Assembly (NCBI RefSeq): GCF_018224925.1
Contig: NZ_JAGTUF010000001.1
Coordinates: 124,001 to 188,000 of the forward strand
Length of the DNA stretch: 64,000 bases
From: Magnetospirillum sulfuroxidans
GTDB lineage: Bacteria; Pseudomonadota; Alphaproteobacteria; Rhodospirillales; Magnetospirillaceae
Direction: 5' to 3'
Both the position numbers and the translations under genes were made by a program. Shown here in pieces: positions 1 to 64,000 of this stretch; the first letter of the stretch is position 1, and each line of letters starts with the position of its first letter. Under the pieces are notes generated by a model. That model did not search any database. It was not told the origin of the DNA and saw only the letters and a list, made by a program, of their open reading frames with translations.

Positions 1-208
1 CGAAGCAATCTTCCACGTGGCCGAGGTCGCGATGATTATGGAAAAGATCACCATCATGCGAAACGATTCCGGCCGCTTCCTGACCGCGATGCTGGAGCGC
101 GTGTAGACCCAGCGCCACCAGGGCAGCCGCCTCGGGGTGGCCATAGATGCCGAACACTCCGCATTCTTCGCGCAGATGGTCGTCGTCGAAAGGATTGGTG
201 GTCAACAT
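1..208 (-). CDS. purF: Amidophosphoribosyltransferase, N-terminal part (cut by window edge)
   Basis: Only the first 69 codons are present. The protein begins MLTTNPFDDDHLREECGVFG and continues with an HALQHRGQEAAGIVS block. Family knowledge: this is the class II glutamine amidotransferase start of PurF, whose catalytic cysteine becomes N-terminal after removal of a short propeptide; here Cys16 in the EECGVFG motif fits that role. The enzyme makes phosphoribosylamine from PRPP and glutamine, the first committed step of purine synthesis. It lies 20 bp downstream of a cvpA-like gene in the same direction, the classic cvpA-purF pairing, so the two are probably co-transcribed. Confidence 0.93.
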   Translation of the reverse strand, partial: MLTTNPFDDDHLREECGVFGIYGHPEAAALVALGLHALQHRGQEAAGIVSHDGDLFHNHRDLGHVEDCF

Positions 209-228
209 GCCGGTTCTCGCCGCTGTAA

Positions 229-912
229 TCATTGATTGGCCTGGATCAGACGATCCAGTTGGCTTCTGCTTTCCTTGTCGTACCCTTGCGCGGGCTTGGC
301 GCCCGTCTCGGCCCCCTTGACGGCCGGTGCTGCCGGCTGCGGGGCGATGTACTTGCGGAAGGTTTGTTCCGCCTGCATCAGGTCTTGCGCCTCTTTTGAC
401 ACCTGTCTGGCCTGGCCTTGGGCCGCGCCGAAATTATCGGGCGCCAGACCGCGCAAGATGTTGGCGCCACGTTCCAGCCAGGGGAAGCTTTTGGCTTCGG
501 CCAGCCATGACGGCGGCGTTTCGGTGACCATGCTGACTAATAGATGGGCGAGGCAAACTAAAACGCCACCCCTCAGCAGGCCGAAAGCAAAGCCAAGCGA
601 CGAATCGACGCTGTTGAGGGCGCTGCGCCGGACCCGGTCGGACGCCGCCTTGGTCAGCATGGACAAAATCAGCAGTGTGAGCAAAAACAGCGCGGCGCCA
701 GCGGCGATGTCGGCCACCAGGGCGCTGCCGATATATTGGCGGGCGAGCGGTTGGGCATATTGAAAGCCGTATAACGCGGCCAAGGCGGCGCCAACCCAGG
801 CGGCGATGGCCAGGACCTCGTGCACGAAGCCGCGCATGAAGGCGAAGCCGGCGGAACCCAGCAACACGACGGCCACGACGATATCAACAGCAGTAATGGA
901 AAGATTACCCAT
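229..912 (-). CDS. cvpA: CvpA family inner-membrane protein
   Basis: A 227-residue protein with hydrophobic segments near residues 8-28, 32-52, 65-87 and 105-127, then a soluble Ala/Pro/Gln-rich tail of about 75 residues. The N-terminal order (VDIVVAVVLLGSAGFAFMRGFVHEV) is that of CvpA proteins, named for colicin V production in E. coli; their biochemical role is unsettled. The gene follows radA by 21 bp and precedes purF by 20 bp in the same direction, so radA-cvpA-purF probably form one transcript. The tail is longer than in the E. coli protein (about 160 aa); similar tails occur in alphaproteobacteria. Confidence 0.88.
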   Translation of the reverse strand: MGNLSITAVDIVVAVVLLGSAGFAFMRGFVHEVLAIAAWVGAALAALYGFQYAQPLARQYIGSALVADIAAGAALFLLTLLILSMLTKAASDRVRRSALNSVDSSLGFAFGLLRGGVLVCLAHLLVSMVTETPPSWLAEAKSFPWLERGANILRGLAPDNFGAAQGQARQVSKEAQDLMQAEQTFRKYIAPQPAAPAVKGAETGAKPAQGYDKESRSQLDRLIQANQ

Positions 913-933
913 AGGGGATCGGCTCTGTTGTCG

Positions 934-2307
934 TCACGAAGCGGGGCGGAACAGCCCCAACAAATCTTGCAGGTGCCCAAGCGGGCGAATGCCCAGCGAC
1001 CCCGTGGCCACCGGTCCCTTGCCCTTTCTCGGCATCGCGGGCACCAGCCCTTGCGCGAAGCCCAGTTTCGCCGCTTCCTTCAGGCGCAGCTCGGTTTGCG
1101 CCACCGCGCGGACCTCGCCCGACAGGCCGATTTCCCCGAACACCACCATATCGGCGGGAACCGGGATATCACTGGCCGACGAGACCAAGGCGGCGGCCAC
1201 CGCCAGATCGGCGGCGGGTTCGGCGATCCGTAATCCGCCCGCGACGTTCAAATAAACGTCATTGCCCGACAAAGCAAGTCCGCAACGGGCATCAAGCACC
1301 GCCAGGATCATGGCCAGACGGCTGGAATCCCAGCCGACCACGGCGCGGCGGGGTGACGATAGCGTGCTGGGGGCCACCAGGGCTTGAATTTCCACCAGCA
1401 TGGGCCGGGTTCCCTCGATGCCGGCAAAGACGCACGATCCCGAGACATTGCCGCGTCGTTCGGCCAGGAACAGGGCCGAAGGGTTGGCGACTTCGGCCAG
1501 TCCGGCATCGGTCATCTCGAACACGCCGATTTCATCGGTGGCGCCAAAGCGGTTCTTGACCGCGCGCAGGATGCGGAATTGATGGCCGCGCTCGCCTTCG
1601 AAATACAGCACGGTATCGACCATATGCTCCAACACGCGCGGGCCGGCGATGGTGCCTTCCTTGGTGACGTGGCCGACCAGGAACAGCACGAAGCCGCGCC
1701 GCTTGGCCAGTCGGATCAGTTCATGGGCGCAGGTGCGCACCTGGGTTACCGTGCCCGGCGCCGATTCGATCGTGTCGGCGAACATTGTCTGAATGGAATC
1801 GATGACCACCACCTGGGGGGCGTCGGCCACGTCCAAGGTGGAGACAATGTCGCGCAGGCTGGTTGCCGCCGCCAATTTCACCGGGGTATTGGCCAACCCC
1901 ATGCGGCGTGCCCGCAGGCGCACCTGATCGACGGCTTCTTCGCCCGAGATATAGACCACCGAGCAATGCGCCGATAATTGGGCGGCGGCCTGGGTCAGCA
2001 GCGTCGATTTGCCGATACCGGGATCGCCGCCGACCAGCAAGGCGGAGCCAGGGACCAACCCGCCGCCGGCCACCCGGTCCAATTCGCCGATCTTGGTCAA
2101 GAGGCGCGGCACCGGGGCGGCCGAGCCTTCCAGGCCGACGAATTCGATCTTGCGGCCAGCCTTGCCGCCCAGGCCCTTGGGCGTGTTCTCGCGCGGGGCT
2201 TCCTCGGCGATGGAGTTCCAGGCACCGCAGGTTTCGCACTTGCCAGCCCATTTGACGGTGACGGCGCCACATTCCTGACAGACAAAGCGAGGGGCTGACT
2301 TGGACAA
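934..2307 (-). CDS. radA: DNA repair protein RadA/Sms
   Basis: A 457-residue protein of normal family length. It opens with a four-cysteine zinc finger (C10, C13, C24, C27), followed by a RecA-like ATPase core with Walker A GGDPGIGKST at about residues 93-102 and the RadA-specific KNRFG motif near residue 255, then a C-terminal Lon-protease-like domain. RadA is a ring helicase acting in recombination intermediates and branch migration. The start has a methionine directly ahead of the zinc finger, as in the family. It is divergent from the EamA transporter gene at 2459 and leads the likely radA-cvpA-purF transcript. Confidence 0.96.
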   Translation of the reverse strand: MSKSAPRFVCQECGAVTVKWAGKCETCGAWNSIAEEAPRENTPKGLGGKAGRKIEFVGLEGSAAPVPRLLTKIGELDRVAGGGLVPGSALLVGGDPGIGKSTLLTQAAAQLSAHCSVVYISGEEAVDQVRLRARRMGLANTPVKLAAATSLRDIVSTLDVADAPQVVVIDSIQTMFADTIESAPGTVTQVRTCAHELIRLAKRRGFVLFLVGHVTKEGTIAGPRVLEHMVDTVLYFEGERGHQFRILRAVKNRFGATDEIGVFEMTDAGLAEVANPSALFLAERRGNVSGSCVFAGIEGTRPMLVEIQALVAPSTLSSPRRAVVGWDSSRLAMILAVLDARCGLALSGNDVYLNVAGGLRIAEPAADLAVAAALVSSASDIPVPADMVVFGEIGLSGEVRAVAQTELRLKEAAKLGFAQGLVPAMPRKGKGPVATGSLGIRPLGHLQDLLGLFRPAS

Positions 2308-2458
2308 GAGGCGGCGTTCCGATGGGAATGGGGGGAAGGGGGCTGGGGAAAGGTATGCGCAAGTCCAGCCGGTTTGGCAAGGGGTGGGTGGGGCGGTTGT
2401 GCATTGCGCGGCCGCACCTTACAATGGGAAACCAATTCTGATTGAGGAAATCACGGCA

Positions 2459-3304
2459 ATGGCGATGACGCGGGTGGCGATGCTGGTTGTGGTCGCCATG
2501 ATGGCTTTTGCCGCCAATTCGGTGTTGTGCCGTCTGGCCCTGGCTCAGACCGCCGTTGATCCGGCCAGTTTCACCTTGGTACGCCTCGCCTCGGGGGCGG
2601 CCAGCCTGGGGCTGATCGCGCTTTTCCGCCGCCAAGGACTGGCGGGGTCGTGGCGCGGCGGTGCCGCTTTGCTGGCATATGCTACGGCTTTTTCCTTCGC
2701 CTATGTCAGTTTGCCGGCGGGGACCGGGGCCTTGTTGCTGTTCGGCGCGGTGCAGGCGACCATGATCACCGCCGGCCTGTTGCGCGGCGAACATCCGCTG
2801 CCGGTGCAATGGTTCGGTCTGGGTTTGGCCTTGGCCGGTCTGGCGCTCTTGCTGGCGCCGGGCGTGTCGGCGCCGCCGCTTTTGGGCGCGGTCCTGATGC
2901 TGGGCAGCGGTGTCGCCTGGGGGATATATTCCATTTTGGGCCGTGCCGCCGGCGATCCGATCGCGGTCAATGCCGGCAATTTCCTGCGCGCCGCCCCCTT
3001 GGCGTTGCTGCCGGCGCTGGGCATGGCGTCGGCGGATGCGATTCGTCTGGACGACGTCGGGTTGATCTATGCCGCGCTGTCCGGGGCTGTCGCCTCGGGC
3101 ATGGGCTATGCCTTGTGGTACGCGGTGCTGCCGCATTTGACGGCGGCCCGCGCCGCCTCGGTGCAACTGAGCGTGCCGGTGATCACCGCCCTGGGCGCGG
3201 TGGCGATGTTGGGCGAGGACATCTCGCTTAGATTAATGTTGTCGTCAGCCGCGGTACTGGGAGGCATCGCCCTGGTCATCGCCGGCCGGCGCAAGATGCG
3301 GTAA
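2459..3304 (+). CDS. EamA/DMT-family transporter
   Basis: The protein has 281 residues when started at the ATG at 2459, which has a GAGGA ribosome site about 10 bases upstream and gives a membrane-embedded N-terminus; the longer reading frame from 2300 adds about 53 hydrophilic residues typical of out-of-frame DNA. About ten hydrophobic segments in two homologous halves (EamA repeats) are visible, as in drug/metabolite exporters of the inner membrane. The substrate cannot be told from sequence. It stands alone between radA (divergent) and the mlaF 3' repeats (convergent). A second EamA transporter lies at 47041. Confidence 0.85.
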   Translation: MAMTRVAMLVVVAMMAFAANSVLCRLALAQTAVDPASFTLVRLASGAASLGLIALFRRQGLAGSWRGGAALLAYATAFSFAYVSLPAGTGALLLFGAVQATMITAGLLRGEHPLPVQWFGLGLALAGLALLLAPGVSAPPLLGAVLMLGSGVAWGIYSILGRAAGDPIAVNAGNFLRAAPLALLPALGMASADAIRLDDVGLIYAALSGAVASGMGYALWYAVLPHLTAARAASVQLSVPVITALGAVAMLGEDISLRLMLSSAAVLGGIALVIAGRRKMR

Positions 3305-3310
3305 CGCGCT

Positions 3311-3486
3311 TAGGCGCGCAGTTCCATCTTGATCGGGCCTTCGGCCCGCACGCTTAGGCGCGCAACTCCATTTTAATCGGGCCTTCGGCCCGCGCGCCTA
3401 GGCGCGCAGTTCCATCTTGATCGGGCCTTCGGCCCGCGCGCTTAGGCGCGCAATTCCATTTTAATCGGGCCTTCGGCCCGCCCGTG
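3311..3486 (-). repeat. Four tandem 44-bp copies of the mlaF 3' end
   Basis: Four direct copies start at 3311, 3355, 3399 and 3443 with an exact 44-bp period. The last copy in plus coordinates (3443-3486) is the true 3' end of mlaF; the other three lie past its stop codon. Read on the minus strand, each encodes RAEGPIKMELRA followed by a stop. Differences among copies are ATT/ATC, AAA/AAG, GAA/GAG, TTG/CTG and TAA/TAG, all synonymous. Because 44 is not a multiple of 3, successive copies are in different frames. Each copy holds a 6-bp GC hairpin with a TTC loop, and the joints form GCGCGC-rich palindromes, so the array may also act as terminator or RNA-stabilising structure. Confidence 0.95.
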
Positions 3487-4221
3487 GATGAATTGATCGA
3501 CAAATTCGTTGCCGGAATGGTCGATGTCCTTGGCTGGACCGATCCAGATCAGGCGGCCCTTGTACAGCATGGCGATGTGGTCGGCGATCTTGCGGGCGCT
3601 GGCCATGTCATGGGTGATCGACAGCGTTGTCGCCCCCAATTCCTTGGTGCATTTGACGATCAGGTCGTTGATGACGTCGGCCATGATCGGATCCAGGCCG
3701 GTGGTCGGTTCGTCGAAAAAGATGATTTCGGGGCTGGTGGCGATGGCGCGGGCCAGGGCGACGCGCTTTTGCATGCCGCCGGACAGTTCGGACGGGAACA
3801 ATTCGCCCGTCGAGGCGGCCAAGCCGACGCTGGCCAGCTTTTCAATGGCGATGGCGTGGGCTTGCTCTCGCTCCATGCCCCGACCCTGGATCAGGCCGAA
3901 GGCGACGTTTTGCCAGACCTTCAACGAATCGAACAGCGCCGAGCCCTGGAACAGCATGCCGAATTTCAACATCATGCGGTCGCGATCTTTCGAACGCATG
4001 CCGATGACTTCCTCGCCATCGACCTTGATCGAGCCTTTCTCTGGCCGCAACAGGCCAAGGACGGATTTCAGCAGCACCGATTTGCCGGTGCCCGAACCGC
4101 CGATGATCACCACCGATTCCCCCTTGGCGACGCTCAGGTCGATGCCATCCAGCACCACCTTCTTGCCAAAGGATTTGTGCACGTCGGAAAGGACGATTTT
4201 TGCCGGCGCGGTCATGATCAT
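3442..4221 (-). CDS. mlaF: MlaF-type ABC transporter ATPase (phospholipid transport)
   Basis: A 259-residue ABC ATPase: Walker A GGSGTGKSV near residue 42, signature LSGGMQKRV near 145, Walker B IIFFDEP near 167, and the family-typical phrase TTGLDPIMADVI after it. With MlaE it forms the inner-membrane MlaFE complex that moves phospholipids between the inner and outer membranes to keep outer-membrane lipid asymmetry. The ATG at 4221 overlaps the mlaE stop (ATGA). The C-terminus RAEGPIKMELRA is encoded by the first unit of a tandem repeat that continues beyond the stop. MlaD-like partners lie far away at 61639 and 62155. Confidence 0.93.
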   Translation of the reverse strand: MIMTAPAKIVLSDVHKSFGKKVVLDGIDLSVAKGESVVIIGGSGTGKSVLLKSVLGLLRPEKGSIKVDGEEVIGMRSKDRDRMMLKFGMLFQGSALFDSLKVWQNVAFGLIQGRGMEREQAHAIAIEKLASVGLAASTGELFPSELSGGMQKRVALARAIATSPEIIFFDEPTTGLDPIMADVINDLIVKCTKELGATTLSITHDMASARKIADHIAMLYKGRLIWIGPAKDIDHSGNEFVDQFIHGRAEGPIKMELRA

Positions 4222-4991
4222 TTCCCGAAGTAAAGGGCGGTGATGACGTAATTGAAGATCAAAATCATGATCGCCGCCGACACCACCGAATTGGTGGTGG
4301 CCGCGCCGACGCCTTGGGCGCCGCCACGGGAATAATAGCCGTGATAGCAGCCCATCAGCGAGATGACGAAGCCAAAGACCGCCGCCTTGGTCAGGCCCGA
4401 GATGACGTCCAGCGGTTCCAGGTATTCCCAGGTCCGGGCCAGATAAGAGGACGGGTTGAAGCCCAGCTTATAGACACCGACGATATAGCCGCCGAACACG
4501 CCGATGATGTCGGCCACCAGCACCAGACAGGGCACCATCAGCACACCGGCCAGCAGGCGCGGCGCCACCAGATACTTGAACGGATTGGTGGAAAGCGTGG
4601 TCAAGGCGTCGATCTGTTCGGTCACCCGCATGGTGCCGATTTCCGCCGCCATCGACGCGCCGATGCGGCCGGCGACCATCAGACCGGCCAGGACCGGGGC
4701 CAGTTCGCGCGTTATCGACAGCACCACCACCGTGGCGACGGCGCCTTCGGCGGCGAAGCGGGAAAAGCCGGAATAAGATTGCAGCGCCAGCACCATGCCG
4801 GTGAACACCGCCGTCAGACCGACCACCGGCAACGAGTAATAACCGATATCGATCATGGCGCGCAGGGTCAGGCGCGGATAAAACGGCGGGCGGACGACAT
4901 GCGAGATGGCGGTGCCGGCAAAGGCCGACAACCGGCCTACATGGGACAGGAAGGTCAGGAAGACGCGGCCAATCGTCGCCAGGAAATCCAT
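4218..4991 (-). CDS. mlaE: MlaE-type permease (phospholipid transport)
   Basis: A 257-residue membrane protein of the MlaE permease family, with about five to six hydrophobic segments and the family block GTMRVTEQIDALTTLSTNPFKYLVAPR in the middle third. It is the transmembrane partner of MlaF. The ATG at 4991 overlaps the alr stop codon (TGATG); one codon upstream is a possible TTG that I do not favour. It is translationally linked to alr before it and mlaF after it. Confidence 0.93.
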   Translation of the reverse strand: MDFLATIGRVFLTFLSHVGRLSAFAGTAISHVVRPPFYPRLTLRAMIDIGYYSLPVVGLTAVFTGMVLALQSYSGFSRFAAEGAVATVVVLSITRELAPVLAGLMVAGRIGASMAAEIGTMRVTEQIDALTTLSTNPFKYLVAPRLLAGVLMVPCLVLVADIIGVFGGYIVGVYKLGFNPSSYLARTWEYLEPLDVISGLTKAAVFGFVISLMGCYHGYYSRGGAQGVGAATTNSVVSAAIMILIFNYVITALYFGK

Positions 4992-6100
4992 CAACCGTTT
5001 CCTCCGATATAGTCGCGCAAATAGCGCCGGCTTAGGGCGGTCAGGACCTCATAGCCAATGGTGCCGGCCTCAAGCGCCAGTTGGTCGCAATCATGGTCGG
5101 GACCGATCAGTTCAAGCATGGCGCCGGCATGGACATGCTCGGGCGGCACGGCGGTGACGTCGAAAGTGGTCAAATCCATGGAGATGCGACCAACGACCGG
5201 CACTTTTATCCCTCCGATGACGCCAAATCCACGATTGCCCAATGACCGGAACAGGCCATCGGCATAACCGAAAGCGACAGTGGCCACGCGGCCTTTGCTC
5301 TTGAACCGATGGCTGGCACCATAGCCAACGGTCTGGGGGGTGTCAACGTCACGGACCTGGAGGATTCTGCTCGCCAGACGCAGGACCGGGCGCATGGGAT
5401 TGGGCTGGCCCGGCACCGGGTTAAGGCCGTAAAGGGCGGCGCCGGGGCGGATCAGATCGAAGTGGTAATCCGGCCCCAAGAAGATGGTCGAACTGGCCGC
5501 CAAAGAGCGCGGCGTCGACAGGGCCAAGGATTCGCTCATGCTTTGGAACGCGGCTAATTGTTCCGGGTTCTTGCCGTGTTCGGGTTCGTCGGCGCAGGCC
5601 ATGTGGCTCATGACCAGCATGGTGTCGATGCCCGCGAGGCGGCGGCGGTCATCGACCACCAGATCGATGGCGGCGCGGTCCAAGCCCAGCCGGTTCATGC
5701 CGGTATCCAGATGCAATGCCGCCGGCAGGGTCTTGGCCGCCGCTTGGGCGAAGCCCGACCACAGGCCGATCTGTTCAAGGCTGTTGAGCACCGGGATCAG
5801 GCCATGGCCGATGAAATCGGCGCCGGTTCCCGGCAGCACGCCGCCCAGCACCAAGATGCGGGCGTCGCCGACAATGGGGCGCAGGGCGATGCCTTCGTCG
5901 ATGGTGGCGACGAAGAAGGTCTTGCAGCCGGCTTGGCGCAAGCTGCGGGCGACGGCCGCCGCGCCCAAGCCATAGCCATCGGCCTTGACCACCCCGGCGG
6001 CCTCGGCGCCGGGGGCACGGGCAGCCAAGCGGCGCCAATTATCGGCGATGGCGTCAAGATCGATGGTCAGAATGCCGGTGGCGCGGTCATGGGCGGTCAT
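4991..6100 (-). CDS. alr: Alanine racemase
   Basis: A 369-residue PLP enzyme converting L- to D-alanine for peptidoglycan. Visible landmarks are the PLP lysine block VVKADGYGLGA near residue 36, the MNRLG motif, MSHMACADE, and the second catalytic tyrosine in QTVGYGASHRF. The reading frame is open to 6259, but the ATG at 6100 overlaps the dnaB stop (TGATG) and puts the PLP lysine at the usual distance from the start. The dnaB-alr pairing is common in bacteria; here mlaE and mlaF are added behind it. Confidence 0.95.
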   Translation of the reverse strand: MTAHDRATGILTIDLDAIADNWRRLAARAPGAEAAGVVKADGYGLGAAAVARSLRQAGCKTFFVATIDEGIALRPIVGDARILVLGGVLPGTGADFIGHGLIPVLNSLEQIGLWSGFAQAAAKTLPAALHLDTGMNRLGLDRAAIDLVVDDRRRLAGIDTMLVMSHMACADEPEHGKNPEQLAAFQSMSESLALSTPRSLAASSTIFLGPDYHFDLIRPGAALYGLNPVPGQPNPMRPVLRLASRILQVRDVDTPQTVGYGASHRFKSKGRVATVAFGYADGLFRSLGNRGFGVIGGIKVPVVGRISMDLTTFDVTAVPPEHVHAGAMLELIGPDHDCDQLALEAGTIGYEVLTALSRRYLRDYIGGNG

Positions 6101-7593
6101 CAGAACCCCGGTTCTTCGTAATGGTCGTCGGTCATCAGATTGCCGAACTTGGTGAATTCGCCATGGAAGGCCAGGCGGACGGTGCCGACCGGGCCGTGAC
6201 GCTGCTTGGCGATGATCACTTCGGCGGTGTTCCACACCTCTTCGCAGCGTTCCTGCCATTTGGCGTGACGTTCGTTGTATTTTTCCGGGGTTTCGTCCGG
6301 GCGCTGGCCCGGCTCGGCCCGTTCCAGGTAATATTGTTCGCGGAAGACGAACATGACGACGTCGGCGTCTTGTTCGATCGAGCCCGATTCACGCAGATCC
6401 GACAATTGCGGCCGCTTGTCCTCGCGTTGTTCCACCGCGCGCGACAACTGCGACAGGGCGATCACCGGCAAATCCAATTCCTTGGCCAGGGCCTTGAGGC
6501 CGCGGGTGATTTCCGAGACTTCCTGCACGCGGCTTTCCGCCGTCGCTCCCGACCCGCGCAGCAATTGCAGGTAATCGACGACGATCAGATGCAGGCCTTG
6601 CTGGCGCTTGAGCCGGCGGGCACGGGTGCGCACCGACGAGATGCTGAGGGCTGGGGTGTCGTCGATATGCAGCGGCAGGCGGTGCAGTTCCTGGGCGGCG
6701 ACCACCAGCTTCTCGAATTCGTCGTTGGACATCTCGCCTTGGCGGATCTTATGGCTTTGGATCTCGGCCGCTTCGGCCAAGATACGGGTGGCCAATTGTT
6801 CCGACGACATTTCCAGCGAGAAGAAGGCGACGACGCCGCCATCGGCGGCCTTCTTGTTGCCGAGCGCGTCCACTTCCTCGCGATAGGCCTTGGCGGCGTT
6901 ATAGGCGATGTTGGTGGCCAGCGAGGTTTTGCCCATGGACGGGCGGCCGGCCAGGATCAGCAAATCCGACGGATGCAGGCCGCCCAGTTTCTTGTCCAGA
7001 TCGATCAGGCCGGTGGGCACGCCCGACAGCTTGCCCTGGCGCTTATGCGCCGATTCGGCTTGCTTGACCGCCTCGACCAGCACTTGGCCGAAGGTCTCGA
7101 AGCCGCCTTCGGTCTGGCCGGTGGTGGCCAGTTCGTACAATTGCGCCTCGGCCCGGCCGATCTGGTCCATGGCCGGCTCGTCGATCTTGGGGGCGTGGGC
7201 CTGATTGACCATGGTCTCGCCCAGCTCGATCAATTCACGACGCAGATGCAGGTCGTGGATCAGCTTGGCGTAATCCTCGGCGTCGATGATCGACACCACC
7301 GCATTGGCCAATTGCGCCAGATACGGCGTGCCGCCCAATTCTTCCAGGCCGCCGTCATGCTGGAAATAGGTGGTCAGCGTCACCGGATTGGCGATCTGGC
7401 CGCGTTCGATCAGCTTGGCGCAAGCGGCGAAGACGCGGCCATGGGTGGGGTCGGCGAAATGTTCCGGCCGCAAATATTCCGACACCCGCTCAAAGGTGCG
7501 GTTGTTGAGCAAGATGGCGCCCAGCAGCGCCTGTTCCGCTTCGTAATTATGCGGCGGGGTGCGAAAGGTGGGAAGGTCTTCAGGGTTCGACAT
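6100..7593 (-). CDS. dnaB: Replicative DNA helicase DnaB
   Basis: A 497-residue protein of normal length. An N-terminal primase-interacting domain (starting near PPHNYEAEQALLGAILLN) is followed by the RecA-like hexameric helicase core with Walker A AGRPSMGKTSL near residue 217 and the motif HLIVVDYLQLL. DnaB unwinds DNA at the replication fork. No intein is present. It is the first gene of the dnaB-alr-mlaE-mlaF set; cfa lies 48 bp upstream in the same direction but is functionally unrelated. Confidence 0.97.
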   Translation of the reverse strand: MSNPEDLPTFRTPPHNYEAEQALLGAILLNNRTFERVSEYLRPEHFADPTHGRVFAACAKLIERGQIANPVTLTTYFQHDGGLEELGGTPYLAQLANAVVSIIDAEDYAKLIHDLHLRRELIELGETMVNQAHAPKIDEPAMDQIGRAEAQLYELATTGQTEGGFETFGQVLVEAVKQAESAHKRQGKLSGVPTGLIDLDKKLGGLHPSDLLILAGRPSMGKTSLATNIAYNAAKAYREEVDALGNKKAADGGVVAFFSLEMSSEQLATRILAEAAEIQSHKIRQGEMSNDEFEKLVVAAQELHRLPLHIDDTPALSISSVRTRARRLKRQQGLHLIVVDYLQLLRGSGATAESRVQEVSEITRGLKALAKELDLPVIALSQLSRAVEQREDKRPQLSDLRESGSIEQDADVVMFVFREQYYLERAEPGQRPDETPEKYNERHAKWQERCEEVWNTAEVIIAKQRHGPVGTVRLAFHGEFTKFGNLMTDDHYEEPGF

Positions 7594-7641
7594 GGCCGAA
7601 CCCTAACAGAAAGGATCAGGCAGGCAAAGCCGGCGCGGTGA

Positions 7642-8853
7642 TCACTTTTCCGCCAGCCGCCGTTCCGTCTCCAGCATGTAATCGCGGGTCAGGGGCAGGG
7701 CATAGCGGTGCTTGGTCAGCTGGATCTGAAACACCATCAACGACATGCGGCGAAATCCGATCTCGCAGGCCGAGAGATAGGCCTCCCACATGCGGCAAAA
7801 GCGTTCGTCGTACAGGGCGGCGGCCTCGGCCCGGCGGGTGGTGAAGCGGTCACGCCACGCCTTGAGCGTTTCGGCGTAATGGACCCGCAGCACCTCGACA
7901 TCCGTGGTCCACAGCTTGGCCTTTCCCACCGCCGGCAAAACCTGGCCCAGTGACGGGGTATAGGAACCGGGGAAGATATGGCGCTGAATCCACGGGTTCG
8001 AGCTGCCGTAATCATATTCGCCGACGGAATGGACCAGGGCGACGCCGTCATCGGTCAGCAGGTCGCGGACCTTGCGGAAATATTGGCGGTAATGGGGCGG
8101 TCCCACATGCTCGAACATGCCGACGCTGACGATGCGGTCGAAGCGTTGGCTAAGCTTGCGGTAATCCAGCAACTCGAAGCGGACGCGGTCGGCCAGTCCG
8201 GCCTCTGCCGCCCGACGGCGGGCCACTTCCAATTGTTCCTTGGACAGGGTCACCCCCAGCACCTTGACGTCGGCGGTTCGGGCGATTTGCAGGGCCATGC
8301 CGCCCCAGCCGCAGCCGATATCCAGCACGCTTTGACCATCCTTGATGTCCAGCTTGGCGATGATATGCCGTTTTTTCGCCGCCTGCGCCTGTTCCAGGCT
8401 GTCATCGGCGTTCTGGAAATAGGCGCAGGAATATTGCAGATCGTCGTCGAGAAACAGTTTGAACAGGTTTTCATGCAGGTCGTAATGATGCGACACGCGT
8501 TTTTGCGCCAGATGCATGGGGTTCCAGCGCTGCCAGAACAAAAAGGCGCGGCCCATGGCTTGATAGGCCTTGTGCAGCGGGTTGAAACCGCCATCGGCGA
8601 CATTGGCGCAGCAGACATCAAGGAAATCGTGGAAGCTGCCTTCCTCCATCACCAGCGTGCCGTCGGTATAGGCTTCCAGCAGGTGATAATCGGGGGCCAG
8701 GGTGATGCGGCGCTCGGTCTTTTTATCGGTGATACGGGCGACGGCCACCGGGGCCGAACCGTCACCGTACTGGCGCTTGGTGCCGGCACTGTCGATAAGC
8801 CCAATGGCGCCTTGAGAGATCAGGTTTGAAAACAGCAGATCGAGCAGGGACAT
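7642..8853 (-). CDS. cfa: Cyclopropane-fatty-acyl-phospholipid synthase
   Basis: A 403-residue SAM-dependent enzyme that methylenates unsaturated acyl chains of membrane phospholipids. The C-terminal methyltransferase domain shows the SAM-binding motif VLDIGCGWGGMAL near residue 175, and the N-terminal part carries the CFA-family lipid-binding region. Length matches the family (about 380-420). It could belong to the broader CFA-like group acting on other lipids; the signature GCGWGG and the FEHVGPPHYRQYFRKV block support the usual assignment. Confidence 0.92.
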   Translation of the reverse strand: MSLLDLLFSNLISQGAIGLIDSAGTKRQYGDGSAPVAVARITDKKTERRITLAPDYHLLEAYTDGTLVMEEGSFHDFLDVCCANVADGGFNPLHKAYQAMGRAFLFWQRWNPMHLAQKRVSHHYDLHENLFKLFLDDDLQYSCAYFQNADDSLEQAQAAKKRHIIAKLDIKDGQSVLDIGCGWGGMALQIARTADVKVLGVTLSKEQLEVARRRAAEAGLADRVRFELLDYRKLSQRFDRIVSVGMFEHVGPPHYRQYFRKVRDLLTDDGVALVHSVGEYDYGSSNPWIQRHIFPGSYTPSLGQVLPAVGKAKLWTTDVEVLRVHYAETLKAWRDRFTTRRAEAAALYDERFCRMWEAYLSACEIGFRRMSLMVFQIQLTKHRYALPLTRDYMLETERRLAEK

Positions 8854-8943
8854 GGGTTCGCGCTCCGGTAGACGACGGCGCTTATGGTGGCGCGTTGCCC
8901 GCGCATGCGTAACCCAAGCTTTGGTATTATGTAAAATGACACA

Positions 8944-8971
8944 GGCGGCGGATGGTTGCCCATCCGCCGCC
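8944..8971 (-). terminator. Hairpin downstream of rplI
   Basis: A perfect 12-bp stem (ggcggcggatgg / ccatccgccgcc) with a 4-base loop lies 33 bp beyond the rplI stop. On the minus strand it is followed by TGTGTCATTTTAC, only moderately T-rich. It probably ends the rpsF-rpsR-DUF2232-rplI transcript. Confidence 0.75.
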
Positions 8972-9003
8972 TGGCGTCATCATCTTGGCGCGACAGAAAA
9001 GGC

Positions 9004-9579
9004 TTAGACCTCTTCTTCGTCCTCGGCGACGTCGTCTTCGACCACGTCTTCCGCTTCCACGACTTCTTCCACTTCGGCTTCTTCAGCTTCGATGGCGGCA
9101 GCGGCAGCGGCAGCGGCGGCGCGCTCGGCTTCTTCTTGCGAGCGGGCGACGGTAATGGTCACCGTCACCGAGACTTCCGGGTGCAGCGAGACGCGGACCG
9201 GGTAGGAACCCAGGGTCTTGATCGGGCTGTCCAGGTTGACCTGGCGGCGTTCCACGGTGTAGCCGGCGCCCTTGATGGCGTCGGCGACGTCGCGGCCGGA
9301 AACCGAACCGTACAACTGACCACCTTCGCCAGCCTGCCGAACCATCAGCACCGACAGGCCGTCCATCTTGACGGCGACGCCTTGGGCTTCGTCACGGCGC
9401 TTGAGGTTCAGAGCCTCAAGCTGAACACGCTGCTGTTCGAAGAAGGCAAGGTTACCCTTGTTGGCGCGCAGCGCCTTCTTCTGAGGCAGCAGAAAATTGC
9501 GGGCGAAGCCAGGCTTGACCTTGACCACGTCGCCCATCTGACCGAGCTTCTCGATCCTTTCGAGCAGGATGACTTCCAT
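9004..9579 (-). CDS. rplI: 50S ribosomal protein L9
   Basis: A 191-residue protein. The N-terminal 150 residues are standard L9 ([32 protein letters not shown] start block, 23S rRNA binding). It ends in a roughly 40-residue Ala/Glu/Asp/Val tail (long alanine run, then an acidic stretch ending EDEEEV) that E. coli L9 lacks; such tails are common in alphaproteobacterial L9. Last gene of the S6-S18-DUF2232-L9 operon. Confidence 0.97.
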
Positions 9580-9580
9580 C

Positions 9581-10525
9581 TTAACCCTCCATACCGCCGC
9601 CGCTATCGCCGCGGCGGAACCTCATCGTCCAGAATCTTACCATCCCCAGTACGGCGACGGCCAAGGCCGCCCACACAAATACCAGGGCCAGCAACCCATA
9701 TGTCGTGGCGAGAATTAATCTCGCCTGGGGCTTGCCCGCCGCCCAGCCATGAATGGCCGCCAATCCCAACAGTATGAATGGGATCACCACCACCAGAGCC
9801 ACATTGCCCCCCACGAAGCCGACGTCGCCGCCGAAAACCTGGGATGCCAACGCCGCGACCACCAGAACCACGGCCAGCCAATCAGGCAGCCAAAGCTGCC
9901 GATAGGCCGGCGATTGCCGGCGATTGCGGCCAAGCCTGACCAGCAAAGCCTGCGCCCCGGTGGCGTTGGCGACGATCATCACCAGCCACGATGCGGACAC
10001 CATGGCGGGGAAGAACGACGACCACCACCCGACCACCTTGGGCCGCTCAGGGGGCGGCAGTTCGGTGGCCAACAGATCAAGAGCTTGGCTGATGGTTTCA
10101 GCAACCCAACCCTTGACCCCTTCGGGGTGCCCCGCCACCAAGACGGCGCCGATAATCATCAGCACCAAGATGGTGGCGGTCAGCCATGCCAGGATCAAAC
10201 CCGGCGGGTACCACTCGGTCGGTCCGTCTTCGGCTTGTCGCCAAAGCAGGGCCTTATGTGTCACCACCATGGCAGGTAACGCGGCGGCGACCAGAAAGGA
10301 CACGGCGGACATGCCGCCAAATCCCAAGGCCACCACGATTGCGCCAACTCCTCCGGCGGTCACCGAGGCTCCCATGCCCAACGCCAATCCCGCCATCATC
10401 AACGGTAAAGGCGCCACATAGGACAGGACAAACCCTAACGCGATGCCCTTGACCAGCGACAGAAACAGGAGCGCGCTCAGCAATCCCGCCGCCAGCCCAA
10501 GGCCGAGTTGCCGTATCACCGGCAA
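9581..10525 (-). CDS. DUF2232 integral membrane protein
   Basis: A 314-residue protein with about eight hydrophobic segments spread over its length. Position between rpsR and rplI is the standard place for DUF2232 (YybS-like) proteins in many alphaproteobacteria. Its function is unknown; similarity to substrate-binding membrane components of transporters has been suggested for the wider family. The start lies 10 bp behind the rpsR stop, and rplI begins 1 bp after its stop, so it is translated as part of the ribosomal-protein operon. Confidence 0.8.
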
Positions 10526-10535
10526 GACAAGCTGC

Positions 10536-10811
10536 TTACTTCACCACGTAGGGCAGCAAGCCCAAGAAGCGGGCGCGCTTGATGGCCTGGGCCAGTTCGC
10601 GCTGCTTCTTGGCCGACACCGCAGTGATGCGGCTCGGCACGATCTTGCCGCGCTCGGAAATGAAGCGGCTCAACAGCTTGGTGTCCTTGTAGTCGATCTT
10701 CGGCGCACCCTCGCCCGAGAACGGGCAGGTCTTGCGGCGGCGGAAGAACGGGCGGCGGGCGCCGGCGGCAGCGGCGGGGCGCGGACGCTCGGTGGTCTTG
10801 ACGTCGCTCAT
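10536..10811 (-). CDS. rpsR: 30S ribosomal protein S18
   Basis: A 91-residue protein with the conserved S18 core ([53 protein letters not shown]). The N-terminal 20 residues are Ala/Pro/Arg-rich. S18 forms a dimer with S6 on the 30S platform. Its ATG overlaps the rpsF stop by one base, indicating translational coupling. Confidence 0.97.
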
Positions 10812-11245
10812 TATTCACCTCCCTCGGAACGGCGCGGACGATCCTCACGCGGGCCGCGATCTTCACGCGGACCACGATCGCCGAAACCGCGATCTTCGCG
10901 GCGCGGACGTTCGTCACGGCTGTTCTTGGCCTGCATCATGGCCGACGGGCCTTCTTCCAGCTCGTCGACGCGAACGGTCAGAACACGCAGAACGTCTTCG
11001 TTCAGCGACATCTGGCGCTCCATTTCCTTGACCGCGGCCGAGGGGGAGTCCAGGTTGAGCAGAACGTAGTGCGCCTTGCGGTTCTTCTTGACCCGGTAGG
11101 CGATATTGCGCAGACCCCAGAATTCCTTCTTGGCGACGGTACCGCCGCCCTGGGTCAACACACCGGCCATCTCGTCGATCAGGGCTTCGACCTGCGGGGC
11201 CGAAACTTCCTGACGCGCGAGAATCACGCATTCATAAAAAGGCAT
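10811..11245 (-). CDS. rpsF: 30S ribosomal protein S6
   Basis: A 144-residue protein; residues 1-95 are the S6 fold ([44 protein letters not shown]). The C-terminal 45 residues are Arg/Asp/Gly-rich with repeated GPREDR-like units, a charged tail found in many alphaproteobacterial S6 proteins. First gene of the operon, with a promoter candidate at 11352-11379 and a leader of roughly 100 bases. S6:S18 autoregulatory leaders are known in many bacteria, but I did not confirm the motif here. Confidence 0.96.
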
Positions 11246-11351
11246 TCAATAATCCCTTCTGGCTTTTCTCTTCCCTTCGCCCCCACCTTGGAGTCGCGGG
11301 CATAGCCGTCCCGTCTTGACAGTCGGACCGGCAAGGGTTTGGAAGCCGGGG

Positions 11352-11379
11352 AATATACACGAAAAGACCCTCTATGCAA
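11352..11379 (-). promoter_or_regulatory. Sigma-70-like promoter for rpsF operon
   Basis: On the minus strand TTGCAT (11374-11379) is followed after 16 bases by TATATT (11352-11357). Spacing and both hexamers fit a sigma-70 promoter, about 105 bp ahead of the rpsF start. Predicted by eye only. Confidence 0.6.
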
Positions 11380-11483
11380 GGCTTAGGTGCCTATGCGGCT
11401 TGGAGGGTGGAAATAGCACGTAAAAGGAGTCATCATGCCGAAATAAGACACCGAATAAGGGTGGTGTCGCAGGAGATGAAATC

Positions 11484-12311
11484 ATGGCTGATGGACGTTG
11501 GGGGCACTTGTCCGTGCGCGGACAGCAATTGGAATATCGCTGGGTCGGCCCGCGGCCGGATCAGGCGCCAACCATGGTTTTCTTGCATGAAGGCTTGGGC
11601 TCGGCCGCCTTGTGGCGGGATTTGCCCGATCGCGTGGCCAGCTCCACCGGATGCGGCGTTTTGCAATACAGCCGTCATGGCTATGGCGGGTCCAGCCGCA
11701 AGCCCCATCCCTGGCCAGACACTTATTTACAAGACGAGGCGGAATTTTGGCTGCCGCAGGTCTTGAATGTGCTGGGCGTTCGTCAGGCGATTTTGGTCGG
11801 CCATTCCGACGGCGGTTCGATCTCGGCCATCGCCGCGGGCTTGGGCAGTGTTCCCCAATTGGCTGGCATCGCCTTGCTCGCCCCCCATGTGATGGCCGAA
11901 CCGGCGACTCTGGCCGGGGTGCGCGGTGCCGTTGATGCGTTCGAGAAAGCCCGGCTGCGCGACCATTTGCACCGCTATCACGGTGAAAACACCGATGATG
12001 TGTTTTGGGGCTGGGCGCTGGCCTGGGAGCGCTTGTGCGCCGATGAGTGGGATGTGCGGCCGTTACTGGCGCAAGTGACGGTGCCGGTGCTGGTGGTGCA
12101 AGGCGACGATGACGAATATGGCAGCGCCGCGCAATATTTGTCGATTCAGTCAACGGTTCCGGCTGGGGCCGAAATCCGGGTGTTGCCGCAATGCCGGCAC
12201 TTACTGTACCGCGATTGCCCGGCCGAAGTGACCGAGGCCTTATGCGCTTTCGCCGGTCGGGTCTTTGGCGACGAATCGGCCTCAGTCTTCCAGTACCAAG
12301 CCCTCGCGTAG
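11484..12311 (+). CDS. Alpha/beta hydrolase
   Basis: A 275-residue alpha/beta hydrolase. The nucleophile elbow GHSDGGS lies near residue 108, an acid is available in QGDDDEYG near 213, and the histidine in CRHLLYRD near 238. An oxyanion-type FLHEGLGS block is near residue 34. The AGGAGA ribosome site 8-9 bases ahead supports the ATG at 11484. The substrate is unknown; resemblance is to small-molecule ester or lactone hydrolases. Its 3' end overlaps the convergent hemerythrin gene by 30 bp. Confidence 0.82.
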   Translation: MADGRWGHLSVRGQQLEYRWVGPRPDQAPTMVFLHEGLGSAALWRDLPDRVASSTGCGVLQYSRHGYGGSSRKPHPWPDTYLQDEAEFWLPQVLNVLGVRQAILVGHSDGGSISAIAAGLGSVPQLAGIALLAPHVMAEPATLAGVRGAVDAFEKARLRDHLHRYHGENTDDVFWGWALAWERLCADEWDVRPLLAQVTVPVLVVQGDDDEYGSAAQYLSIQSTVPAGAEIRVLPQCRHLLYRDCPAEVTEALCAFAGRVFGDESASVFQYQALA

Positions 12312-12707
12312 CAACAGGCCGATCATTTCGAAATCGCGGCGGATCAGGTCGAAAGCGATTAATTGCATGCTCAGGGTTTCCATGGCCCGGATCTGGTCGC
12401 GACCTCGGGCGATGTCGTTGCGCAGATCCATGGCCTGGTGTAGGAAGTCGGCGTGTTCGGCGCAGTGAGCGTGACGATGGGCGATGCCGGCCGGCTGGCG
12501 CAGGTGGGCCATCAAGCTTTCTTCGGCTTGGGCGTGGCGGGCGAACTGATCCAGCCACTCATCGAACAGGCCCAGAATTTGCGTGCGGTTATCGGCGGTG
12601 GCGATGGCGGCTTGCAGCAGCTCAAGGTCCTGTACCAATTCCTGGTGATGTTGGTCGATGCTCGCATGGCCGATGCGATAGGTGTCTGACCAGTAGACAG
12701 GCGGCAC
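12282..12707 (-). CDS. Bacteriohemerythrin-like protein with an incomplete ligand set
   Basis: A 141-residue four-helix hemerythrin-like protein. Visible di-iron ligand motifs are H in IGHASIDQHH, HxxxE in RHAQAEES and HxxxH in HRHAHCAEH. The usual last motif HxxxxD is replaced by DLIRRD in AFDLIRRDFEMIG, so one iron-binding histidine appears lost. Canonical bacteriohemerythrins bind O2 at a non-heme di-iron site; with the change this protein may bind metal or gas differently. Its 3' end overlaps the hydrolase gene by 30 bp in convergent orientation. The other hemerythrin domain of this window (in the gene at 22462) has a full set of ligands. Confidence 0.8.
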   Translation of the reverse strand: MPPVYWSDTYRIGHASIDQHHQELVQDLELLQAAIATADNRTQILGLFDEWLDQFARHAQAEESLMAHLRQPAGIAHRHAHCAEHADFLHQAMDLRNDIARGRDQIRAMETLSMQLIAFDLIRRDFEMIGLLLREGLVLED

Positions 12708-12757
12708 GCGGGCAACTCCACAATGTCATGCGGTTGACACCTTGGGGTGAAATTGAT

Positions 12758-12776
12758 TTGGTTTCAATATAACCAA
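12758..12776. promoter_or_regulatory. Inverted repeat upstream of fabD
   Basis: TTGGTT-TCAATAT-AACCAA, a perfect 6-bp inverted repeat with a 7-base spacer, overlaps a second one, TGAAA-N9-TTTCA (12748-12766), and lies just downstream of a TTGACA hexamer (12734-12739). It sits about 105 bp ahead of fabD, so it could be an operator for fatty-acid synthesis genes. The regulator is unknown. Confidence 0.4.
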
Positions 12777-12879
12777 AGGGTGCTTCTGTATCACATTGTC
12801 AGCAACGCCACGCTTGACAGCGGCCGCCTTCATGCCTTTCCTCTCGGCACCAAATTTCACCCCCGACGGAGGGATCAGT

Positions 12880-13821
12880 ATGTCGCGAGCGTTCGTCTTC
12901 CCCGGCCAAGGCTCCCAGGCCGTTGGCATGGGCCGTGAACTGGCCGCAGCCTTTGGCGAAGCCCGCCATGTGTTTCAAGAAGTCGACGAGGCGTTGTCGC
13001 AAAATCTGTCCAAGCTGATGTTCGAAGGCCCGGAAGACAGCCTGACCCTGACCGAGAACGCCCAGCCGGCGCTGATGGCGGTATCGGTGGCGGTGATCCG
13101 CGTGTTGGAAGGCCAGGGCAAGATGGATCTGGCCAAGACCGCCAGCTTCGTCGCCGGCCATTCCCTGGGGGAATATTCCGCCCTGGCCGCCGCCGGCACT
13201 TTCTCGCTGGCCGATACGGCGCGGCTGTTGAAATTGCGCGGCCAAAGCATGCAAAAGGCGGTGCCGGTGGGCATCGGCGCCATGGCGGCGCTGCTGGGCA
13301 GCGAATATGAACAGGCCAAGGAAATCGCCGCCCTGGCCGCGGAAGACCAAGTGTGCGAAGCCGCCAACGACAATGGCGCCGGCCAAGTGGTGGTGTCGGG
13401 CCACAAGGAAGCGGTGGAACGCGCCATGAAGATCGCCGCCGAAAAGGGCGTCAAGCGTGCCGTGCTGTTGCCGGTGTCGGCGCCGTTCCATTGCGCCTTG
13501 ATGCAGCCGGCCGCCGACGCCATGGCCGAGGCCCTGTCCAACGTCAGCATGAACGCGCCAACCGTGCCGCTGGTGGCCAACGTAATGGCCGCCGCCGTCA
13601 CCGACCCGGAAATCATCCGCGATTTGCTGGTGCGTCAGGTTACCGGCACCGTGCGCTGGCGCGAAGGCGTGCTCTATATGAAAGAGCAGGGCGTCAGCCA
13701 ACTGGTGGAAATCGGCGCCGGCAAGGTGCTGTCCGGTTTGGCCAAGCGCATCGATAAGGAACTGACCGGCATTGCCGTGGGCAATCCGGCCGATATCGAC
13801 GCCTTTTTGGCCTCGCTGTAA
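12880..13821 (+). CDS. fabD: Malonyl-CoA:ACP transacylase
   Basis: A 313-residue protein starting MSRAFVFPGQGSQAVGMG, the FabD hallmark. The nucleophile Ser95 sits in GHSLGE, and the partner histidine in APFHCALM. It loads malonyl groups on ACP. The frame is open from 12796, but the ATG at 12880 has a GGAGGGA ribosome site 7 bases upstream and the canonical N-terminus. It heads the fabD-fabG-acpP-fabF cluster. Confidence 0.97.
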   Translation: MSRAFVFPGQGSQAVGMGRELAAAFGEARHVFQEVDEALSQNLSKLMFEGPEDSLTLTENAQPALMAVSVAVIRVLEGQGKMDLAKTASFVAGHSLGEYSALAAAGTFSLADTARLLKLRGQSMQKAVPVGIGAMAALLGSEYEQAKEIAALAAEDQVCEAANDNGAGQVVVSGHKEAVERAMKIAAEKGVKRAVLLPVSAPFHCALMQPAADAMAEALSNVSMNAPTVPLVANVMAAAVTDPEIIRDLLVRQVTGTVRWREGVLYMKEQGVSQLVEIGAGKVLSGLAKRIDKELTGIAVGNPADIDAFLASL

Positions 13822-13838
13822 TCATTAAGGGGGAAACC

Positions 13839-14576
13839 ATGTTCGATCTTACCGGCAAGACCGCGCTGATCACCGGCGCCTCGGGCGGCATCGGCGGCGC
13901 CATCGCCAAGGCTCTGCATCAGGCCGGCGCCACCGTGGCCATTCACGGCACCCGGCGCGAGGCGCTGGACGCCTTGGCCGCCGAATTGGGCGAGCGCGTC
14001 CATGTGCTGCCCGCCAACCTGTCCAAGGGCGAAGAGGTCGAGCAATTGGCCAAGGACGCCGAGGCGGCCTTGGGCGGCCTGGATATCTTGGTCAACAATG
14101 CCGGCATCACCAAGGATGGTCTGGTTCTGCGCATGAAGGACGAGGATTGGGAAGCGGTCCTTAACGTCAATCTGACCGCGGCCTTCCGTCTGTGCCGGGC
14201 CGCCATCAAGGGGATGATGAAGCGCCGGTCGGGGCGCATCATCAACATCACCTCCATCGTCGGCGTCACCGGCAATCCCGGGCAGGTCAATTACTGCGCC
14301 TCCAAGGCCGGCATGATCGGCATGACCAAGTCGTTGGCCCAGGAAGTGGCCAGCCGCAACGTCACCGTTAACGCCGTGGCGCCGGGCTTTATCGCCACCG
14401 CCATGACCGACGAGCTCAATGACGAGCAAAAGGCCCGCATCAATGGCCAAATCCCCGCCGGCCGCATGGGCTCGGCCGAGGAAATCGCGGCGGCGGTGCT
14501 GTATCTGGCTTCGGCCGAGGCGGCTTACGTCACCGGCCAGACCCTGCACGTCAATGGCGGCATGGCGATGATCTAG
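13839..14576 (+). CDS. fabG: 3-oxoacyl-ACP reductase
   Basis: A 245-residue short-chain dehydrogenase. The cofactor motif TGASGGIG is near residue 13, NNAG near residue 86, and the Ser/Tyr/Lys active site is in NITSIVGV and NYCASKAG. It reduces 3-oxoacyl-ACP with NADPH in fatty-acid elongation. It begins 17 bp after fabD with a GGGGGA ribosome site. Confidence 0.96.
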   Translation: MFDLTGKTALITGASGGIGGAIAKALHQAGATVAIHGTRREALDALAAELGERVHVLPANLSKGEEVEQLAKDAEAALGGLDILVNNAGITKDGLVLRMKDEDWEAVLNVNLTAAFRLCRAAIKGMMKRRSGRIINITSIVGVTGNPGQVNYCASKAGMIGMTKSLAQEVASRNVTVNAVAPGFIATAMTDELNDEQKARINGQIPAGRMGSAEEIAAAVLYLASAEAAYVTGQTLHVNGGMAMI

Positions 14577-14737
14577 GGCCATTGGCTCAACAAGTTTCAA
14601 CACCTTGTGTTCCAGTGCTGGCCAAGCCTGAAAAAGTGTGCTAGGTACGGGCCACTTTCCGCCACAAAGGGGCCAGTGCCCCCCAAATAGCGGGCGCAAG
14701 TTTCATCCATATGGCACTACACCTTGAGGGAATTCAC

Positions 14738-14971
14738 ATGAGCGACGTCGCCGAGCGGGTTAAGAAGATTGTCGTTGAGCATCTGGGCGTTGAAGAGGCC
14801 AAGGTGACCGAGAACGCCAGCTTCATCGATGACCTGGGCGCCGACAGCCTCGACACCGTCGAGCTGGTCATGGCCTTTGAAGAAGAATTCGGTTGCGAAA
14901 TCCCCGATGACGCCGCCGAAAAGATTTTGACCGTCAAGGACGCGATCGACTTCATTTCGAAGGCCGCGTAA
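14738..14971 (+). CDS. acpP: Acyl carrier protein
   Basis: A 77-residue acidic protein. Ser37 in [10 protein letters not shown] is the phosphopantetheine site. It carries growing acyl chains in fatty-acid synthesis. The ATG at 14738 with GAGGG 8 bases upstream gives the standard [12 protein letters not shown] start. A 161-bp gap behind fabG may hold its own promoter, as is common for acpP; a terminator follows at 14981. Confidence 0.97.
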
Positions 14972-14980
14972 CACGGGTCA

Positions 14981-15020
14981 AGGGCGCCGACTCCCGCAAT
15001 GGGACCGGCGCCCTTTCTCT
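14981..15020 (+). terminator. Rho-independent terminator after acpP
   Basis: Stem agggcgccg (14981-14989) / cggcgccct (15006-15014), with a further TCCC/GGGA pairing inside the loop, followed by TTCTCT. It lies 10 bp past the acpP stop and probably attenuates read-through into fabF. Confidence 0.8.
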
Positions 15021-15043
15021 AAGTAGATAACGGGAACAATCGC

Positions 15044-16300
15044 ATGAGACGTGTCGTCGTCACCGGCCTCGGTATCGTCAGCCCCTTGGGTTGCGGCGTC
15101 GAAAATAACTGGAAACGCCTGATCAATGGCGAATCCGGCATCCGCGCCATCGAGCATTTCGACGTCTCGGACCTGCCCGCCAAGATTGCCGGCGTTATTC
15201 CGCGCGGTACCGGCGAAGGCGAGCTGGACTTGGACAAGGTTGCTCCGGCCAAGGAACGCCGGCGCATGGACGATTTCATCGTCTATGGTCTGGCCGCCGC
15301 CATGGAAGCCATCGAGGATTCCGGCTGGATGCCCACCGATGATGAAGGCCAGGAACGCACTGGCGTGATGATCGGTTCCGGCATTGGCGGTTTGCCCGCC
15401 ATCGCCGAAGGCGCCCTGGTGTTGCAGGCCTCGGGGCCGCGCCGCGTCAGTCCGTTCTTCATCCCGTCGGCTCTGATCAATCTGGTCTCGGGCCATCTGT
15501 CGATCAAATACGGCTTCAAGGGCCCCAACCACGCCGTGGTCACCGCCTGTGCCACCGGTGCCCATGCCATCGGCGACGCCGCCCGCATGATCATGTTCGG
15601 TGATGCCGAGGTGATGGTCGCTGGCGGCACCGAAGCCGCCGTGTCCCGTCTGGGCGTGGCCGGCTTCTCCGCCTGCAAGGCGTTGTCCACCGCCCGCAAC
15701 GACGCCCCGGCAACGGCTTCGCGTCCGTGGGACAAGGACCGTGACGGTTTCGTCATGGGCGAAGGCGCCGGCGTCGTGGTTCTGGAAGAACTGGAACACG
15801 CCCGTGCTCGCGGCGCCAAGATTTACGGCGAAGTGATCGGCTATGGCATGTCGGGCGATGCTCATCACATCACCGCTCCGGCCGAAGACGGCAATGGTGC
15901 GTTCCGCGCCATGAAGGCGGCGCTGGCCCGCGCCGGTTTGAACCCCGCCGACATCGATTATATCAATGCCCACGGTACCGCCACCATGGGCGACGTCATC
16001 GAATTGGGGGCGGTCAAGCGTCTGTTCGGCAGCGCCGCCGCAACCGTGTCGATGAGCTCGACCAAATCGGCCATTGGTCACCTGTTGGGGGCTGCCGGCG
16101 CGGTCGAGGCTATCTTCTGCCTGCTGGCTATTCGTGACCAGGTGGCGCCGCCGACCCTTAATCTGGATAATCCAGACGAAGGCTGCGACATGGATCTGGT
16201 GGCCAAGGTGGCAAAGAAGCGTTCGATCAAGGTGGCCATGTCCAACTCGTTCGGCTTTGGCGGCACCAACGCTTCGGTCATCTTCAGGGCCGCGCCGTAA
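15044..16300 (+). CDS. fabF: 3-oxoacyl-ACP synthase II
   Basis: A 418-residue condensing enzyme. The active-site cysteine is in VVTACATGAHA near residue 170, with catalytic histidines in NAHGTATMGD and SAIGHLLGAAG. It elongates acyl-ACP with malonyl-ACP. Length and motifs are typical. It lies between terminator-like hairpins on each side. Confidence 0.97.
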   Translation: MRRVVVTGLGIVSPLGCGVENNWKRLINGESGIRAIEHFDVSDLPAKIAGVIPRGTGEGELDLDKVAPAKERRRMDDFIVYGLAAAMEAIEDSGWMPTDDEGQERTGVMIGSGIGGLPAIAEGALVLQASGPRRVSPFFIPSALINLVSGHLSIKYGFKGPNHAVVTACATGAHAIGDAARMIMFGDAEVMVAGGTEAAVSRLGVAGFSACKALSTARNDAPATASRPWDKDRDGFVMGEGAGVVVLEELEHARARGAKIYGEVIGYGMSGDAHHITAPAEDGNGAFRAMKAALARAGLNPADIDYINAHGTATMGDVIELGAVKRLFGSAAATVSMSSTKSAIGHLLGAAGAVEAIFCLLAIRDQVAPPTLNLDNPDEGCDMDLVAKVAKKRSIKVAMSNSFGFGGTNASVIFRAAP

Positions 16301-16324
16301 GGGGCTGGTCTGAAGCAAAGATAG

Positions 16325-16364
16325 CAAAGGTCCCTATGCTCCGGCATGGGGACCTTTGTCTTTA
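16325..16364 (+). terminator. Rho-independent terminator after fabF
   Basis: Stem caaaggtccc (16325-16334) / gggacctttg (16349-16358), followed by TCTTTA, located 25 bp past the fabF stop and just ahead of mltG. Confidence 0.75.
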
Positions 16365-16377
16365 TGGGGACATTCTG

Positions 16378-17358
16378 ATGCGCGTTGTCGGGAAATTACT
16401 GGCTGTCTTGGCCATCGTCATCATCGCCGCCGGCACCTGGGTGGCGCTTGAAGGCCATCGCCGTTTCACCGGCCCCGGCCCGCTGGCCGAGGCCATCACC
16501 ATCGTCGTCCCCAAGGGCGCCGGTCTGGAGGCCATCGCCCGTAAGCTGGAAGCTTATCGGGTGGTCCCCGACCGTTTTACCTTCATGCTTGGGACCCGCC
16601 TGCGACAGGTGACGCTGAAGGCGGGGGAGTATGAATTTCCCGCCCGCATCAGCGCCGAAGAAGCCATGCGCATGATTGCCGATGGCCGCACCGTTAAGCA
16701 TAAGCTGACCATCGCCGAAGGGCTGACCGTGCGCCAGGTGCTGGCCGAATTGGACGAAGCCGCGTTTTTGGCCGGCAAGGTCTCCACGATTCCTGCCGAG
16801 GGCTGGTTGTTACCGGAAACCTGGGTGTTGTCGCGCGATGACGACCGGGGCGAATTGGTGGCGCGCATGGAAAAGTCCATGCGCCAGACCCTGGACGAAT
16901 TGTGGTCGAAGCGCGCCGCTGGCCTGCCGCTGAAATCGCCGGAAGAAGCCCTGATCCTGGCCTCGGTGGTCGAGCGGGAAACCGGCCTTAAGGCCGAACG
17001 ACCGATGGTCGCCGGGGTGTTCATCAACCGCCTGCGTTTGGGCATGCGTCTGCAATCGGATCCGACGGTGATTTATGGTTTGTCCAATGGTCTTGGGGTG
17101 TTAGAGCGACCGTTGACCCGCGCCGATCTCGACCGCGCCCATGCCTGGAACACCTATGTCATCGACCGCCTGCCCAAGACCGCCATCGCCAATCCCGGCC
17201 GCGCCAGTCTGGAAGCGGTGCTGAACCCGGCCAAGACCGACGCGCTATATTTCGTCGCCGACGGTTCGGGCGGTCACGCCTTCGCCAAATCCCTGGACGA
17301 GCACAACAAGAATGTCGGCGTTTGGCGGAAGGTCGAAAAGGATAAAAAGGCCAAGTAA
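16378..17358 (+). CDS. mltG: Endolytic transglycosylase MltG
   Basis: A 326-residue protein with one N-terminal membrane anchor (residues 5-24), a LysM-like region and the YceG/MltG catalytic domain, whose catalytic glutamate lies in ASVVERETG near residue 205. LQSDPTVIYGL and NTYVIDRLPKTAIANPGRAS are further family blocks. It cleaves nascent glycan strands and is thought to set their length. The ATG at 16378 gives the anchor at the very N-terminus; upstream codons overlap the fabF terminator. Confidence 0.95.
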   Translation: MRVVGKLLAVLAIVIIAAGTWVALEGHRRFTGPGPLAEAITIVVPKGAGLEAIARKLEAYRVVPDRFTFMLGTRLRQVTLKAGEYEFPARISAEEAMRMIADGRTVKHKLTIAEGLTVRQVLAELDEAAFLAGKVSTIPAEGWLLPETWVLSRDDDRGELVARMEKSMRQTLDELWSKRAAGLPLKSPEEALILASVVERETGLKAERPMVAGVFINRLRLGMRLQSDPTVIYGLSNGLGVLERPLTRADLDRAHAWNTYVIDRLPKTAIANPGRASLEAVLNPAKTDALYFVADGSGGHAFAKSLDEHNKNVGVWRKVEKDKKAK

Positions 17359-17361
17359 GGC

Positions 17362-17895
17362 TTAAGGCATTTTCGACGCCAAGGTCAGGATCTCGCCATC
17401 GACGGCGAAGCGCCCGTAGCCTTGATGATGGATGGTGCGGGGCTGGGGCAGGGCAGGGTCTCCCCAAGCCTTGACCACTTCCAGCACGAACAGGCCATAG
17501 CGTTCGACCAGGGCATCATCGGCGACACGGCATTCCAGATTGGCGAAGCATTCGCCGACCAGCGGGGCCGCCACCTTCTCGGCGGCCAGGGGGGTGAATC
17601 CCAAGGTGGCGAATTTATCGGTGTCGCGGCCACTGCAATTGCCCACCGCCACCACTTTATCGGCCAAGGTGACGTCGGGAATGGCGATGACGCATTCCCC
17701 GGTGGCGCGCAAGGCGGCATAACTGTGATTGGCGTTGCTGACGACGCAGCCCAGCAAGGGCGGTTCGAATTCCATCATCATGTGCCAAGACATGGTCATG
17801 ATGTTGGTGTGGCCATTGTTTGTGGTGGTTAACAGCACCACCGGTCCTGGTTCAAGCAGGCCATAGACCTTGGCTAAGGGGAAATCGTGCCGCAT
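17362..17895 (-). CDS. Flavin reductase-like FMN-binding protein
   Basis: A 177-residue protein of the flavin-reductase split-barrel family (motif PGPVVLLTTTNNGHTNIMTMSWHMM near the N-terminus; GECVIAIP; ECRVADD). Such proteins bind FMN and reduce it with NAD(P)H or act in flavin-dependent redox reactions. The ATG at 17895 with GAGG 8 bases ahead is preferred to an upstream TTG. It ends 3 bp from mltG in convergent orientation. No partner monooxygenase is adjacent. Confidence 0.82.
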   Translation of the reverse strand: MRHDFPLAKVYGLLEPGPVVLLTTTNNGHTNIMTMSWHMMMEFEPPLLGCVVSNANHSYAALRATGECVIAIPDVTLADKVVAVGNCSGRDTDKFATLGFTPLAAEKVAAPLVGECFANLECRVADDALVERYGLFVLEVVKAWGDPALPQPRTIHHQGYGRFAVDGEILTLASKMP

Positions 17896-18076
17896 GGCTG
17901 TCCTCGCCAACGCTTGTCGTTCGAGTTTAGGCGCTTCCGCCGGTACAGCCTAAGGCCAAGAGCCGGCAGGGGCATCGTGTCATTCGCACATGGCCCCATG
18001 CATTTTGACAATTGCTGAGCGGGCGGCGCCTGGGACTAGGGTCGGTTGCATCAGCAATCTGACCCGGATTCTCGTC

Positions 18077-18328
18077 ATGCCTTCCAAGCCAATGTTCCGC
18101 CGTCTGTTAGCGGCGCTGCCCCACGAGGGGGAACGGCGTTATCATGCCGACGGCGTTTCCATGCAGATCACCCGCCACGACACCCCCTATACCCTTATCT
18201 CGGTGATGGTGAAGGCCGAGGGCCATAATGCCTGGGTGACGGCCGAACTCGATGCCGGCGAGGTGACCTTGCATCACCCGCGCAACATCGAGTTGGTCGA
18301 TAAGGCCCTGGATTTGTTCTTGGCTTAG
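18077..18328 (+). CDS. Small protein of unknown function
   Basis: An 83-residue protein if started at [11 protein letters not shown]; the open frame runs from 17990. Composition is ordinary with no membrane segment or metal motif; a beta-rich middle ([21 protein letters not shown]) is followed by a short helix. No strong ribosome site is visible. Its last codons overlap the convergent glgC stop by 4 bp. I do not recognise the family; GC-rich codon use in frame suggests it is real. Confidence 0.5.
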
Positions 18329-19611
18329 TCTTCCAGCTTTCGCAGCATATCCGCCGTGATCAGGGTGATGCCCTTGTCCGAGCGAGAGAAGCGCTTGGCA
18401 TCCAGAACCGGGTCGTCGCCGACCACCAGGCCGGGGGGGATGACGCAGCCCTGGTCGACGATGCATTTTTTCAGCTTGGCGTGACGGCCGATGTCGCAAT
18501 CGGGCAGCACCACCGAATCTTCGACCAGGCAATACGAATTGACGCGGACGTTGGAATACAGCAGCGAGCGCCGCACCACCGCGCCCGAAATGATGCAGCC
18601 GCCCGACACCATGGAATCCACCGCCATGCCGCGCCGAGTGTCCGAATCGAACACGAACTTGGCCGGCGGCAATTGCGCCTGATAGGTCCAGATCGGCCAG
18701 GAATCGTCATAGATGTTCAGGGACGGCGTTACCGTGGTCAGGTCGATATTGGCTTCCCAATAGGCATCGACGGTGCCGACGTCGCGCCAATAATGTTCGC
18801 GTGCGCCGTCATGCATGACGCAGGAATGCTGGAAACGGTGGGCCAGCACCTTGTGCGTGCCGATCAGCGACGGAATGATGTTCTTGCCGAAATCGTGCTC
18901 GGTGCCCGGATCGGTGGCATCAATGCCAAGCCGTTCATAGAGGAACTGGGCATTGAACATATAGATGCCCATGCTGGCCAGGGCTTGGTCAGGCTTGCCG
19001 GGAATGGGCTGGGGATGGGCCGGCTTTTCGTCGAAACGGATGACGTTGTCGGCGTCGTCGACGGCCATGACGCCAAAGCCGGTGGCGTCGGCCAGCGGAA
19101 CTTCGATGCAGGCGACGGTGACGTCGGCGCCTTCGGCCAGATGGTGGGCCAGCATCTTGCCGTAATCCATCTTGTAGACGTGGTCACCGGCCAGGATCAG
19201 CACGAATTCCGGGTGATGGGCGCGGATGATGTCCAGATTCTGGAATACCGCGTCGGCGGTGCCCTTGTACCAATTCTCACCATCGGTGCGTTGCTGCGCC
19301 GGCAGCAATTCGATGAATTCGTTGAATTCGCCGCGCAGGAAGCCCCAGCCGCGCTGCACATGCTGGATCAGCGAATGGGCTTTGTACTGGGTCAGCACGC
19401 CGATGCGGCGGATGCCGGAATTGATGCAATTGGACAAGGCGAAATCGACGATGCGGAACTTGCCGGCAAACGGGACAGCCGGCTTGGCATGCCAGTCGGT
19501 CAGGGATTTGAGGCGCGAGCCGCGACCGCCTGCCAGGACCAGCGCCAGGGTGCGGCGCAGACGCGGGTTGACTTCCAGATCGACGGCCGGACCATCCTGA
19601 GACACGCTCAT
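18325..19611 (-). CDS. glgC: Glucose-1-phosphate adenylyltransferase
   Basis: A 428-residue ADP-glucose pyrophosphorylase. The nucleotide-binding start [18 protein letters not shown] is near residue 20, followed by [19 protein letters not shown], the sugar-phosphate region and a C-terminal left-handed beta-helix. It makes ADP-glucose for glycogen synthesis. A GGGAGGG ribosome site precedes the ATG. It is divergent from glgA across a 176-bp region, so the two probably share control elements. Confidence 0.97.
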
Positions 19612-19787
19612 TTATCCCTCCCGGGTATTTTTGGTGATGCCCTTGGGGCACGGCAACCGGACGGTGCCACAGATTGCCGGCTTGGGCAACCGCCAGCGGC
19701 CGTTGGCAGCTTTGCCGTATCCGCCTTTCACCCGTCGCCGGCTTGGGTTAGGGTTGTGAATTGCCGTATGCAAAAGAGGAAGGCCCC

Positions 19788-21260
19788 ATGCGTGTCCTGT
19801 TCGCCGCCTCCGAGGTGTTCCCGCTGGTCAAGACCGGTGGGTTGGCTGATGTTGCCGGGGCCTTGCCGGCGGCCTTGATCGAAGCCGGGCACGAGGTGCG
19901 GGTGCTGCTGCCCGGCTATCCCCAAGCCTTGGCGAAGGCCGAGGGAAAGCGTCAGGTGGCGTCCTTGGGCGATCCATTGGGTGTGGGCGGCGAAACCAAG
20001 CTGATTTCAGCCAAGCTGCCGCAATCGGGGGGGGCGGCGGGGGTGCCGGTGTGGCTGCTGGATTGTCCGGCCCTGTACGATCGGGCCGGCGGTCCCTATG
20101 TGGACGAACATGGCGTCGATTATGCCGACAATCCGTTGCGCTTTGGCCTGCTGTCCTGGGCGGCGGCGTTTTTGTGCACAGACAATGCGCCGGTCAAATG
20201 GCGGCCGCAGGTGTTGCATTGCCATGACTGGCAGACCGGACTGGCCCCCGCCTATCTGCATGCCTGGAAGGTGGAAAAGCCGCCGGCAACCGTTTTCACC
20301 ATTCACAACATCGCCTATCAGGGCCAGTTTCCCGCCGATATCGTGTCGCGCCTGGGGCTGCCATGGGAGATGTTCACCATGGACGGGCTGGAATATTGGG
20401 GTGACATGGCCTTCTTGAAGGCTGGTCTGATCTATGCCGATAAACTCAGCACCGTCAGCCCGCGTTATGCCCGTGAAATCCAGTCGCCAGCCTTTGGCCA
20501 TGGCATGGAGGGGGTGTTGACCAACCGTGCCGCCGATCTGGTCGGGATTTTGAATGGTGCTGATTACGGCGTCTGGAGCCCGGCGACCGATCCCCATGTG
20601 GTCGCGCGTTATCAGCCCCCCGATTTCATCGACGGCAAGGCGGCCAACAAGGCGGCTTTGCAACAGGCGTTGGGTCTGGAAAAGGATCAGGAAGCGCCGC
20701 TGCTGGTCATCGTCAGTCGGTTGACCGACCAAAAGGGCATGGACATGGTGTTGTCGACCTTGCCGGCGGTGTTGCGGCAGGGGGCGCAACTGGCTGTGCT
20801 GGGGGCCGGCGATCGGGCATTGGAACAAGGCTTCCAATCGGCGGCGGCGGGCTCGCCCAAACGCATGAGCGTGACCATCGGTTATTCCGAGGAACTGGCC
20901 CATCGGCTGTTGGCGGCAGGCGACATGCTGGTGATGCCGTCACGTTTCGAACCCTGCGGCCTGACCCAGTTCTATGCCATGCGCTATGGCACCGTGCCGG
21001 TGGTTCACGCCACCGGCGGTCTGGCCGACACGGTGATGGATTGCAGTTATGACGGTTTGGTCACCGGCACCGGGACCGGCTTTGTCTTCGAGCACGCCAA
21101 TGCCGGCGCTTTTCAATGGTGCCTGGAACGGGCCATCGCCGCCTTCGGGCAAAAGGATCAATGGCGCCGCATTCAAGGCGCCGGAATTGCCCAGGATTTC
21201 GGCTGGGGTCGCTCGGCGGCGCGCTATGGCGCCTTGTATGATGAATTGGTTCCGGCATGA
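19788..21260 (+). CDS. glgA: Glycogen synthase
   Basis: A 490-residue GT5 glycosyltransferase. The ADP-glucose-binding KTGGL is at residues 15-19 and the C-terminal catalytic region contains PSRFEPCGLTQ. It adds glucose from ADP-glucose to glycogen chains. The ATG at 19788 has AGAGGA upstream and places KTGGL at its usual position. Its stop overlaps glk (ATGA). Confidence 0.97.
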   Translation: MRVLFAASEVFPLVKTGGLADVAGALPAALIEAGHEVRVLLPGYPQALAKAEGKRQVASLGDPLGVGGETKLISAKLPQSGGAAGVPVWLLDCPALYDRAGGPYVDEHGVDYADNPLRFGLLSWAAAFLCTDNAPVKWRPQVLHCHDWQTGLAPAYLHAWKVEKPPATVFTIHNIAYQGQFPADIVSRLGLPWEMFTMDGLEYWGDMAFLKAGLIYADKLSTVSPRYAREIQSPAFGHGMEGVLTNRAADLVGILNGADYGVWSPATDPHVVARYQPPDFIDGKAANKAALQQALGLEKDQEAPLLVIVSRLTDQKGMDMVLSTLPAVLRQGAQLAVLGAGDRALEQGFQSAAAGSPKRMSVTIGYSEELAHRLLAAGDMLVMPSRFEPCGLTQFYAMRYGTVPVVHATGGLADTVMDCSYDGLVTGTGTGFVFEHANAGAFQWCLERAIAAFGQKDQWRRIQGAGIAQDFGWGRSAARYGALYDELVPA

Positions 21261-22216
21261 GCCTGTCTTTGATCGCCGATATGGGCGGCACCAATGTGCG
21301 CTTTGCCTTGGTTGATGCCGCAGGCGGCATCGGCCCTGACATGGTGTTGCAATGCGCCGATTTCGCCGGTCCCGATGACGCGGCCCGCGCTTTTTTGGCC
21401 GCGCGTGACGGGGCTAAGCCGACGCGTGGCGCCTTTGCCGTGGCTTCGCCGATCACCGGCGATGTCATCGAGATGACCAATTCGGCCTGGCGCTTTTCTG
21501 TCCATCACGTTCAACGGCAATTGGGCTTGGACCAGTTGCAGGTGGTCAACGATTTCACCGCCACCGCGCTTTCGGTGCCGCATCTGGCGGCTGCGCATCT
21601 GTTGAAGTTGGGCGGGGGGGAGGGTGTCGCCGGGGCGCCCATCGCCGTGCTGGGGCCGGGAACCGGATTGGGGGTGTCGGGGTTGGTGGCCGACGTCCAT
21701 GGCCGGTGGACGGCTTTGGCCACCGAGGGCGGCCACGTCACCTTGGCTGCGACCGACGACACCGAGGCTCAGGTCATTGCCCAATTGCGTCGACGTTTCG
21801 GCCACGTCTCGGCCGAGCGGGCGCTGTCGGGCCCAGGCTTGCTTAATCTATACGAGGCGGTGGCGGCGCTTCAGGGGATTCCCGCGTCTTATTCCACCGC
21901 CGAGGCGGTGTCCAGTCACGGCCTGGATGGGTCGTGTCCGCTGTGTCGGCAAGCCTTGTCCATGTTCTTCGCCATGCTGGGGACGGTGGCCGGCAATCTG
22001 GCCTTGTCGCTGGGCGCCCGCGGCGGCGTCTATATCGCCGGCGGTATTTTACCGCGCATGAGCCAAGCTTTTTTCGCGTCCGAATTCCGCCGCCGCTTCG
22101 AGGCCAAGGGACGCTTCGCCGCCTATCTGTCGGCGGTTCCCACCTGGTTGGTAATGCATCCCGAACCGGCCTTTGCCGGCTTGGCCGCGCTTACGGCTGA
22201 TCCGATCCAGGGATAA
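21257..22216 (+). CDS. glk: Glucokinase
   Basis: A 319-residue protein of the proteobacterial Glk family: phosphate-binding LIADMGGTNVRFALVD at the start, GPGTGLGVSGL and TEGGH in the middle, and IAGGILPRM near the C-terminus. It phosphorylates glucose with ATP. Overlap with glgA suggests one transcript linking glucose activation and glycogen synthesis. Confidence 0.95.
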   Translation: MSLSLIADMGGTNVRFALVDAAGGIGPDMVLQCADFAGPDDAARAFLAARDGAKPTRGAFAVASPITGDVIEMTNSAWRFSVHHVQRQLGLDQLQVVNDFTATALSVPHLAAAHLLKLGGGEGVAGAPIAVLGPGTGLGVSGLVADVHGRWTALATEGGHVTLAATDDTEAQVIAQLRRRFGHVSAERALSGPGLLNLYEAVAALQGIPASYSTAEAVSSHGLDGSCPLCRQALSMFFAMLGTVAGNLALSLGARGGVYIAGGILPRMSQAFFASEFRRRFEAKGRFAAYLSAVPTWLVMHPEPAFAGLAALTADPIQG

Positions 22217-22461
22217 AATCTGATCGGCGAAAGGGCCAATGCAAAGCCGATGGACGCGCCAGACAGGGCCGTTGCATGGGGTGGCTTTGCTCAAAAGTAT
22301 TAAAAATATACCGTCGTATATGGTAAAACAGCGTTGGGGTTTGGGGGCGAAGTTGCCTCGCCATTGCCTGTTTATCGGCTTGTGTCGCCACATCGAGCAT
22401 AGGGTTGATGTGCACACGCGTAAGTCATAGCATGGGGGTGGGGACGGCGTGGGGACGTTTT

Positions 22462-25080
22462 ATGGGTTCAATTCGTAAGGTTGAGGTTAGCACCGGCGTC
22501 TGGTGGATCGAGGTTGCTGCCGCCAATTTGCGTGTGCTGTGCGGCTGTCCTGCCGATGTCGTCAAGCACATGATGAAGCGCGGCCTGATCGCCCCCACCG
22601 AGTTGGGCGGCGTCGTCTTTGAGACCGGCCCCAACGCCATCTTGCTATCCGATGTCATGGTTCAAAACGGCACCTTCGCCAATCTGGGCGAATTCCCTGT
22701 GCTGCAAATGCTTTATCGGCAGGGCATGATCATTCCCGACCATCCCGGCAATACCGGCGATAAACCGCTGCTGATCGGTTCGGCCGAGCAAGTGCGGGCG
22801 CAGCTCCAATATATCTATCGCGGCAATTACGGCCTGATCAGCGAAGACGAATTGCTGGAAGCCGGGGCCACGGCGCAGCAGGCCAAAGACTTGATGCGGA
22901 TGAAACTGAAATTCGCTTTCGGTCGCATCCGCCATCCGCAGGAATTGCTTGATACCTTGTCGGTGGATGCCGAGACGGTGGAGATCCGGGGCGGCGTCAG
23001 CGTTCGCCGGGTGCGGTTGAATACCTTTGAATTCCGCTATGGCAATGAAACCGCCACGGTCGATCTGACCTTGCCGCCGTTTGAAACCTATGAATGCCCG
23101 TATCCGTTGGGTTTCTACAACATGCAGCGGGAATATTTCTCGGTCGTGCATTCGGGCGAGGGCGATGGCTGGGACATCAATCGCCCCAGCATGGGCGCCA
23201 TTTTGATGTTTCAGGGGCGCGTCTATCTGATCGATGCCGGCCCGAACATTTTGTTCACGCTAGATGCGTTGGGAATCGGCGTCAACGAAGTGGATGGTAT
23301 CTTTCATACCCATTCGCATGATGACCATTTTTCCGGCCTGACCACGCTGATCCGCGCCGATCATCGCATCAAGTATTACGCCACACCGTTGGTTCGCGCC
23401 TCGGTGGCGCGCAAGATGGCGGCGCTGTTGTCGATCGAACCTTCGGCCTTTGCCGATTATTTCGAATGCCACGATCTGGTGGAAGGCGAATGGAACGAAA
23501 TCGACGGCCTGGAGGTGCGACCGCTGTTTTCCCCCCATCCGGTGGAAAACACCATGTTCATGTTCCGGGCGCCATGGGAAGACGGCTATCGCACTTACGC
23601 CCATTGGGCTGATATCTGCCGTCTGGAAGTGCTGCGCAGCTTTATCACCGATGATGCCGAGGCGCCGGGGATTTCCAAGGTCATGTACCAGAATGTGGCG
23701 GCGGCTTATGCGCTTCCGGCCAACATCAAGAAGGTGGATGTGGGTGGCGGCATGATTCATGGCGACGCCTATGATTTCCGCGACGACCGTTCCGGCAAGG
23801 TGATCTTGGCGCACACGTCGGGGCGCAACACGGTGGCGCAAAAGGCTATCGGCTCGACCGCCTCGTTCGGCACCGTCGATGTCCTTATTCCGTCCAATCA
23901 CGATTTCATCTGGCGTTCGGCCTATGAATTGCTGCTGGCCTATTTCCCTGAAATTCAGCACCACCAATTGCGGGTATTGCTGAACAACCCGGTCGAGACC
24001 TTCAATCCTGGCACCATCTTGGTCAAGGAACGCCGTTCGGCCGAATTCATCTATCTGCTGTTATCGGGCAGTGTCGAAGCGTTGCATGTGGATGGCGGCG
24101 CCCGGTCGGTGCTGTCGGCCGGGGCGATGATCGGCGAATTGTTCGCTTTGTTTCAGGCCCAGGTGACCGAAACCTATCGTGCCATCGGCTTCGTCAAGGC
24201 GTTGCGCATTCCGTCATCGCTGTATCAGGATTTCGTCCGTCGCAACGATTTGTCGGCGGCGATCACCCGGATTTTCGAGAATCGCCAGTTCCTGCAACGC
24301 ACTTGGTTGTTCGGCGAGGTGGTTTCGACCCGGACCCTCAACCGGTTGGCCAAGGAAATGACGCTCAGTCGGATCCACGAGGGCGAAGTCATCGATATCG
24401 GTCCCGAATCGGTGGCGCTGGTGGTGACCGGGCAGGTGGGGCGTTATTTGGGCGAGCAGCAGGTGGAAGTCCTGCGTTCGGGCGATTTCTTCGGCGAGGA
24501 ATTGTCGATTTTTTGGACCCCGTCCATGTTCCGGTTGCGGGCGCTGACCGCTACCGAAGTCTTCCTGGTGCCGGCCGGTCTGCTGGCGGGGATTCCTTCG
24601 GTCCGGTGGAAGTTGTTTGAAACCTCGGGACGCCGCATGACCTCGATCTTCGAGGGCGAGCATAGCGACAATGCCGGCCTGTTGCGCTGGCGCGAGGAAT
24701 ACCGCGTCGATGTATTGCGTCTTGATACCCAGCATCGCCGCATGTTCGAGCAGGCCAATGCCATCCTTGAAGCCCTTCAAGTCGGCAAGGGCGGCGAGGA
24801 AATCCTGGCGTTGCTGGATGCCATGAGCGAATACGCCCATTACCATTTCGGCGAAGAAGAGGCGCTGATGGTCCGTCACGCCTATCCCCAGGCGGAAGAG
24901 CACCGCAGCCATCATGCCGTGCTGTCGGCGCAATTGATCGCCATGCGCCAGACCTTCACGGACGCAGCCGATATGGGCTCCATCGACTTCCTGGCCTTCT
25001 TGCAGGATTGGCTGGTTGGTCACATCACCGGCGAGGATCGTCTTTACACCTCTTTTCTGAACGAAAAGGGCGTGTATTAA
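22462..25080 (+). CDS. MBL-fold / double cNMP-binding-like / hemerythrin fusion protein
   Basis: An 872-residue cytoplasmic protein from the ATG at 22462 (GGGGA ribosome site; in-frame codons extend to 22405). Residues 1-170 are an unassigned region. A metallo-beta-lactamase fold follows (about 190-490) with the metal motif HTHSHDDH at 282-289 (HxHxDH) and later histidines in GGGMIHGDA and LAHTSG. Residues about 505-625 and 628-730 resemble two cyclic-nucleotide-binding domains (VKERRSAEFIYLLLSGSVEAL; LRSGDFFGEELSIF). Residues 741-872 are a hemerythrin with all expected ligands (DTQHRRMF, HYHFGEEE, EEHRSHH, HITGED). Likely an oxygen- or redox-sensing protein with hydrolase output, but that is inference. 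It is transcribed alone. Confidence 0.85.
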   Translation: MGSIRKVEVSTGVWWIEVAAANLRVLCGCPADVVKHMMKRGLIAPTELGGVVFETGPNAILLSDVMVQNGTFANLGEFPVLQMLYRQGMIIPDHPGNTGDKPLLIGSAEQVRAQLQYIYRGNYGLISEDELLEAGATAQQAKDLMRMKLKFAFGRIRHPQELLDTLSVDAETVEIRGGVSVRRVRLNTFEFRYGNETATVDLTLPPFETYECPYPLGFYNMQREYFSVVHSGEGDGWDINRPSMGAILMFQGRVYLIDAGPNILFTLDALGIGVNEVDGIFHTHSHDDHFSGLTTLIRADHRIKYYATPLVRASVARKMAALLSIEPSAFADYFECHDLVEGEWNEIDGLEVRPLFSPHPVENTMFMFRAPWEDGYRTYAHWADICRLEVLRSFITDDAEAPGISKVMYQNVAAAYALPANIKKVDVGGGMIHGDAYDFRDDRSGKVILAHTSGRNTVAQKAIGSTASFGTVDVLIPSNHDFIWRSAYELLLAYFPEIQHHQLRVLLNNPVETFNPGTILVKERRSAEFIYLLLSGSVEALHVDGGARSVLSAGAMIGELFALFQAQVTETYRAIGFVKALRIPSSLYQDFVRRNDLSAAITRIFENRQFLQRTWLFGEVVSTRTLNRLAKEMTLSRIHEGEVIDIGPESVALVVTGQVGRYLGEQQVEVLRSGDFFGEELSIFWTPSMFRLRALTATEVFLVPAGLLAGIPSVRWKLFETSGRRMTSIFEGEHSDNAGLLRWREEYRVDVLRLDTQHRRMFEQANAILEALQVGKGGEEILALLDAMSEYAHYHFGEEEALMVRHAYPQAEEHRSHHAVLSAQLIAMRQTFTDAADMGSIDFLAFLQDWLVGHITGEDRLYTSFLNEKGVY

Positions 25081-25216
25081 TACGCTCGGGCCGTGGTGGC
25101 CGCCGCCACCTTCTAAAGCGGCGCGCCTTTACTCTGAGGCACGACGCTCCAGCGCCCCTTGCGGGCGCGGCCAAGCATGCGCAGGCATGCGCCCGGCGAA
25201 GGAAAATGATGAAGGC

Positions 25217-25251
25217 TAGACCGTGATGCACATTTAGGGCATCACGGTCTA
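25217..25251 (-). terminator. Long hairpin overlapping the IclR gene stop
   Basis: A perfect 13-bp stem, tagaccgtgatgc (25217-25229) / gcatcacggtcta (25239-25251), with a 9-base loop. The second arm contains the stop codon of the iclR-like gene on the minus strand. No T-run follows on either strand, so it may terminate or stabilise the transcript. It is also in place to act on read-through from the MBL-hemerythrin gene. Confidence 0.6.
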
Positions 25252-26046
25252 GGCAGGGACAATCCGTCGCGAACTGCCGAGACGTTCCGACAAGGTGTTG
25301 GCGGCGGCGATCAATTCGCGCACCACCTGACCTTCGGGGCGCATGTCGAACATGCCTTGGATGCCGACCACCAGCATGGTCAGGGTGATGTCACCGCCAG
25401 CGTTGAACACCGGGGCGCCGACCGCTTCGACGCCGGGGACCAGGTGATAGCCGGAAACGGCGCTGATGCCGGTCTGCCGCACCCGTTCGAACATGGTTTC
25501 GATCGCCGGCCAGGAATCGGCCCCGACGGGGGCGCGGCCTTCGGACAATTCGGTTTCGATCAGCTTGCTGATCTGCTCCCGCGGGAGATAGGCGGCGAAA
25601 ATCTGGCCGCTGGCCGATGACAGCACGTCAAGCGCGGTGCCGGTGACGACGTTGACGGTGATGGCGCGGCGCGGGCGTTCGCCGCGGACGATGATCGGGC
25701 CGTTCTCGCTCCACACTGACAGCGCCGTGGTTTCATTGACGCGGTCGCGCAATTCGGCGATGGCGTTCAAGCCCAATTGAATGCGGTCCAGGCGGTCGAT
25801 GGCGGCCAGCCCCACATGCAGGGCCAGCGGCCCCAGGTCATAGAGCGAGGTTTCGCGGTCCTGTTCGACCATGCCGGCGCGAATCAGGCTGACCAGATAG
25901 CGATGGGCCTTGGAGGCCGGCATACCGGCGATTGCGGCAATGTCCTTGAGCATCATTGCCCGCTCGCCCCCGGCCAAGGCGCGCAGGACCTGCATGCCGA
26001 TCTCGATGGACTGGACGCCGTGTTTGCCTTCGCTGGCTTCGCTCAT
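25249..26046 (-). CDS. IclR-family transcriptional regulator
   Basis: A 265-residue protein with an N-terminal winged helix-turn-helix (residues 10-70, MLKDIAAIAGMPASKAHRYLVSLIRAGMVEQD) and an IclR effector-binding domain. IclR regulators often control aromatic-acid or carbon pathways. It lies directly downstream of the hydrogenase large-subunit gene (59-bp gap) in the same direction, so it could be co-transcribed with it; the aromatic cluster at 32-37 kb is another plausible target. Effector unknown. Confidence 0.88.
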   Translation of the reverse strand: MSEASEGKHGVQSIEIGMQVLRALAGGERAMMLKDIAAIAGMPASKAHRYLVSLIRAGMVEQDRETSLYDLGPLALHVGLAAIDRLDRIQLGLNAIAELRDRVNETTALSVWSENGPIIVRGERPRRAITVNVVTGTALDVLSSASGQIFAAYLPREQISKLIETELSEGRAPVGADSWPAIETMFERVRQTGISAVSGYHLVPGVEAVGAPVFNAGGDITLTMLVVGIQGMFDMRPEGQVVRELIAAANTLSERLGSSRRIVPA

Positions 26047-26105
26047 CGCCTGTGCTTCTCCACTGAATCGTTAGGAGATACCGGCGAAGTCGGCTCTTGG
26101 CAAGG

Positions 26106-27398
26106 TCAGCCGCGATCAATTTCCAGTTTAAGAAAATGGGTGGCGCAGGAAATACAGGGGTCGTAATTGCGGATGGCCTGTTCCGCCCGCCATTTTATCT
26201 CGTCGTCGGATTTGTGCAGGTTGGCCTGAACCACCTTCATCAGGTCCAGTTCGATCACTTTTTGGTTCTGGGCGGTGGGGGGGACGATGCGGGCGTCTTG
26301 CACCACGCCATCGGCGTCGATGCGATAGCGGTGATAGCAGATGCCGCGCGGCGCCTCGGTGCAGCCGTGGCCTTCGCCCGCCCGGACCGGGGCGTCACTA
26401 TAGGCCTTGTCGGTTTCTTCGTAGGCTTGCACCAGTTTCAACGCATCTTCGCACACTTGCACCAGTTCGACGGCGCGGACGACGATGGATTGAAACGGAT
26501 TGTTCACCGTTTTTCCCAATCCGGCCGCCTTGGCGGCGGCTTGGGCGGTCTTGCCGAGTTTGTCGTGGTTAAGGCTGTAGCGGGCCAGGGGGCCGACATG
26601 ATGAGCCCGCCCATCCTTGGGCTTGCCGTGCAGGGCATTGGACCACGGCACGTGCTCTTCCTCAATGTGGTCAAGGAATTGCGGGACGGCGATGTCCAAG
26701 CCGCTGGAGGTCACCAAACGGCCTTCATGGATGGCGTATTCGTCGGGATGACGCAGGGCCATGAAATTATAATCTTGGCTGATGTCGGGGAAATCGAAGC
26801 CGCCGACCAGCTTGACGGTGGCCACCGAGGTTTCGACGGCCCATTTCAGGTTTTCTTCCAGGGCGCGCAGCTGCTTTTTGCTTGGCAGCTTGTAAAAGCC
26901 GCCGACGCGCAAGCCTACCGGATGGATGGCGCGGCCGCCGATGGTTTCCAAAATTTCGTTGCCGACCTTTTTCAGCCGCAACGCCTTTTCCACCAAGGTC
27001 CGATCGACCTTGGCCAGTTCCAAGGCATCGGACAGCCCCAGGAAGTCGGGGGCGTGCAGCATATAGACGTGCAGGGCATGGCTTTCGATCCATTCGCCGC
27101 AATAGATCAGGCGGCGCAGGTCGCGGATTGGCTTGGTAACCTGGATGCCCAAGATATCTTCCATCGCCTGGGACGCCCCCATCAAATAGGCGATGGGGCA
27201 GATGCCGCAGATCCGCGCGGTGATGTCGGGGACTTCGCGGAAATCGCGGCCTTGCAGGAAGGCTTCGAAAAAGCGCGGCGGCTCGAAGATGCCAAAGCGC
27301 AATTCCTTGACGATGCCGTCCTTGATCTTGACATGCAACGAGCCCTCGCCCTCGACTCGGGCCAAAGCTTCGACCTTGATGGTGCGGATGTCAGCCAT
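26106..27398 (-). CDS. [NiFe] hydrogenase large (alpha) subunit, group 3b-like
   Basis: A 430-residue large subunit. The N-terminal nickel motif RICGIC is at residues 62-67, and the C-terminal DPCISCATH at 413-421 carries the other two nickel cysteines. Family knowledge: maturation proteases cut after the His, here releasing FLKLEIDRG. Relatives are the alpha subunits of cytosolic NADP-linked (sulf)hydrogenases of Pyrococcus and bacterial group 3b. The ATG at 27398 overlaps the small-subunit gene by 8 bp. No hyp maturation genes or protease are in this window. Confidence 0.92.
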
Positions 27399-28167
27399 GG
27401 CTGTCGCTCTCCTTGCGGAATGCATCGGCATTGGCGTTATAGGTGCGGAACAGGTGATGGATGTCGCGCCGCGACTGCCCCAACGCCGTCAGCTGCGCCG
27501 CCAGGGCAGCGGTGTTGGGGTTTTCCATCGGGCCAAAGCAGCCATAGCAGCCGCGATCCATGCCCGGACACAAGGTGCCGCAGCCGGCCTGGGTCACCGG
27601 CCCCAGACAGGCGGTGCCCGAGGCGACCATGCGGCAGACGGTGCCGGTTTCCTTGCACTCGATGCATTGGGAATAACGGGGGATGGTGGGCTTGCGGCCG
27701 TTGAGCGCGGCGTTCAAGACTTCCAGCATCTGGTGTTTGTTGACCGGACAGCCGCGCAATTCGAAATCCACCGGGACGTGGTCGGAAATGGCGGTCGAGG
27801 TGGTCAAGGTGTCGATATATTCCGGATGGGCATAGACGCAGCGGATGAATTCCTTGACACTTTTGAAGTTCCGCAGCGCCTGGATGCCGCCGGCGGTGGC
27901 GCAGGCGCCGATGCTGATCAGCAGCTTGGATTGCTTGCGCACCTCGCGGATGGCCTTGACGTCGTGCGGCGTGGTGATCGAGCCTTCGACCAACGAGACG
28001 TCATAGGGGCCTTTTTCCACCTTGCGGGTGGCTTCGAGGAAATAGCTGATGCGGACCTCTTCGGTCAGTGCCAGCAATTCATCCTCGCAATCGAGCATGG
28101 TCAACTGGCAGCCGTCGCAACTTGAGAATTTCCATACCGCCAGTTTCGGGCGCTTGCGTTCGGACAT
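27391..28167 (-). CDS. [NiFe] hydrogenase small (delta) subunit
   Basis: A 258-residue small subunit beginning with the FeS motif SSCDGCQ (C17, C20), then [18 protein letters not shown] and a C-terminal Cys-rich stretch ([38 protein letters not shown]) able to hold three [4Fe-4S] clusters. There is no Tat signal, so the enzyme is cytoplasmic. It passes electrons between the nickel site in the large subunit and the flavin subunit. Confidence 0.92.
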
Positions 28168-28169
28168 GG

Positions 28170-29024
28170 CTAAAGCTCCCTGATCTGGAACAGGTCGGCG
28201 ACGCGGTCATAGCGAAAGACCGGCCCATCCTTGCAGGTGAAATGCGGTCCCCATTGGCAATGGCCGCACAGACCGCATCCGCATTTCATGTTGCGTTCGA
28301 CCGAGACCCAGATGCGGCCGCGATCAACGCCCTTTTTTTCCAGGGCCTGGGCCGAATAACGCATCATCACCTCGGGACCGCAGACGAAGCTGGCGGTATG
28401 CAGCGGATCGAACCCGCCGCGGGCGATCAGGTTGGTGACGACGCCGACATTGCCGCCCCATTTGCCGGTGGCGCGGTCGACGGTGACCAGCACGTCCAGA
28501 TCGAAACGACCGCGCCAGCGTTCCAATTCCTTCTTGTACAAGATGTCTTCGGGCGTGCGGGCGCCATAAAGGACGATGATGCGGCCAAACCGATCGCGAT
28601 TGGCCACGGCCTGATAGATGGCCGGGCGCAGCGGCGCCAAACCGACCCCGCCGGCGACGAAAACCAGATCGTGGCCAAAGGCGGCTTCGACCGGCCAAGC
28701 GGTGCCGAAGGGACCGCGCACGCCCAAGCTGTCGCCGGGTTTGAGCGCGTCCAGCGCCTCGGTCACCGTGCCGACCGCGCGGGTGGTGTGGACCAGCACG
28801 GAACGGTCGGCCGGATCGCCAGAGATGGAGATGGGAACTTCCCCCACGCCGAAGACGTAGAGCATGTTGAACTGACCGGGCTTGAAGGCGAATTCGCCCC
28901 CGGCCTCGGGCACCAGTTCCATGGTGAAGGTGTCCGACAGGTCGCGCCGTACCTTTTCGATACGAAACGGCACCGGGATCATCGGGTCATGGACGGGGTC
29001 ATGGTCATGGGCGGCGGCATTCAT
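28170..29024 (-). CDS. Hydrogenase FAD/NAD(P)-binding (gamma) subunit
   Basis: A 284-residue ferredoxin-reductase-type protein. The FAD domain includes [22 protein letters not shown], the NAD(P) domain begins [14 protein letters not shown], and the C-terminus binds a [2Fe-2S] cluster through C248, C250, C253, C256 and C264 (four of these five). It resembles HydG of sulfhydrogenases and dihydroorotate-dehydrogenase electron-transfer subunits. It would exchange electrons with NAD(P)H. Its ATG overlaps the stop of the preceding cNMP-binding-like gene (ATGA). Confidence 0.9.
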
Positions 29025-29614
29025 GATCCGCCGTCCTTCTTTTTCTTGCCCTTGGCCTGATCCAGCCGGGCATCGGCGGCGCGGTTGCGCCCTTTGGATT
29101 TGGTTTGCGCCTTTTCGGTCTTGATCGGTTTTGCCGCCTTGGCCGCGCCGCGCGGGCCGTAAAGATCAAGCATCTGCAAGCGGGCGGCGGCCAGACGGTG
29201 GGCCATCACCGGCAAGAAGCGGCGCAGCACTTCGTAGCCAAGCACAGGGTCGGCTTCCATCTTGCGGCGCAGGCATTTGGCGTCGAAGGACAGGGCGCGG
29301 ACCAAGGTGACGGCGCGGGCGTCAAAGGTCATCCGATAAGGGGCAATCATCCATGACCAGCCGGCGATCTCGCCTTCGCCGATGGTTTCAACGATGATTG
29401 GCGGCTGGGCCGGCTGGTCGATCTCGATGGCGACGGTGCCGGCGCGAATCAGGAAGAATTTGGCGGCTTCGTCGCCTTGGCGGAACAGCATGTCCCCGGT
29501 TTCGAACCGTTCATTGGCGGCGCAGCCGGTCAAGAGGTCGCGCAAGGCGGCGTCAATCCCCCGGAAAAAGGGATGTTCGTCGATGATAGGGCCGAGCGTG
29601 TCCGGCTTTACCAT
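29021..29614 (-). CDS. Stand-alone cyclic-nucleotide-binding-like protein in the hydrogenase operon
   Basis: A 197-residue protein starting [17 protein letters not shown], with a strong GGGAGGACC site ahead of 29614. Residues 10-135 form a Crp-like double-stranded beta-helix ([39 protein letters not shown]). No helix-turn-helix follows; the tail (150-197) is Lys/Ala-rich and probably disordered. In the phosphate-binding cassette, [21 protein letters not shown] replaces the usual GE-Arg arrangement, so cAMP binding is uncertain. Placement between the FeS and FAD subunits, with overlaps, suggests a regulatory or structural role in the enzyme itself. Confidence 0.8.
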
Positions 29615-29616
29615 GG

Positions 29617-30747
29617 TCAGGTCCTCCCTTGATCGGTGATGGCGGCGGCTTCCTCGGTGATGTCGATTCCCACCGGACACCAGGTGATGCAGCGGCCGCA
29701 ACCAACGCAGCCGGTCTCGTCGAATTGATCGACCCAGGTGGATAATTTGTGGGTGATCCATTGCCGATAGCGTGACCGGGTTTCGGTGCGCACGGCGCCG
29801 CCGTGGATATAGGAAAAATCCAACGTGAAGCAGGAATCCCACTTCCGCCAGCGTTCGGCGTGATCGCCCTTAAGGTCGGTGACGTCGTCGATCGTGGTGC
29901 AAAAGCAGGTCGGGCAGACCATGGTGCAATTGCCGCAACTCAGGCAGCGTTCGGCCAGCTGATCCCAGCGTGGATGCTCGGGATTGGCGGCCAGCGCGCG
30001 GGCGGCGGCGGCATCCAGCCGTCTTTGTTGCTGACCGGCATGCCGGAGCGATCGTTCCGCCGCAGAGAGGTCGGCCGGGCTGGCCTTGCCGGTTTTCAGG
30101 GCCTTGAGCATCTTGGCCCCGCGCGGGCTGCCCGCTTCGGTGATAAAGACGTGGCGGTCCTTGGTCACCACTTCCACCAGCTTGATATCGTATCCCGTGG
30201 TAACCTCGGGGCCGCTGCCCATGGCAAGGCAAAAACAGGTGGAATCGGCCTCGTTGCATTGCACGGCGACGACAAAAGCCTCGGCCAGACGGCGTTGGTA
30301 ACCAGGATCGGCGAAGTCGCGGTCGCCGAACACCTTGGCTTGCCGGCCCATGGCCGCCAACTCGCAGGCGCGCACGCCGATAAAGGCCATGGGCGGCGAT
30401 GGTGGGGGCGGGGCATCAACGGCAAAGCCGCCATTTTGACGGCTGGCGCCGAATATTTTCTGTCGCGGCGGGTAAAGCTGCCGCTTCCATCCCTGTGGCG
30501 CCAAGCCATAGCCGAACAGCGCATCGTCATCGCGACGACGCAGACGGTAACGGCCGGGGCTTTGTTCGGCCCCCCAGCCGGCGGGCAGGGCGTCGATACT
30601 GTCGATGACGTCATAAACCACCGCGTCGTCAGCCCGGTGCGGGCCGATAACCTGATATCCCTTGTCGCGAAGAAGCTTGATCAAACCGTCCAGTCCGCTG
30701 GTGTCGAGGACCGGTGTGGCGATGCTGTTGCTCTTGGCCTTGGCCAT
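29617..30747 (-). CDS. Hydrogenase iron-sulfur (beta) subunit
   Basis: A 376-residue protein with two [4Fe-4S] ferredoxin motifs in the C-terminal half: [16 protein letters not shown] and [16 protein letters not shown]. The N-terminal half contains [10 protein letters not shown] and a C-F-C pair in STCFCLAMG, as in the HydB/AsrA-like family. It links the FAD subunit with the hydrogenase core. The ATG at 30747 is preferred to the adjacent GTG at 30750. First gene of the operon. Confidence 0.9.
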
Positions 30748-31146
30748 CACTCCCCCCCGTTATTCAGTAAGGGCCAAGTGATGCTACACCCACAGCTTCT
30801 TTCCGCCAATCACTCACATGAGTAAACCGCGCAAACCAGCAATGACAATATTTAGTGGAAACTTCAAATATTGCGGCGACAGTTTGGAATGATTTTTACC
30901 AGCAGCATTCCTTCATCGACCAGCATTACGGGGCGCCCCAATCTGGTCAGGTCGGCCTGGCACGCCTAAGCCTTCCAAAGCTTGCGTCAAGCCAATCTGG
31001 AGGAGAATGTGGTCGGCACTGTTTGCGACGACTGCATCGCTTATCGCAAGCATGAAGGCTAAACCCCTGGGGGCATGGGTCTTTTCCGTTGTCAACGCAC
31101 CGCCCTCTAGCCTAGAACAGAGTCAACGAAGGCGGAGCGGACAAAC
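30748..31146. other. 399-bp gap between hydrogenase operon and GNAT gene
   Basis: The only clear element is the inverted repeat at 30846-30873. A weak coding trace runs on the plus strand from the GTG at 30855: VETSNIAATVWNDFYQQ..., which in the +1 frame after about 30970 would continue QSLRQANLEENVVGTVCDD and end at 31062. It could be a decayed small gene. No promoter hexamers stand out. Confidence 0.5.
30846..30873. promoter_or_regulatory. Inverted repeat upstream of the hydrogenase operon
   Basis: CAATATTT-N12-AAATATTG, a perfect 8-bp inverted repeat in otherwise GC-rich DNA, about 100 bp ahead of the first hydrogenase gene. Candidate operator; cognate regulator not known. Confidence 0.45.
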
Positions 31147-31644
31147 ATGCCCGAAATCCTGATGCGCGGCGGGGATAGCGCATATACGTTGCGGACGGCG
31201 ACTCATGGCGATATCGCCCAGGTCGCCGCTATCGACGTTTCCATTACCGGCATTGAAAAGCCCGGTTATTGGGAAGACATTCATGATCGCTATGTGCGTC
31301 AGCCAGCCGCCGATCCCGGCTTGGCCCATCTCAACCGATTGTTCTTGTGTGCCTGCCAGGGCGAGCAGGTGATCGGCTTCATCGTCGGTGAAATCCGTGC
31401 CTGGGAATTCGGCTCGCCGCCGTGCGGCTGGGTGTTCGCCATCGGCATCAATCGCGATGTGCGCACCCGCTATGTCGGGCAAACCCTGTTCCAGGCGGTG
31501 TGCGACAGTTTCCGTCAGGCCGGGGTGACCACCATTCGCACCATGCTGGCCCGCGACAATACCTTGGCCATGAGCTTCTTTCGCAGCCAAGGCATGATGG
31601 CCGGTCCGTTCATTCAGTTGGAAATGGAGCTGGCGGCGCCATGA
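31147..31644 (+). CDS. GNAT-family N-acetyltransferase (RimI-like)
   Basis: A 165-residue single-domain GNAT. A central beta strand (GWVFAIGINRDVRTRYVGQTLFQAV) carries the acetyl-CoA region, although the usual R/Q-x-x-G-x-G/A is changed to RTRYVGQ. The C-terminal RDNTLAMSFFRSQGM is typical of the family. Substrate unknown. It overlaps the Rrf2 gene start (ATGA), so the two are co-translated. Confidence 0.8.
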   Translation: MPEILMRGGDSAYTLRTATHGDIAQVAAIDVSITGIEKPGYWEDIHDRYVRQPAADPGLAHLNRLFLCACQGEQVIGFIVGEIRAWEFGSPPCGWVFAIGINRDVRTRYVGQTLFQAVCDSFRQAGVTTIRTMLARDNTLAMSFFRSQGMMAGPFIQLEMELAAP

Positions 31645-32051
31645 AGTTGCAAAAAGCCACGCGCTGCGCCTTGTTCGCCATCCTTGAACTGGCCGGTGAT
31701 CCCGGTCGGCAAATGTCGGCCCATGAAATCGCCGAAAAATACGGCATTTCCACCAACCATCTGGCCAAGGTGCTGCGCTCGCTGGGGCGTGCCGGGCTGC
31801 TGGAAGCGGTGCGCGGTGCCGGCGGCGGCTATCGCTTTTCCGGCTCGGTCAAGCGCACCACGCTTTTGGATGTGATCCAGTTGTTCGAAACCATCGATCC
31901 GTTGGCGCGGGGCGAACGCGAGGACGGCGACGGCACCCCCGGTGGCGGCGCCCTGTGTCAGGTGTTGACCGAAATCGAAGACATCGCCCGGGCCACCTTC
32001 GCCTCCATCAGTCTGGAAACCATGCTGAAGCTGGTGGACAAGAAGGGCTGA
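31641..32051 (+). CDS. Rrf2-family transcriptional regulator without the cysteine triad
   Basis: A 136-residue Rrf2 protein: the winged helix spans residues 1-65 (KATRCALFAILELAG, SAHEIAEKYGISTNHLAKVLRSLGRAGLLEAVRGAGGGYRF). IscR/NsrR-type regulators use three cysteines around residues 90-105 to bind an FeS cluster; here only one (GALCQVL) is present, so it probably senses something else. It is followed by a terminator and then by an operator-like array in front of the aromatic cluster, a likely target. Confidence 0.88.
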   Translation: MKLQKATRCALFAILELAGDPGRQMSAHEIAEKYGISTNHLAKVLRSLGRAGLLEAVRGAGGGYRFSGSVKRTTLLDVIQLFETIDPLARGEREDGDGTPGGGALCQVLTEIEDIARATFASISLETMLKLVDKKG

Positions 32052-32098
32052 GGCTTTTTCCCGATCCGTTTCATCCGTCCTTTCTTGTTGATTGAAGC

Positions 32099-32131
32099 CC
32101 CGCCCGGTTCGCTCCGGGCGGGGTTTTTGTT
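32099..32131 (+). terminator. Rho-independent terminator after the Rrf2 gene
   Basis: A 9-bp GC stem, cccgcccgg (32099-32107) / ccgggcggg (32114-32122), with loop TTCGCT, followed by GTTTTTGTT. Confidence 0.93.
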
Positions 32132-32146
32132 GCAGTGCGTTTCCGG

Positions 32147-32176
32147 TTGACAGAATAAGTTCTGCATTTCAGAATT
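32147..32176 (+). promoter_or_regulatory. Promoter with alternating CAGAA/TTCTG operator
   Basis: TTGACA (32147-32152) starts a probable promoter; a weak -10, AGAATT, follows 18 bases later. Overlapping it are CAGAA (32151-32155), TTCTG (32160-32164) and CAGAA (32170-32174), forming two nested inverted repeats with 4- and 5-base spacers. The site is about 60 bp ahead of the MBL gene and 100 bp behind the Rrf2 gene. Confidence 0.6.
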
Positions 32177-32215
32177 GCCTGCAAGACCCCATGGGCTCAA
32201 CGGAGACAGGTTTTC

Positions 32216-33181
32216 ATGAGCAAGCAATTCGCCTCGGTGGCCGATCTGGAAGAAAAAAAGACCACTTTCACTCAATTGTCGGAACACGCCTGGGGCTATA
32301 CCGCCGAGGGCGATCCCAATGCCGGCGTGGTCATCGGCGATGACGGCGTGCTGATCGTCGACGCCCTGGCCACCCCGGTGATGGCCCGTCGTCTGATCGC
32401 CGAAATCCGCAAGGTCACCGACAAGCCGATCAAATATGTGGTGCTGTCGCATTATCACGCCGTGCGCGTGCTCGGCGCTTCGGCCTATTCCGCCGAAGGC
32501 TGCCAGCAGGTCATCGCCAGCCAAGGCACCTATGATCTGATCGTCGAACGCGGCGAGCATGACATGAAGTCGGAATACGACCGCTTTCCCCGTTTGTTCC
32601 AGAATTTCGAGACGGTGCCCGGTCTGACGTGGCCGACCTTGGTGTTCCAGGAATCGATGACCCTGTACCTGGGCAAGCTGGAAGTGCAGATCAAGCATTT
32701 GGGGGCCGGCCACACCAAGGGCGACACCGTGGTCTGGCTGCCGAGTGAAAAGGTGCTGTTCTCGGGCGATTTGGTGGAATGCGAGGCGGCTTGCTATACC
32801 GGCGACGCTCATCTGCGGCAATGGCCGGCGACCTTGGCCGCTTTGCGCACGCTTGGCGCCGAAAAGCTGGTGCCCGGCCGCGGTCCGGCGTTGCTGAACC
32901 CGGCCGAAGTGGCCAAGGGCCTGGATTATACCAGCGATTTCGTCGGCACCTTGTACCAATCGGCGGCGGAAGCGGTGGCCCAGGGCATGGACCTGTTCCA
33001 GGCGATGAAGCATGTGCGTCTGGCCATGGACCCCAAATTCGCCCAGGTCTTCATCTATGAACATTGCCTGCCGTTCGATGTCAGCCGCGCCTTTGACGAA
33101 GCCGCCGGCATCGACCATCCGCGCATCTGGACGGCGGAACGCGACAAGGAATTGTGGGCGGCGCTGCAAAAGGAAGTCTGA
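32216..33181 (+). CDS. MBL-fold protein of the aromatic cluster
   Basis: A 321-residue metallo-beta-lactamase-fold protein related to SoxH/quinoprotein-relay hydrolases. The usual HxHxDH metal motif is replaced by SHYHAVRVLG (second half V-R instead of D-H), while the downstream GAGHTKGDT and FSGDLVE are kept, so at most one metal site seems complete. Its role is unknown; position as first gene of the aromatic set suggests it handles a thioester or lactone intermediate, which is inference. No signal peptide. Confidence 0.8.
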   Translation: MSKQFASVADLEEKKTTFTQLSEHAWGYTAEGDPNAGVVIGDDGVLIVDALATPVMARRLIAEIRKVTDKPIKYVVLSHYHAVRVLGASAYSAEGCQQVIASQGTYDLIVERGEHDMKSEYDRFPRLFQNFETVPGLTWPTLVFQESMTLYLGKLEVQIKHLGAGHTKGDTVVWLPSEKVLFSGDLVECEAACYTGDAHLRQWPATLAALRTLGAEKLVPGRGPALLNPAEVAKGLDYTSDFVGTLYQSAAEAVAQGMDLFQAMKHVRLAMDPKFAQVFIYEHCLPFDVSRAFDEAAGIDHPRIWTAERDKELWAALQKEV

Positions 33182-33269
33182 TTTTTCATTCATGCCCGCT
33201 TGGGCGGGCGTCGCGGCGACAACCGGGGATCAACTCCGGGCGCTTTTAATCACACAGGGAGGAGATATC

Positions 33270-34922
33270 GTGCTCAAGACCTACGCATATCCGAAATACC
33301 AGTTCCGCCTGCCCACCGGGGCCGGCGGCGACACCGTTCCGCGCTACCCGGTGGTGGTGGTGGGGGCTGGCCCGGTGGGCATGGCCGCCGCCATCGATTT
33401 GGCCCAACAGGGCGTGCCGGTGGTGATCTTGGATGACGACGACACCGTTTCGGTCGGCTCTCGCGGGGTGTGTTACGCCAAGCGGGCGCTGGAGGTGCTT
33501 GACCGCCTGGGCGTCGGCGATCCGGTGGTCGATAAAGGGGTGAGCTGGAATGTCGGCCGCACCTTCTTCCGCGAGGAAGAGGTCTATAACTTCAATCTCA
33601 AGCCCAATGCCGACCAGAAGCGGCCGGGCATGATCAATCTTCAACAGTATTATCTGGAAGAGTACGAAATCAATCGCCTGGCCCAGTTCGACAGCGTCGA
33701 GCTGTGCTGGAAGAACAAGGTGGTCGGGGTCGAGCCGCAAGACGACAAGGTGACCGTCAAGGTGCAAACCCCCGACGGTTTCTACACCCTGGAAACCGAT
33801 TGGCTGATCGTCGCCGATGGCGCCCGCTCGCCCATCCGTTCCATGCTCAACCTGGATATCGACGGCAAGATCTTCATGGACCGTTTTCTTATCGCCGATG
33901 TGGTGATGGAAGCGGAATTCCCGCCCGAGCGCTGGTTCTGGTTCGATCCGCCGTTCCATCCGGGGCAATCGGTGCTGTTGCATCGCCAATCCGATAATTG
34001 CTGGCGCATTGATTTCCAGTTGGGCTGGCAAGCGGACCCGGAAGAGGAAAAGAAGCCGGAAAAGGTTATCCCGCGGATCAAGGCGATGCTGGGCGACGAC
34101 CGTCCGTTCGAACTGGAATGGGTCAGTGTCTATACCTTCCAGTGTCGGCGGATGACTGATTTCCGGCATGGCCGTGTGTTCTTTGCCGGCGATTGCGCCC
34201 ATCAGGTGTCGCCGTTCGGCGCCCGTGGGGCCAATTCCGGCATTCAGGACACCGATAATCTGGTGTGGAAGCTAAAGCTGGTGATGGACGGCAAGGCGCC
34301 GCCAAGCCTGCTCGACACCTATAGCCGCGAACGCACCTGGGGCGCCGACGAGAACCTGATGAATTCGACCCGATCGACCGATTTCATCACGCCGAAATCC
34401 AAGACCTCGCTGACCTTCCGCAACGCCACCTTGGGTCTGGCGCGCAAGCATCCGTTCGCCCGCGCCCTGGTCAATTCCGGCCGTCTGTCGGTGCCGTGTT
34501 TCTATACCGACTCACGCCTGAACACCGCCGATACCGATGCCTTCGGCGGCGATATGGTTCCCGGTGCGGCCATGGATGACGCTTCGATCCGGGTTAACGG
34601 CGAGGACGGCTGGCTGCTCGATCATGTCGGCAACCAGTTCATCGCCTTGGTCTATGCCCCCCAAGCGGCCTTGGCTGGCGCCGACGCCCTGCTGTCGGAC
34701 CCCATCGGCGTGACCACCATCGCCGTGGTTCCGGCCGGCGGCAAGGCTTTGCCTGGGATGATGGCTTTCGAAGACGTCAACGGCACCTTCGCCAAGGCCT
34801 ATGACGCCACGCCGGGCAGCGTGCATCTGCTGCGTCCGGATCAACACGTTACCGCCCGTTGGCGCACATTCGATGCGGCGGCCATCCGCGCTGCCGTCGC
34901 CCGCGCCACCTGCAATTCCTGA
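33270..34922 (+). CDS. FAD-dependent aromatic ring monooxygenase (MhpA-like)
   Basis: A 550-residue class A flavoprotein. The FAD dinucleotide motif VVGAGPVGMAAAIDLAQQGV is near residues 29-48, the middle motif DWLIVADGARS near 187, and FFAGDCAHQVSPFGARGANSGIQD near 304; the C-terminus is thioredoxin-like, as in phenol/3-HPP hydroxylases. It would hydroxylate an aromatic acid using NAD(P)H and O2. The GTG at 33270 has a GGGAGGAG site 6 bases upstream; the open frame before it overlaps the MBL gene. Exact substrate unknown. Confidence 0.87.
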   Translation: MLKTYAYPKYQFRLPTGAGGDTVPRYPVVVVGAGPVGMAAAIDLAQQGVPVVILDDDDTVSVGSRGVCYAKRALEVLDRLGVGDPVVDKGVSWNVGRTFFREEEVYNFNLKPNADQKRPGMINLQQYYLEEYEINRLAQFDSVELCWKNKVVGVEPQDDKVTVKVQTPDGFYTLETDWLIVADGARSPIRSMLNLDIDGKIFMDRFLIADVVMEAEFPPERWFWFDPPFHPGQSVLLHRQSDNCWRIDFQLGWQADPEEEKKPEKVIPRIKAMLGDDRPFELEWVSVYTFQCRRMTDFRHGRVFFAGDCAHQVSPFGARGANSGIQDTDNLVWKLKLVMDGKAPPSLLDTYSRERTWGADENLMNSTRSTDFITPKSKTSLTFRNATLGLARKHPFARALVNSGRLSVPCFYTDSRLNTADTDAFGGDMVPGAAMDDASIRVNGEDGWLLDHVGNQFIALVYAPQAALAGADALLSDPIGVTTIAVVPAGGKALPGMMAFEDVNGTFAKAYDATPGSVHLLRPDQHVTARWRTFDAAAIRAAVARATCNS

Positions 34923-34936
34923 GCGGGAGAAAACAG

Positions 34937-35161
34937 ATGTCGCTCATCACCACCGCCAATTTCTACCAAACGGGCAAGCGCTATTTCCGCGATTTCAGCC
35001 CTAACGACGATTTCTATGAAATGCTGATCGAAACTCATCGCGATCTGACCGACGAACAAAGCGCGTTGGTCAATGCCAAGCTGATCTTGCTGTTGGCCAA
35101 TCACATCGGTGACATGGATGTGCTGGCCGAGGCGATGAAAGCCGCGCGCGAGGATGTGTAA
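34937..35161 (+). CDS. DUF2783 family small protein
   Basis: A 74-residue protein (MSLITTANFYQTGKRYFRDF...) with two predicted helices and no metal motif. DUF2783 proteins are typically encoded right behind a flavin monooxygenase in clusters like this, so it may be an accessory factor; no function is established. The ATG at 34937 is preceded by GCGGGAGA, 14 bp after the monooxygenase stop. Confidence 0.75.
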   Translation: MSLITTANFYQTGKRYFRDFSPNDDFYEMLIETHRDLTDEQSALVNAKLILLLANHIGDMDVLAEAMKAAREDV

Positions 35162-35172
35162 CCCGTGAGCTT

Positions 35173-35205
35173 CACCGTCACCTCGGTCTCGGCGAGGTGA
35201 CGGTG
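35173..35205 (+). promoter_or_regulatory. Intercistronic hairpin
   Basis: A perfect 13-bp stem, caccgtcacctcg / cgaggtgacggtg, with a 7-base loop between the DUF2783 and FAH genes. No T-run follows, so it is more likely a processing or stability element than a terminator. Confidence 0.6.
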
Positions 35206-35234
35206 TCGCCCAAGTGTATAAGGATGACCTAGGC

Positions 35235-36248
35235 ATGAAGCTCGCAACCCTGAAGGCCGGCGGCCGCGATGGTACCCTGGTGGTGGTCAGCCGCGATCTG
35301 TCGCGCTGTGTCGCCGTCCCCAGCATCGCCGGCACCTTGCAAGCGGCGCTGGACGATTGGGAACGGTTGGCGCCGAAGCTGGATGCGGTTTCCGTCGGGC
35401 TCAATGCCGGGCATCTGGCCGACGCCTTTGCCTTTGACCCGGCCGCCTGTGCTTCGCCCTTGCCGCGGGCCTATCAATGGGCCGATGGCTCGGCCTATAT
35501 CAATCACGTCGAACTGGTGCGCAAGGCCCGTGGCGCGACGCTGCCGCCGGAATTTCACACCGATCCGCTGATGTATCAGGGCGGCTCGGATTGCTTTGTC
35601 GGGCCGTGCGACGACATTATCGCCGTGACCGAGGATTGGGGTATTGATCTGGAAGCGGAAGTGGCGGTGATCACCGGCGACGTGCCCATGGCCGCGTCGT
35701 TGGAATGCTGCGCCGGGGCCATCCGCCTGATCATGCTGGTCAACGACGTCTCGTTGCGCAATCTGATCCCGGCGGAACTGGCCAAGGGGTTTGGCTTTTT
35801 GCAGTCCAAGCCGGCTTCGGCGTTTTCCCCCGTCGCCGTCACCCCGGATGAATTGGGCGATGCCTGGGCCGATGGCAAGGTGCATCTGCCGTTGGTGGTG
35901 GCCATCAACGACACGGCGTTCGGCTGCCCTAATGCCGGCGTCGACATGACTTTCAACTTTCCGCAGCTGGTCGCCCATGTGGCGAAAACCCGCGCATTGG
36001 CGGCGGGCTCTATCATCGGCTCGGGCACGGTGTCCAACAAGCAAGGCGATTTGTGGGGGTCGTCCATCGACAATGGCGGCGTCGGTTATTGCTGTCTGGC
36101 CGAACTGCGCATGTACGAAACCATCGAAGGCGGAGCGGCCAAAACCGGATTCTTGAAGTTCGGGGATCGGGTTCGCATCCACATGGCCGACGGGCAGGGG
36201 CGCAGCATTTTCGGCGCCATCGACCAGACCGTCTCTCGCTTGCCATGA
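35235..36248 (+). CDS. Fumarylacetoacetate hydrolase family protein
   Basis: A 337-residue FAH-fold enzyme. The metal-binding acid motifs lie in DLEAEVAVITG, and LVNDVSLRNLIPAELAKGFGFLQSKP is the FAH family signature. It cleaves fumarylacetoacetate or fumarylpyruvate-type products. Its ATG at 35235 gives MKLATLKAGGRDG, as in family members. Its stop overlaps maiA (ATGA), so the pair carries out consecutive steps: isomerisation, then C-C hydrolysis. Confidence 0.9.
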   Translation: MKLATLKAGGRDGTLVVVSRDLSRCVAVPSIAGTLQAALDDWERLAPKLDAVSVGLNAGHLADAFAFDPAACASPLPRAYQWADGSAYINHVELVRKARGATLPPEFHTDPLMYQGGSDCFVGPCDDIIAVTEDWGIDLEAEVAVITGDVPMAASLECCAGAIRLIMLVNDVSLRNLIPAELAKGFGFLQSKPASAFSPVAVTPDELGDAWADGKVHLPLVVAINDTAFGCPNAGVDMTFNFPQLVAHVAKTRALAAGSIIGSGTVSNKQGDLWGSSIDNGGVGYCCLAELRMYETIEGGAAKTGFLKFGDRVRIHMADGQGRSIFGAIDQTVSRLP

Positions 36249-36889
36249 AGCTTTATACCTATTTCCGTTCCTCCACCGCCTATCGGGTGCGTATCGCCTT
36301 GAACCTTAAGGGGTTGGAATACGAGGCGGTGCCCATCCATCTGGTGCGCGGCGGGGGCGAACAAAAATCCTCGGCCTACCAGGCGATTAATCCGCAAGCC
36401 TTGGTGCCGGCCCTTGACGTCGATGGTCAGGTGCTGACCCAGTCGTTGGCGATCATGGAATATCTGGAGGAGACCCACCCCGAACCGGCCCTGTTGCCGG
36501 CGGATGCGCTGGGGCGCGCCCGTGTGCGCGCCATCGCCCTGGCCATTGCCTGCGAAATCCACCCCATCAATAATCTTCGGGTCCTGCATTATTTGGCGGG
36601 GACATTAGCCCTGGATCAGCGGCAAAAGGATGCGTGGTACCGCCATTGGGTCGAAAGCGGTTTGCTGGCGGTGGAGGCCATGCTCGCCGGGCGATCCGAG
36701 ACCGGCGTGTTTTGCCATGGCGACAATCCCGGCTTGGCCGATTGCTGTCTGCTGCCGCAGGTCTTTAATGCCCAGCGCTTCAAATGCGATTTGGCGGCAA
36801 TGCCGACCATTCGCCGCATCGCCGCCAATTGTCAGGAATTGCCGGCTTTCGCCAAGGCGGCACCCGAGGCGCAGCCGGATTTCGAATAG
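36245..36889 (+). CDS. maiA: Maleylacetoacetate isomerase
   Basis: A 214-residue zeta-class glutathione S-transferase. The glutathione motif SSTAYRVRIALNLKG is at residues 9-23, followed by INPQALVPAL and the SLAIMEYLEETHP block. It isomerises maleylacetoacetate (homogentisate route) or maleylpyruvate (gentisate route) to the fumaryl form. The ring-cleaving dioxygenase that would supply its substrate is not in this window. Confidence 0.92.
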   Translation: MKLYTYFRSSTAYRVRIALNLKGLEYEAVPIHLVRGGGEQKSSAYQAINPQALVPALDVDGQVLTQSLAIMEYLEETHPEPALLPADALGRARVRAIALAIACEIHPINNLRVLHYLAGTLALDQRQKDAWYRHWVESGLLAVEAMLAGRSETGVFCHGDNPGLADCCLLPQVFNAQRFKCDLAAMPTIRRIAANCQELPAFAKAAPEAQPDFE

Positions 36890-36913
36890 ATTGGCGCAGC
36901 CGGATGATGGCGT

Positions 36914-37087
36914 TCAGGCGACCTGCTGGACCAATTCGGGCCGGGCGGGGGATTGGGTTTCCATGTGGACATGGAAGCAGCGTTGACACCACAACACCGG
37001 AGTCAGCTTGCGGTCACGGCTGACCCGATGGCGGGTGCGCTGGTCGCAGGCCGGGCAATGGTGAAATTCGTCGTTGGTTTCGGTCAT
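36914..37087 (-). CDS. Small zinc-ribbon protein, copy 2
   Basis: A 57-residue protein, MTETNDEFHHCPACDQRTRH..., with two Cys pairs, CPAC (11-14) and CQRC (34-37), flanked by His residues (HHCPAC, FHVHMET), consistent with one zinc ribbon. It is about 80% identical to the 58-residue product at 37171-37347, so this is a recent tandem duplication. Function unknown; zinc ribbons of this size often bind nucleic acid or protein. It lies on the strand opposite to maiA and ends 25 bp from it. Confidence 0.75.
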   Translation of the reverse strand: MTETNDEFHHCPACDQRTRHRVSRDRKLTPVLWCQRCFHVHMETQSPARPELVQQVA

Positions 37088-37170
37088 GGTCACGTCCTTG
37101 TCAGGTCGCGCACCCTATACTAAAAGCCATATATGTAAAGATTGTTTGTGAGGTATCGCAAACGGTGGAT

Positions 37171-37347
37171 TCAGGCCACCTGTTGGGCGGGAATCTCGGC
37201 CGGGGTGGGCGCGGTGGTTTCCATATGAACATGGAAGCAGCGCTGACACCACAGTACCGGGGCCAGTTTGCGGTCACGGCTGACCCGGTGGCGGGTGCGG
37301 TGGTCGCAGGCGGGGCAATGGTGGAATTCGTCGTGTTGTTCGGTCAT
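37171..37347 (-). CDS. Small zinc-ribbon protein, copy 1
   Basis: A 58-residue protein, MTEQHDEFHHCPACDHRTRH..., with the same CPAC/CQRC zinc ribbon as its neighbour; the copies differ mostly in the last 14 residues (METTAPTPAEIPAQQVA here). The 83-bp gap between the copies contains an AT-rich stretch (tatactaaaagccatatatgtaaag) that could be a separate promoter. It lies downstream of the NHLP-like peptide gene, separated by a strong hairpin at 37413. Confidence 0.75.
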   Translation of the reverse strand: MTEQHDEFHHCPACDHRTRHRVSRDRKLAPVLWCQRCFHVHMETTAPTPAEIPAQQVA

Positions 37348-37412
37348 GGCGGTCCCTTTGTCGCGGGACAGATACTCATAAAGCCATGGCAAGGCAAGGG
37401 AAGGTAATATGA

Positions 37413-37442
37413 CATCCCCCCGGACCGATGTCCGGGGGGATG
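37413..37442 (-). terminator. Terminator after the NHLP-like peptide gene
   Basis: A perfect 13-bp stem, catccccccggac (37413-37425) / gtccggggggatg (37430-37442), with loop CGAT, 7 bp beyond the stop. On the minus strand TCATATTACC follows. It probably limits the peptide transcript to one gene. Confidence 0.8.
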
Positions 37443-37448
37443 GGCAGG

Positions 37449-37784
37449 TTACTTCGCCGGCTTCTTCGGCATGCTTTTTTCGTCGAAAAGGACGAAGGAA
37501 CTGAATGAGATCCCACCCGAGGCGAGGTCGAGCAGTTCGTCGGGCAGTTCCGAGGCGTCAAGGGCGGCGGGCAGGACGATGACCGCTTCACCCGGCTGTT
37601 CCTCGATCACGGTGATCTTCAGGGCGGGAACCGGATCGGTGCCGAGCAATTGCTTCAGCGCCGCATGCGGATTGTCCTTGAGCAAGGTGCGGAAGGTTGC
37701 GTCGGATTGCGCCCGCTCGGTCAGCAGCTTCTCGGCGTGACGGCGAACTTCGGCCAAGGGGTTTTCAGTCGTCATCGAGTTCAT
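37449..37784 (-). CDS. NHLP-leader RiPP precursor peptide (candidate)
   Basis: A 111-residue peptide. Residues 8-91 match the layout of nitrile-hydratase-like leader peptides: an N-terminal helix, DATFRTLLKDNPHAALKQLLG (29-48), a beta segment PALKITVIEEQPGEAVIVLP (53-72) and the leader end ELPDELLDLASGG (79-91) with a double-glycine cleavage site. The candidate core (92-111) is ISFSSFVLFD-EKSMPKKPAK, hydrophobic then Lys-rich (K103, K107, K108, K111). No Cys or Thr for lanthionine or azole chemistry; two or three Ser are present. A second start at M4 (37775) is possible. A divergent two-domain GNAT gene shares the promoter region. Confidence 0.75.
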   Translation of the reverse strand: MNSMTTENPLAEVRRHAEKLLTERAQSDATFRTLLKDNPHAALKQLLGTDPVPALKITVIEEQPGEAVIVLPAALDASELPDELLDLASGGISFSSFVLFDEKSMPKKPAK

Positions 37785-37885
37785 GTCTCCAGTTTAAAGA
37801 TGCCGAGCCCATCGGGTATTGACCCTATTCCCAGCAATTCATTCCCTTCGCCACCGTATTTGTATTTTTTGATTTGGCGACAACT

Positions 37886-37901
37886 TTGATGTCAACATCA
37901 A
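37886..37901. promoter_or_regulatory. Palindrome in the peptide/GNAT divergent region
   Basis: TTGATGT-CA-ACATCAA, a perfect 7-bp inverted repeat. It resembles an FNR box (TTGAT...ATCAA), but the spacer is 6 rather than 4 bases. A minus-strand TTGACA (37890-37895) lies inside it, a possible -35 for the peptide gene. Confidence 0.5.
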
Positions 37902-37946
37902 CGGACATTGATAGGTGGCGCCAGTCTCTTCCCCCTTGAACCGATG

Positions 37947-37958
37947 ATTGTTAACAAT
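37947..37958. promoter_or_regulatory. Second palindrome in the peptide/GNAT divergent region
   Basis: ATTGTTAACAAT, a perfect 12-bp palindrome, 34 bp ahead of the GNAT start. Confidence 0.45.
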
Positions 37959-37991
37959 GGTCGCTCTTGCCGCGACACAAGGGGCTTATCC

Positions 37992-38906
37992 ATGGGATTA
38001 AGGGTCAGCGAAGCCACCCGCGATCAGGCCGCCGCCTTGGCCGGATTGACCTGGGGCGCTTATGCTCCGCTGCTGTCTTGGTCCGAGGACGAAAAACGGC
38101 GTTCGCGCGCCGTCAGCCTCGCCGTCTGGGCCGGCACTGTTCCGGTGGGACTGAGCGTCAGCGTGAAAGGGGCGGGGGGTGGCCAAAACCTGTTGTCGCT
38201 GACGGTGGCGCCGGCGTGGCGGCGCCGTGGTGTCGGCCGGCTGATGCTGCGCGCCACCACCGAAACGCTGATCCGACGGGGTGGGGTGACGGCGCTGGAA
38301 GCCTGTTTTTCCGATCGTCTGCCCGGCTTTGACGGCTTTACCGCCTTATTGGCGGCGGAAGGCTGGCAAACCCCGGAACCGACCAGCCATCGCATTTGCG
38401 GCCCGGTGCGCGAGACCTTTTCCGTTTTCCGTCATCGTGCCGGCATCATCGAACGGCTGAACCGCGAGGGCTTTCGCATTCTGACCTGGGCCGAGGCGGG
38501 GATGGCGGCCTTGGCCAAGGTGGCCGAATTGGAAGCGACGGGGGAAGCGCCGGCCTGGGCCAGTCCTCGGCATTGGCTGGAAAAATTGCACCCCGAGGCG
38601 TCCATGGTGCTGGTCGATGCCGATGGGGACGTGCGCGGCTGGGTGGTTTGTCAGCACCAAGCGGCGATGAACCGCTGGTATTTTCCGGTCGGCTGGGTGC
38701 GCCAGCCCCAGGCAAGCCGGGGCTGGTTGCTCGGCGCTTATGCCGAAGGGGCGCGCCGTCTGGGGGAACGCCATGGCCAAGACACCCGGGTGGTGGTGGA
38801 AAGCGGCGCCGGCCAACCCGACATGGTGCGGGTGCTGGAACGCCATTTCCGCCCCCATGCCGATTGGGCCGACCGGCTGATGGTGTCGTGGCGGAAGCTA
38901 GGCTAG
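37992..38906 (+). CDS. Two-domain GNAT acyltransferase, candidate RiPP maturase
   Basis: A 304-residue protein. The first GNAT domain (residues 1-150) carries the acyl-CoA motif LTVAPAWRRRGVGRLMLRA near residue 71; the second half (150-304) looks like a second GNAT fold with a degenerate motif (VGWVRQPQASRGWLLGAYAEGARRLG). It has an AAGGGG ribosome site. Family knowledge: GNAT enzymes acylate amines, and some with NHLP-leader partners attach fatty acids to Lys/Orn side chains of RiPPs (selidamides). Divergent pairing with the NHLP-like peptide suggests such a role; this is inference. Its stop shares CTAG with the convergent RND gene. Confidence 0.75.
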   Translation: MGLRVSEATRDQAAALAGLTWGAYAPLLSWSEDEKRRSRAVSLAVWAGTVPVGLSVSVKGAGGGQNLLSLTVAPAWRRRGVGRLMLRATTETLIRRGGVTALEACFSDRLPGFDGFTALLAAEGWQTPEPTSHRICGPVRETFSVFRHRAGIIERLNREGFRILTWAEAGMAALAKVAELEATGEAPAWASPRHWLEKLHPEASMVLVDADGDVRGWVVCQHQAAMNRWYFPVGWVRQPQASRGWLLGAYAEGARRLGERHGQDTRVVVESGAGQPDMVRVLERHFRPHADWADRLMVSWRKLG

Positions 38907-41900
38907 GCTTTTCCGCCCAGGCGGGCGCGCAGGCGCTCGAACCACAAATACAGCACCGGGGTGATATAAAGGGTCAGCGCTTGGCTGACCACCAGACCGC
39001 CGACCACCGCAAGACCCAGCGGTTGCCGCAATTCGGCGGCGGCGCCGTGGCCCAGCGCAATGGGCAGCGTCCCCATGATGGCGGCCATGGTCGTCATCAT
39101 AATCGGCCTAAAGCGCAGCAAACAGGCTTGGCGGATGGCTTCGTGCGCCGGCAGGCCCTGGTGGCGCTGCGCCTCAAGGGCGAAGTCGATCATCATGATG
39201 GCGTTTTTCTTGACGATGCCGATCAGCATCAAGATGCCGATCATGGCGATCACCGACAATTCCTGGCGGAACAGCATCAGGGTGGCCAAGGCGCCCACCG
39301 CCGCTGACGGCAGGCCGGACAAGATGGTCACCGGGTGAATCAGGCTTTCGTACAACACCCCCAAGATGACGTAGATGACCACCACGGCGGCCAGCAGCAA
39401 GATGCCCTGGTTGCCCAGCGATTGCTGGAACACCTTGGCGGTGCCGGCGAAGCTGGAGGTGATGCCGGCCGGCATGCCCATTTCCGTCTGGATCGCCTTG
39501 ATGCGGTCGGCGGCCTGGCCCAGCGCCACCCCCGGCGCCAGATTAAAGGCGATGGTGACGGCGGGAAGCTGGCTTTGGTGGTTGATGGTCAGCGGCCCGA
39601 CGGTGCGGCCGATTTCCGCCACCGCGTCCAACGGCACCAGCGGCCCTTCGGTCGAGCGCACCTTGAGCTTGGCCAAAGCCGACAGATCGGCCTGGAAACG
39701 CGGGTCCATCTCCAAGATCACCGCGTAATCGGCGATGGTGGCGTAGATGGTGGAAATCTCGCGCGAGCCATAGGCGGAATACAGGGCGCTGCGCACGTCT
39801 TCCAGGCGCACGCCCAGGGCGGCGGCCTTGTCGCGGTTGACCGCCACCAGGGCTTGCGGGCTTTTGACCTGCAAATCGCTGGTGACGTCCTGGACGCTGG
39901 GTTCCGTCGCCATGCGGGTGGTCAGCTGGTCGGCAAAGGCATAAAGCTCGGCCTGATTGATGCCCTCAAGCGTGTATTGATATTGGCTTTTCGACGACCG
40001 TCCGCCCAGGTTCAGGGTCTGGATCGGGGTGATGAAGACGTTGATGCCAGGGCGTCCGCCGGTCTTTTTGCGTAATTGCTGGATCACCTGCTCGACCGGC
40101 GGGCGTTGGTCGCGGCCGACCAGATTGATGAACATGCGCCCCGAATTGGCGGCATTGGACAGGCCAGACACCCCAACCGCCGAGGTGACGGTGGCGATAT
40201 AGGGATCGGCCTGGACGATGGCGGCAACCCGCTGATGCTCCTCGGCCATGGCGGCAAAGGAAATATCTTGGGCCGCTTCGGTCTGCAAGAAGATCTGGCC
40301 GGTATCCTCGGTCGGGAAAAAGCCCTTGGGCACTTCGCGGAACAGCCACACCGTGGCCAGCACGGTGACGATGCCCAGGGCCAGCATGGACAGGCCATGG
40401 GCCAGCACCCAATCCAAGCTGCGCTGATAGAATGCCTGCACGGCGTTAAAGCCGTGTTCCAGCGCTTTTTCCAACCGGCCGGCCTGGCTGTCGTGTTCCG
40501 GGCGCAGCCAACGGGCGCACATCACCGGGGTAAGCGTCAGCGACACCAGGCCGGAAATGCCGATGGCCAGGGTCACCACCACGGCGAATTCATGGAACAT
40601 GCGGCCGATGACCCCGCCCATTAGCAAGATGGGGATGAACACGGCGACCAGCGACACGGTGATGGAGATGATGGTGAAGCCGATTTCGCGCGCGCCCTTG
40701 ATGGCGGCGTCGAATGGCTTCATCCCCTCGTCGACGTGGCGTTGGATGTTTTCCAGCATGACGATGGCGTCATCGACCACCAGCCCCACCGACAAGGTCA
40801 GGCCCAACAGCGAAATGTTGTCGAGGGAAAAGCCCAACAGCGACATCGCCCCCAAGGTGGCGATCAGCGACACCGGCATGGCGATGGCCGGAATGAGCGT
40901 GGCCGAGAGGCGGCGCAGGAACAGGAAAATGACCAGGACCACCAGGGCGATGGTGATGGCGAAGGTGAATTGAACATCGACGATGGCGTCGCGGATCGAG
41001 CGCGAGCGGTCGTTCATCACCTGGACATCGACGGTGGGCGGCAGACTATCCTTGATGGTCGGCATCAGGGCGCGGACATCATCGACCACCTGAACGGTGT
41101 TGGCCTCGGGTTGGCGTTGGACCGCCAAGACGATGGCGCGGGTGCCGTTGAACCAACTGGCGGTGCGGTTGTTTTCCACCGAATCAAGGATGGTGGCGAC
41201 ATCGCGCAGCCGCACAGGGGCGCCGTCGCGCCAGGCCACCACCAATTGGGCAAAGGCGGCGGCATCGGGCAATTGGGCGTTGGATTGCAGGGTCAGTTGC
41301 TGCTTGGGGCCGTTCAGCACCCCCAGCGGCGAGTTGGAATTGGCCGCCTTGATCGCCGCGCTCAGTTCATCGACGCCGATATTGCGCGATGCCAGGGCGT
41401 CCGGGTTCATTTGGACGCGCACGGCGAATTTCTGGCTGCCATAGACCAGCACCTGGGCGACGCCGGACAGACGCGACAGGCGCGGCAGCAAGATGGTCTG
41501 GGCGTAATCGTCCAAGGTGGCCAGCGGCGTGGTCGGCGATGACAGGGCCAGCAGCACCACCGGCGAATCCGATGGGTTGACCTTGCGGAAGGACGGCGGG
41601 GTGGTCATTTCCTCGGGCAGCCGGCGTTGGGCTCGGGTAATCGCCGCCTGCACATCTTGGGCGGCGCCGTCGATAGCGCGATCAAGCACGAATTGCAGGG
41701 TGATCGAGGTGGTGCCCTGGCCAGAGGCCGAGGTGATGGTCTCCAGCCCGGCGATGGTGGAAAATTCCCGTTCCAGCGGCGCCGCCACCGACGACGCCAT
41801 GGTGTCGGGGCTGGCCCCAGGCAGCGACGCGCTGACGCTGATGGTGGGGAAATCGACGTTGGGCAACGACGCCACCGGCAATTGCCGCCAGCCGACCAGA

Positions 41901-41974
41901 CCGCCGAACACCAGCACCAGGGTCAGCAGTAAGGTGGCGATGGGGCGACGGATGAAGACTTCGGAGAAGTTCAC
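38903..41974 (-). CDS. RND efflux pump inner-membrane subunit (MdtB/MdtC-like)
   Basis: A 1023-residue RND transporter: about twelve membrane segments, two large periplasmic loops and the proton-relay GLVVDDAIVMLENI (Asp-Asp) in TM4. It begins FSEVFIRRPIATLLLTLVLVFGGLVGWRQLPVASLPNVDFPTI, typical of the HAE1 family. The GTG at 41974 overlaps the adaptor stop (GTGA). It needs an outer-membrane TolC channel, not present here. Drugs, bile salts or amphiphiles are usual substrates. Confidence 0.93.
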   Translation of the reverse strand: MNFSEVFIRRPIATLLLTLVLVFGGLVGWRQLPVASLPNVDFPTISVSASLPGASPDTMASSVAAPLEREFSTIAGLETITSASGQGTTSITLQFVLDRAIDGAAQDVQAAITRAQRRLPEEMTTPPSFRKVNPSDSPVVLLALSSPTTPLATLDDYAQTILLPRLSRLSGVAQVLVYGSQKFAVRVQMNPDALASRNIGVDELSAAIKAANSNSPLGVLNGPKQQLTLQSNAQLPDAAAFAQLVVAWRDGAPVRLRDVATILDSVENNRTASWFNGTRAIVLAVQRQPEANTVQVVDDVRALMPTIKDSLPPTVDVQVMNDRSRSIRDAIVDVQFTFAITIALVVLVIFLFLRRLSATLIPAIAMPVSLIATLGAMSLLGFSLDNISLLGLTLSVGLVVDDAIVMLENIQRHVDEGMKPFDAAIKGAREIGFTIISITVSLVAVFIPILLMGGVIGRMFHEFAVVVTLAIGISGLVSLTLTPVMCARWLRPEHDSQAGRLEKALEHGFNAVQAFYQRSLDWVLAHGLSMLALGIVTVLATVWLFREVPKGFFPTEDTGQIFLQTEAAQDISFAAMAEEHQRVAAIVQADPYIATVTSAVGVSGLSNAANSGRMFINLVGRDQRPPVEQVIQQLRKKTGGRPGINVFITPIQTLNLGGRSSKSQYQYTLEGINQAELYAFADQLTTRMATEPSVQDVTSDLQVKSPQALVAVNRDKAAALGVRLEDVRSALYSAYGSREISTIYATIADYAVILEMDPRFQADLSALAKLKVRSTEGPLVPLDAVAEIGRTVGPLTINHQSQLPAVTIAFNLAPGVALGQAADRIKAIQTEMGMPAGITSSFAGTAKVFQQSLGNQGILLLAAVVVIYVILGVLYESLIHPVTILSGLPSAAVGALATLMLFRQELSVIAMIGILMLIGIVKKNAIMMIDFALEAQRHQGLPAHEAIRQACLLRFRPIMMTTMAAIMGTLPIALGHGAAAELRQPLGLAVVGGLVVSQALTLYITPVLYLWFERLRARLGGKA

Positions 41975-43098
41975 GGCTTCACCGCCTGCGGGGCGCGTTC
42001 GCTGACCGTCAGGCCGGGGGCAACGCGCATCTGGCCCTGGACCACCACCTTGGCGCCAGGGGTCAGTCCCTGGGTGATGACGGCGATGCCATCCACCACC
42101 CGATCCACCCGCACGGCTTGAATATCGGCCTTGGATTGATCGTCGACAGTGAAGACGAAGGTGCCGTTCTGGCCGCTCTGCACCGCCTCGGCCGGGATGG
42201 TTAGGGCCTGGGTTTCGGTGCCCAGCGTCAAGGTGACGTTGACGAATTGCCCCGGCCACAGCCGGGTGTCGTCATTGGCGAAATTGGCCTTCAGGCCAAT
42301 GGTGCCGGTGGTGGTGTCGATGGCCGAATCGATGAAGCTGAGATACCCCACCGCGCGCAAATCCGGGTCGGCGGTCGAGGTGACCACCGCTTCCAGCGGG
42401 GCGGCGGCCATGGCGGCGCGGATGCGAGGCAGATGGCTTTCCGCCACGGAAAAGGCGACGTTGATCGGCCGCATCTGGGTGATGGTGACCATGGCCTGGC
42501 TGTCGCCGGGCTTGGCCAGCGAGCCGAGCTTGGCGTTGATGGTGCCGGTCCGGCCCGGAACCAGCGCCTTGATGGTGGAATAGCCCATGGTCAGCCGGGC
42601 ATTGTCGATGGCCGCCTGATCGGCGCGCACCGCCGCTTCGGCCTGGATCGCCTCGGCCTGGGTCTGTTCAACCTTTTGCCGGGTGGCCGAGCCGACCTTG
42701 AGCAGGTCTTGATAGCGGACCAGATCGGCGCGGGCCCGGTCAAGCTGTGCCCGGTCGCGGGCCAGATTGGCCTCGGCCTGACGCTTATTGGCCTCGGCGG
42801 TGCGGGCGTCCAAGGTAAACAAGGTGTCGCCCTGGGCCACTTCCTGACCCTCGCTGATATGAACTTGCAAGACTTCGCCCTCGGCCCTCGGGCGCACCGG
42901 CACCACCGCCAGCGCCTGCACGTTGCCGACCGCTTCGACCCGGATGGGAATGGGGCGTTGGCTGGCCTGGGCGGTGATCACCGGGACGGCCTTGGCTTCG
43001 GTCGGCGGCGGCGGCGGCTTCGCCGCGGACAAATACCAGCCGGCGCCGACAAGGGCGAGCAAGGCAGCGACGATGAGGGCGGTGCGTGATGTCTTCAT
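41971..43098 (-). CDS. RND efflux periplasmic adaptor (MdtA-like)
   Basis: A 375-residue membrane-fusion protein. One N-terminal anchor (residues 8-25), a lipoyl-type half (VEAVGNVQALAVVPVRPRAEGEV), an alpha-hairpin with repeated AEA/RA heptads (about 105-165), then beta-barrel domains. It links the RND pump to an outer-membrane channel. Coupled by overlap with the pump gene, with no regulator gene beside it. Confidence 0.92.
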   Translation of the reverse strand: MKTSRTALIVAALLALVGAGWYLSAAKPPPPPTEAKAVPVITAQASQRPIPIRVEAVGNVQALAVVPVRPRAEGEVLQVHISEGQEVAQGDTLFTLDARTAEANKRQAEANLARDRAQLDRARADLVRYQDLLKVGSATRQKVEQTQAEAIQAEAAVRADQAAIDNARLTMGYSTIKALVPGRTGTINAKLGSLAKPGDSQAMVTITQMRPINVAFSVAESHLPRIRAAMAAAPLEAVVTSTADPDLRAVGYLSFIDSAIDTTTGTIGLKANFANDDTRLWPGQFVNVTLTLGTETQALTIPAEAVQSGQNGTFVFTVDDQSKADIQAVRVDRVVDGIAVITQGLTPGAKVVVQGQMRVAPGLTVSERAPQAVKP

Positions 43099-43140
43099 GG
43101 CTTCATCTTGCAGGTAAGCGGGCCGCCGTCAACGGGAGTT

Positions 43141-43243
43141 GGGTAACGGAGGGTAACGGTCAATCATGTCAAAAATGCTGCAACGCAACATTCTTGTTGA
43201 ATTCTTGTGGGAAACCGTTATGGTGCCTGTATGTTGCATTGCA
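43141..43243. promoter_or_regulatory. Phasin/RND divergent control region
   Basis: Two tandem GGGTAACGG repeats (43141-43149, 43151-43159) lie next to the adaptor start. Toward the phasin are two TGCN3GCA motifs, TGCAACGCA (43179-43187) and TGCATTGCA (43235-43243). TGC-rich sites of this type bind PhaR, the repressor of phasin genes in other proteobacteria; PhaR itself is not encoded here. Confidence 0.5.
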
Positions 43244-43293
43244 GCAGCACGTTTCAACCGACCTGCGACACCACAAGACTCGAGGAAGCCATC

Positions 43294-43641
43294 ATGCCGA
43301 CCGCCAATTTCGAACAGATCGCCGCCGCCACCAAGGCCAGCACCGAAGCCCTGACCAAGAGCGGCAGCGCCGCCATCGCCGGTTATCAGGAATTGGCCAA
43401 GGCTTATCAGGCTCTGGCCACCAAGAACGCCGAGAAGCTGACCGCTTCCATGCAGGCTTTGGCCAGCGTCAAGAACCCGGCTGAATTCATCGAATTGCAG
43501 CAGAAGCTGGTCAAGGAAGGCGTCGAAGCCGCCGTCGCCGACAGCCGCAACATCGCCGAGCTGACCCAGTCGGTGTTCACCCAGGCTTTCGAGCCGGTGA
43601 AGGTCCAGGTCGAAGCTCTGCAAAAGTCCGTGACCAAGTAA
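43294..43641 (+). CDS. Phasin family protein
   Basis: A 115-residue helical, Ala/Gln/Glu-rich protein, MPTANFEQIAAATKASTEAL..., with the phasin pattern (LTKSGSAAIAGYQELAKAYQ; NIAELTQSVFTQAFEPV). Phasins coat polyhydroxyalkanoate granules in the cytoplasm. The ATG at 43294 has a GAGGAAG site. Strong codon bias (AAG, CTG, GCC) suggests high expression. Monocistronic with a terminator behind. Confidence 0.88.
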   Translation: MPTANFEQIAAATKASTEALTKSGSAAIAGYQELAKAYQALATKNAEKLTASMQALASVKNPAEFIELQQKLVKEGVEAAVADSRNIAELTQSVFTQAFEPVKVQVEALQKSVTK

Positions 43642-43670
43642 TCCTACTTCTGGTCTCGACGACGAAAAGA

Positions 43671-43705
43671 CCGCGCCTTGGGTTTCCAAGGCGCGGTTTT
43701 CGTTT
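43671..43705 (+). terminator. Rho-independent terminator after the phasin gene
   Basis: An 11-bp stem, ccgcgccttgg (43671-43681) / ccaaggcgcgg (43686-43696), loop GTTT, followed by TTTTCGTTT. Confidence 0.95.
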
Positions 43706-43732
43706 GAAGACGACGGATATCGGCGATTTGCC

Positions 43733-44524
43733 TTATGCCCGGGCGAAGATGCCGTTGCGCGATTGATGGCTGATCGGTCCCATTTGGATCAGCTTCAGCC
43801 CGGCGCGGCCAAGGATCGCGACGATGGTGGCGTTGCGGGGGGTGTCCTCGGCATCCATCTCCACCAGCAAGGACTGGAAGGACGGAGCCGCCAGGGTGGC
43901 CAGCGCCCCTTCCAGGATATCGGGCTCGATGCCATCGACATCCAGCTTGATATGGGTGGGGGCGGGGGCGCCGGAACTGCGGATGAAATCATCGACGGTG
44001 ACGCACAGCACCGATTGGCGGAACGGCGCTTCGGCCCCGACCGAATGCATCACGCTGCCGGGATTGGTCGAGGCCATGGCCAGATAGTCGATGCCGTTCT
44101 TGCCGGCCACTGCCAGCGGCAGCGCCGAAATGTGGTCATCAAGGCGGTTGATGCGGACATTCTCGGACAAGGCGGCAAAGGAAGCCGGCGCCGGTTCGAA
44201 TGCCCAGACCGTGGCGCCGCGCCGCGCCGCGTAGAGCGCATAGGCGCCGACATTGGCGCCGATATCCCACAGGACCGAATCGGCTGAAAGCTGGTCCAGC
44301 CACGTGATGGTGTCGGGTTCGCGCGTCAGCAGGCTGGACGGATAGTCCAGCGCCTGCGGATGGGTGCTGAGAAAATGGACCGGCCCGGCATTGGTCTGAA
44401 CGCTATGGCGGCGCTGTAACAGGTTGGAAACCCGCAGCAAAGTGTTGGCTTGGCGCATGGGACGCTGCCAGCACGTCAGGGCGCTCGCCAGTCCAGCGAT
44501 AGCTTTGGCGAAAGTCTTGCTCAT
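43733..44524 (-). CDS. FkbM-family methyltransferase
   Basis: A 263-residue SAM methyltransferase of the FkbM type: the SAM motif LWDIGANVGAYALYAARRG near residue 100, the acidic AFEPAPASFA and the late IKLDVDGIEPDILEGA block are all characteristic. FkbM enzymes O-methylate sugars or polyketides; the substrate here is unknown. The ATG at 44524 follows a GAGGGG site; the upstream open frame has no such signal. Not linked to a glycan cluster in this window. Confidence 0.85.
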   Translation of the reverse strand: MSKTFAKAIAGLASALTCWQRPMRQANTLLRVSNLLQRRHSVQTNAGPVHFLSTHPQALDYPSSLLTREPDTITWLDQLSADSVLWDIGANVGAYALYAARRGATVWAFEPAPASFAALSENVRINRLDDHISALPLAVAGKNGIDYLAMASTNPGSVMHSVGAEAPFRQSVLCVTVDDFIRSSGAPAPTHIKLDVDGIEPDILEGALATLAAPSFQSLLVEMDAEDTPRNATIVAILGRAGLKLIQMGPISHQSRNGIFARA

Positions 44525-44869
44525 TGATCCCCTCGGGGCTTGGCGGAAAAACGCTCCCCGCATTACGCGCCGGGGATGTCTTTTGCTTTGATCGTGTCCG
44601 GAGCAGTTCATAGCGAATGGGCGGGGATGGCACAATCAGAACTTCGGCCTCGGCCGGTTCACGCTTCCCGTCCCTTGGTTTTAGCCCTTGGGCCGCTTCC
44701 TGGTTCTGCCGATCATTGTGGCCTCATGAGACGGGGGGCGGGCGAAGCAAGCTGTGCACGCAATTTGTGCAAAATATGACGGTTTCGGCCATGTTTAAAC
44801 CGCTTGCATGGGCGTCATGCAGGCAGTACGGTCTTGGCTAACATTTGGTGGGGTAAAGGAAACCGTAAG
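44525..44869. other. 345-bp divergent region
   Basis: Between the FkbM and GGDEF genes. It holds TGCAC-N7-GTGCA (44755-44771), a short inverted repeat that may be an operator, and otherwise no gene or clear promoter. Confidence 0.4.
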
Positions 44870-46057
44870 GTGACCTTAATTAAGCAGGTGATCGCCAAGT
44901 TCTTGTCGGTGGTATTTACCGGCATGTCTTTGGTCGAGATCGTAGACATTCTAATTCCAACTCGGCAATCGGCTTTCGTGCAACGGCGACGTGCGCTGCT
45001 GATCTTGTCCCGCGTTCGTCTGGTGGCGTTTACCTTCGCCATTTTGACGCCGCTGTGGATTCCGGTCGATCTGTACATCTTCGACACGGCGCTGGGCATG
45101 TATCTGGCGGCGCTTCGGGTGCTGGCGTCCATTGCCTTTGTGCTGTTGGGCCTGTCCTATCGCGGCGCCGATTCCATCAGCGTTGCCCGCTGGGGCTTGG
45201 TCTGGCTGCTGTCGATTCCGACGGTGTTCTTCCTGATCAGCCATCCGCTGTTGGCGCAATTCGCCATCACCGATCCGGCCCAGCAGGTGATCGCCGCCGG
45301 CTATGCTTTCTTGCCTTTCGTCATGGTTGCCGGGTTGTCGGTGTTCCCCATTACCGCCCTGGAAGGGGCGTTATTGTCGGCGCCGTTGCTGCTGGCTTAT
45401 CTGCTGACCGGCATTTTGGGGTATCAATTGCTGCCCTTCGCCTCGCATTTGGGGGCGCAATGGCTGCTGCTGCTGCTGGCGGTGGTTTCGACCTTGGCCG
45501 GCATGAGCCAATTGCATTTCATGAGCCAATTGGTCGATCAATCATCCCATGATGGCCTGACGCGGGCTTATAATCGTCGGGTGGGCGAGGAAATCGTCGC
45601 CCAGCAATTCCTGTCGGCATTGCGTTCGTCCGGGCCGCTGTCGCTGGCCTTTGTCGATCTGGATAATTTCAAATCCATCAACGACCGCTATGGCCACGAA
45701 GAAGGTGACAACACCCTGCGCAACGCATCGGCGGCCCTGCGCAAGGTGTTGCGGCGCGGTGACGTTTTGGTGCGCTGGGGCGGCGAGGAATTTTTGGCGC
45801 TGATGCCCAACACCGATGAAGAGGGGGCCGGCATCGCCTTGGCCCGCCTGCGCGAGGCCGGGTTGGGGCTGCGCCCCGACGGCAAGCCGGTGACCGCCTC
45901 CATTGGCGTTGCCGAACGTCTGGCCGATCAGGCCGTGCAATGGTCGGAACTGGTGGAAAAGGCCGATCAGCGCATGTACATGGCCAAGCAAAGCGGCAAG
46001 GACAAGGTTATCGGCATCGACAACAAAGTGTTGGCGGAAAGCCGTCTGAGCGCCTGA
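44870..46057 (+). CDS. Membrane-bound diguanylate cyclase (GGDEF)
   Basis: A 395-residue protein from the GTG at 44870 (AAGGA site 9 bases ahead; a TTG at 44804 is also in frame). About six hydrophobic segments span residues 30-210, a MASE-like sensor, followed by a GGDEF domain: DGLTRAYNRR, VDLDNFKSINDRYGHEEGD, and the active-site GGEEF with an upstream RxxD (RRGD) inhibitory site five residues before it. It should make c-di-GMP with product inhibition. Signal unknown. Confidence 0.9.
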   Translation: MTLIKQVIAKFLSVVFTGMSLVEIVDILIPTRQSAFVQRRRALLILSRVRLVAFTFAILTPLWIPVDLYIFDTALGMYLAALRVLASIAFVLLGLSYRGADSISVARWGLVWLLSIPTVFFLISHPLLAQFAITDPAQQVIAAGYAFLPFVMVAGLSVFPITALEGALLSAPLLLAYLLTGILGYQLLPFASHLGAQWLLLLLAVVSTLAGMSQLHFMSQLVDQSSHDGLTRAYNRRVGEEIVAQQFLSALRSSGPLSLAFVDLDNFKSINDRYGHEEGDNTLRNASAALRKVLRRGDVLVRWGGEEFLALMPNTDEEGAGIALARLREAGLGLRPDGKPVTASIGVAERLADQAVQWSELVEKADQRMYMAKQSGKDKVIGIDNKVLAESRLSA

Positions 46058-46060
46058 GAT

Positions 46061-46933
46061 TCAAGCCGCCGCCTGATTGAGAGCGCCGACCACCTGGGCG
46101 ATGTCGGCGGCCAGGGCGTGGCGGCTGGGGCTTCCCGGCCGGACCACCAGCGAAAACCAGACCGGCGACAACAGCGGCAGGCTCAAGGCCTTGGCGTCGA
46201 GCACGGCGAGGTCCGCCGTCAGGGCGGTTTGACCCAGCGGCGCCAGCGCCATGCCGCAGGCCACCGCCGCTTGAATGCTGGCGAGACTGGGGCTGACATA
46301 GGCGATGCGCCAATTGCGTTCCAGTCGGTCGAGCCGTTCGATAACCTGGCGACGGAACAGGCAGCCGTGGGGGAAAAGCGCCAAGGGCAGCGGTTCCAGT
46401 CGCGGCAAGGCTTCCGCGGCTGAACCGACCCAGGACACATTTTCCGGCCACACCCCATCCGCGCCGGCCATGGGGCGATCGCCCTTGAACAAGGCGACAT
46501 CCAGTTCGCCCTGGTCGAAATCGTCGCGCAACTTGACCGACAAATCGGCGCGGATATCCAGCCGAACCTGCGGATTGGCCCGTGAAAAGGCGGCCAGCAC
46601 CTTGGGCAGGTGACGGCCGGCAAAGTCTTCGGAGATTCCCAAGCGAATGATTTCACCGGTTTCGCGCCGCACCAACATGGCGCGGGCTTCATCATCCAAC
46701 GCCAGCATGCGGCGGGCATAGCCCAGCAACACTTCTCCCGCCTCGGTCACCTGGATGCGGCGGCCCCGCCGGCAGAGGAGCGGCTGGCCGATCTGATCTT
46801 CCAGCCGCTTGATCTGTTGGCTGATGGTTGATTGGGTCCGGTGCAACCGTTCACCGGCGCGGGTGAAGCCACCGCTATCGACAATGCCGATGAAAGTGCG
46901 CAGTAATTCCAGGTCAAGGCTGTGAGTCTGCAT
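46061..46933 (-). CDS. LysR-family transcriptional regulator
   Basis: A 290-residue LysR protein: the N-terminal helix-turn-helix (LELLRTFIGIVDSGGFTRAGERLHRTQSTISQQIKRLE) and a periplasmic-binding-like effector domain. The ATG at 46933 is chosen because LDLELLRTF normally sits within ten residues of the start. Divergent from the EamA transporter gene 107 bp away, so the two probably form a regulator-target pair. Confidence 0.92.
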   Translation of the reverse strand: MQTHSLDLELLRTFIGIVDSGGFTRAGERLHRTQSTISQQIKRLEDQIGQPLLCRRGRRIQVTEAGEVLLGYARRMLALDDEARAMLVRRETGEIIRLGISEDFAGRHLPKVLAAFSRANPQVRLDIRADLSVKLRDDFDQGELDVALFKGDRPMAGADGVWPENVSWVGSAAEALPRLEPLPLALFPHGCLFRRQVIERLDRLERNWRIAYVSPSLASIQAAVACGMALAPLGQTALTADLAVLDAKALSLPLLSPVWFSLVVRPGSPSRHALAADIAQVVGALNQAAA

Positions 46934-47040
46934 GAAACTATCATTCACAAAACGGATTGATATCATTCTATCATCTAATTTCTAAATGTCATCGCCGGCG
47001 GTTAAGCTGCTTGTAAGCACATACCGAAAGGGGAACCGTC

Positions 47041-47934
47041 ATGCTTGCCGCCCTGCGCCCGACCAATCCATTGCCCTGGCTGATCACGCTGTTTTGCCTG
47101 ATCTGGTCGTCGGTGTTTGCTGTTGCCCGTTTGGGTTTGGCCCATTGTCCGCCGCTGACATTGTTGTCCATCCGCTTTGCCCTGGCGGCGGTGGTGACCT
47201 TGGGATTGGCTTTGGCCTTGGGCGAAAGATTGCCGCGGGGACGGGCGCTGCTGGCCTTGGCGCTGATCGGTATCGCCAATCACGCCATCTATCTGGGCCT
47301 GTCCTATCTGGGGATGCGCCATGTTCCGGCCGGGCTGACCGCCATCATCGTCAGCGCCAACCCGGTGCTGACGGCCTTTCTGGCGGCCATGGCGCTGAGC
47401 GAGCGATTGAACGGGCGCAAGCTGGCCGGGCTGGCCTTGGGGGTGGTCGGCGTTGTCTTCATCTTGCGCCACCGCATCGTTGCCGGCACTGATTCCGCCG
47501 TGGACATGCTGTGGCCGTTGGGGGCGCTGGTGGCGTTATCGGCTGGCGCCATCTTGTTCAAGCGCATTGGCCTGAACAGTGGCGGCGGCTTTGGCGGCCT
47601 GACCGTGCAACTGAGCGCCGCCGCCTTGTTCCTGGCCTTTCCCGCCTGGGCGCTGGAAGGCGGTCTGGGCGCGGTGCAGGCCGTGCCCGAATTTTGGTTC
47701 TCGCTGGCTTATCAGGTGATCTTGGCTTCGGTCATCGCCTATGCCATCTGGTTCCACCTGTTGCGGGTCAGCACCGCCACTGCCGCCAGCGCCTGGCATT
47801 TCCTGATCCCACCCTTGGGGGTGCTGTTCGGCTGGCTGATCATGGACGAGACGGTGATGTGGGCCGATTTCGCCGGCATCGTCCCGGTGGCGGCGGGAAT
47901 TTGGCTGGTGACCCGCGCGCCGGAGCGGCGATAA
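47041..47934 (+). CDS. EamA/DMT-family transporter
   Basis: A 297-residue protein with ten predicted membrane segments in two EamA halves (PWLITLFCLIWSSVFAVARLGL; AWHFLIPPLGVLFGWLIMDE). Likely a metabolite exporter controlled by the divergent LysR gene. A GAAAGGGG ribosome site precedes the ATG. The substrate cannot be inferred. Confidence 0.87.
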   Translation: MLAALRPTNPLPWLITLFCLIWSSVFAVARLGLAHCPPLTLLSIRFALAAVVTLGLALALGERLPRGRALLALALIGIANHAIYLGLSYLGMRHVPAGLTAIIVSANPVLTAFLAAMALSERLNGRKLAGLALGVVGVVFILRHRIVAGTDSAVDMLWPLGALVALSAGAILFKRIGLNSGGGFGGLTVQLSAAALFLAFPAWALEGGLGAVQAVPEFWFSLAYQVILASVIAYAIWFHLLRVSTATAASAWHFLIPPLGVLFGWLIMDETVMWADFAGIVPVAAGIWLVTRAPERR

Positions 47935-47978
47935 GACGGGAAGGCGGTCATCGATATGGGTTTGTCAGGCGGGGGATT

Positions 47979-48007
47979 ATGGGTGTATAGCTGACCTATA
48001 TAACGGT
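47979..48007. promoter_or_regulatory. ModE-type Mo-box ahead of modB
   Basis: The right half TATATAACG (47997-48005) matches the ModE half-site exactly; the left half, ATGGGTGTATA (47979-47989), is degenerate with a 7-base spacer. ModE with molybdate represses mod operons at such sites. Located 22-50 bp ahead of modB. Confidence 0.55.
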
Positions 48008-48029
48008 GCTGTCCGGAGCGTTTTATCCG

Positions 48030-48722
48030 ATGTTCACCCTGACGTCGCTTGAACAAGAAGCCCTGTATTTATCCCTGTTGGTCTCGGGCTGGGCGGTGGT
48101 TGGTTCGCTGCCGGTGGGCATCGCCTGTGCCTGGTTGCTGGCGCGGCGGGAATTTCCCGGCAAGGCGCTGGTTGATGGTCTTATCCACTTGCCGTTGGTG
48201 CTGCCGCCGGTGGTGGTCGGCTATTTCCTGCTGGTGTTGCTGGGCCGGCGCGGCGTGGTCGGTGGCGCTTTGTACGATTGGTTCGGCATCACCATCGCTT
48301 TTACCTGGAAGGGGGCGGCCATCGCTTCGGCGGTGATCGCCTTTCCGCTGATGGTCCGGGCCATCCGGCTGTCGCTGGAAGGGGTTGACCGTGGTCTGGA
48401 ACAGGCGGCCCGCACTTTGGGGTGCGGTCCGGTGGCCACCTTCTTTTCGGTCACCCTGCCGCTGGTCATGCCTGGCATCCTGACCGGGGTAATCCTGGCC
48501 TTTGCCCGTTCGCTGTCGGAATTCGGCGCCACCATCACCTTCGTCTCCAACATTCCCGGCGAAACCCGCACCCTGCCCATCGCTCTTTACGCCCTGACCC
48601 AGGTTCCCGGTGGCGACGAGGCGGCGTTGCGGCTGTGCATCATTTCGGTGGTGGTGGCCTTTGCCGCCCTGCTGGCGGCGGAAATATTGTCGCGCCGGGT
48701 CCAGGCCCGGTTGAAGGGGTAG
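48030..48722 (+). CDS. modB: Molybdate ABC transporter permease
   Basis: A 230-residue permease from the ATG at 48030 with about five membrane segments and the EAA-type loop EQAARTLGCGPVATFFSVTLPLVMPGI. The block RSLSEFGATITFVSNIPGETRTLPIALY is typical of ModB. It forms the channel for molybdate uptake with ModC. No modA (binding protein) lies next to it. Confidence 0.92.
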   Translation: MFTLTSLEQEALYLSLLVSGWAVVGSLPVGIACAWLLARREFPGKALVDGLIHLPLVLPPVVVGYFLLVLLGRRGVVGGALYDWFGITIAFTWKGAAIASAVIAFPLMVRAIRLSLEGVDRGLEQAARTLGCGPVATFFSVTLPLVMPGILTGVILAFARSLSEFGATITFVSNIPGETRTLPIALYALTQVPGGDEAALRLCIISVVVAFAALLAAEILSRRVQARLKG

Positions 48723-48726
48723 GGCC

Positions 48727-49827
48727 ATGCTCGAGCTTGCCGTCACGCGTCGCCAGGGGACTTTTCAGGTTCAGGTGGAATTGAATACGGGGACCGGGGT
48801 AACCGCCCTGTTCGGACCATCGGGATCGGGCAAGACCTCGGTCATCAACATGGTTGCCGGGTTGTCGCGTCCCGATTGCGGCCGCATCGTCGTCGATGAC
48901 AAGGTGTTGTTCGATTCGACCATCGGCATCGACGTCGCCCCAGAACATCGCCGGTTGGGCTATGTCTTCCAAGACGGCCGGCTGTTTCCGCATCTGTCGG
49001 TACGTTCGAACCTGAATTTCGGCCTGAACCGGCTGTCGGCAAGTGAACGGCGGGTGGATTTCGACGCCGTCATTGAGGTGTTGGGGATCGGCCATTTGCT
49101 TGACCGCCGTCCGGCCTTGCTGTCGGGGGGGGAAAAGCAACGGGTCGCCATCGGCCGCGCCTTGCTGGCCAGCCCGCGCATTTTGTTGATGGACGAGCCG
49201 TTGGCGGCGTTGGATTCCAATCGTAAGGCCGAGGTTCTGCCTTTTATCGGCGCCCTGTCCAAGCGCTTCGCCATTCCGATCTTGTACGTCAGTCATTCCA
49301 TGGACGAGGTCCTGAGTCTGGCCGACACCCTGGTGCTGATGGATCAGGGGCGGGCGGCGGCGGCGGGGCCGACCGAAGAGGTGTTGTCGCGGCTTGAATT
49401 GCGGGCATTGACCGGACGCTGGGAGGCCGGCTCGGTTATCCGCGCCGTGGTCCAGGGCCACGACACGGAAACCGGGATGACCCGGCTCAGCTTTGCCGGC
49501 GGGACATTGGCCATGGCCCGCAACCATCTGCCGCCAGGGGCGTCGGTTCGCCTGCGCATTCATGCCAGCGACATCGCCATCGCCCTGGATCGTCCCGGCC
49601 GAGTGTCGGTGCGCAACATCTTGCCGGCTCGCGTGCGCTCGGTGTCGGCGGCCGAGGGACATATGGTCGACGTGGTTCTCGATTGCGGCGGCACCGACCT
49701 GTGGGCGCAGATTTCCGGCTGTGCCCAGGCCGACCTGGCCTTGCAGCCGGGGATGGAGGTGCACGCCATGATCAAGGCCCTGACCATCGCACGCGGCGAT
49801 GTGGCGGAGAAAGGAGACGCTGCATGA
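48727..49827 (+). CDS. modC: Molybdate ABC transporter ATPase
   Basis: A 366-residue protein: Walker A FGPSGSGKTS near residue 30, signature LLSGGEKQRVAIGRALL near 130, Walker B ILLMDEPLAALD; the last 70 residues form a Mop/TOBE molybdate-binding domain (RLRIHASDIAIALDRPGRVSVRNILPARV). It drives molybdate uptake. It starts 4 bp after modB and overlaps the NifX-like gene. Confidence 0.95.
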   Translation: MLELAVTRRQGTFQVQVELNTGTGVTALFGPSGSGKTSVINMVAGLSRPDCGRIVVDDKVLFDSTIGIDVAPEHRRLGYVFQDGRLFPHLSVRSNLNFGLNRLSASERRVDFDAVIEVLGIGHLLDRRPALLSGGEKQRVAIGRALLASPRILLMDEPLAALDSNRKAEVLPFIGALSKRFAIPILYVSHSMDEVLSLADTLVLMDQGRAAAAGPTEEVLSRLELRALTGRWEAGSVIRAVVQGHDTETGMTRLSFAGGTLAMARNHLPPGASVRLRIHASDIAIALDRPGRVSVRNILPARVRSVSAAEGHMVDVVLDCGGTDLWAQISGCAQADLALQPGMEVHAMIKALTIARGDVAEKGDAA

Positions 49828-50204
49828 AAGTTGCTGTCGCCACCCAGGATTTAACCCATGTGGATGCGCACCTGGGCTGGGCGCGGCATCTGCTTTTGTT
49901 CGATGTCTCGGCCGAGGGCTATCGCTATCTGGGAACCCGCGCGTTCCGCCATGGCTTAGCCGAGGATGGCGACCACGACAAACTGTCGGCGCGCCTGCGG
50001 GCCTTGCGGGGGTGTTCGTTGGTTTTCATCGCCGATGTCGGGCCGGAAGGCGAGGCCGGATTGGCCCGCGCCCGCGTCGTGCCCATGCGCGCCTATGCCG
50101 GCCAACCCATCGTCAACGCCTTGGATGCCTTGCGTGATGGCCTGCGCCGCAATCCGCGCGGCTGGCTGCGACGGGAACAGCAACGCGACCGTCGCGGCGC
50201 ATGA
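49824..50204 (+). CDS. NifX-like dinitrogenase cofactor-binding family protein
   Basis: A 126-residue protein, MKVAVATQDLTHVDAHLGWARHLLLFDVS..., which follows the NifX pattern (ATQD.KHVDAHFGWA; EDGN.DKL; NPPPWLR near the end). NifX/NafY proteins bind FeMo-cofactor precursors. The C-terminus ends in an Arg-rich QQRDRRGA. Start overlaps the modC stop, so it is co-translated with molybdate transport genes, which supports a molybdenum link. It could be the genome's only NifX or an extra copy. Confidence 0.85.
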   Translation: MKVAVATQDLTHVDAHLGWARHLLLFDVSAEGYRYLGTRAFRHGLAEDGDHDKLSARLRALRGCSLVFIADVGPEGEAGLARARVVPMRAYAGQPIVNALDALRDGLRRNPRGWLRREQQRDRRGA

Positions 50205-50226
50205 TGACGTTATCCGCCGACCGGGT

Positions 50227-51324
50227 TCAGTAAAGCCGGCGGCGGAAGGCCCAGGCCGAACCGGTCAGGGTAATGGCGGCGATCACCAGCATGGGCCAAA
50301 TACTGTCCCAGGCCTGGGCCGGGCTGATGCCCTTAAGGAACAGGCCCCAGGCCAAATCAAGGAAATGGCGGACCGGATTGGCCAGGGTCAAGGTTTGCAT
50401 CCAGTCGGGCATATTTTCCACCGGGGTGGCGAAGCCGGACAAAATGATGGTCGGCACCATGTAAAAGAACGCCCCCAAGATGGCCTGCTGCTGGGTTGAC
50501 GACAGGGCCGAGATGAACAGGCCGACGCCGATCACCGACAGCAAGAAGGCCACCACCGCGGCATAGACCAGCAGGGCCGAGGCGGTCATCGGCACCTTAA
50601 ACCACACTTGTGCGGCAACGATGATGATGGTGCTTTCGGCCACGCCGATCAAAAGCGCCGGAGTGGTCTTGCCGATCAGGATTTCCCACGGGCGCAGCGG
50701 CGTCACCAGCAATTGCTCGAAGGTGCCCAGCTCGCGCTCGCGCGCCACGGACAGCGCGGTGACCACCAGGGCGACCACCTGGGTCAGCACGCCGACCAAT
50801 CCGGGCACCACCACCCACAGGCTTTCCAGATTGGGGTTGAACCACGACCGTTCCACCAGCACCGGCACCTGGGTTGTCGGGGCCAGATCATGATTATGGC
50901 TGGTGATGATGTTTTGCAGATAACCGGAAACGATTTGGGCGCTGTTCGAGCGGCGGCCGTCCAAAATGATCTGGATGCTGGCGCCGCCGCCGTTTTCCAC
51001 CCGGCGGGAAAAATCCTGGGGGATGCGTAAGGCGACCATCACCCGGCGCGAATCGATGGCGGCGGCCATGTCGTTTTCGCTGTTCACCGCCACGATGTCG
51101 GAAAAGGCCGGCGCCCCGGCGATGGCCGCCACCAATTCGTGTGAGGCCAATCCGCCATCTTGGTTCAGCACCGCCAGCGAGGCGATTTTGACGTCATAAG
51201 TACACGCATAGGAAAAGATCGCCAATTGCAGCAATGGCGGCACGATCAGGACGAAGCGGCTTTTGCCGTCGCGCCACACCGCCAGCAATTCCTTGATGAT
51301 CAAGGCCCGGATGCGTCCGAACAT
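50227..51324 (-). CDS. ABC-2 type permease (YbhR-like)
   Basis: A 365-residue permease: one N-terminal membrane helix (25-42), a large periplasmic domain (about 45-170) and five C-terminal helices ending near VIAAITLTGSAWAF. The block ARERELGTFEQLLVTPLRPWEILIGKT is the ABC-2 signature. Paired with the next gene as a heterodimeric export channel. The ATG at 51324 lies 5 bp behind the neighbouring stop. Confidence 0.9.
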   Translation of the reverse strand: MFGRIRALIIKELLAVWRDGKSRFVLIVPPLLQLAIFSYACTYDVKIASLAVLNQDGGLASHELVAAIAGAPAFSDIVAVNSENDMAAAIDSRRVMVALRIPQDFSRRVENGGGASIQIILDGRRSNSAQIVSGYLQNIITSHNHDLAPTTQVPVLVERSWFNPNLESLWVVVPGLVGVLTQVVALVVTALSVARERELGTFEQLLVTPLRPWEILIGKTTPALLIGVAESTIIIVAAQVWFKVPMTASALLVYAAVVAFLLSVIGVGLFISALSSTQQQAILGAFFYMVPTIILSGFATPVENMPDWMQTLTLANPVRHFLDLAWGLFLKGISPAQAWDSIWPMLVIAAITLTGSAWAFRRRLY

Positions 51325-51329
51325 GAGGG

Positions 51330-52445
51330 TTACTCCAGGCTTTTGCGGGTGCGCTTCCAGGTCAGGGCCAGGAAGAAGGCGGCGATGGCCGTCAGGGCCA
51401 GACAATTGGGCCAGACGACGCTCCAGACATCGCCGGCCAGGAACAGGGTTTGCAAAATGGTGACGAAATAGCGTGCCGCCACCACCCGTGACAGCAGGTC
51501 CACCCATAGCGGCATGCTGGACGGCTCGAAGACGAACCCCGACAACATGAAAGCAGGCATGAAGGCGGCGACGATGGCCACTTGGCCGGCGACGAATTGA
51601 TTGCGGGCGATGGTGGAGATCAGCAATCCCATGGACAGGGCGGCGACCATGTACAGGGACGAGCTCAGGGCCAGCACCCACACCGATCCCCGCAACGGCA
51701 CATCATAGACGACCAGACCGACCAGCACCGACAAGGCCATGCCGCCCATGCCGAGAACGAAATAAGGGGCCAGCTTGCCGACCAGCAATTCAAGGCGGCC
51801 CACCGGGGTGGCGATCAGCGCCTCCATGGTGCCGCGTTCCCATTCACGCGCCACCACCAAGGCGGTCAGGATGGTGCCGGTCAGGGTCATGATGATGGCG
51901 ATCAGGCCGGGGATGAGGAAATGTCGCGATTCCAGCGCCGGATTGAACCAGACGCGGGTTTCGGCACTGATCGGCAGGGTCAGGGATTGACCGGCGGCGC
52001 GGGCTTCGTGCCCCAGCCATTTCGTCCATACCCCTTCCACATAGCCCTTGGTCAGCCGTGCCGTATTGGCGTCGGTGCCGTCCAGCAGCACCTGGATGGC
52101 GGCCTGTTGGCCGCGTCCGACCAAGGCGTCGAAATCGTTGCCAAGCAGCACGACGCCGCGATAGCGCCCGGCGACCATGCCGGCCTCGGCCAGTTGGCGT
52201 TGGCGTAATTCGGTGACGGTGAAGAACGTCGAATTGCGAAAGGCCGCAACCAGCGAGGTCGCCTTGGGGGTGGGCTGTTCCAGCACCACCGCCAGCCGGA
52301 TGTCCTTGGCGTCCAGCGATACGCCATAGCCGATCAGCAACAACAACACCAACGGCAAGACAAAGGCGATGTACAGGCTGGACAGATCGCGGCGGATTTG
52401 CAGCACTTCCTTGACCATCAAGGCGAGCAGGCGGCGCCGGTTCAT
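51330..52445 (-). CDS. ABC-2 type permease (YbhS-like)
   Basis: A 371-residue permease with the same layout as its neighbour (anchor at 24-42, periplasmic domain, five helices, REWERGTMEALIATPVGRLELLVGK). Its ATG overlaps the ATPase stop. The two permeases, a double ATPase and an HlyD adaptor form one YbhGFSR-like exporter, a family linked to cation/drug export in E. coli. Confidence 0.9.
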   Translation of the reverse strand: MNRRRLLALMVKEVLQIRRDLSSLYIAFVLPLVLLLLIGYGVSLDAKDIRLAVVLEQPTPKATSLVAAFRNSTFFTVTELRQRQLAEAGMVAGRYRGVVLLGNDFDALVGRGQQAAIQVLLDGTDANTARLTKGYVEGVWTKWLGHEARAAGQSLTLPISAETRVWFNPALESRHFLIPGLIAIIMTLTGTILTALVVAREWERGTMEALIATPVGRLELLVGKLAPYFVLGMGGMALSVLVGLVVYDVPLRGSVWVLALSSSLYMVAALSMGLLISTIARNQFVAGQVAIVAAFMPAFMLSGFVFEPSSMPLWVDLLSRVVAARYFVTILQTLFLAGDVWSVVWPNCLALTAIAAFFLALTWKRTRKSLE

Positions 52446-54094
52446 GATGTTTGCGCCTTTTCGACCAGGGCGACAAAGGCGTCTTCCAGCGTCGGATCGG
52501 GGATGGCGTCGCTGCGGGCTTGGGCCTTGATTTCGTCAGGCGTGCCCAGCGCGATCAGCTTGCCGGCGAAGATGATGCCCAGGCGGTCGCAATATTCGGC
52601 TTCGTCAAGGAAATGGGTGGTGACCAAGACAGAGACGCCCTCGGCCGCCATGGCGTTGATGTGGGTCCAAAATTCGCGTCGCACCAACGGATCGACGCCC
52701 GAGGTCGGCTCGTCCAGGAACAAGGTGTCGGGGCCGTGCATGATGGCGCAGGCCAGGGCCAGACGTTGCTTGAAACCCAGCGGCAAGGCACCGGCATTGG
52801 TGCCGCCATACGGGTCGAGGGCGAAGACGTCGCGCATGGTGGCGATGGTCTGGCGCTGGGTCTTGCCGGCCAGCCCATAGATGCCGGAAAAGAAATTCAG
52901 GTTCTGCTGGACCGACAGATCGGGGTAAAGCGAGAATTTTTGCGACATATAGCCCAGATTCTGCCGGCCTTGGGCGGCGGCATGGGCAAGATCGCGACCG
53001 CCGACCTCGGCGATGCCGGAACTGACCGGCAGCAGGCCGCACAGCATGCGGAAGGTGGTGGATTTGCCGGCGCCGTTGGGCCCCAAAAGGCCGAAGATCT
53101 CACCGGCCTTGACGGCGAAGCTGACCTGATCGACGGCGACGAAATCGTCGAAGCGGCGCACCAGATCGGTGGCGCGCACGGCGATGCCGTCGGTGGGGAC
53201 GGCGGGGCGATGGCGCGGCGGCAGGGTGGGGATGGCGGCCTTGCGTTCCAGCAAGGTGATGAAGGCATCCTCGAACCGGGGCGGGACGGCGGAAACCTCG
53301 TGCCCTTCGACCTTTGGCGGCGGCGCGCCTTCCTCCATCACCAGCCGGACGCTGGCGCCTTGGATCAGGCTGTCACGGACATCGGGGCGGGCGCTGGTTT
53401 CCAGTTGCACCTTGCGGCGGTCGGCGCCGCCCTTGATGACGAAGCAGCGTCCCTCGACCCGCTTGGTCAGCTCGGCCGGTGGGCCGACATGCAGCAGCCG
53501 GCCTTGATCCAGCAGCAAGACCTCGTGGCAGCGTTCGGCTTCGTCCAGATAGGCGGTGCTCCACACCACGCCGACGCCTTGCTCGGCCAGTTCATGCACC
53601 ATGCGCCATAATTGCCGGCGCGACACCGGATCGACGCCGACGCTGGGTTCGTCCAGCAACAACAGGCTGGGGGTGGCGACCAAGGCGCAGGCCAGCCCCA
53701 ATTTCTGTTTCATGCCGCCTGACAATTTGCCGGCCAGCCGAGTCTGAAAACCATCCAGGCCGGAAAAATCCAGCAAGCGGGCGAAGATGGCCGGCTGCTC
53801 CGCCGGCGCCAACGAGCGTAATTCGGCGTAAAGGCGCAGGTTCTCCGAAACCGTCAGGTCCTCGTACAGGCCAAAGCGTTGCGGCATATAGCCGATATCG
53901 CCATTGACGCTGATGCTGCCATCGTCGGGATTGAGCAATCCCGCCATCAACCGCATCAGCGTGGTCTTGCCCGCGCCGTCAGCCCCGACCAATCCGGTGA
54001 CGCGGCCGGCCGATAGGGCGGCGCTGATATTGTCGACGGCAATGGTGGGGCCGAAGCGCTTGCCCACCCCGGACAGGGTGATGGCGGTCGTCAT
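52442..54094 (-). CDS. Double ABC ATPase (YbhF-like)
   Basis: A 550-residue fusion of two nucleotide-binding domains. First: Walker A GADGAGKTT near residue 37 and signature LSGGMKQKLGLA near 140. Second: Walker A GPNGAGKST near 340; its signature region is the unusual LPLGFKQRLALA rather than LSGGQ. The second site may therefore be less active. Powers the exporter with the two permeases behind it. Starts one base inside the adaptor stop. Confidence 0.93.
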   Translation of the reverse strand: MTTAITLSGVGKRFGPTIAVDNISAALSAGRVTGLVGADGAGKTTLMRLMAGLLNPDDGSISVNGDIGYMPQRFGLYEDLTVSENLRLYAELRSLAPAEQPAIFARLLDFSGLDGFQTRLAGKLSGGMKQKLGLACALVATPSLLLLDEPSVGVDPVSRRQLWRMVHELAEQGVGVVWSTAYLDEAERCHEVLLLDQGRLLHVGPPAELTKRVEGRCFVIKGGADRRKVQLETSARPDVRDSLIQGASVRLVMEEGAPPPKVEGHEVSAVPPRFEDAFITLLERKAAIPTLPPRHRPAVPTDGIAVRATDLVRRFDDFVAVDQVSFAVKAGEIFGLLGPNGAGKSTTFRMLCGLLPVSSGIAEVGGRDLAHAAAQGRQNLGYMSQKFSLYPDLSVQQNLNFFSGIYGLAGKTQRQTIATMRDVFALDPYGGTNAGALPLGFKQRLALACAIMHGPDTLFLDEPTSGVDPLVRREFWTHINAMAAEGVSVLVTTHFLDEAEYCDRLGIIFAGKLIALGTPDEIKAQARSDAIPDPTLEDAFVALVEKAQTS

Positions 54095-55086
54095 TATTTC
54101 GGCGCCGACGACAGCAATCGCACCGTCACCGGCATGCCTTGGCGCAGGCCGTCATCGGCGTCATCGACGACGATGCGCAGGCGATAGACCAGCGAGGTCC
54201 GCAATGCGCGGGTTTCCACCGCTTTCGGGGTGAATTCGGCTACCGGCGAGACAAAGCCGACCTGACCGTGATAGGTCTTGCCGCCGTCGGTGACGATCTC
54301 GGCGGCGGTGCCCGGCACGGCCCGGCCGAGATCGGGCTCAGCCACCCAACTGCGCACCTGCATGGGATTCATCAGGGCCAGGGTGGCGATGGTGGCGCCG
54401 GGCAGGGTCATGGCGCCGGGCTCACGCACGCGGGTCATGACGATGCCGTCGGCCGGGCTGGTCAGCACCGCGTCGGCCAGACGGCGGCGCATCAGGTCCA
54501 TGGTGGCTTTTTCGCCATCCAACTGGGCGCGGCCGATGGTGATATCTTCTTCGCGGAAGCCTTGGCGTTGCAGATCCAGGGCTTGACGGGCGCGGGCCGC
54601 CTGGGCCTCGGCCTGGCGCAAGAGGTTGCGGGCGTCGTCGAGCGCCTGGCGCGAGACGGTGGCGCCCAGTTCCACCCCGGCCCGGCGATCATAGGTGACG
54701 CGGGCGTTGTTCAGCGCCGCTTCGGCTTTTTCCAGCTCGGCCTTGGCCTGGGCGATTTCCTGCGGCCGGTTGCCGGCTTCCAGCTTGGCCAATTGCGCTT
54801 CTTGCGCCGCCACGCGGGCTTCGGTCACCCGGACCGCGTCCTTCAGATAGCCGTCATCAAGTTCGGCCACCACTTGGCCGGCGGCGACCGTGTCGCCTTC
54901 TTCCACCAACAGCTTGGCCAATCGGCCTTCGACCCGAAACGACAGGTCCACCTGCCGCACATCGACGTTGCCGGACAAGATCAGCCCGGTATCGGCGGGG
55001 CCGGGGCGGGAGACGATCCACCCGCCAACGGCCGCCGCCGCCAATAGGGCGGCAATGGCCAGGGCGATCAAAGGCTTTCGAGACAT
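54094..55086 (-). CDS. HlyD-family adaptor (YbhG-like)
   Basis: A 330-residue membrane-fusion protein: N-terminal anchor (6-23), split lipoyl domain (SGNVDVRQVDLSFRVEGRLAKLLVEEGDTVAAGQVVAELDD), a long alpha-hairpin (80-190, with many Ala/Glu/Arg heptads) and a beta-barrel. First gene of the four-gene exporter set. The ATG at 55086 gives the anchor its usual place. Confidence 0.92.
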   Translation of the reverse strand: MSRKPLIALAIAALLAAAAVGGWIVSRPGPADTGLILSGNVDVRQVDLSFRVEGRLAKLLVEEGDTVAAGQVVAELDDGYLKDAVRVTEARVAAQEAQLAKLEAGNRPQEIAQAKAELEKAEAALNNARVTYDRRAGVELGATVSRQALDDARNLLRQAEAQAARARQALDLQRQGFREEDITIGRAQLDGEKATMDLMRRRLADAVLTSPADGIVMTRVREPGAMTLPGATIATLALMNPMQVRSWVAEPDLGRAVPGTAAEIVTDGGKTYHGQVGFVSPVAEFTPKAVETRALRTSLVYRLRIVVDDADDGLRQGMPVTVRLLSSAPK

Positions 55087-55270
55087 GACGCGCTCCGTGA
55101 TGGTCGAGTGACCAGTCGGGACAGTGTACGGCGAAAGCGAAAACACACACCGTCTATTTGCTCATGGGTTTGTTGCGGTAAATACGCGGGGCGGAGGTGG
55201 GCGGAAAATAGTCGGCTACAGCATGCTGGTGCACTGACTCACAAAGCCGCTGCTCGTGTGAGAAAGGGGC

Positions 55271-55300
55271 TTGCCTAACCCCGCAGAAATCCAGTATGTT
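55271..55300 (+). promoter_or_regulatory. Promoter of tRNA-Arg
   Basis: TTGCCT (55271-55276) and TATGTT (55295-55300) with an 18-base spacer, followed by a GC-rich discriminator and the tRNA 33 bp downstream. Confidence 0.55.
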
Positions 55301-55332
55301 CCGTCCTCCCGCGCTTCGCGGGCATACAGCCT

Positions 55333-55409
<77 letters not shown>

Positions 55410-55532
55410 AATTTTTCCAAAGCAAATTCAATGTGTTAGCGGCTGTCCCGCTGTAGGCCATAAACTGACCTGATGATTTTGCGCGACAATTGCGCGACAC
55501 TCAGGGCGAAAAAGTGTCGCGTGAGGCGCTCA

Positions 55533-56030
55533 ATGGCTACGATCTCGGAACGGTATAATCGCGAAGGCCAGTTGATCGGTTGGCAGGTGAAAATTCGCAA
55601 GCGCGGATATCCTGCCATGGTCAAAACCTTCGAACGGAAGAACGACGCTCAGGCCTGGGCGACCATCAAGGAATCGGAGATGGTTCGGGCGGTCTTCGTT
55701 GATCGTTCCAAGGCTGAACGCACCACTTTTCGCGATGCTGTTGAGGCATACATCACCAACACCGCCCCCACTCACAAAGGGGGACGAGATGAAATCCTGC
55801 GACTTCAAAAATTCCTGCGGGACGAGGTCAGACTTGCAGCGCACGCACTTGCAACGCTGACAACCAGGTTGTTCGAGGAATATCGGGATCGGCGGTTAAA
55901 CGAGGTCGCCGCCAGCACGGTTAAGCGCGAACTTGGTCTTTTGCATGCGGTCATTGAAACCGTCCGTAAAAGCCATGGGATGATTGAAAATCCCGTTTCC
56001 GACGTTCGCCGCCCCAGTGTCCGCGATGCA
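55533..56030 (+). pseudogene. Truncated tyrosine-type integrase
   Basis: About 166 codons from MATISERYNREGQLIGWQVKIRKRGYP: the N-terminal arm and the core-binding SAM-like domain (FLRDEVRLAAHALATLTTRLFEEYRDRRLNEVAASTVKRELGLLHAVIETVRKSHGMIENPVSDVRRPS) of a tRNA-targeting phage-type integrase. The catalytic domain with R-H-R-Y is missing: the frame runs at about 56030 into a transposase remnant. Its position behind tRNA-Arg marks an old integrated element. Confidence 0.85.
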
Positions 56031-56035
56031 CGAGA

Positions 56036-56353
56036 TATGCCGTCAGCCTGCGCATCCGCAAGCGCATCGAAGAGGTCTTCGGCTGGGCCAAGACCACCGG
56101 CGGCCTGCGCAAGACGCGCCACAAAGGCACCGATCGTGTGGACTGGATATTCACCCTGACCGTCGCTGCATACAATCTCGTCAGGCTGCCAAAACTGATG
56201 ACGGTGGCCTGATGACGCCCGGACTCCGCCTCGAACCGGCGGAACCCGCGAAAATCGGCCGCTCTCGCGGACCGTAACCCTCGCCGACGCCGCTGAAAGC
56301 TTCGGACCGACGGGGAAAGGGGGCGCGAACACGCCTTTTTCCGCACCCTGTTA
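56036..56353 (+). mobile_element. 3' remnant of an IS5-family insertion sequence
   Basis: In a different frame from the integrase, 56036-56212 encodes the C-terminus of an IS5-type transposase (YAVSLRIRKRIEEVFGWAKT..., ending AAYNLVRLPKL-MTVA), including the Glu of the DDE set in RKRIEEVFGWAKT. After the stop, about 140 bp run to the probable right end, CCTTTTTCCGCACCCTGTTA (56334-56353). The 5' part and left end are gone, so a deletion joined the integrase to the IS. Confidence 0.8.
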
Positions 56354-57094
56354 AACCGGTTCCCAGGTGCTTAGTTCTCCAGCATTCACTTTTGACCGAA
56401 AGAGGTCGAACAGTCCGAGGCCGTCGAGTTTCGCGATTTCCTCGAAGCCGAGTAGGAAATCATATCCGTCGAAATTTATGCCCTGCATGACCTCGCCGTA
56501 GACCTCTGCGAAAGGCTCTTCGAAAGCCTTTCGCAGTTGGTTCGAAGTGTCCGTCCAGCCGTTGATGCCGTTGTGGTATCCCTGCTGCCGGTTCTGAACG
56601 CATCGGGTTAGGTCGGCGGAAAACCAAATCTTGCAGGCGACTGGCCGGAGCGCATAGATGCGGCATTCACCCCCCACGCCAAGGTGCGGGCATTGGACAA
56701 GATCCTTTGTCCGCCGAGCCTCTGAGGCGGCCCATCGTGCGCGGTCAGGGAGCCCTGCGTCCGCCCTCTTGATCTCTTCGTAATGCTCAATGATGGTGAT
56801 GGCGTCGAGCATGCTCATCGAGAAGCTCCCCGAGGTGACGCCACGCGCTTCCGATGGGATCAGGCAGCAGGCGTGGCAGCCACGCACGCAGGCGATTTCG
56901 ACCTTCTGGGAGACGGCCTCGTAGGCCAGGTCTGAGATGGCGTTGCCGATGTCCTGATGAATGCGGGCGACCTGGACCAAGGCGCGGTAAGAACCATCTG
57001 CCCGCGATATCCCAGCCAATCGGCGCCGGGCTTCCCCCATCAGTGACTGGACGGCGTCATTGGCCAGCAGGTCATAGGGCGCTTCCGTTCCCAT
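56351..57094 (-). CDS. YkgJ-like cysteine-cluster protein, probably 3'-truncated
   Basis: A 247-residue protein with the Cys cluster CVRGCHACC, CPHLGVGGECRIYALRPVACKIWF of YkgJ (zinc/iron-chelate-binding) proteins. The start at MGTEAPYDLL (57094) follows AAGGAC; a TTG at 57160 is also in frame. Its stop codon TAA lies in the last bases of the IS right end (TTA on the plus strand), so the native C-terminus was probably cut off by the insertion. Function unknown. Confidence 0.7.
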   Translation of the reverse strand: MGTEAPYDLLANDAVQSLMGEARRRLAGISRADGSYRALVQVARIHQDIGNAISDLAYEAVSQKVEIACVRGCHACCLIPSEARGVTSGSFSMSMLDAITIIEHYEEIKRADAGLPDRARWAASEARRTKDLVQCPHLGVGGECRIYALRPVACKIWFSADLTRCVQNRQQGYHNGINGWTDTSNQLRKAFEEPFAEVYGEVMQGINFDGYDFLLGFEEIAKLDGLGLFDLFRSKVNAGELSTWEPV

Positions 57095-57204
57095 GTCGTC
57101 CTTCTCATTTGAGCCATGGCCATTCTTCTGCTTGTCGACAGAGGGGAGATAGGCGGGCAAGGGCTCTCTTCAGGAATGGCACAAAATCTGGTTTCTTAAG
57201 CGGC

Positions 57205-57238
57205 TCAGCCCGCCGCACGGATAGGTGCGGCGGGCTGA
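57205..57238. terminator. Bidirectional-looking hairpin between nrdJ and the YkgJ-like gene
   Basis: A perfect 14-bp stem, tcagcccgccgcac / gtgcggcgggctga, with a 6-base loop, 78 bp past the nrdJ stop. No long T-run follows on either strand (TGCTTCGTTTC on plus). Confidence 0.65.
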
Positions 57239-57315
57239 TGCTTCGTTTCAGGTCACGCTATGGCTCGTTTTGGCGGAACTATCCTGCCAGTCATACATAA
57301 CAATTTGGTTCGGCG

Positions 57316-60300
57316 TCACGAGCAACCGGTGGTGCCGCCGCAGGTGTCGCACTTGAGGCAGGTGCCGTTGCGCACCAAGGTGAAATTGCCGCATTCGGGG
57401 CAGGCGTCGCCTTCATAGCCCTTCATGCGCGCCTTCTTGATTTCCTCGGCGCGGGCGTCGAATTGCTGGATGGCGGTTTCCGGGTCCACCGACAACGCCA
57501 CCTGGGTGGTGGTCATGGTCGATCCGGCGATGTCCGCTGACAGCGAGGCGGCGTTGCCGCCGGCCACCACCAGGAATTTGGAACGGACATAGCCCTTGGA
57601 GGTGACGCGTTCCACCACTGCCGCGGCCTTTTCCAACTGACCTTCGATATTGCCGCGTCCCACCGTGTCGGGGGCCAGATCGGCCGGTTCCACATGGGCC
57701 AGATCGTTGCGCGACAGATAGGAAATGGCCAGTTCGCGGAAGATGTAATCCAGGATCGAGGTGGCCATCTTGATGGTGTCGTTGCCCTGCACCGGACCTT
57801 GCGGTTCAAAGCGGGTGAAGGTGAAGGCCTCGACGAATTCTTCCAGCGGCACGCCGTATTGCAGGCCGATGGAAATGGCGATGGCGAAGTTGTTCATCAT
57901 GGCGCGGAAAGCGGCGCCTTCCTTATGCATGTCGATGAAGATCTCGCCGACCTTGCCGTCTTCGTATTCGCCGGTGCGCAGATAGACCTTGTGGCCGCCG
58001 ACCATGGCCTTTTGCGTATAGCCCTTGCGACGGTCGGGCAGCTTGGCGCGGCGTGCGGCGACGATGCGTTCGACGATGCGTTCGGCGACGATTTCGGCTC
58101 GGGCCGCCATGGGGGCGGCGGCGATTTCTTCTTCCAAGGCGCCGGCATCGTCCAGCAATGCCGCCTGCAACGGCTGGCTTAGTTTCGAGCCATCGCGATA
58201 CAGCGCATTGGCCTTCAGACCCAGGCGCCACGACAGCATATAGGCGTTCTTGCAATCATCAACGCTGGCCGAATTGGGCATGTTGATGGTCTTGGAAATC
58301 GCCCCCGAGATGAACGGCTGCGCCGCCGCCATCATATGGATGTGGCTTTCCGCCGACAGGAAACGCTTGCCGACCTTGCCGCACGGACTGGCGCAATCGA
58401 ACACCGGCAGGTGCGCGTCCTTGAGGAAGGGCGCGCCTTCCAAGGTCATGGCGCCGGTGCAATAGGTGTTGGCGGCGTCGATTTCGGCCTTGGCGAAGCC
58501 CAGATGGGCCAGCAGGTCGAAGGACAGGTCATCCAGCTTGGAGCGGCTGATCTTCAGCACCTCGGTGCAGAATTCCTCGCCCAGGGTGTATTTGTTGAAG
58601 ACGAACTTGATGTCGAAGGCGGCTTCCAGCGATTGCTCGATCTTTTCCAGCACCTCGTCGGTGAAGCCCTTGGCCCGCAGCTTGTCGTGATCAATGCCCG
58701 GCGCGTCGCGAAGGGTGGCGTGACCGACCGCATAGCGGATGATCTCGGCGACGTCGCTTTCCGAATAGCCCAGATTGCGCAGGGCTTCGGGAACCATGCG
58801 GTTGATGATCTTGAAATAACCGCCGCCGGCCAGCTTCTTGAACTTGACCAAGGCGAAATCGGGTTCGATGCCGGTGGTGTCGCAATCCATCACCAGACCG
58901 ATGGTGCCGGTCGGCGCGATGACCGTGGATTGGGCGTTGCGATAGCCGTTCTTTTCCCCCAGGGTCAAGGCATTGTCCCAGGCCAGCCGGGCCGAGGCGA
59001 CCAGGGCGGCGTCGGGGCAATTATCGGCATCCAGCGGCACCGGGCTGATGTCGAGGCCTTCATAGCCCGAGGTCAGGCCATAGGCGGCACGGCGATGGTT
59101 GCGCATGACCCGCAGCATGTGGGCGGAATTGGCGGCGTAACCGGGGAAGGCCCCCTGTTCACCGGCCATTTCGGCCGAGGTGACATAGGATTCGCCGGTC
59201 ATCAACGCGGTGATGGCGCCGGTCAACGCCCGGCCCTGCTGGCTGTCATAAGGCAGGCCCGAGGCCATCAGCAAACCGCCGATATTGGCGAACCCCAGAC
59301 CCAAGGTGCGGAATTCATAGGAGAGCTGGGCGATCTTTTCCGACGGGAACTGCGCCATCAGCACCGAGATTTCCAACACCATGGTCCACAGCCGGCAGGC
59401 GTGGCGGAAGCCGTCAACGTCAAAGGTGCCGTCCTGGCGGCGGAAACACAGCAGGTTCAAGGACGCCAGATTGCAGGCGGTATCGTCCAGGAACATGTAT
59501 TCCGAACACGGATTGGAGGCGTTGATCCGGCCCGATTCCGGGCAGGTGTGCCAGTCGTTGATGGTGGTGTCGAATTGGATGCCCGGATCGGCGCAAGCCC
59601 AGGCGGCTTCACCGATGCGGTCCCACAAATCGCGGGCCTTGAGGTCTTTCTTCACCTTGTCGGAATTGCGATGCTTGAGCACCCATTCCCGGTCGTCGAT
59701 GACGGCGTTGAGGAAGTCGTCGGTGACGCGCACGGTGTTGTTGGAATTCTGCCCCGACACGGTCAGATAGGCTTCGGAATCCCAGTCGGTGTTGAACACC
59801 GGGAACTCGATGTCGAAATAACCCTGGCGGGCGAACTGGATCATGCGCTGGACATAGTTTTCCGGGATCATCACGCCGCGGGCGCCGATGATCGCTTTTT
59901 TCAAGCGCTTGTTCAGCTTGGGATCGAAACGGGCTTGGGATTCGGCGTCGCCGTCCCATTCGCGCATGGAGGCCATGACTTCGCCCAGGTGCTTTTGCGC
60001 CAGCTTCGAACCGGCGACCAGGGCGGCGACCTTTTGCTCTTCGACCACTTTCCAGTTGATGAAGGCTTCGATATCGGGGTGATCGACATCGACCACCACC
60101 ATCTTGGCGGCGCGCCGCGTGGTGCCGCCCGACTTGATGGCGCCGGCGGCGCGGTCACCGATCTTCAAGAAACTCATCAGCCCCGACGATTTGCCGCCGC
60201 CGGACAGGCGCTCGCCTTCGCCGCGCAGCTTGGAAAAATTGGTGCCGGTGCCCGAGCCATATTTGAACAAGCGGGCTTCGCGCACCCACAAATCCATGAT

Positions 60301-60939
60301 CCCGCCTTCGTTGACCAGATCGTCTTCGATGGACTGGATGAAGCAGGCATGCGGCTGCGGATGCTCATAGGACGATTTGGACCGGGTCATCTTGCCGGTC
60401 TTGTAATCGACGTAATAGTGACCCTGGCTGGGGCCATCAATGCCATAAGCCCAATGCAGGCCGGTGTTGAACCATTGCGGCGAGTTGGGCGCGCCCATCT
60501 GGCTGGCCAACATGAAGGCCATTTCGTCGCGGAAGGTCAGCGCGTCGTCTTCGGACGAAAAATAGCCGCCCTTCCAGCCCCAATAGGTCCAGGTGCCGGC
60601 CAGGCGGTCAAAGACCTGGGCGGCGCTGGTTTCGCCGCTGACCCGCTGTTCGGCCGGCAGCGCCTTGAGCGCCTCGGCATCGGGTTCGTGACGTTGCAGC
60701 CACTCGGGCACGCCCTTTTCGGCGACACGCTTCAACCGGGCGGGGATACCAGCCTTGCGGAAATATTTCTGCGCCAGAACGTCGCAGGCGACCTGCGACC
60801 ATTTGGTCGGCACGTCGATATCCTTGGCTTGGAACACCACCGAACCGTCGGGATTGCGAATCTCGCTGGTCGCCTTGCGGAAGTCGATGCCCGCGTAACG
60901 GGACGAGCCGGACTTGGTGAAGTGACGCTGAACGCGCAT
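57316..60939 (-). CDS. nrdJ: Adenosylcobalamin-dependent ribonucleotide reductase
   Basis: A 1207-residue class II reductase of the large alphaproteobacterial form. The active-site finger-loop region includes [22 protein letters not shown], the second substrate-binding cysteine region is intact, and the C-terminus has a Cys-rich zinc motif ([28 protein letters not shown]) that re-reduces the active site. It makes deoxynucleotides with or without oxygen. No cobalamin riboswitch is seen in its leader; a palindrome upstream may bind NrdR. No other nrd gene is nearby. Confidence 0.96.
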
Positions 60940-61265
60940 GGGTTCCCCTCTGTTTGTCTGTTTGGCTAAGGACCAACCGCCGGCGGCGACAGCGAAACAA
61001 AGGGATTCCTTAGGGAATCACCTCTCTTTGCGTAGCTCACAACATGTTGTGGCTCGCCCCGAACCGAGACGCAGATTATGCGCAGTGCGGTGTTGACGCA
61101 ACCACATTTTGTCTGTCGGGCGTGATTTTCACACATCATATAGATACAATAATTCTCGCATTTTATCGGATTTGGATCCGTCCTTGCGAAGCGCTGGACG
61201 CAAGCCGCGCCATTTGCCATAGTCCGCCCCTGCAAGATCACTCCCATAAGAACAACGAGGGCGTC
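60940..61265. other. 326-bp divergent region ahead of nrdJ and the NDUFA12 gene
   Basis: Holds a small hairpin in the nrdJ leader (GATTCC-TTAG-GGAATC, 61004-61019), the palindrome at 61038-61051 and an AT-rich stretch around 61130-61170 that may be the promoter of the NDUFA12-mlaD operon. No gene seen. Confidence 0.5.
61038..61051. promoter_or_regulatory. Palindrome upstream of nrdJ (NrdR-box-like)
   Basis: CACAACATGTTGTG, a perfect 14-bp palindrome about 100 bp ahead of nrdJ. It resembles NrdR boxes (ACACWATATWTTGTGT), which usually occur in pairs; a convincing second copy was not found. Confidence 0.4.
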
Positions 61266-61616
61266 ATGGCCGGTTTTGGAACTCTGCTGTTCACCTGGCT
61301 CAAAGGCAAACTGGTCGGCACCGATACGGCCGGCAACCGCTATTATATCGAGCGTGGTACCCCCAAGGGCCGCCGGGCCAAGCGCTGGGTCCTGTTTAAT
61401 GGCGTTACCGAGGCTTCGGCGGTGCCGCCGGAATGGCATGCTTGGCTGCATCACACCGTTGATGCGCCGTTGACCGATTCGGTCCGCCGCGAATGGCAAA
61501 AGCCGCATCAGGCCAATGGCTCGGGCACGACCAATGCCTATCTGCCCCCTGGTCACGACCTGCGCGGCGGCCAGCGCGAGCGGGCCACCGGCGATTACGA
61601 GGCGTGGCAGCCCTAA
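61266..61616 (+). CDS. NDUFA12-like complex I accessory subunit
   Basis: A 116-residue protein with the NDUFA12/B17.2 pattern (LVGTDTAGNRYYIERG, RWVLFNG, EASAVPPEWHAWLHHTVDAPL, DYEAWQP). This supernumerary subunit of NADH:ubiquinone oxidoreductase is shared by mitochondria and alphaproteobacteria. The ATG at 61266 has ACGAGGG upstream. It heads an operon with two mlaD-like genes and a DUF2155 gene, a known alphaproteobacterial arrangement. Confidence 0.93.
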   Translation: MAGFGTLLFTWLKGKLVGTDTAGNRYYIERGTPKGRRAKRWVLFNGVTEASAVPPEWHAWLHHTVDAPLTDSVRREWQKPHQANGSGTTNAYLPPGHDLRGGQRERATGDYEAWQP

Positions 61617-61638
61617 GTCTGCCGCAAGAGGGAATGTG

Positions 61639-62136
61639 ATGGTCACCAAGGGCGGTTCGCGCGACACCATAATCGGCGCCATCGTCATCGCCGTGGCGGC
61701 GGTTATGCTGGCGCTGATCTATGTCAAGGAAGACTTGGCCGGACAAGCCGCGGGCGGCTATGTGGTCAAGGCCCGCTTCAATCGGCTGGACGGCATCAGC
61801 ATCGGCAGCCCGGTGCGGCTGTCCGGCGTCAAGATCGGCGCGGTGCAGGCGGAAACCCTGGACCCGGAATTCCGCGCCATCACCCATCTGCATATCAATG
61901 ATCAGGTGCCGTTGCCCGCCGATTCCACCGCCGTGATCCGCACGGATGGGTTGCTGGGATCTAAATATATCGATTTGGGGCCGGGTGGTGACGATACGAT
62001 GATGAAGGACGGCGACAGCATCCTTTACACTCAGGATTCCATGGTCATCGAGGATCTCTTGGAAATGATCATCGAACAGGGCAAAAGCAAGCGCGGCTAT
62101 GGCAGCAAGGCGCTGCCCTCGGTCAGCAACAACTAG
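61639..62136 (+). CDS. mlaD: MlaD-like lipid transport protein, copy 1
   Basis: A 165-residue protein with one N-terminal anchor (residues 9-28) and an MlaD/MCE beta-barrel domain (YVVKARFNRLDGISIGSPVRLSGVKIGAVQ; IRTDGLLGSKYIDLGPGG). MlaD forms the periplasmic ring on MlaFE and carries phospholipids. Shorter C-terminus than copy 2 and a hydrophilic end, KALPSVSNN. Twenty-two bp behind the NDUFA12 gene. Confidence 0.9.
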   Translation: MVTKGGSRDTIIGAIVIAVAAVMLALIYVKEDLAGQAAGGYVVKARFNRLDGISIGSPVRLSGVKIGAVQAETLDPEFRAITHLHINDQVPLPADSTAVIRTDGLLGSKYIDLGPGGDDTMMKDGDSILYTQDSMVIEDLLEMIIEQGKSKRGYGSKALPSVSNN

Positions 62137-62154
62137 CCCGGCCAGGAGAGCATC

Positions 62155-62670
62155 ATGGGACGCAATCTCATCGAAACGATCATGGGGGGAGTGGTTCTGG
62201 CGGTGGCCGGATTCTTCCTGGCTTTCGCTTGGCGTCACGCCGATCTTGGGCAAGTGAAGGGCTATGTGCTGAGCGCCCAGTTCGCCGGTATCGGTGGCCT
62301 GGACACCGGTGCCGACGTCCGCATCAACGGCATCAAGGTCGGCACGGTGGCCAGCCAGTCGCTGGACCCGATCAGCTATAATGCCGTGGTCAAGATGACC
62401 ATCTCGCCAGAGATTCGCCTGCCCACCGACACGGTTGCCACCATCAGCGCCGATGGTCTGCTGGGCGGAAAATTCATCAAGTTGATGCCCGGCCGCGCCA
62501 ATGAGCGGCTGGCCGAAGGCAGCGAGTTGGCCAAGACCAAGGATTACCGTTCGATCGAGGAAATGGTCGGCGAGTTGATCTTCCTGGCGACGACGCCCCC
62601 GGCTGCGCCGTCGGCTGCGCCCGTTGCCCCCGTTGCCCCCGTTGCCCCCGTGGATCATCCGGCGCAATGA
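62155..62670 (+). CDS. mlaD: MlaD-like lipid transport protein, copy 2
   Basis: A 171-residue paralogue with anchor (10-27), MCE domain (YVLSAQFAGIGGLDTGADVRINGIKVGTVA; ISADGLLGGKFIKLMPG) and a Pro/Ala/Val-rich tail made of VAP units encoded by 9-bp repeats. About one third identical to copy 1 over the MCE domain. This is closer to the usual alphaproteobacterial MlaD (SIEEMVGELIF region). It overlaps the DUF2155 gene by 4 bp. Confidence 0.9.
   Translation: MGRNLIETIMGGVVLAVAGFFLAFAWRHADLGQVKGYVLSAQFAGIGGLDTGADVRINGIKVGTVASQSLDPISYNAVVKMTISPEIRLPTDTVATISADGLLGGKFIKLMPGRANERLAEGSELAKTKDYRSIEEMVGELIFLATTPPAAPSAAPVAPVAPVAPVDHPAQ
62623..62649 (+). repeat. Three 9-bp tandem repeats in mlaD copy 2
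   Basis: Three exact copies of GTTGCCCCC encode VAP-VAP-VAP in the tail of the second MlaD. The copy number is likely to vary among strains. Confidence 0.9.
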
Positions 62671-63059
62671 TCCGCCGACTGATCATGCTGGCCGGGACAG
62701 GATTGTTCCTGCTGGCCATGCCGGCCGGGGCGCAACAGCCGCCGATGCCGGAATTGTCGCTGGACATGGCGGTTCTGGGCGGTTTGGACAAGATCACCGC
62801 CCGGGTGGTGACCATCGAGGCCCCGGTGGGGGAGCCGGTGCGTTTCGGCACCTTGGAAGTGGTGGCGCGCGCCTGCAAAAAGCGGCGGCCCGAAGAAAGC
62901 CCGGAAAGCGCCGCCTTTCTTGATATCTGGGACATCAAGCAGGGCCAGCCGGCGCAAGGGGTGTTTCGCGGCTGGATGTTCGCTTCCAGTCCGGCGCTGT
63001 CGGCGATGGAGCATCCGGTCTACGACATCTGGGTGCTGGACTGCCGCAAGGGACGCTGA
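62667..63059 (+). CDS. DUF2155 periplasmic protein
   Basis: A 130-residue protein with a signal peptide (MIRRLIMLAGTGLFLLAMPAGAQQ, cleavage near A22) and the DUF2155 core (ITARVVTIEAPVGEPVRFGTLEVVARAC; FRGWMFASSPALSAMEHPVYDIWVLDC). Two cysteines may form a disulfide. DUF2155 genes sit next to NDUFA12/mlaD genes in many alphaproteobacteria; the role is unknown, perhaps in envelope lipid transport. Confidence 0.87.
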   Translation: MIRRLIMLAGTGLFLLAMPAGAQQPPMPELSLDMAVLGGLDKITARVVTIEAPVGEPVRFGTLEVVARACKKRRPEESPESAAFLDIWDIKQGQPAQGVFRGWMFASSPALSAMEHPVYDIWVLDCRKGR

Positions 63060-63076
63060 TCCCAATCGATCCCGCC

Positions 63077-63103
63077 GTCATGCCCGCACGGGGCGGGCAT
63101 GAC
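63077..63103. repeat. Inverted repeat behind the DUF2155 gene
   Basis: An 11-bp perfect stem, gtcatgcccgc / gcgggcatgac, with a 5-base loop, followed 21 bp later by a second hairpin. Confidence 0.7.
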
Positions 63104-63123
63104 CTAATCGCGAAAAAGGAACG

Positions 63124-63165
63124 AAGCCCCCTGGACTCCCGCTTGCGCCGGAGGGGGGGCTTTTC
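63124..63165 (+). terminator. Terminator of the NDUFA12-mlaD-DUF2155 operon
   Basis: aagccccc (63124-63131) pairs with gggggctt (63155-63162), with an inner CTCC/GGAG pairing, followed by TTTTC. Confidence 0.75.
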
Positions 63166-63173
63166 GCCGCCGA

Positions 63174-63677
63174 TCAGAAAATCGGAATACCGCCGGCTTG
63201 CGCCAGGGCAGGAATAACCGGGCAGGAAATGCCGCGTCGGTCATTTTTGCCGGCCTGCGTGGTGGTTTGCTGGGCGACCGACTGACCGGGTGCGCCTTGC
63301 TGTTGTTGCTGCTGTTCCTCTTCCTTCAGCGCCTGCTGAAGCTGTTCTTCCACCGCTTCTTGGATTTTTTGTTCCAGAATCTGCTGCACCACCGGTTCCA
63401 TCTTGGACAAGGCCTCGTCGTCCAGGCCCATTTGAGCCATGATCTTCTTGCGCAGTTCTTCCTTCAGTTTTTCAATGCGGGTGTCGCGCACCCAATTGGT
63501 AAAGCCCTTTTCCTTGATCGCATCCATTTCGCTTTCATGGGCCTTTTGCCGCGCATCGGCTTTTTGCGATGCTTTCAAGGCGGCATTGAAATCACCGCCT
63601 GCGGTCCCTTGCGTGCCCGCCATGGTCAAGCCGGCGCCTGCCGACAATGTGGTGTTGTCGTCGATACCCGAGATCAT
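63174..63677 (-). CDS. Gln/Glu-rich coiled-coil protein of unknown function
   Basis: A 167-residue protein starting MISGIDDNTTLSAGAGL (an adjacent in-frame ATG lies at 63680). Residues 30-135 are strongly helical and charged (ASQKADARQKAHESEMDAIKEKG; KLKEELRKKIMAQMGLDDEALSKMEPVVQQILEQKIQEAVEEQLQQALKEEE), followed by a run of six glutamines and a low-complexity tail. No membrane segment or domain is recognised. It lies between the operon terminator and aat, 18 bp behind aat. Confidence 0.65.
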   Translation of the reverse strand: MISGIDDNTTLSAGAGLTMAGTQGTAGGDFNAALKASQKADARQKAHESEMDAIKEKGFTNWVRDTRIEKLKEELRKKIMAQMGLDDEALSKMEPVVQQILEQKIQEAVEEQLQQALKEEEQQQQQQGAPGQSVAQQTTTQAGKNDRRGISCPVIPALAQAGGIPIF

Positions 63678-63695
63678 CATAGCCCCCAAAGCTGC

Positions 63696-64000
63696 TCAGA
63701 TAAGCGGGGCGGTTGCAATCTCTGGGCCAACGCTTAGGGCATAGCTCCAATCAACCGGATTGGTCAGAAAGGTCGCTGGCTGTTGCAGTGCCGCCGCCAA
63801 TAATTCCTTGTAGTGATAACGGGGGATTTCCACCACGCCGAAGCGGGACAGGTGGTCGGTGATGAATTGGGTGTCCAAAAGCACGGTGCCCCCCAGTTTC
63901 AGCCGCGCCACCAGATCGACCAACGCCACCTTTGACGCGTCGGTGCGGCGGCTGAACATGCTTTCGCCGAAAAAGGCCCCGCCCAGGGCCAAGCCATACA
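63696..64000 (-). CDS. aat: Leucyl/phenylalanyl-tRNA-protein transferase, C-terminal part (cut by window edge)
   Basis: The last 101 codons are present: [17 protein letters not shown], followed by [32 protein letters not shown] and EIPRYHY, all conserved in Aat. The enzyme adds Leu or Phe to proteins with N-terminal Arg or Lys, marking them for ClpAP (N-degron pathway). Position next to the DUF2155 region matches other alphaproteobacteria. Confidence 0.95.

Follow-up and report, generated by a model that had tools for sequence, protein, structure and literature searches.

The window, the 64,000-nucleotide stretch of DNA analyzed here (positions 124001-188000 of contig C11 of its own genome, G000), encodes an NHLP-leader RiPP precursor and, divergently from it, a GNAT enzyme modeled as two GNAT folds in one chain. 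This pairing is conserved across several genera, the two genes are present or absent as one unit at their genomic site, and the gap between them carries a palindrome shared with a second locus of the same genome, where exporter genes are found. We lean, with moderate confidence, toward the reading that the two genes make up a minimal, lanthionine-free, selidamide-like cassette, in which the GNAT would acylate residue K108 of the precursor, cleavage after a GG site and export would be supplied in trans, and both loci would be under joint control through the palindrome.

The precursor gene and the divergent GNAT gene

The preliminary description of this DNA had read a 111-residue peptide as carrying an NHLP-type leader. 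The open reading frame is present, and its translation matches TIGR03793 (E 9.7e-12) over profile positions 2-77 of 77, although its 44.6 bits fall below the curated cut-off of 50.9 bits, which is an annotation threshold and no biological feature; a relative encoded at locus L089 scores 51.0 bits. The end of the profile falls at the GG of residues 90-91, after which cleavage by a C39 peptidase would be expected. In an alignment with 12 peptides from Shinella, Rhizobium and Pannonibacter that are 45-58% identical to the window precursor, the leader is conserved and the core variable, and the Shinella relative with 57.8% identity carries an NHLP annotation. The metal ligands of nitrile hydratase alpha are Cys residues, and there is no Cys anywhere in the 111-residue precursor. 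The ligands are thus absent, as the definition of the NHLP leader family asks, the metal-binding residues of nitrile hydratase alpha being missing from that family (PMC2887384; this and the other papers are cited for portions of their text). A GC-rich hairpin just 3' of the gene may serve as a terminator or mRNA stabilizer.

The divergent gene, separated from the precursor gene by a gap of 207 bp, had been described as encoding a two-domain GNAT. Pfam Acetyltransf_1 (25.4 bits, cut-off 20.7) covers only residues 45-104 of the product, and the second domain emerges from an AlphaFold2 model (mean pLDDT 91.2, pTM 0.81) that aligns over its entire length with tandem GNATs in a structure search. 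Among these are 2wpx, a tandem GNAT of the clavulanic acid pathway (Z 18.3, 276 aligned, rmsd 4.3), and 7q3a (MAB_4324; Z 18.8, 271 aligned, rmsd 5.0), and such matches to metabolite tandem GNATs speak for the fold only. The putative acyl-CoA P-loop, RRRGVG, fits the published pattern [Q/R]xxGx[G/A] (PMC13060382), with R77 invariant and G80 nearly invariant in our GNAT alignment (A3). We found no clear second copy in the C-terminal domain, and NpuN likewise has the pattern without a clear C-terminal copy (PMC13060382, section 11). With two GNAT folds in one modeled chain and the P-loop in the N-terminal domain, the enzyme is, by its model, a tandem GNAT.

Table 1. Positions of the cassette, its parts and the related locus on contig C2. 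Positions are those of the window except where a locus is named.
Feature	Position	Strand	Basis
Whole cassette	37358..38918	.	Absent at the orthologous site in 11/12 congeners; boundaries good to ~10-15 bp
13-bp GC-rich hairpin, just 3' of precursor gene	37413..37442	(-)	56-nt fold of -33.4 kcal/mol, z -4.51
NHLP-leader RiPP precursor gene, 111 aa	37449..37784	(-)	TIGR03793 match; relatives with similar leader
Core ISFSSFVLFDEKSMPKKPAK, residues 92-111, 20 aa	37452..37511	(-)	FSxF motif and C-terminal KPAK
Codon of Lys108, predicted acyl acceptor	37461..37463	(-)	Inferred; sole Lys position common to 7 window-type cores
Leader, residues 1-91, end DELLDLASGG	37512..37784	(-)	Profile end and alignment
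ATCAACGGACATTGA, holding palindrome TCAAY-N4-RTTGA	37897..37911	.	Within NHLP-GNAT gap
Tandem-domain GNAT, 304 aa, putative maturase	37992..38906	(+)	Pfam Acetyltransf_1, AlphaFold2 model, structural matches
Acyl-CoA P-loop RRRGVG, residues 77-82, N-terminal GNAT domain	38220..38237	(+)	Alignment, published pattern
Second RiPP locus, contig C2	L017 8433-19901		Radical SAM, GNAT, NHLP precursor and NHLM exporter genes

Lanthipeptide, radical-SAM and azole enzymes had been called absent, and we found no lanthionine synthetase, radical-SAM or YcaO protein among the 14 neighboring window proteins scanned with Pfam. No arginase or hydroxylase was seen among the window neighbors scanned, no exporter adjoins the pair, and no sigma-70 promoter was found at 37100-39000. 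The flanking zinc-ribbon and RND efflux genes lie 80-262 bp apart in 11 of 12 congeners and ~1.56 kb apart in the window, and the window-type pair occurs in one of the 13 genomes of the genus sample. Given the near-empty site in these 11 congeners, we conclude that the two genes were gained or lost together. The twelfth congener (G003) has an unrelated 451-residue ORF at the same place (L142 1938-3293; no PHROG match), and the site may therefore be a recurrent insertion point. The composition of the cassette is not atypical (GC of 0.627, versus 0.621 for the window), and a phage origin was rejected, as neither the peptide nor the GNAT matches a PHROG.

Next to the cassette, the zinc-ribbon gene is duplicated in tandem (36936-37089 and 37196-37349, 84% identical over 154 bp); the congeners compared seem to be single-copy for this gene, since both window copies match one congener stretch. 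Farther away, an FkbM-type methyltransferase gene (43736-44635), ~5 kb from the cassette, is probably unrelated, and a short integrase-like ORF and a 1207-residue ORF at 55473-60939, noted by visual inspection of the listed ORFs, may be signs of a mobile element.

Recurrence of the pair and a common core type

We searched for the pair from both of its sides. On the precursor side, an alignment of 13 NHLP peptides (threshold E<=1e-8) was searched against 397 genomes from the order of Rhizobium sp. RU36D (G061). Seven genomes matched, and in all seven a GNAT of the same family lies beside the NHLP gene. Two of these, G061 and G062, had seeded the profile, and the five unseeded genomes are G702, G739, G779, G799 and G812, with G779 close kin of G062. 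On a Shinella plasmid, a GNAT gene whose product is 40.4% identical to the window enzyme is followed by the NHLP gene of the 57.8% identical relative. Of 398 genomes sampled across the phylum, two matched, namely the genome studied here and G1179 (E 3.1e-7).

The enzyme-side searches, which took in 61 relatives, 385 genomes of the class and a plasmid collection, returned 11 non-window loci with two-domain matches (contig C2 of the same genome, G003, G033, G027, G032, G438, G266, G413, Shinella and two Ensifer plasmids). Each of the 11 has C39 and/or ABC genes of the NHLM type no more than 10 kb from the GNAT, although G266 and G413 showed just an ABC gene, ~8-9 kb off. Seven of the 11 also showed an NHLP- or Nif11-like peptide. 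In the class-wide search, where absence is weak evidence with at most six candidates scored per genome, G356 and G175 matched over ~100 N-terminal residues only and have no C39/ABC genes nearby. Three more divergent GNATs retrieved only Ensifer, Shinella and Azospirillum records by tblastn against plasmids. No lanthionine synthetase is annotated in the Azospirillum locus, which has C39 and ABC genes, or in the Shinella locus, whose gene table is possibly incomplete.

For control we considered weaker NHLP types, beside which this GNAT was found in none of six genomes (one stretch each, from six of the seven non-own genomes matched, with G223 left out) and in none of three plasmid loci (L056-L058). 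Counter to this control, the NHLPs of C2, G003 and G027 are likewise of another type and do have this GNAT nearby. The functional pairing put forward in the preliminary description is nevertheless supported by the same pair in several genera, and it is kept beyond close relatives, in the five unseeded genomes and on the Shinella plasmid. A chance neighborhood was rejected on this recurrence together with the joint presence or absence at the congener site.

Trees of the two partners agree in their deepest division. That of the GNATs places the window enzyme with Hyphomicrobiales NHLP-locus enzymes in a group of 12 rows (99/99 support), every one of them from an NHLP locus; the C2 GNAT of its own genome is left outside, and the branching within the group does not single out a nearest partner. 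The leader tree is divided likewise (100/100), with the window and Hyphomicrobiales rows on one side and the C2 peptide on the other, and sets the window peptide beside those of Shinella, G702, G739, G799 and G812 with moderate support (80/88). A clustering of the GNAT with unrelated metabolite acetyltransferases, named earlier as an outcome that would speak against the pairing, was not seen, the trees being without metabolite GNATs and the GNAT tree holding enzymes of RiPP-type loci only.

Two gene arrangements at these loci were also observed. On an Ensifer plasmid, a GNAT of 582 residues, extended by a long additional N-terminal region (L054 9044-10792), is encoded near Nif11 peptides, two of them with FSxF cores. 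At L089, the C39/ABC genes are separated from the GNAT/NHLP pair by a gene (5063-7237) for a SulP-type transporter with fused STAS and cyclic-nucleotide-binding domains (domains scanned in L089 only), and similar ORFs are found in L090-L092.

The seven window-type cores (window, Shinella, G739, G799, G702 and two in G812) have the form xxFS[AS]F...KP(A/R)(K/R) and end in KPAK, KPAR or KPRR. Their lengths vary (17-20 residues), and the Lys that they share is therefore fixed counting from the C-terminus: it is the fourth residue from that end in all seven, and the cores of Shinella and G799 have no other Lys. Of the four core Lys residues in the window (103, 107, 108 and 111), the shared one is K108. 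The acceptor had been given as K103 or K107/108, and this comparison of sequences narrows it to K108 as the predicted site, whereas K103 and K107 are not common to the seven. The FS[AST]F motif extends to 13 collected cores, comprising the 7 window-type cores, 4 NHLP cores (RU36D and Pannonibacter) and 2 Nif11-led cores (Ensifer). Its occurrence under both leaders points to one core type with two leader families, although many other cores in GNAT genomes, those of G438 among them, lack FSxF.

Lys is present in 30 of 33 chosen cores, where composition predicts 13-17, and this test is descriptive because the core set was chosen by the author. The set was picked by hand, includes several cores whose loci have no GNAT next to them, and counts the L022 and L093 cores separately although they are nearly identical. 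Omitted were L002 30-431 and L093 8856-9206 (no recognized boundary), L002 839-1066, the NHLPs of L056-L058, L095, L096, L156 and L157, and the Ensifer peptides L054 10907-11212 and L055 7447-7752. The three Lys-free cores belong to Nif11 peptides of G438, and a fourth G438 core, also Lys-free, brings the count to 30 of 34. Thus in G438, where four Nif11-like peptides (L031 7864-9121 and 15495-15902) are encoded next to a GNAT of this family, every core is without Lys, which contradicts Lys as a universal acceptor near such enzymes. Each of these four cores has one Cys in a short context (PTQC, PVSC, PINC and PTQC), which hints at another acceptor or partner enzyme.

A second locus with exporter genes and a shared palindrome

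An NHLM export system is encoded in the same genome, outside the window on contig C2, where TIGR03796 (973.4 bits, cut-off 853.3), TIGR03797 (793.2, cut-off 709.4) and TIGR03794 (296.9, cut-off 156.2) all match. The NHLP gene of this locus scores 54.5 bits against TIGR03793 and encodes the core VMMTPQPKVSKLHLGG, and the radical-SAM gene has a B12-binding-like part. The GNAT of the window had been called the only adjacent enzyme; this is correct locally, but elsewhere the genome has this second GNAT/NHLP pair with radical-SAM and NHLM exporter genes. NHLP precursors that do not lie near their modification genes have already been reported (PMC2887384). A C39 domain was also found at the L089 locus.

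The palindrome was first noticed by eye in the window and C2 loci. Its stricter form, ATCAACGGNCATTGA, has exactly three copies in the 4.13-Mb genome, one in the NHLP-GNAT gap of the window and two between the NHLP and HlyD genes of C2, and with up to two mismatches it gives 28 matches versus 2 for the reversed control. The looser form, TCAAY-N4-RTTGA, adds a C2 site 67 bp before the radical-SAM gene. It also occurs at three sites in the G003 locus, one of them again 67 bp before a radical-SAM gene, and at one site each in L022 and L093. The C2 locus (L017) has three looser-form matches versus 0.03 expected, a number reached in 0 of 200 shuffles. Taken alone, the single palindrome of the window falls short of significance (a copy turns up in 16 of 100 shuffles), and the motif is missing from 18 of the 23 stretches scanned. 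The shared motif seems to tie the window pair to the exporter locus, and such a link between an orphan cassette and an exporter from a different contig may offer a way to connect scattered NHLP precursors with distant export loci.

A hybrid kinase and a response regulator are encoded beside GNAT/NHLP genes in RU36D, Pannonibacter, G779 and G003, and homologues of this two-component pair are found in the genome studied here at 77-81 kb of C11. The regulator homologue is 69% identical (339.5 bits, versus 162.6 for the next), and the kinase homologue scores 654.6 bits. The C11 response regulator is a candidate for binding the palindrome; the RU36D stretch has the two-component pair and no palindrome match.

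Proposed pathway, rival readings and known systems

In the pathway that we propose, the NHLP leader would recruit the tandem GNAT, which would take an acyl group from CoA, most likely a fatty acyl of medium or long chain, and move it onto the side chain of a core Lys, most probably K108 in the C-terminal KP(A/R)(K/R). The NHLM machine from C2 (C39 peptidase, ABC and HlyD) would then cut the modified precursor after GG and export it. The window and C2 loci would probably be switched on together via TCAAY-N4-RTTGA, and the switch is plausibly the two-component system with relatives beside the same genes in other genomes. Leader-guided acyl transfer to K108 is suggested by analogy with two enzymes: NpuN, whose model is that of a tandem GNAT, works on a Nif11-led precursor and acylates its Lys1, for which Lys3 and Lys24 cannot substitute (PMC13060382, section 9), and PhaN acts on an NHLP-led peptide (PMC9505594). 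The preference of NpuN speaks against carrying the analogy over unchanged, the predicted acceptor here being the fourth residue from the C-terminus and not position 1. The window GNAT is likened to these enzymes and to KspN by their descriptions, not their sequences; structures of NpuN, PhaN and KspN do not appear among the structural matches listed, an observation that carries no weight. Our confidence in the selidamide-like reading was slightly lowered by the fourth Lys-free core of G438. If the reading is true, one leader and one enzyme would suffice for a ribosomal lipopeptide, which would be attractive for engineering, and the choice of Lys by tandem GNATs would be directly testable on seven natural cores with a single common Lys.

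No sequence feature separates acetyl from fatty-acyl transfer. It is possible, although unlikely, that the GNAT acetylates, adding two carbons to a Lys or to the new N-terminus left by leader removal, as GodH does on goadsporin (PMC10373908), and most solved folds among the matches listed are acetyl-CoA enzymes by title. However, one listed match, 9emp, is a histidine acetyltransferase solved with N-myristoyl histidine, and so the tandem GNAT fold can hold a fatty acyl. Acylation of the N-terminus would need cytosolic cleavage, whereas the GG site and the C39-type exporters point to cleavage on export, and the constant position of one Lys in 7/7 window-type cores also argues against this alternative. 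We consider it very unlikely that the acceptor is instead the Ser of FSxF, by O-acylation, with the Lys-rich end serving for membrane or exporter contact. The FS[AST]F motif common to the 13 cores under both leaders would suit such a role, as would the four Lys-free G438 cores made beside the same GNAT family, but the side-chain acylation precedents reported for this enzyme type, in the portions of the literature cited here, are Lys/Orn N-acylations, and many other cores in GNAT genomes, G438 again included, are without FSxF.

The GNAT could also be a mere genomic neighbor, a self-immunity or housekeeping acetyltransferase acting on the product or on another metabolite. Natural-product GNATs can serve self-resistance (PMC13060382), and the fold alone resembles many metabolite tandem GNATs, yet we regard this as improbable, given that the GNAT and leader trees have a common deep split, that both genes are jointly present or absent at the cassette site, and that the GNAT recurs by NHLP or Nif11 genes in several genera. 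The lack of an adjacent exporter and the single occurrence in the genus sample might instead mark the cassette as a relic, its precursor and enzyme intact and its export lost. Against this, neither ORF is disrupted, the motif of the core has been conserved, the GC content is like that of the window, the palindrome is present and exporter genes lie elsewhere in the genome, and we give the relic very little credence indeed.

Returning to the selidamide-like reading, the named selidamides (phaeornamide, kamptornamide and nostolysamides) resemble the window pair in their NHLP- or Nif11-led precursor, GG-type site and GNAT maturase, and their peptidase-ABC export is what we infer for the window pair via C2 (PMC9505594, PMC13060382). 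An NHLP or Nif11 precursor encoded with a GNAT, which characterizes selidamides, is what the window holds. It differs from them in having no lanthionine synthetase, arginase or hydroxylase among the neighbors scanned and in having its exporter genes elsewhere in the genome, and acylation is here a prediction. GNATs with an NHLP/Nif11 precursor and no lanthionine synthetase are already known, as are NHLP precursors distant from modification genes (PMC13060382, PMC2887384). In the NpuN-related GNAT clusters (network cluster 1), an NHLP/Nif11 precursor is accompanied by an ABC transporter in most cases and not always by a lanthionine synthetase; the cited portions of that paper describe no loci, core motif, site or regulation of the window kind, and the pair may be in its supplementary figures (PMC13060382). 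We found no earlier description of the FSxF/KPAK core type, the cassette behavior or the shared palindrome in the portions of papers cited, which is no proof that none has been published.

Two further systems bear comparison. All three transport families and an NHLP gene of the NHLP/NHLM export system (TIGR03793, 03794, 03796 and 03797; PMC2887384) are present in the genome, and the window pair departs from that system in its missing adjacent transporter. PflA/PflB, which occur with a HEXXH enzyme and an MNIO-nitroreductase, likewise combine an NHLP precursor with a GNAT; unlike what we propose for the window, PflB had no activity on full-length peptides, and neither a strongly conserved Lys nor a typical double-Gly site was observed there, according to the cited portions of PMC12636437.

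As a broader and quite doubtful extension, the cores may belong to a family of linear, singly modified lipopeptides (xxFS[AST]F... with a Lys close to the C-terminus), carried by mobile two-gene cassettes that join the NHLM regulon of the host and acting as secreted signals sensed by the hybrid histidine kinase with relatives next to these GNAT/NHLP genes. The conserved unit would then be the core together with its GNAT and would not include the leader, because the same core occurs under two leader families.
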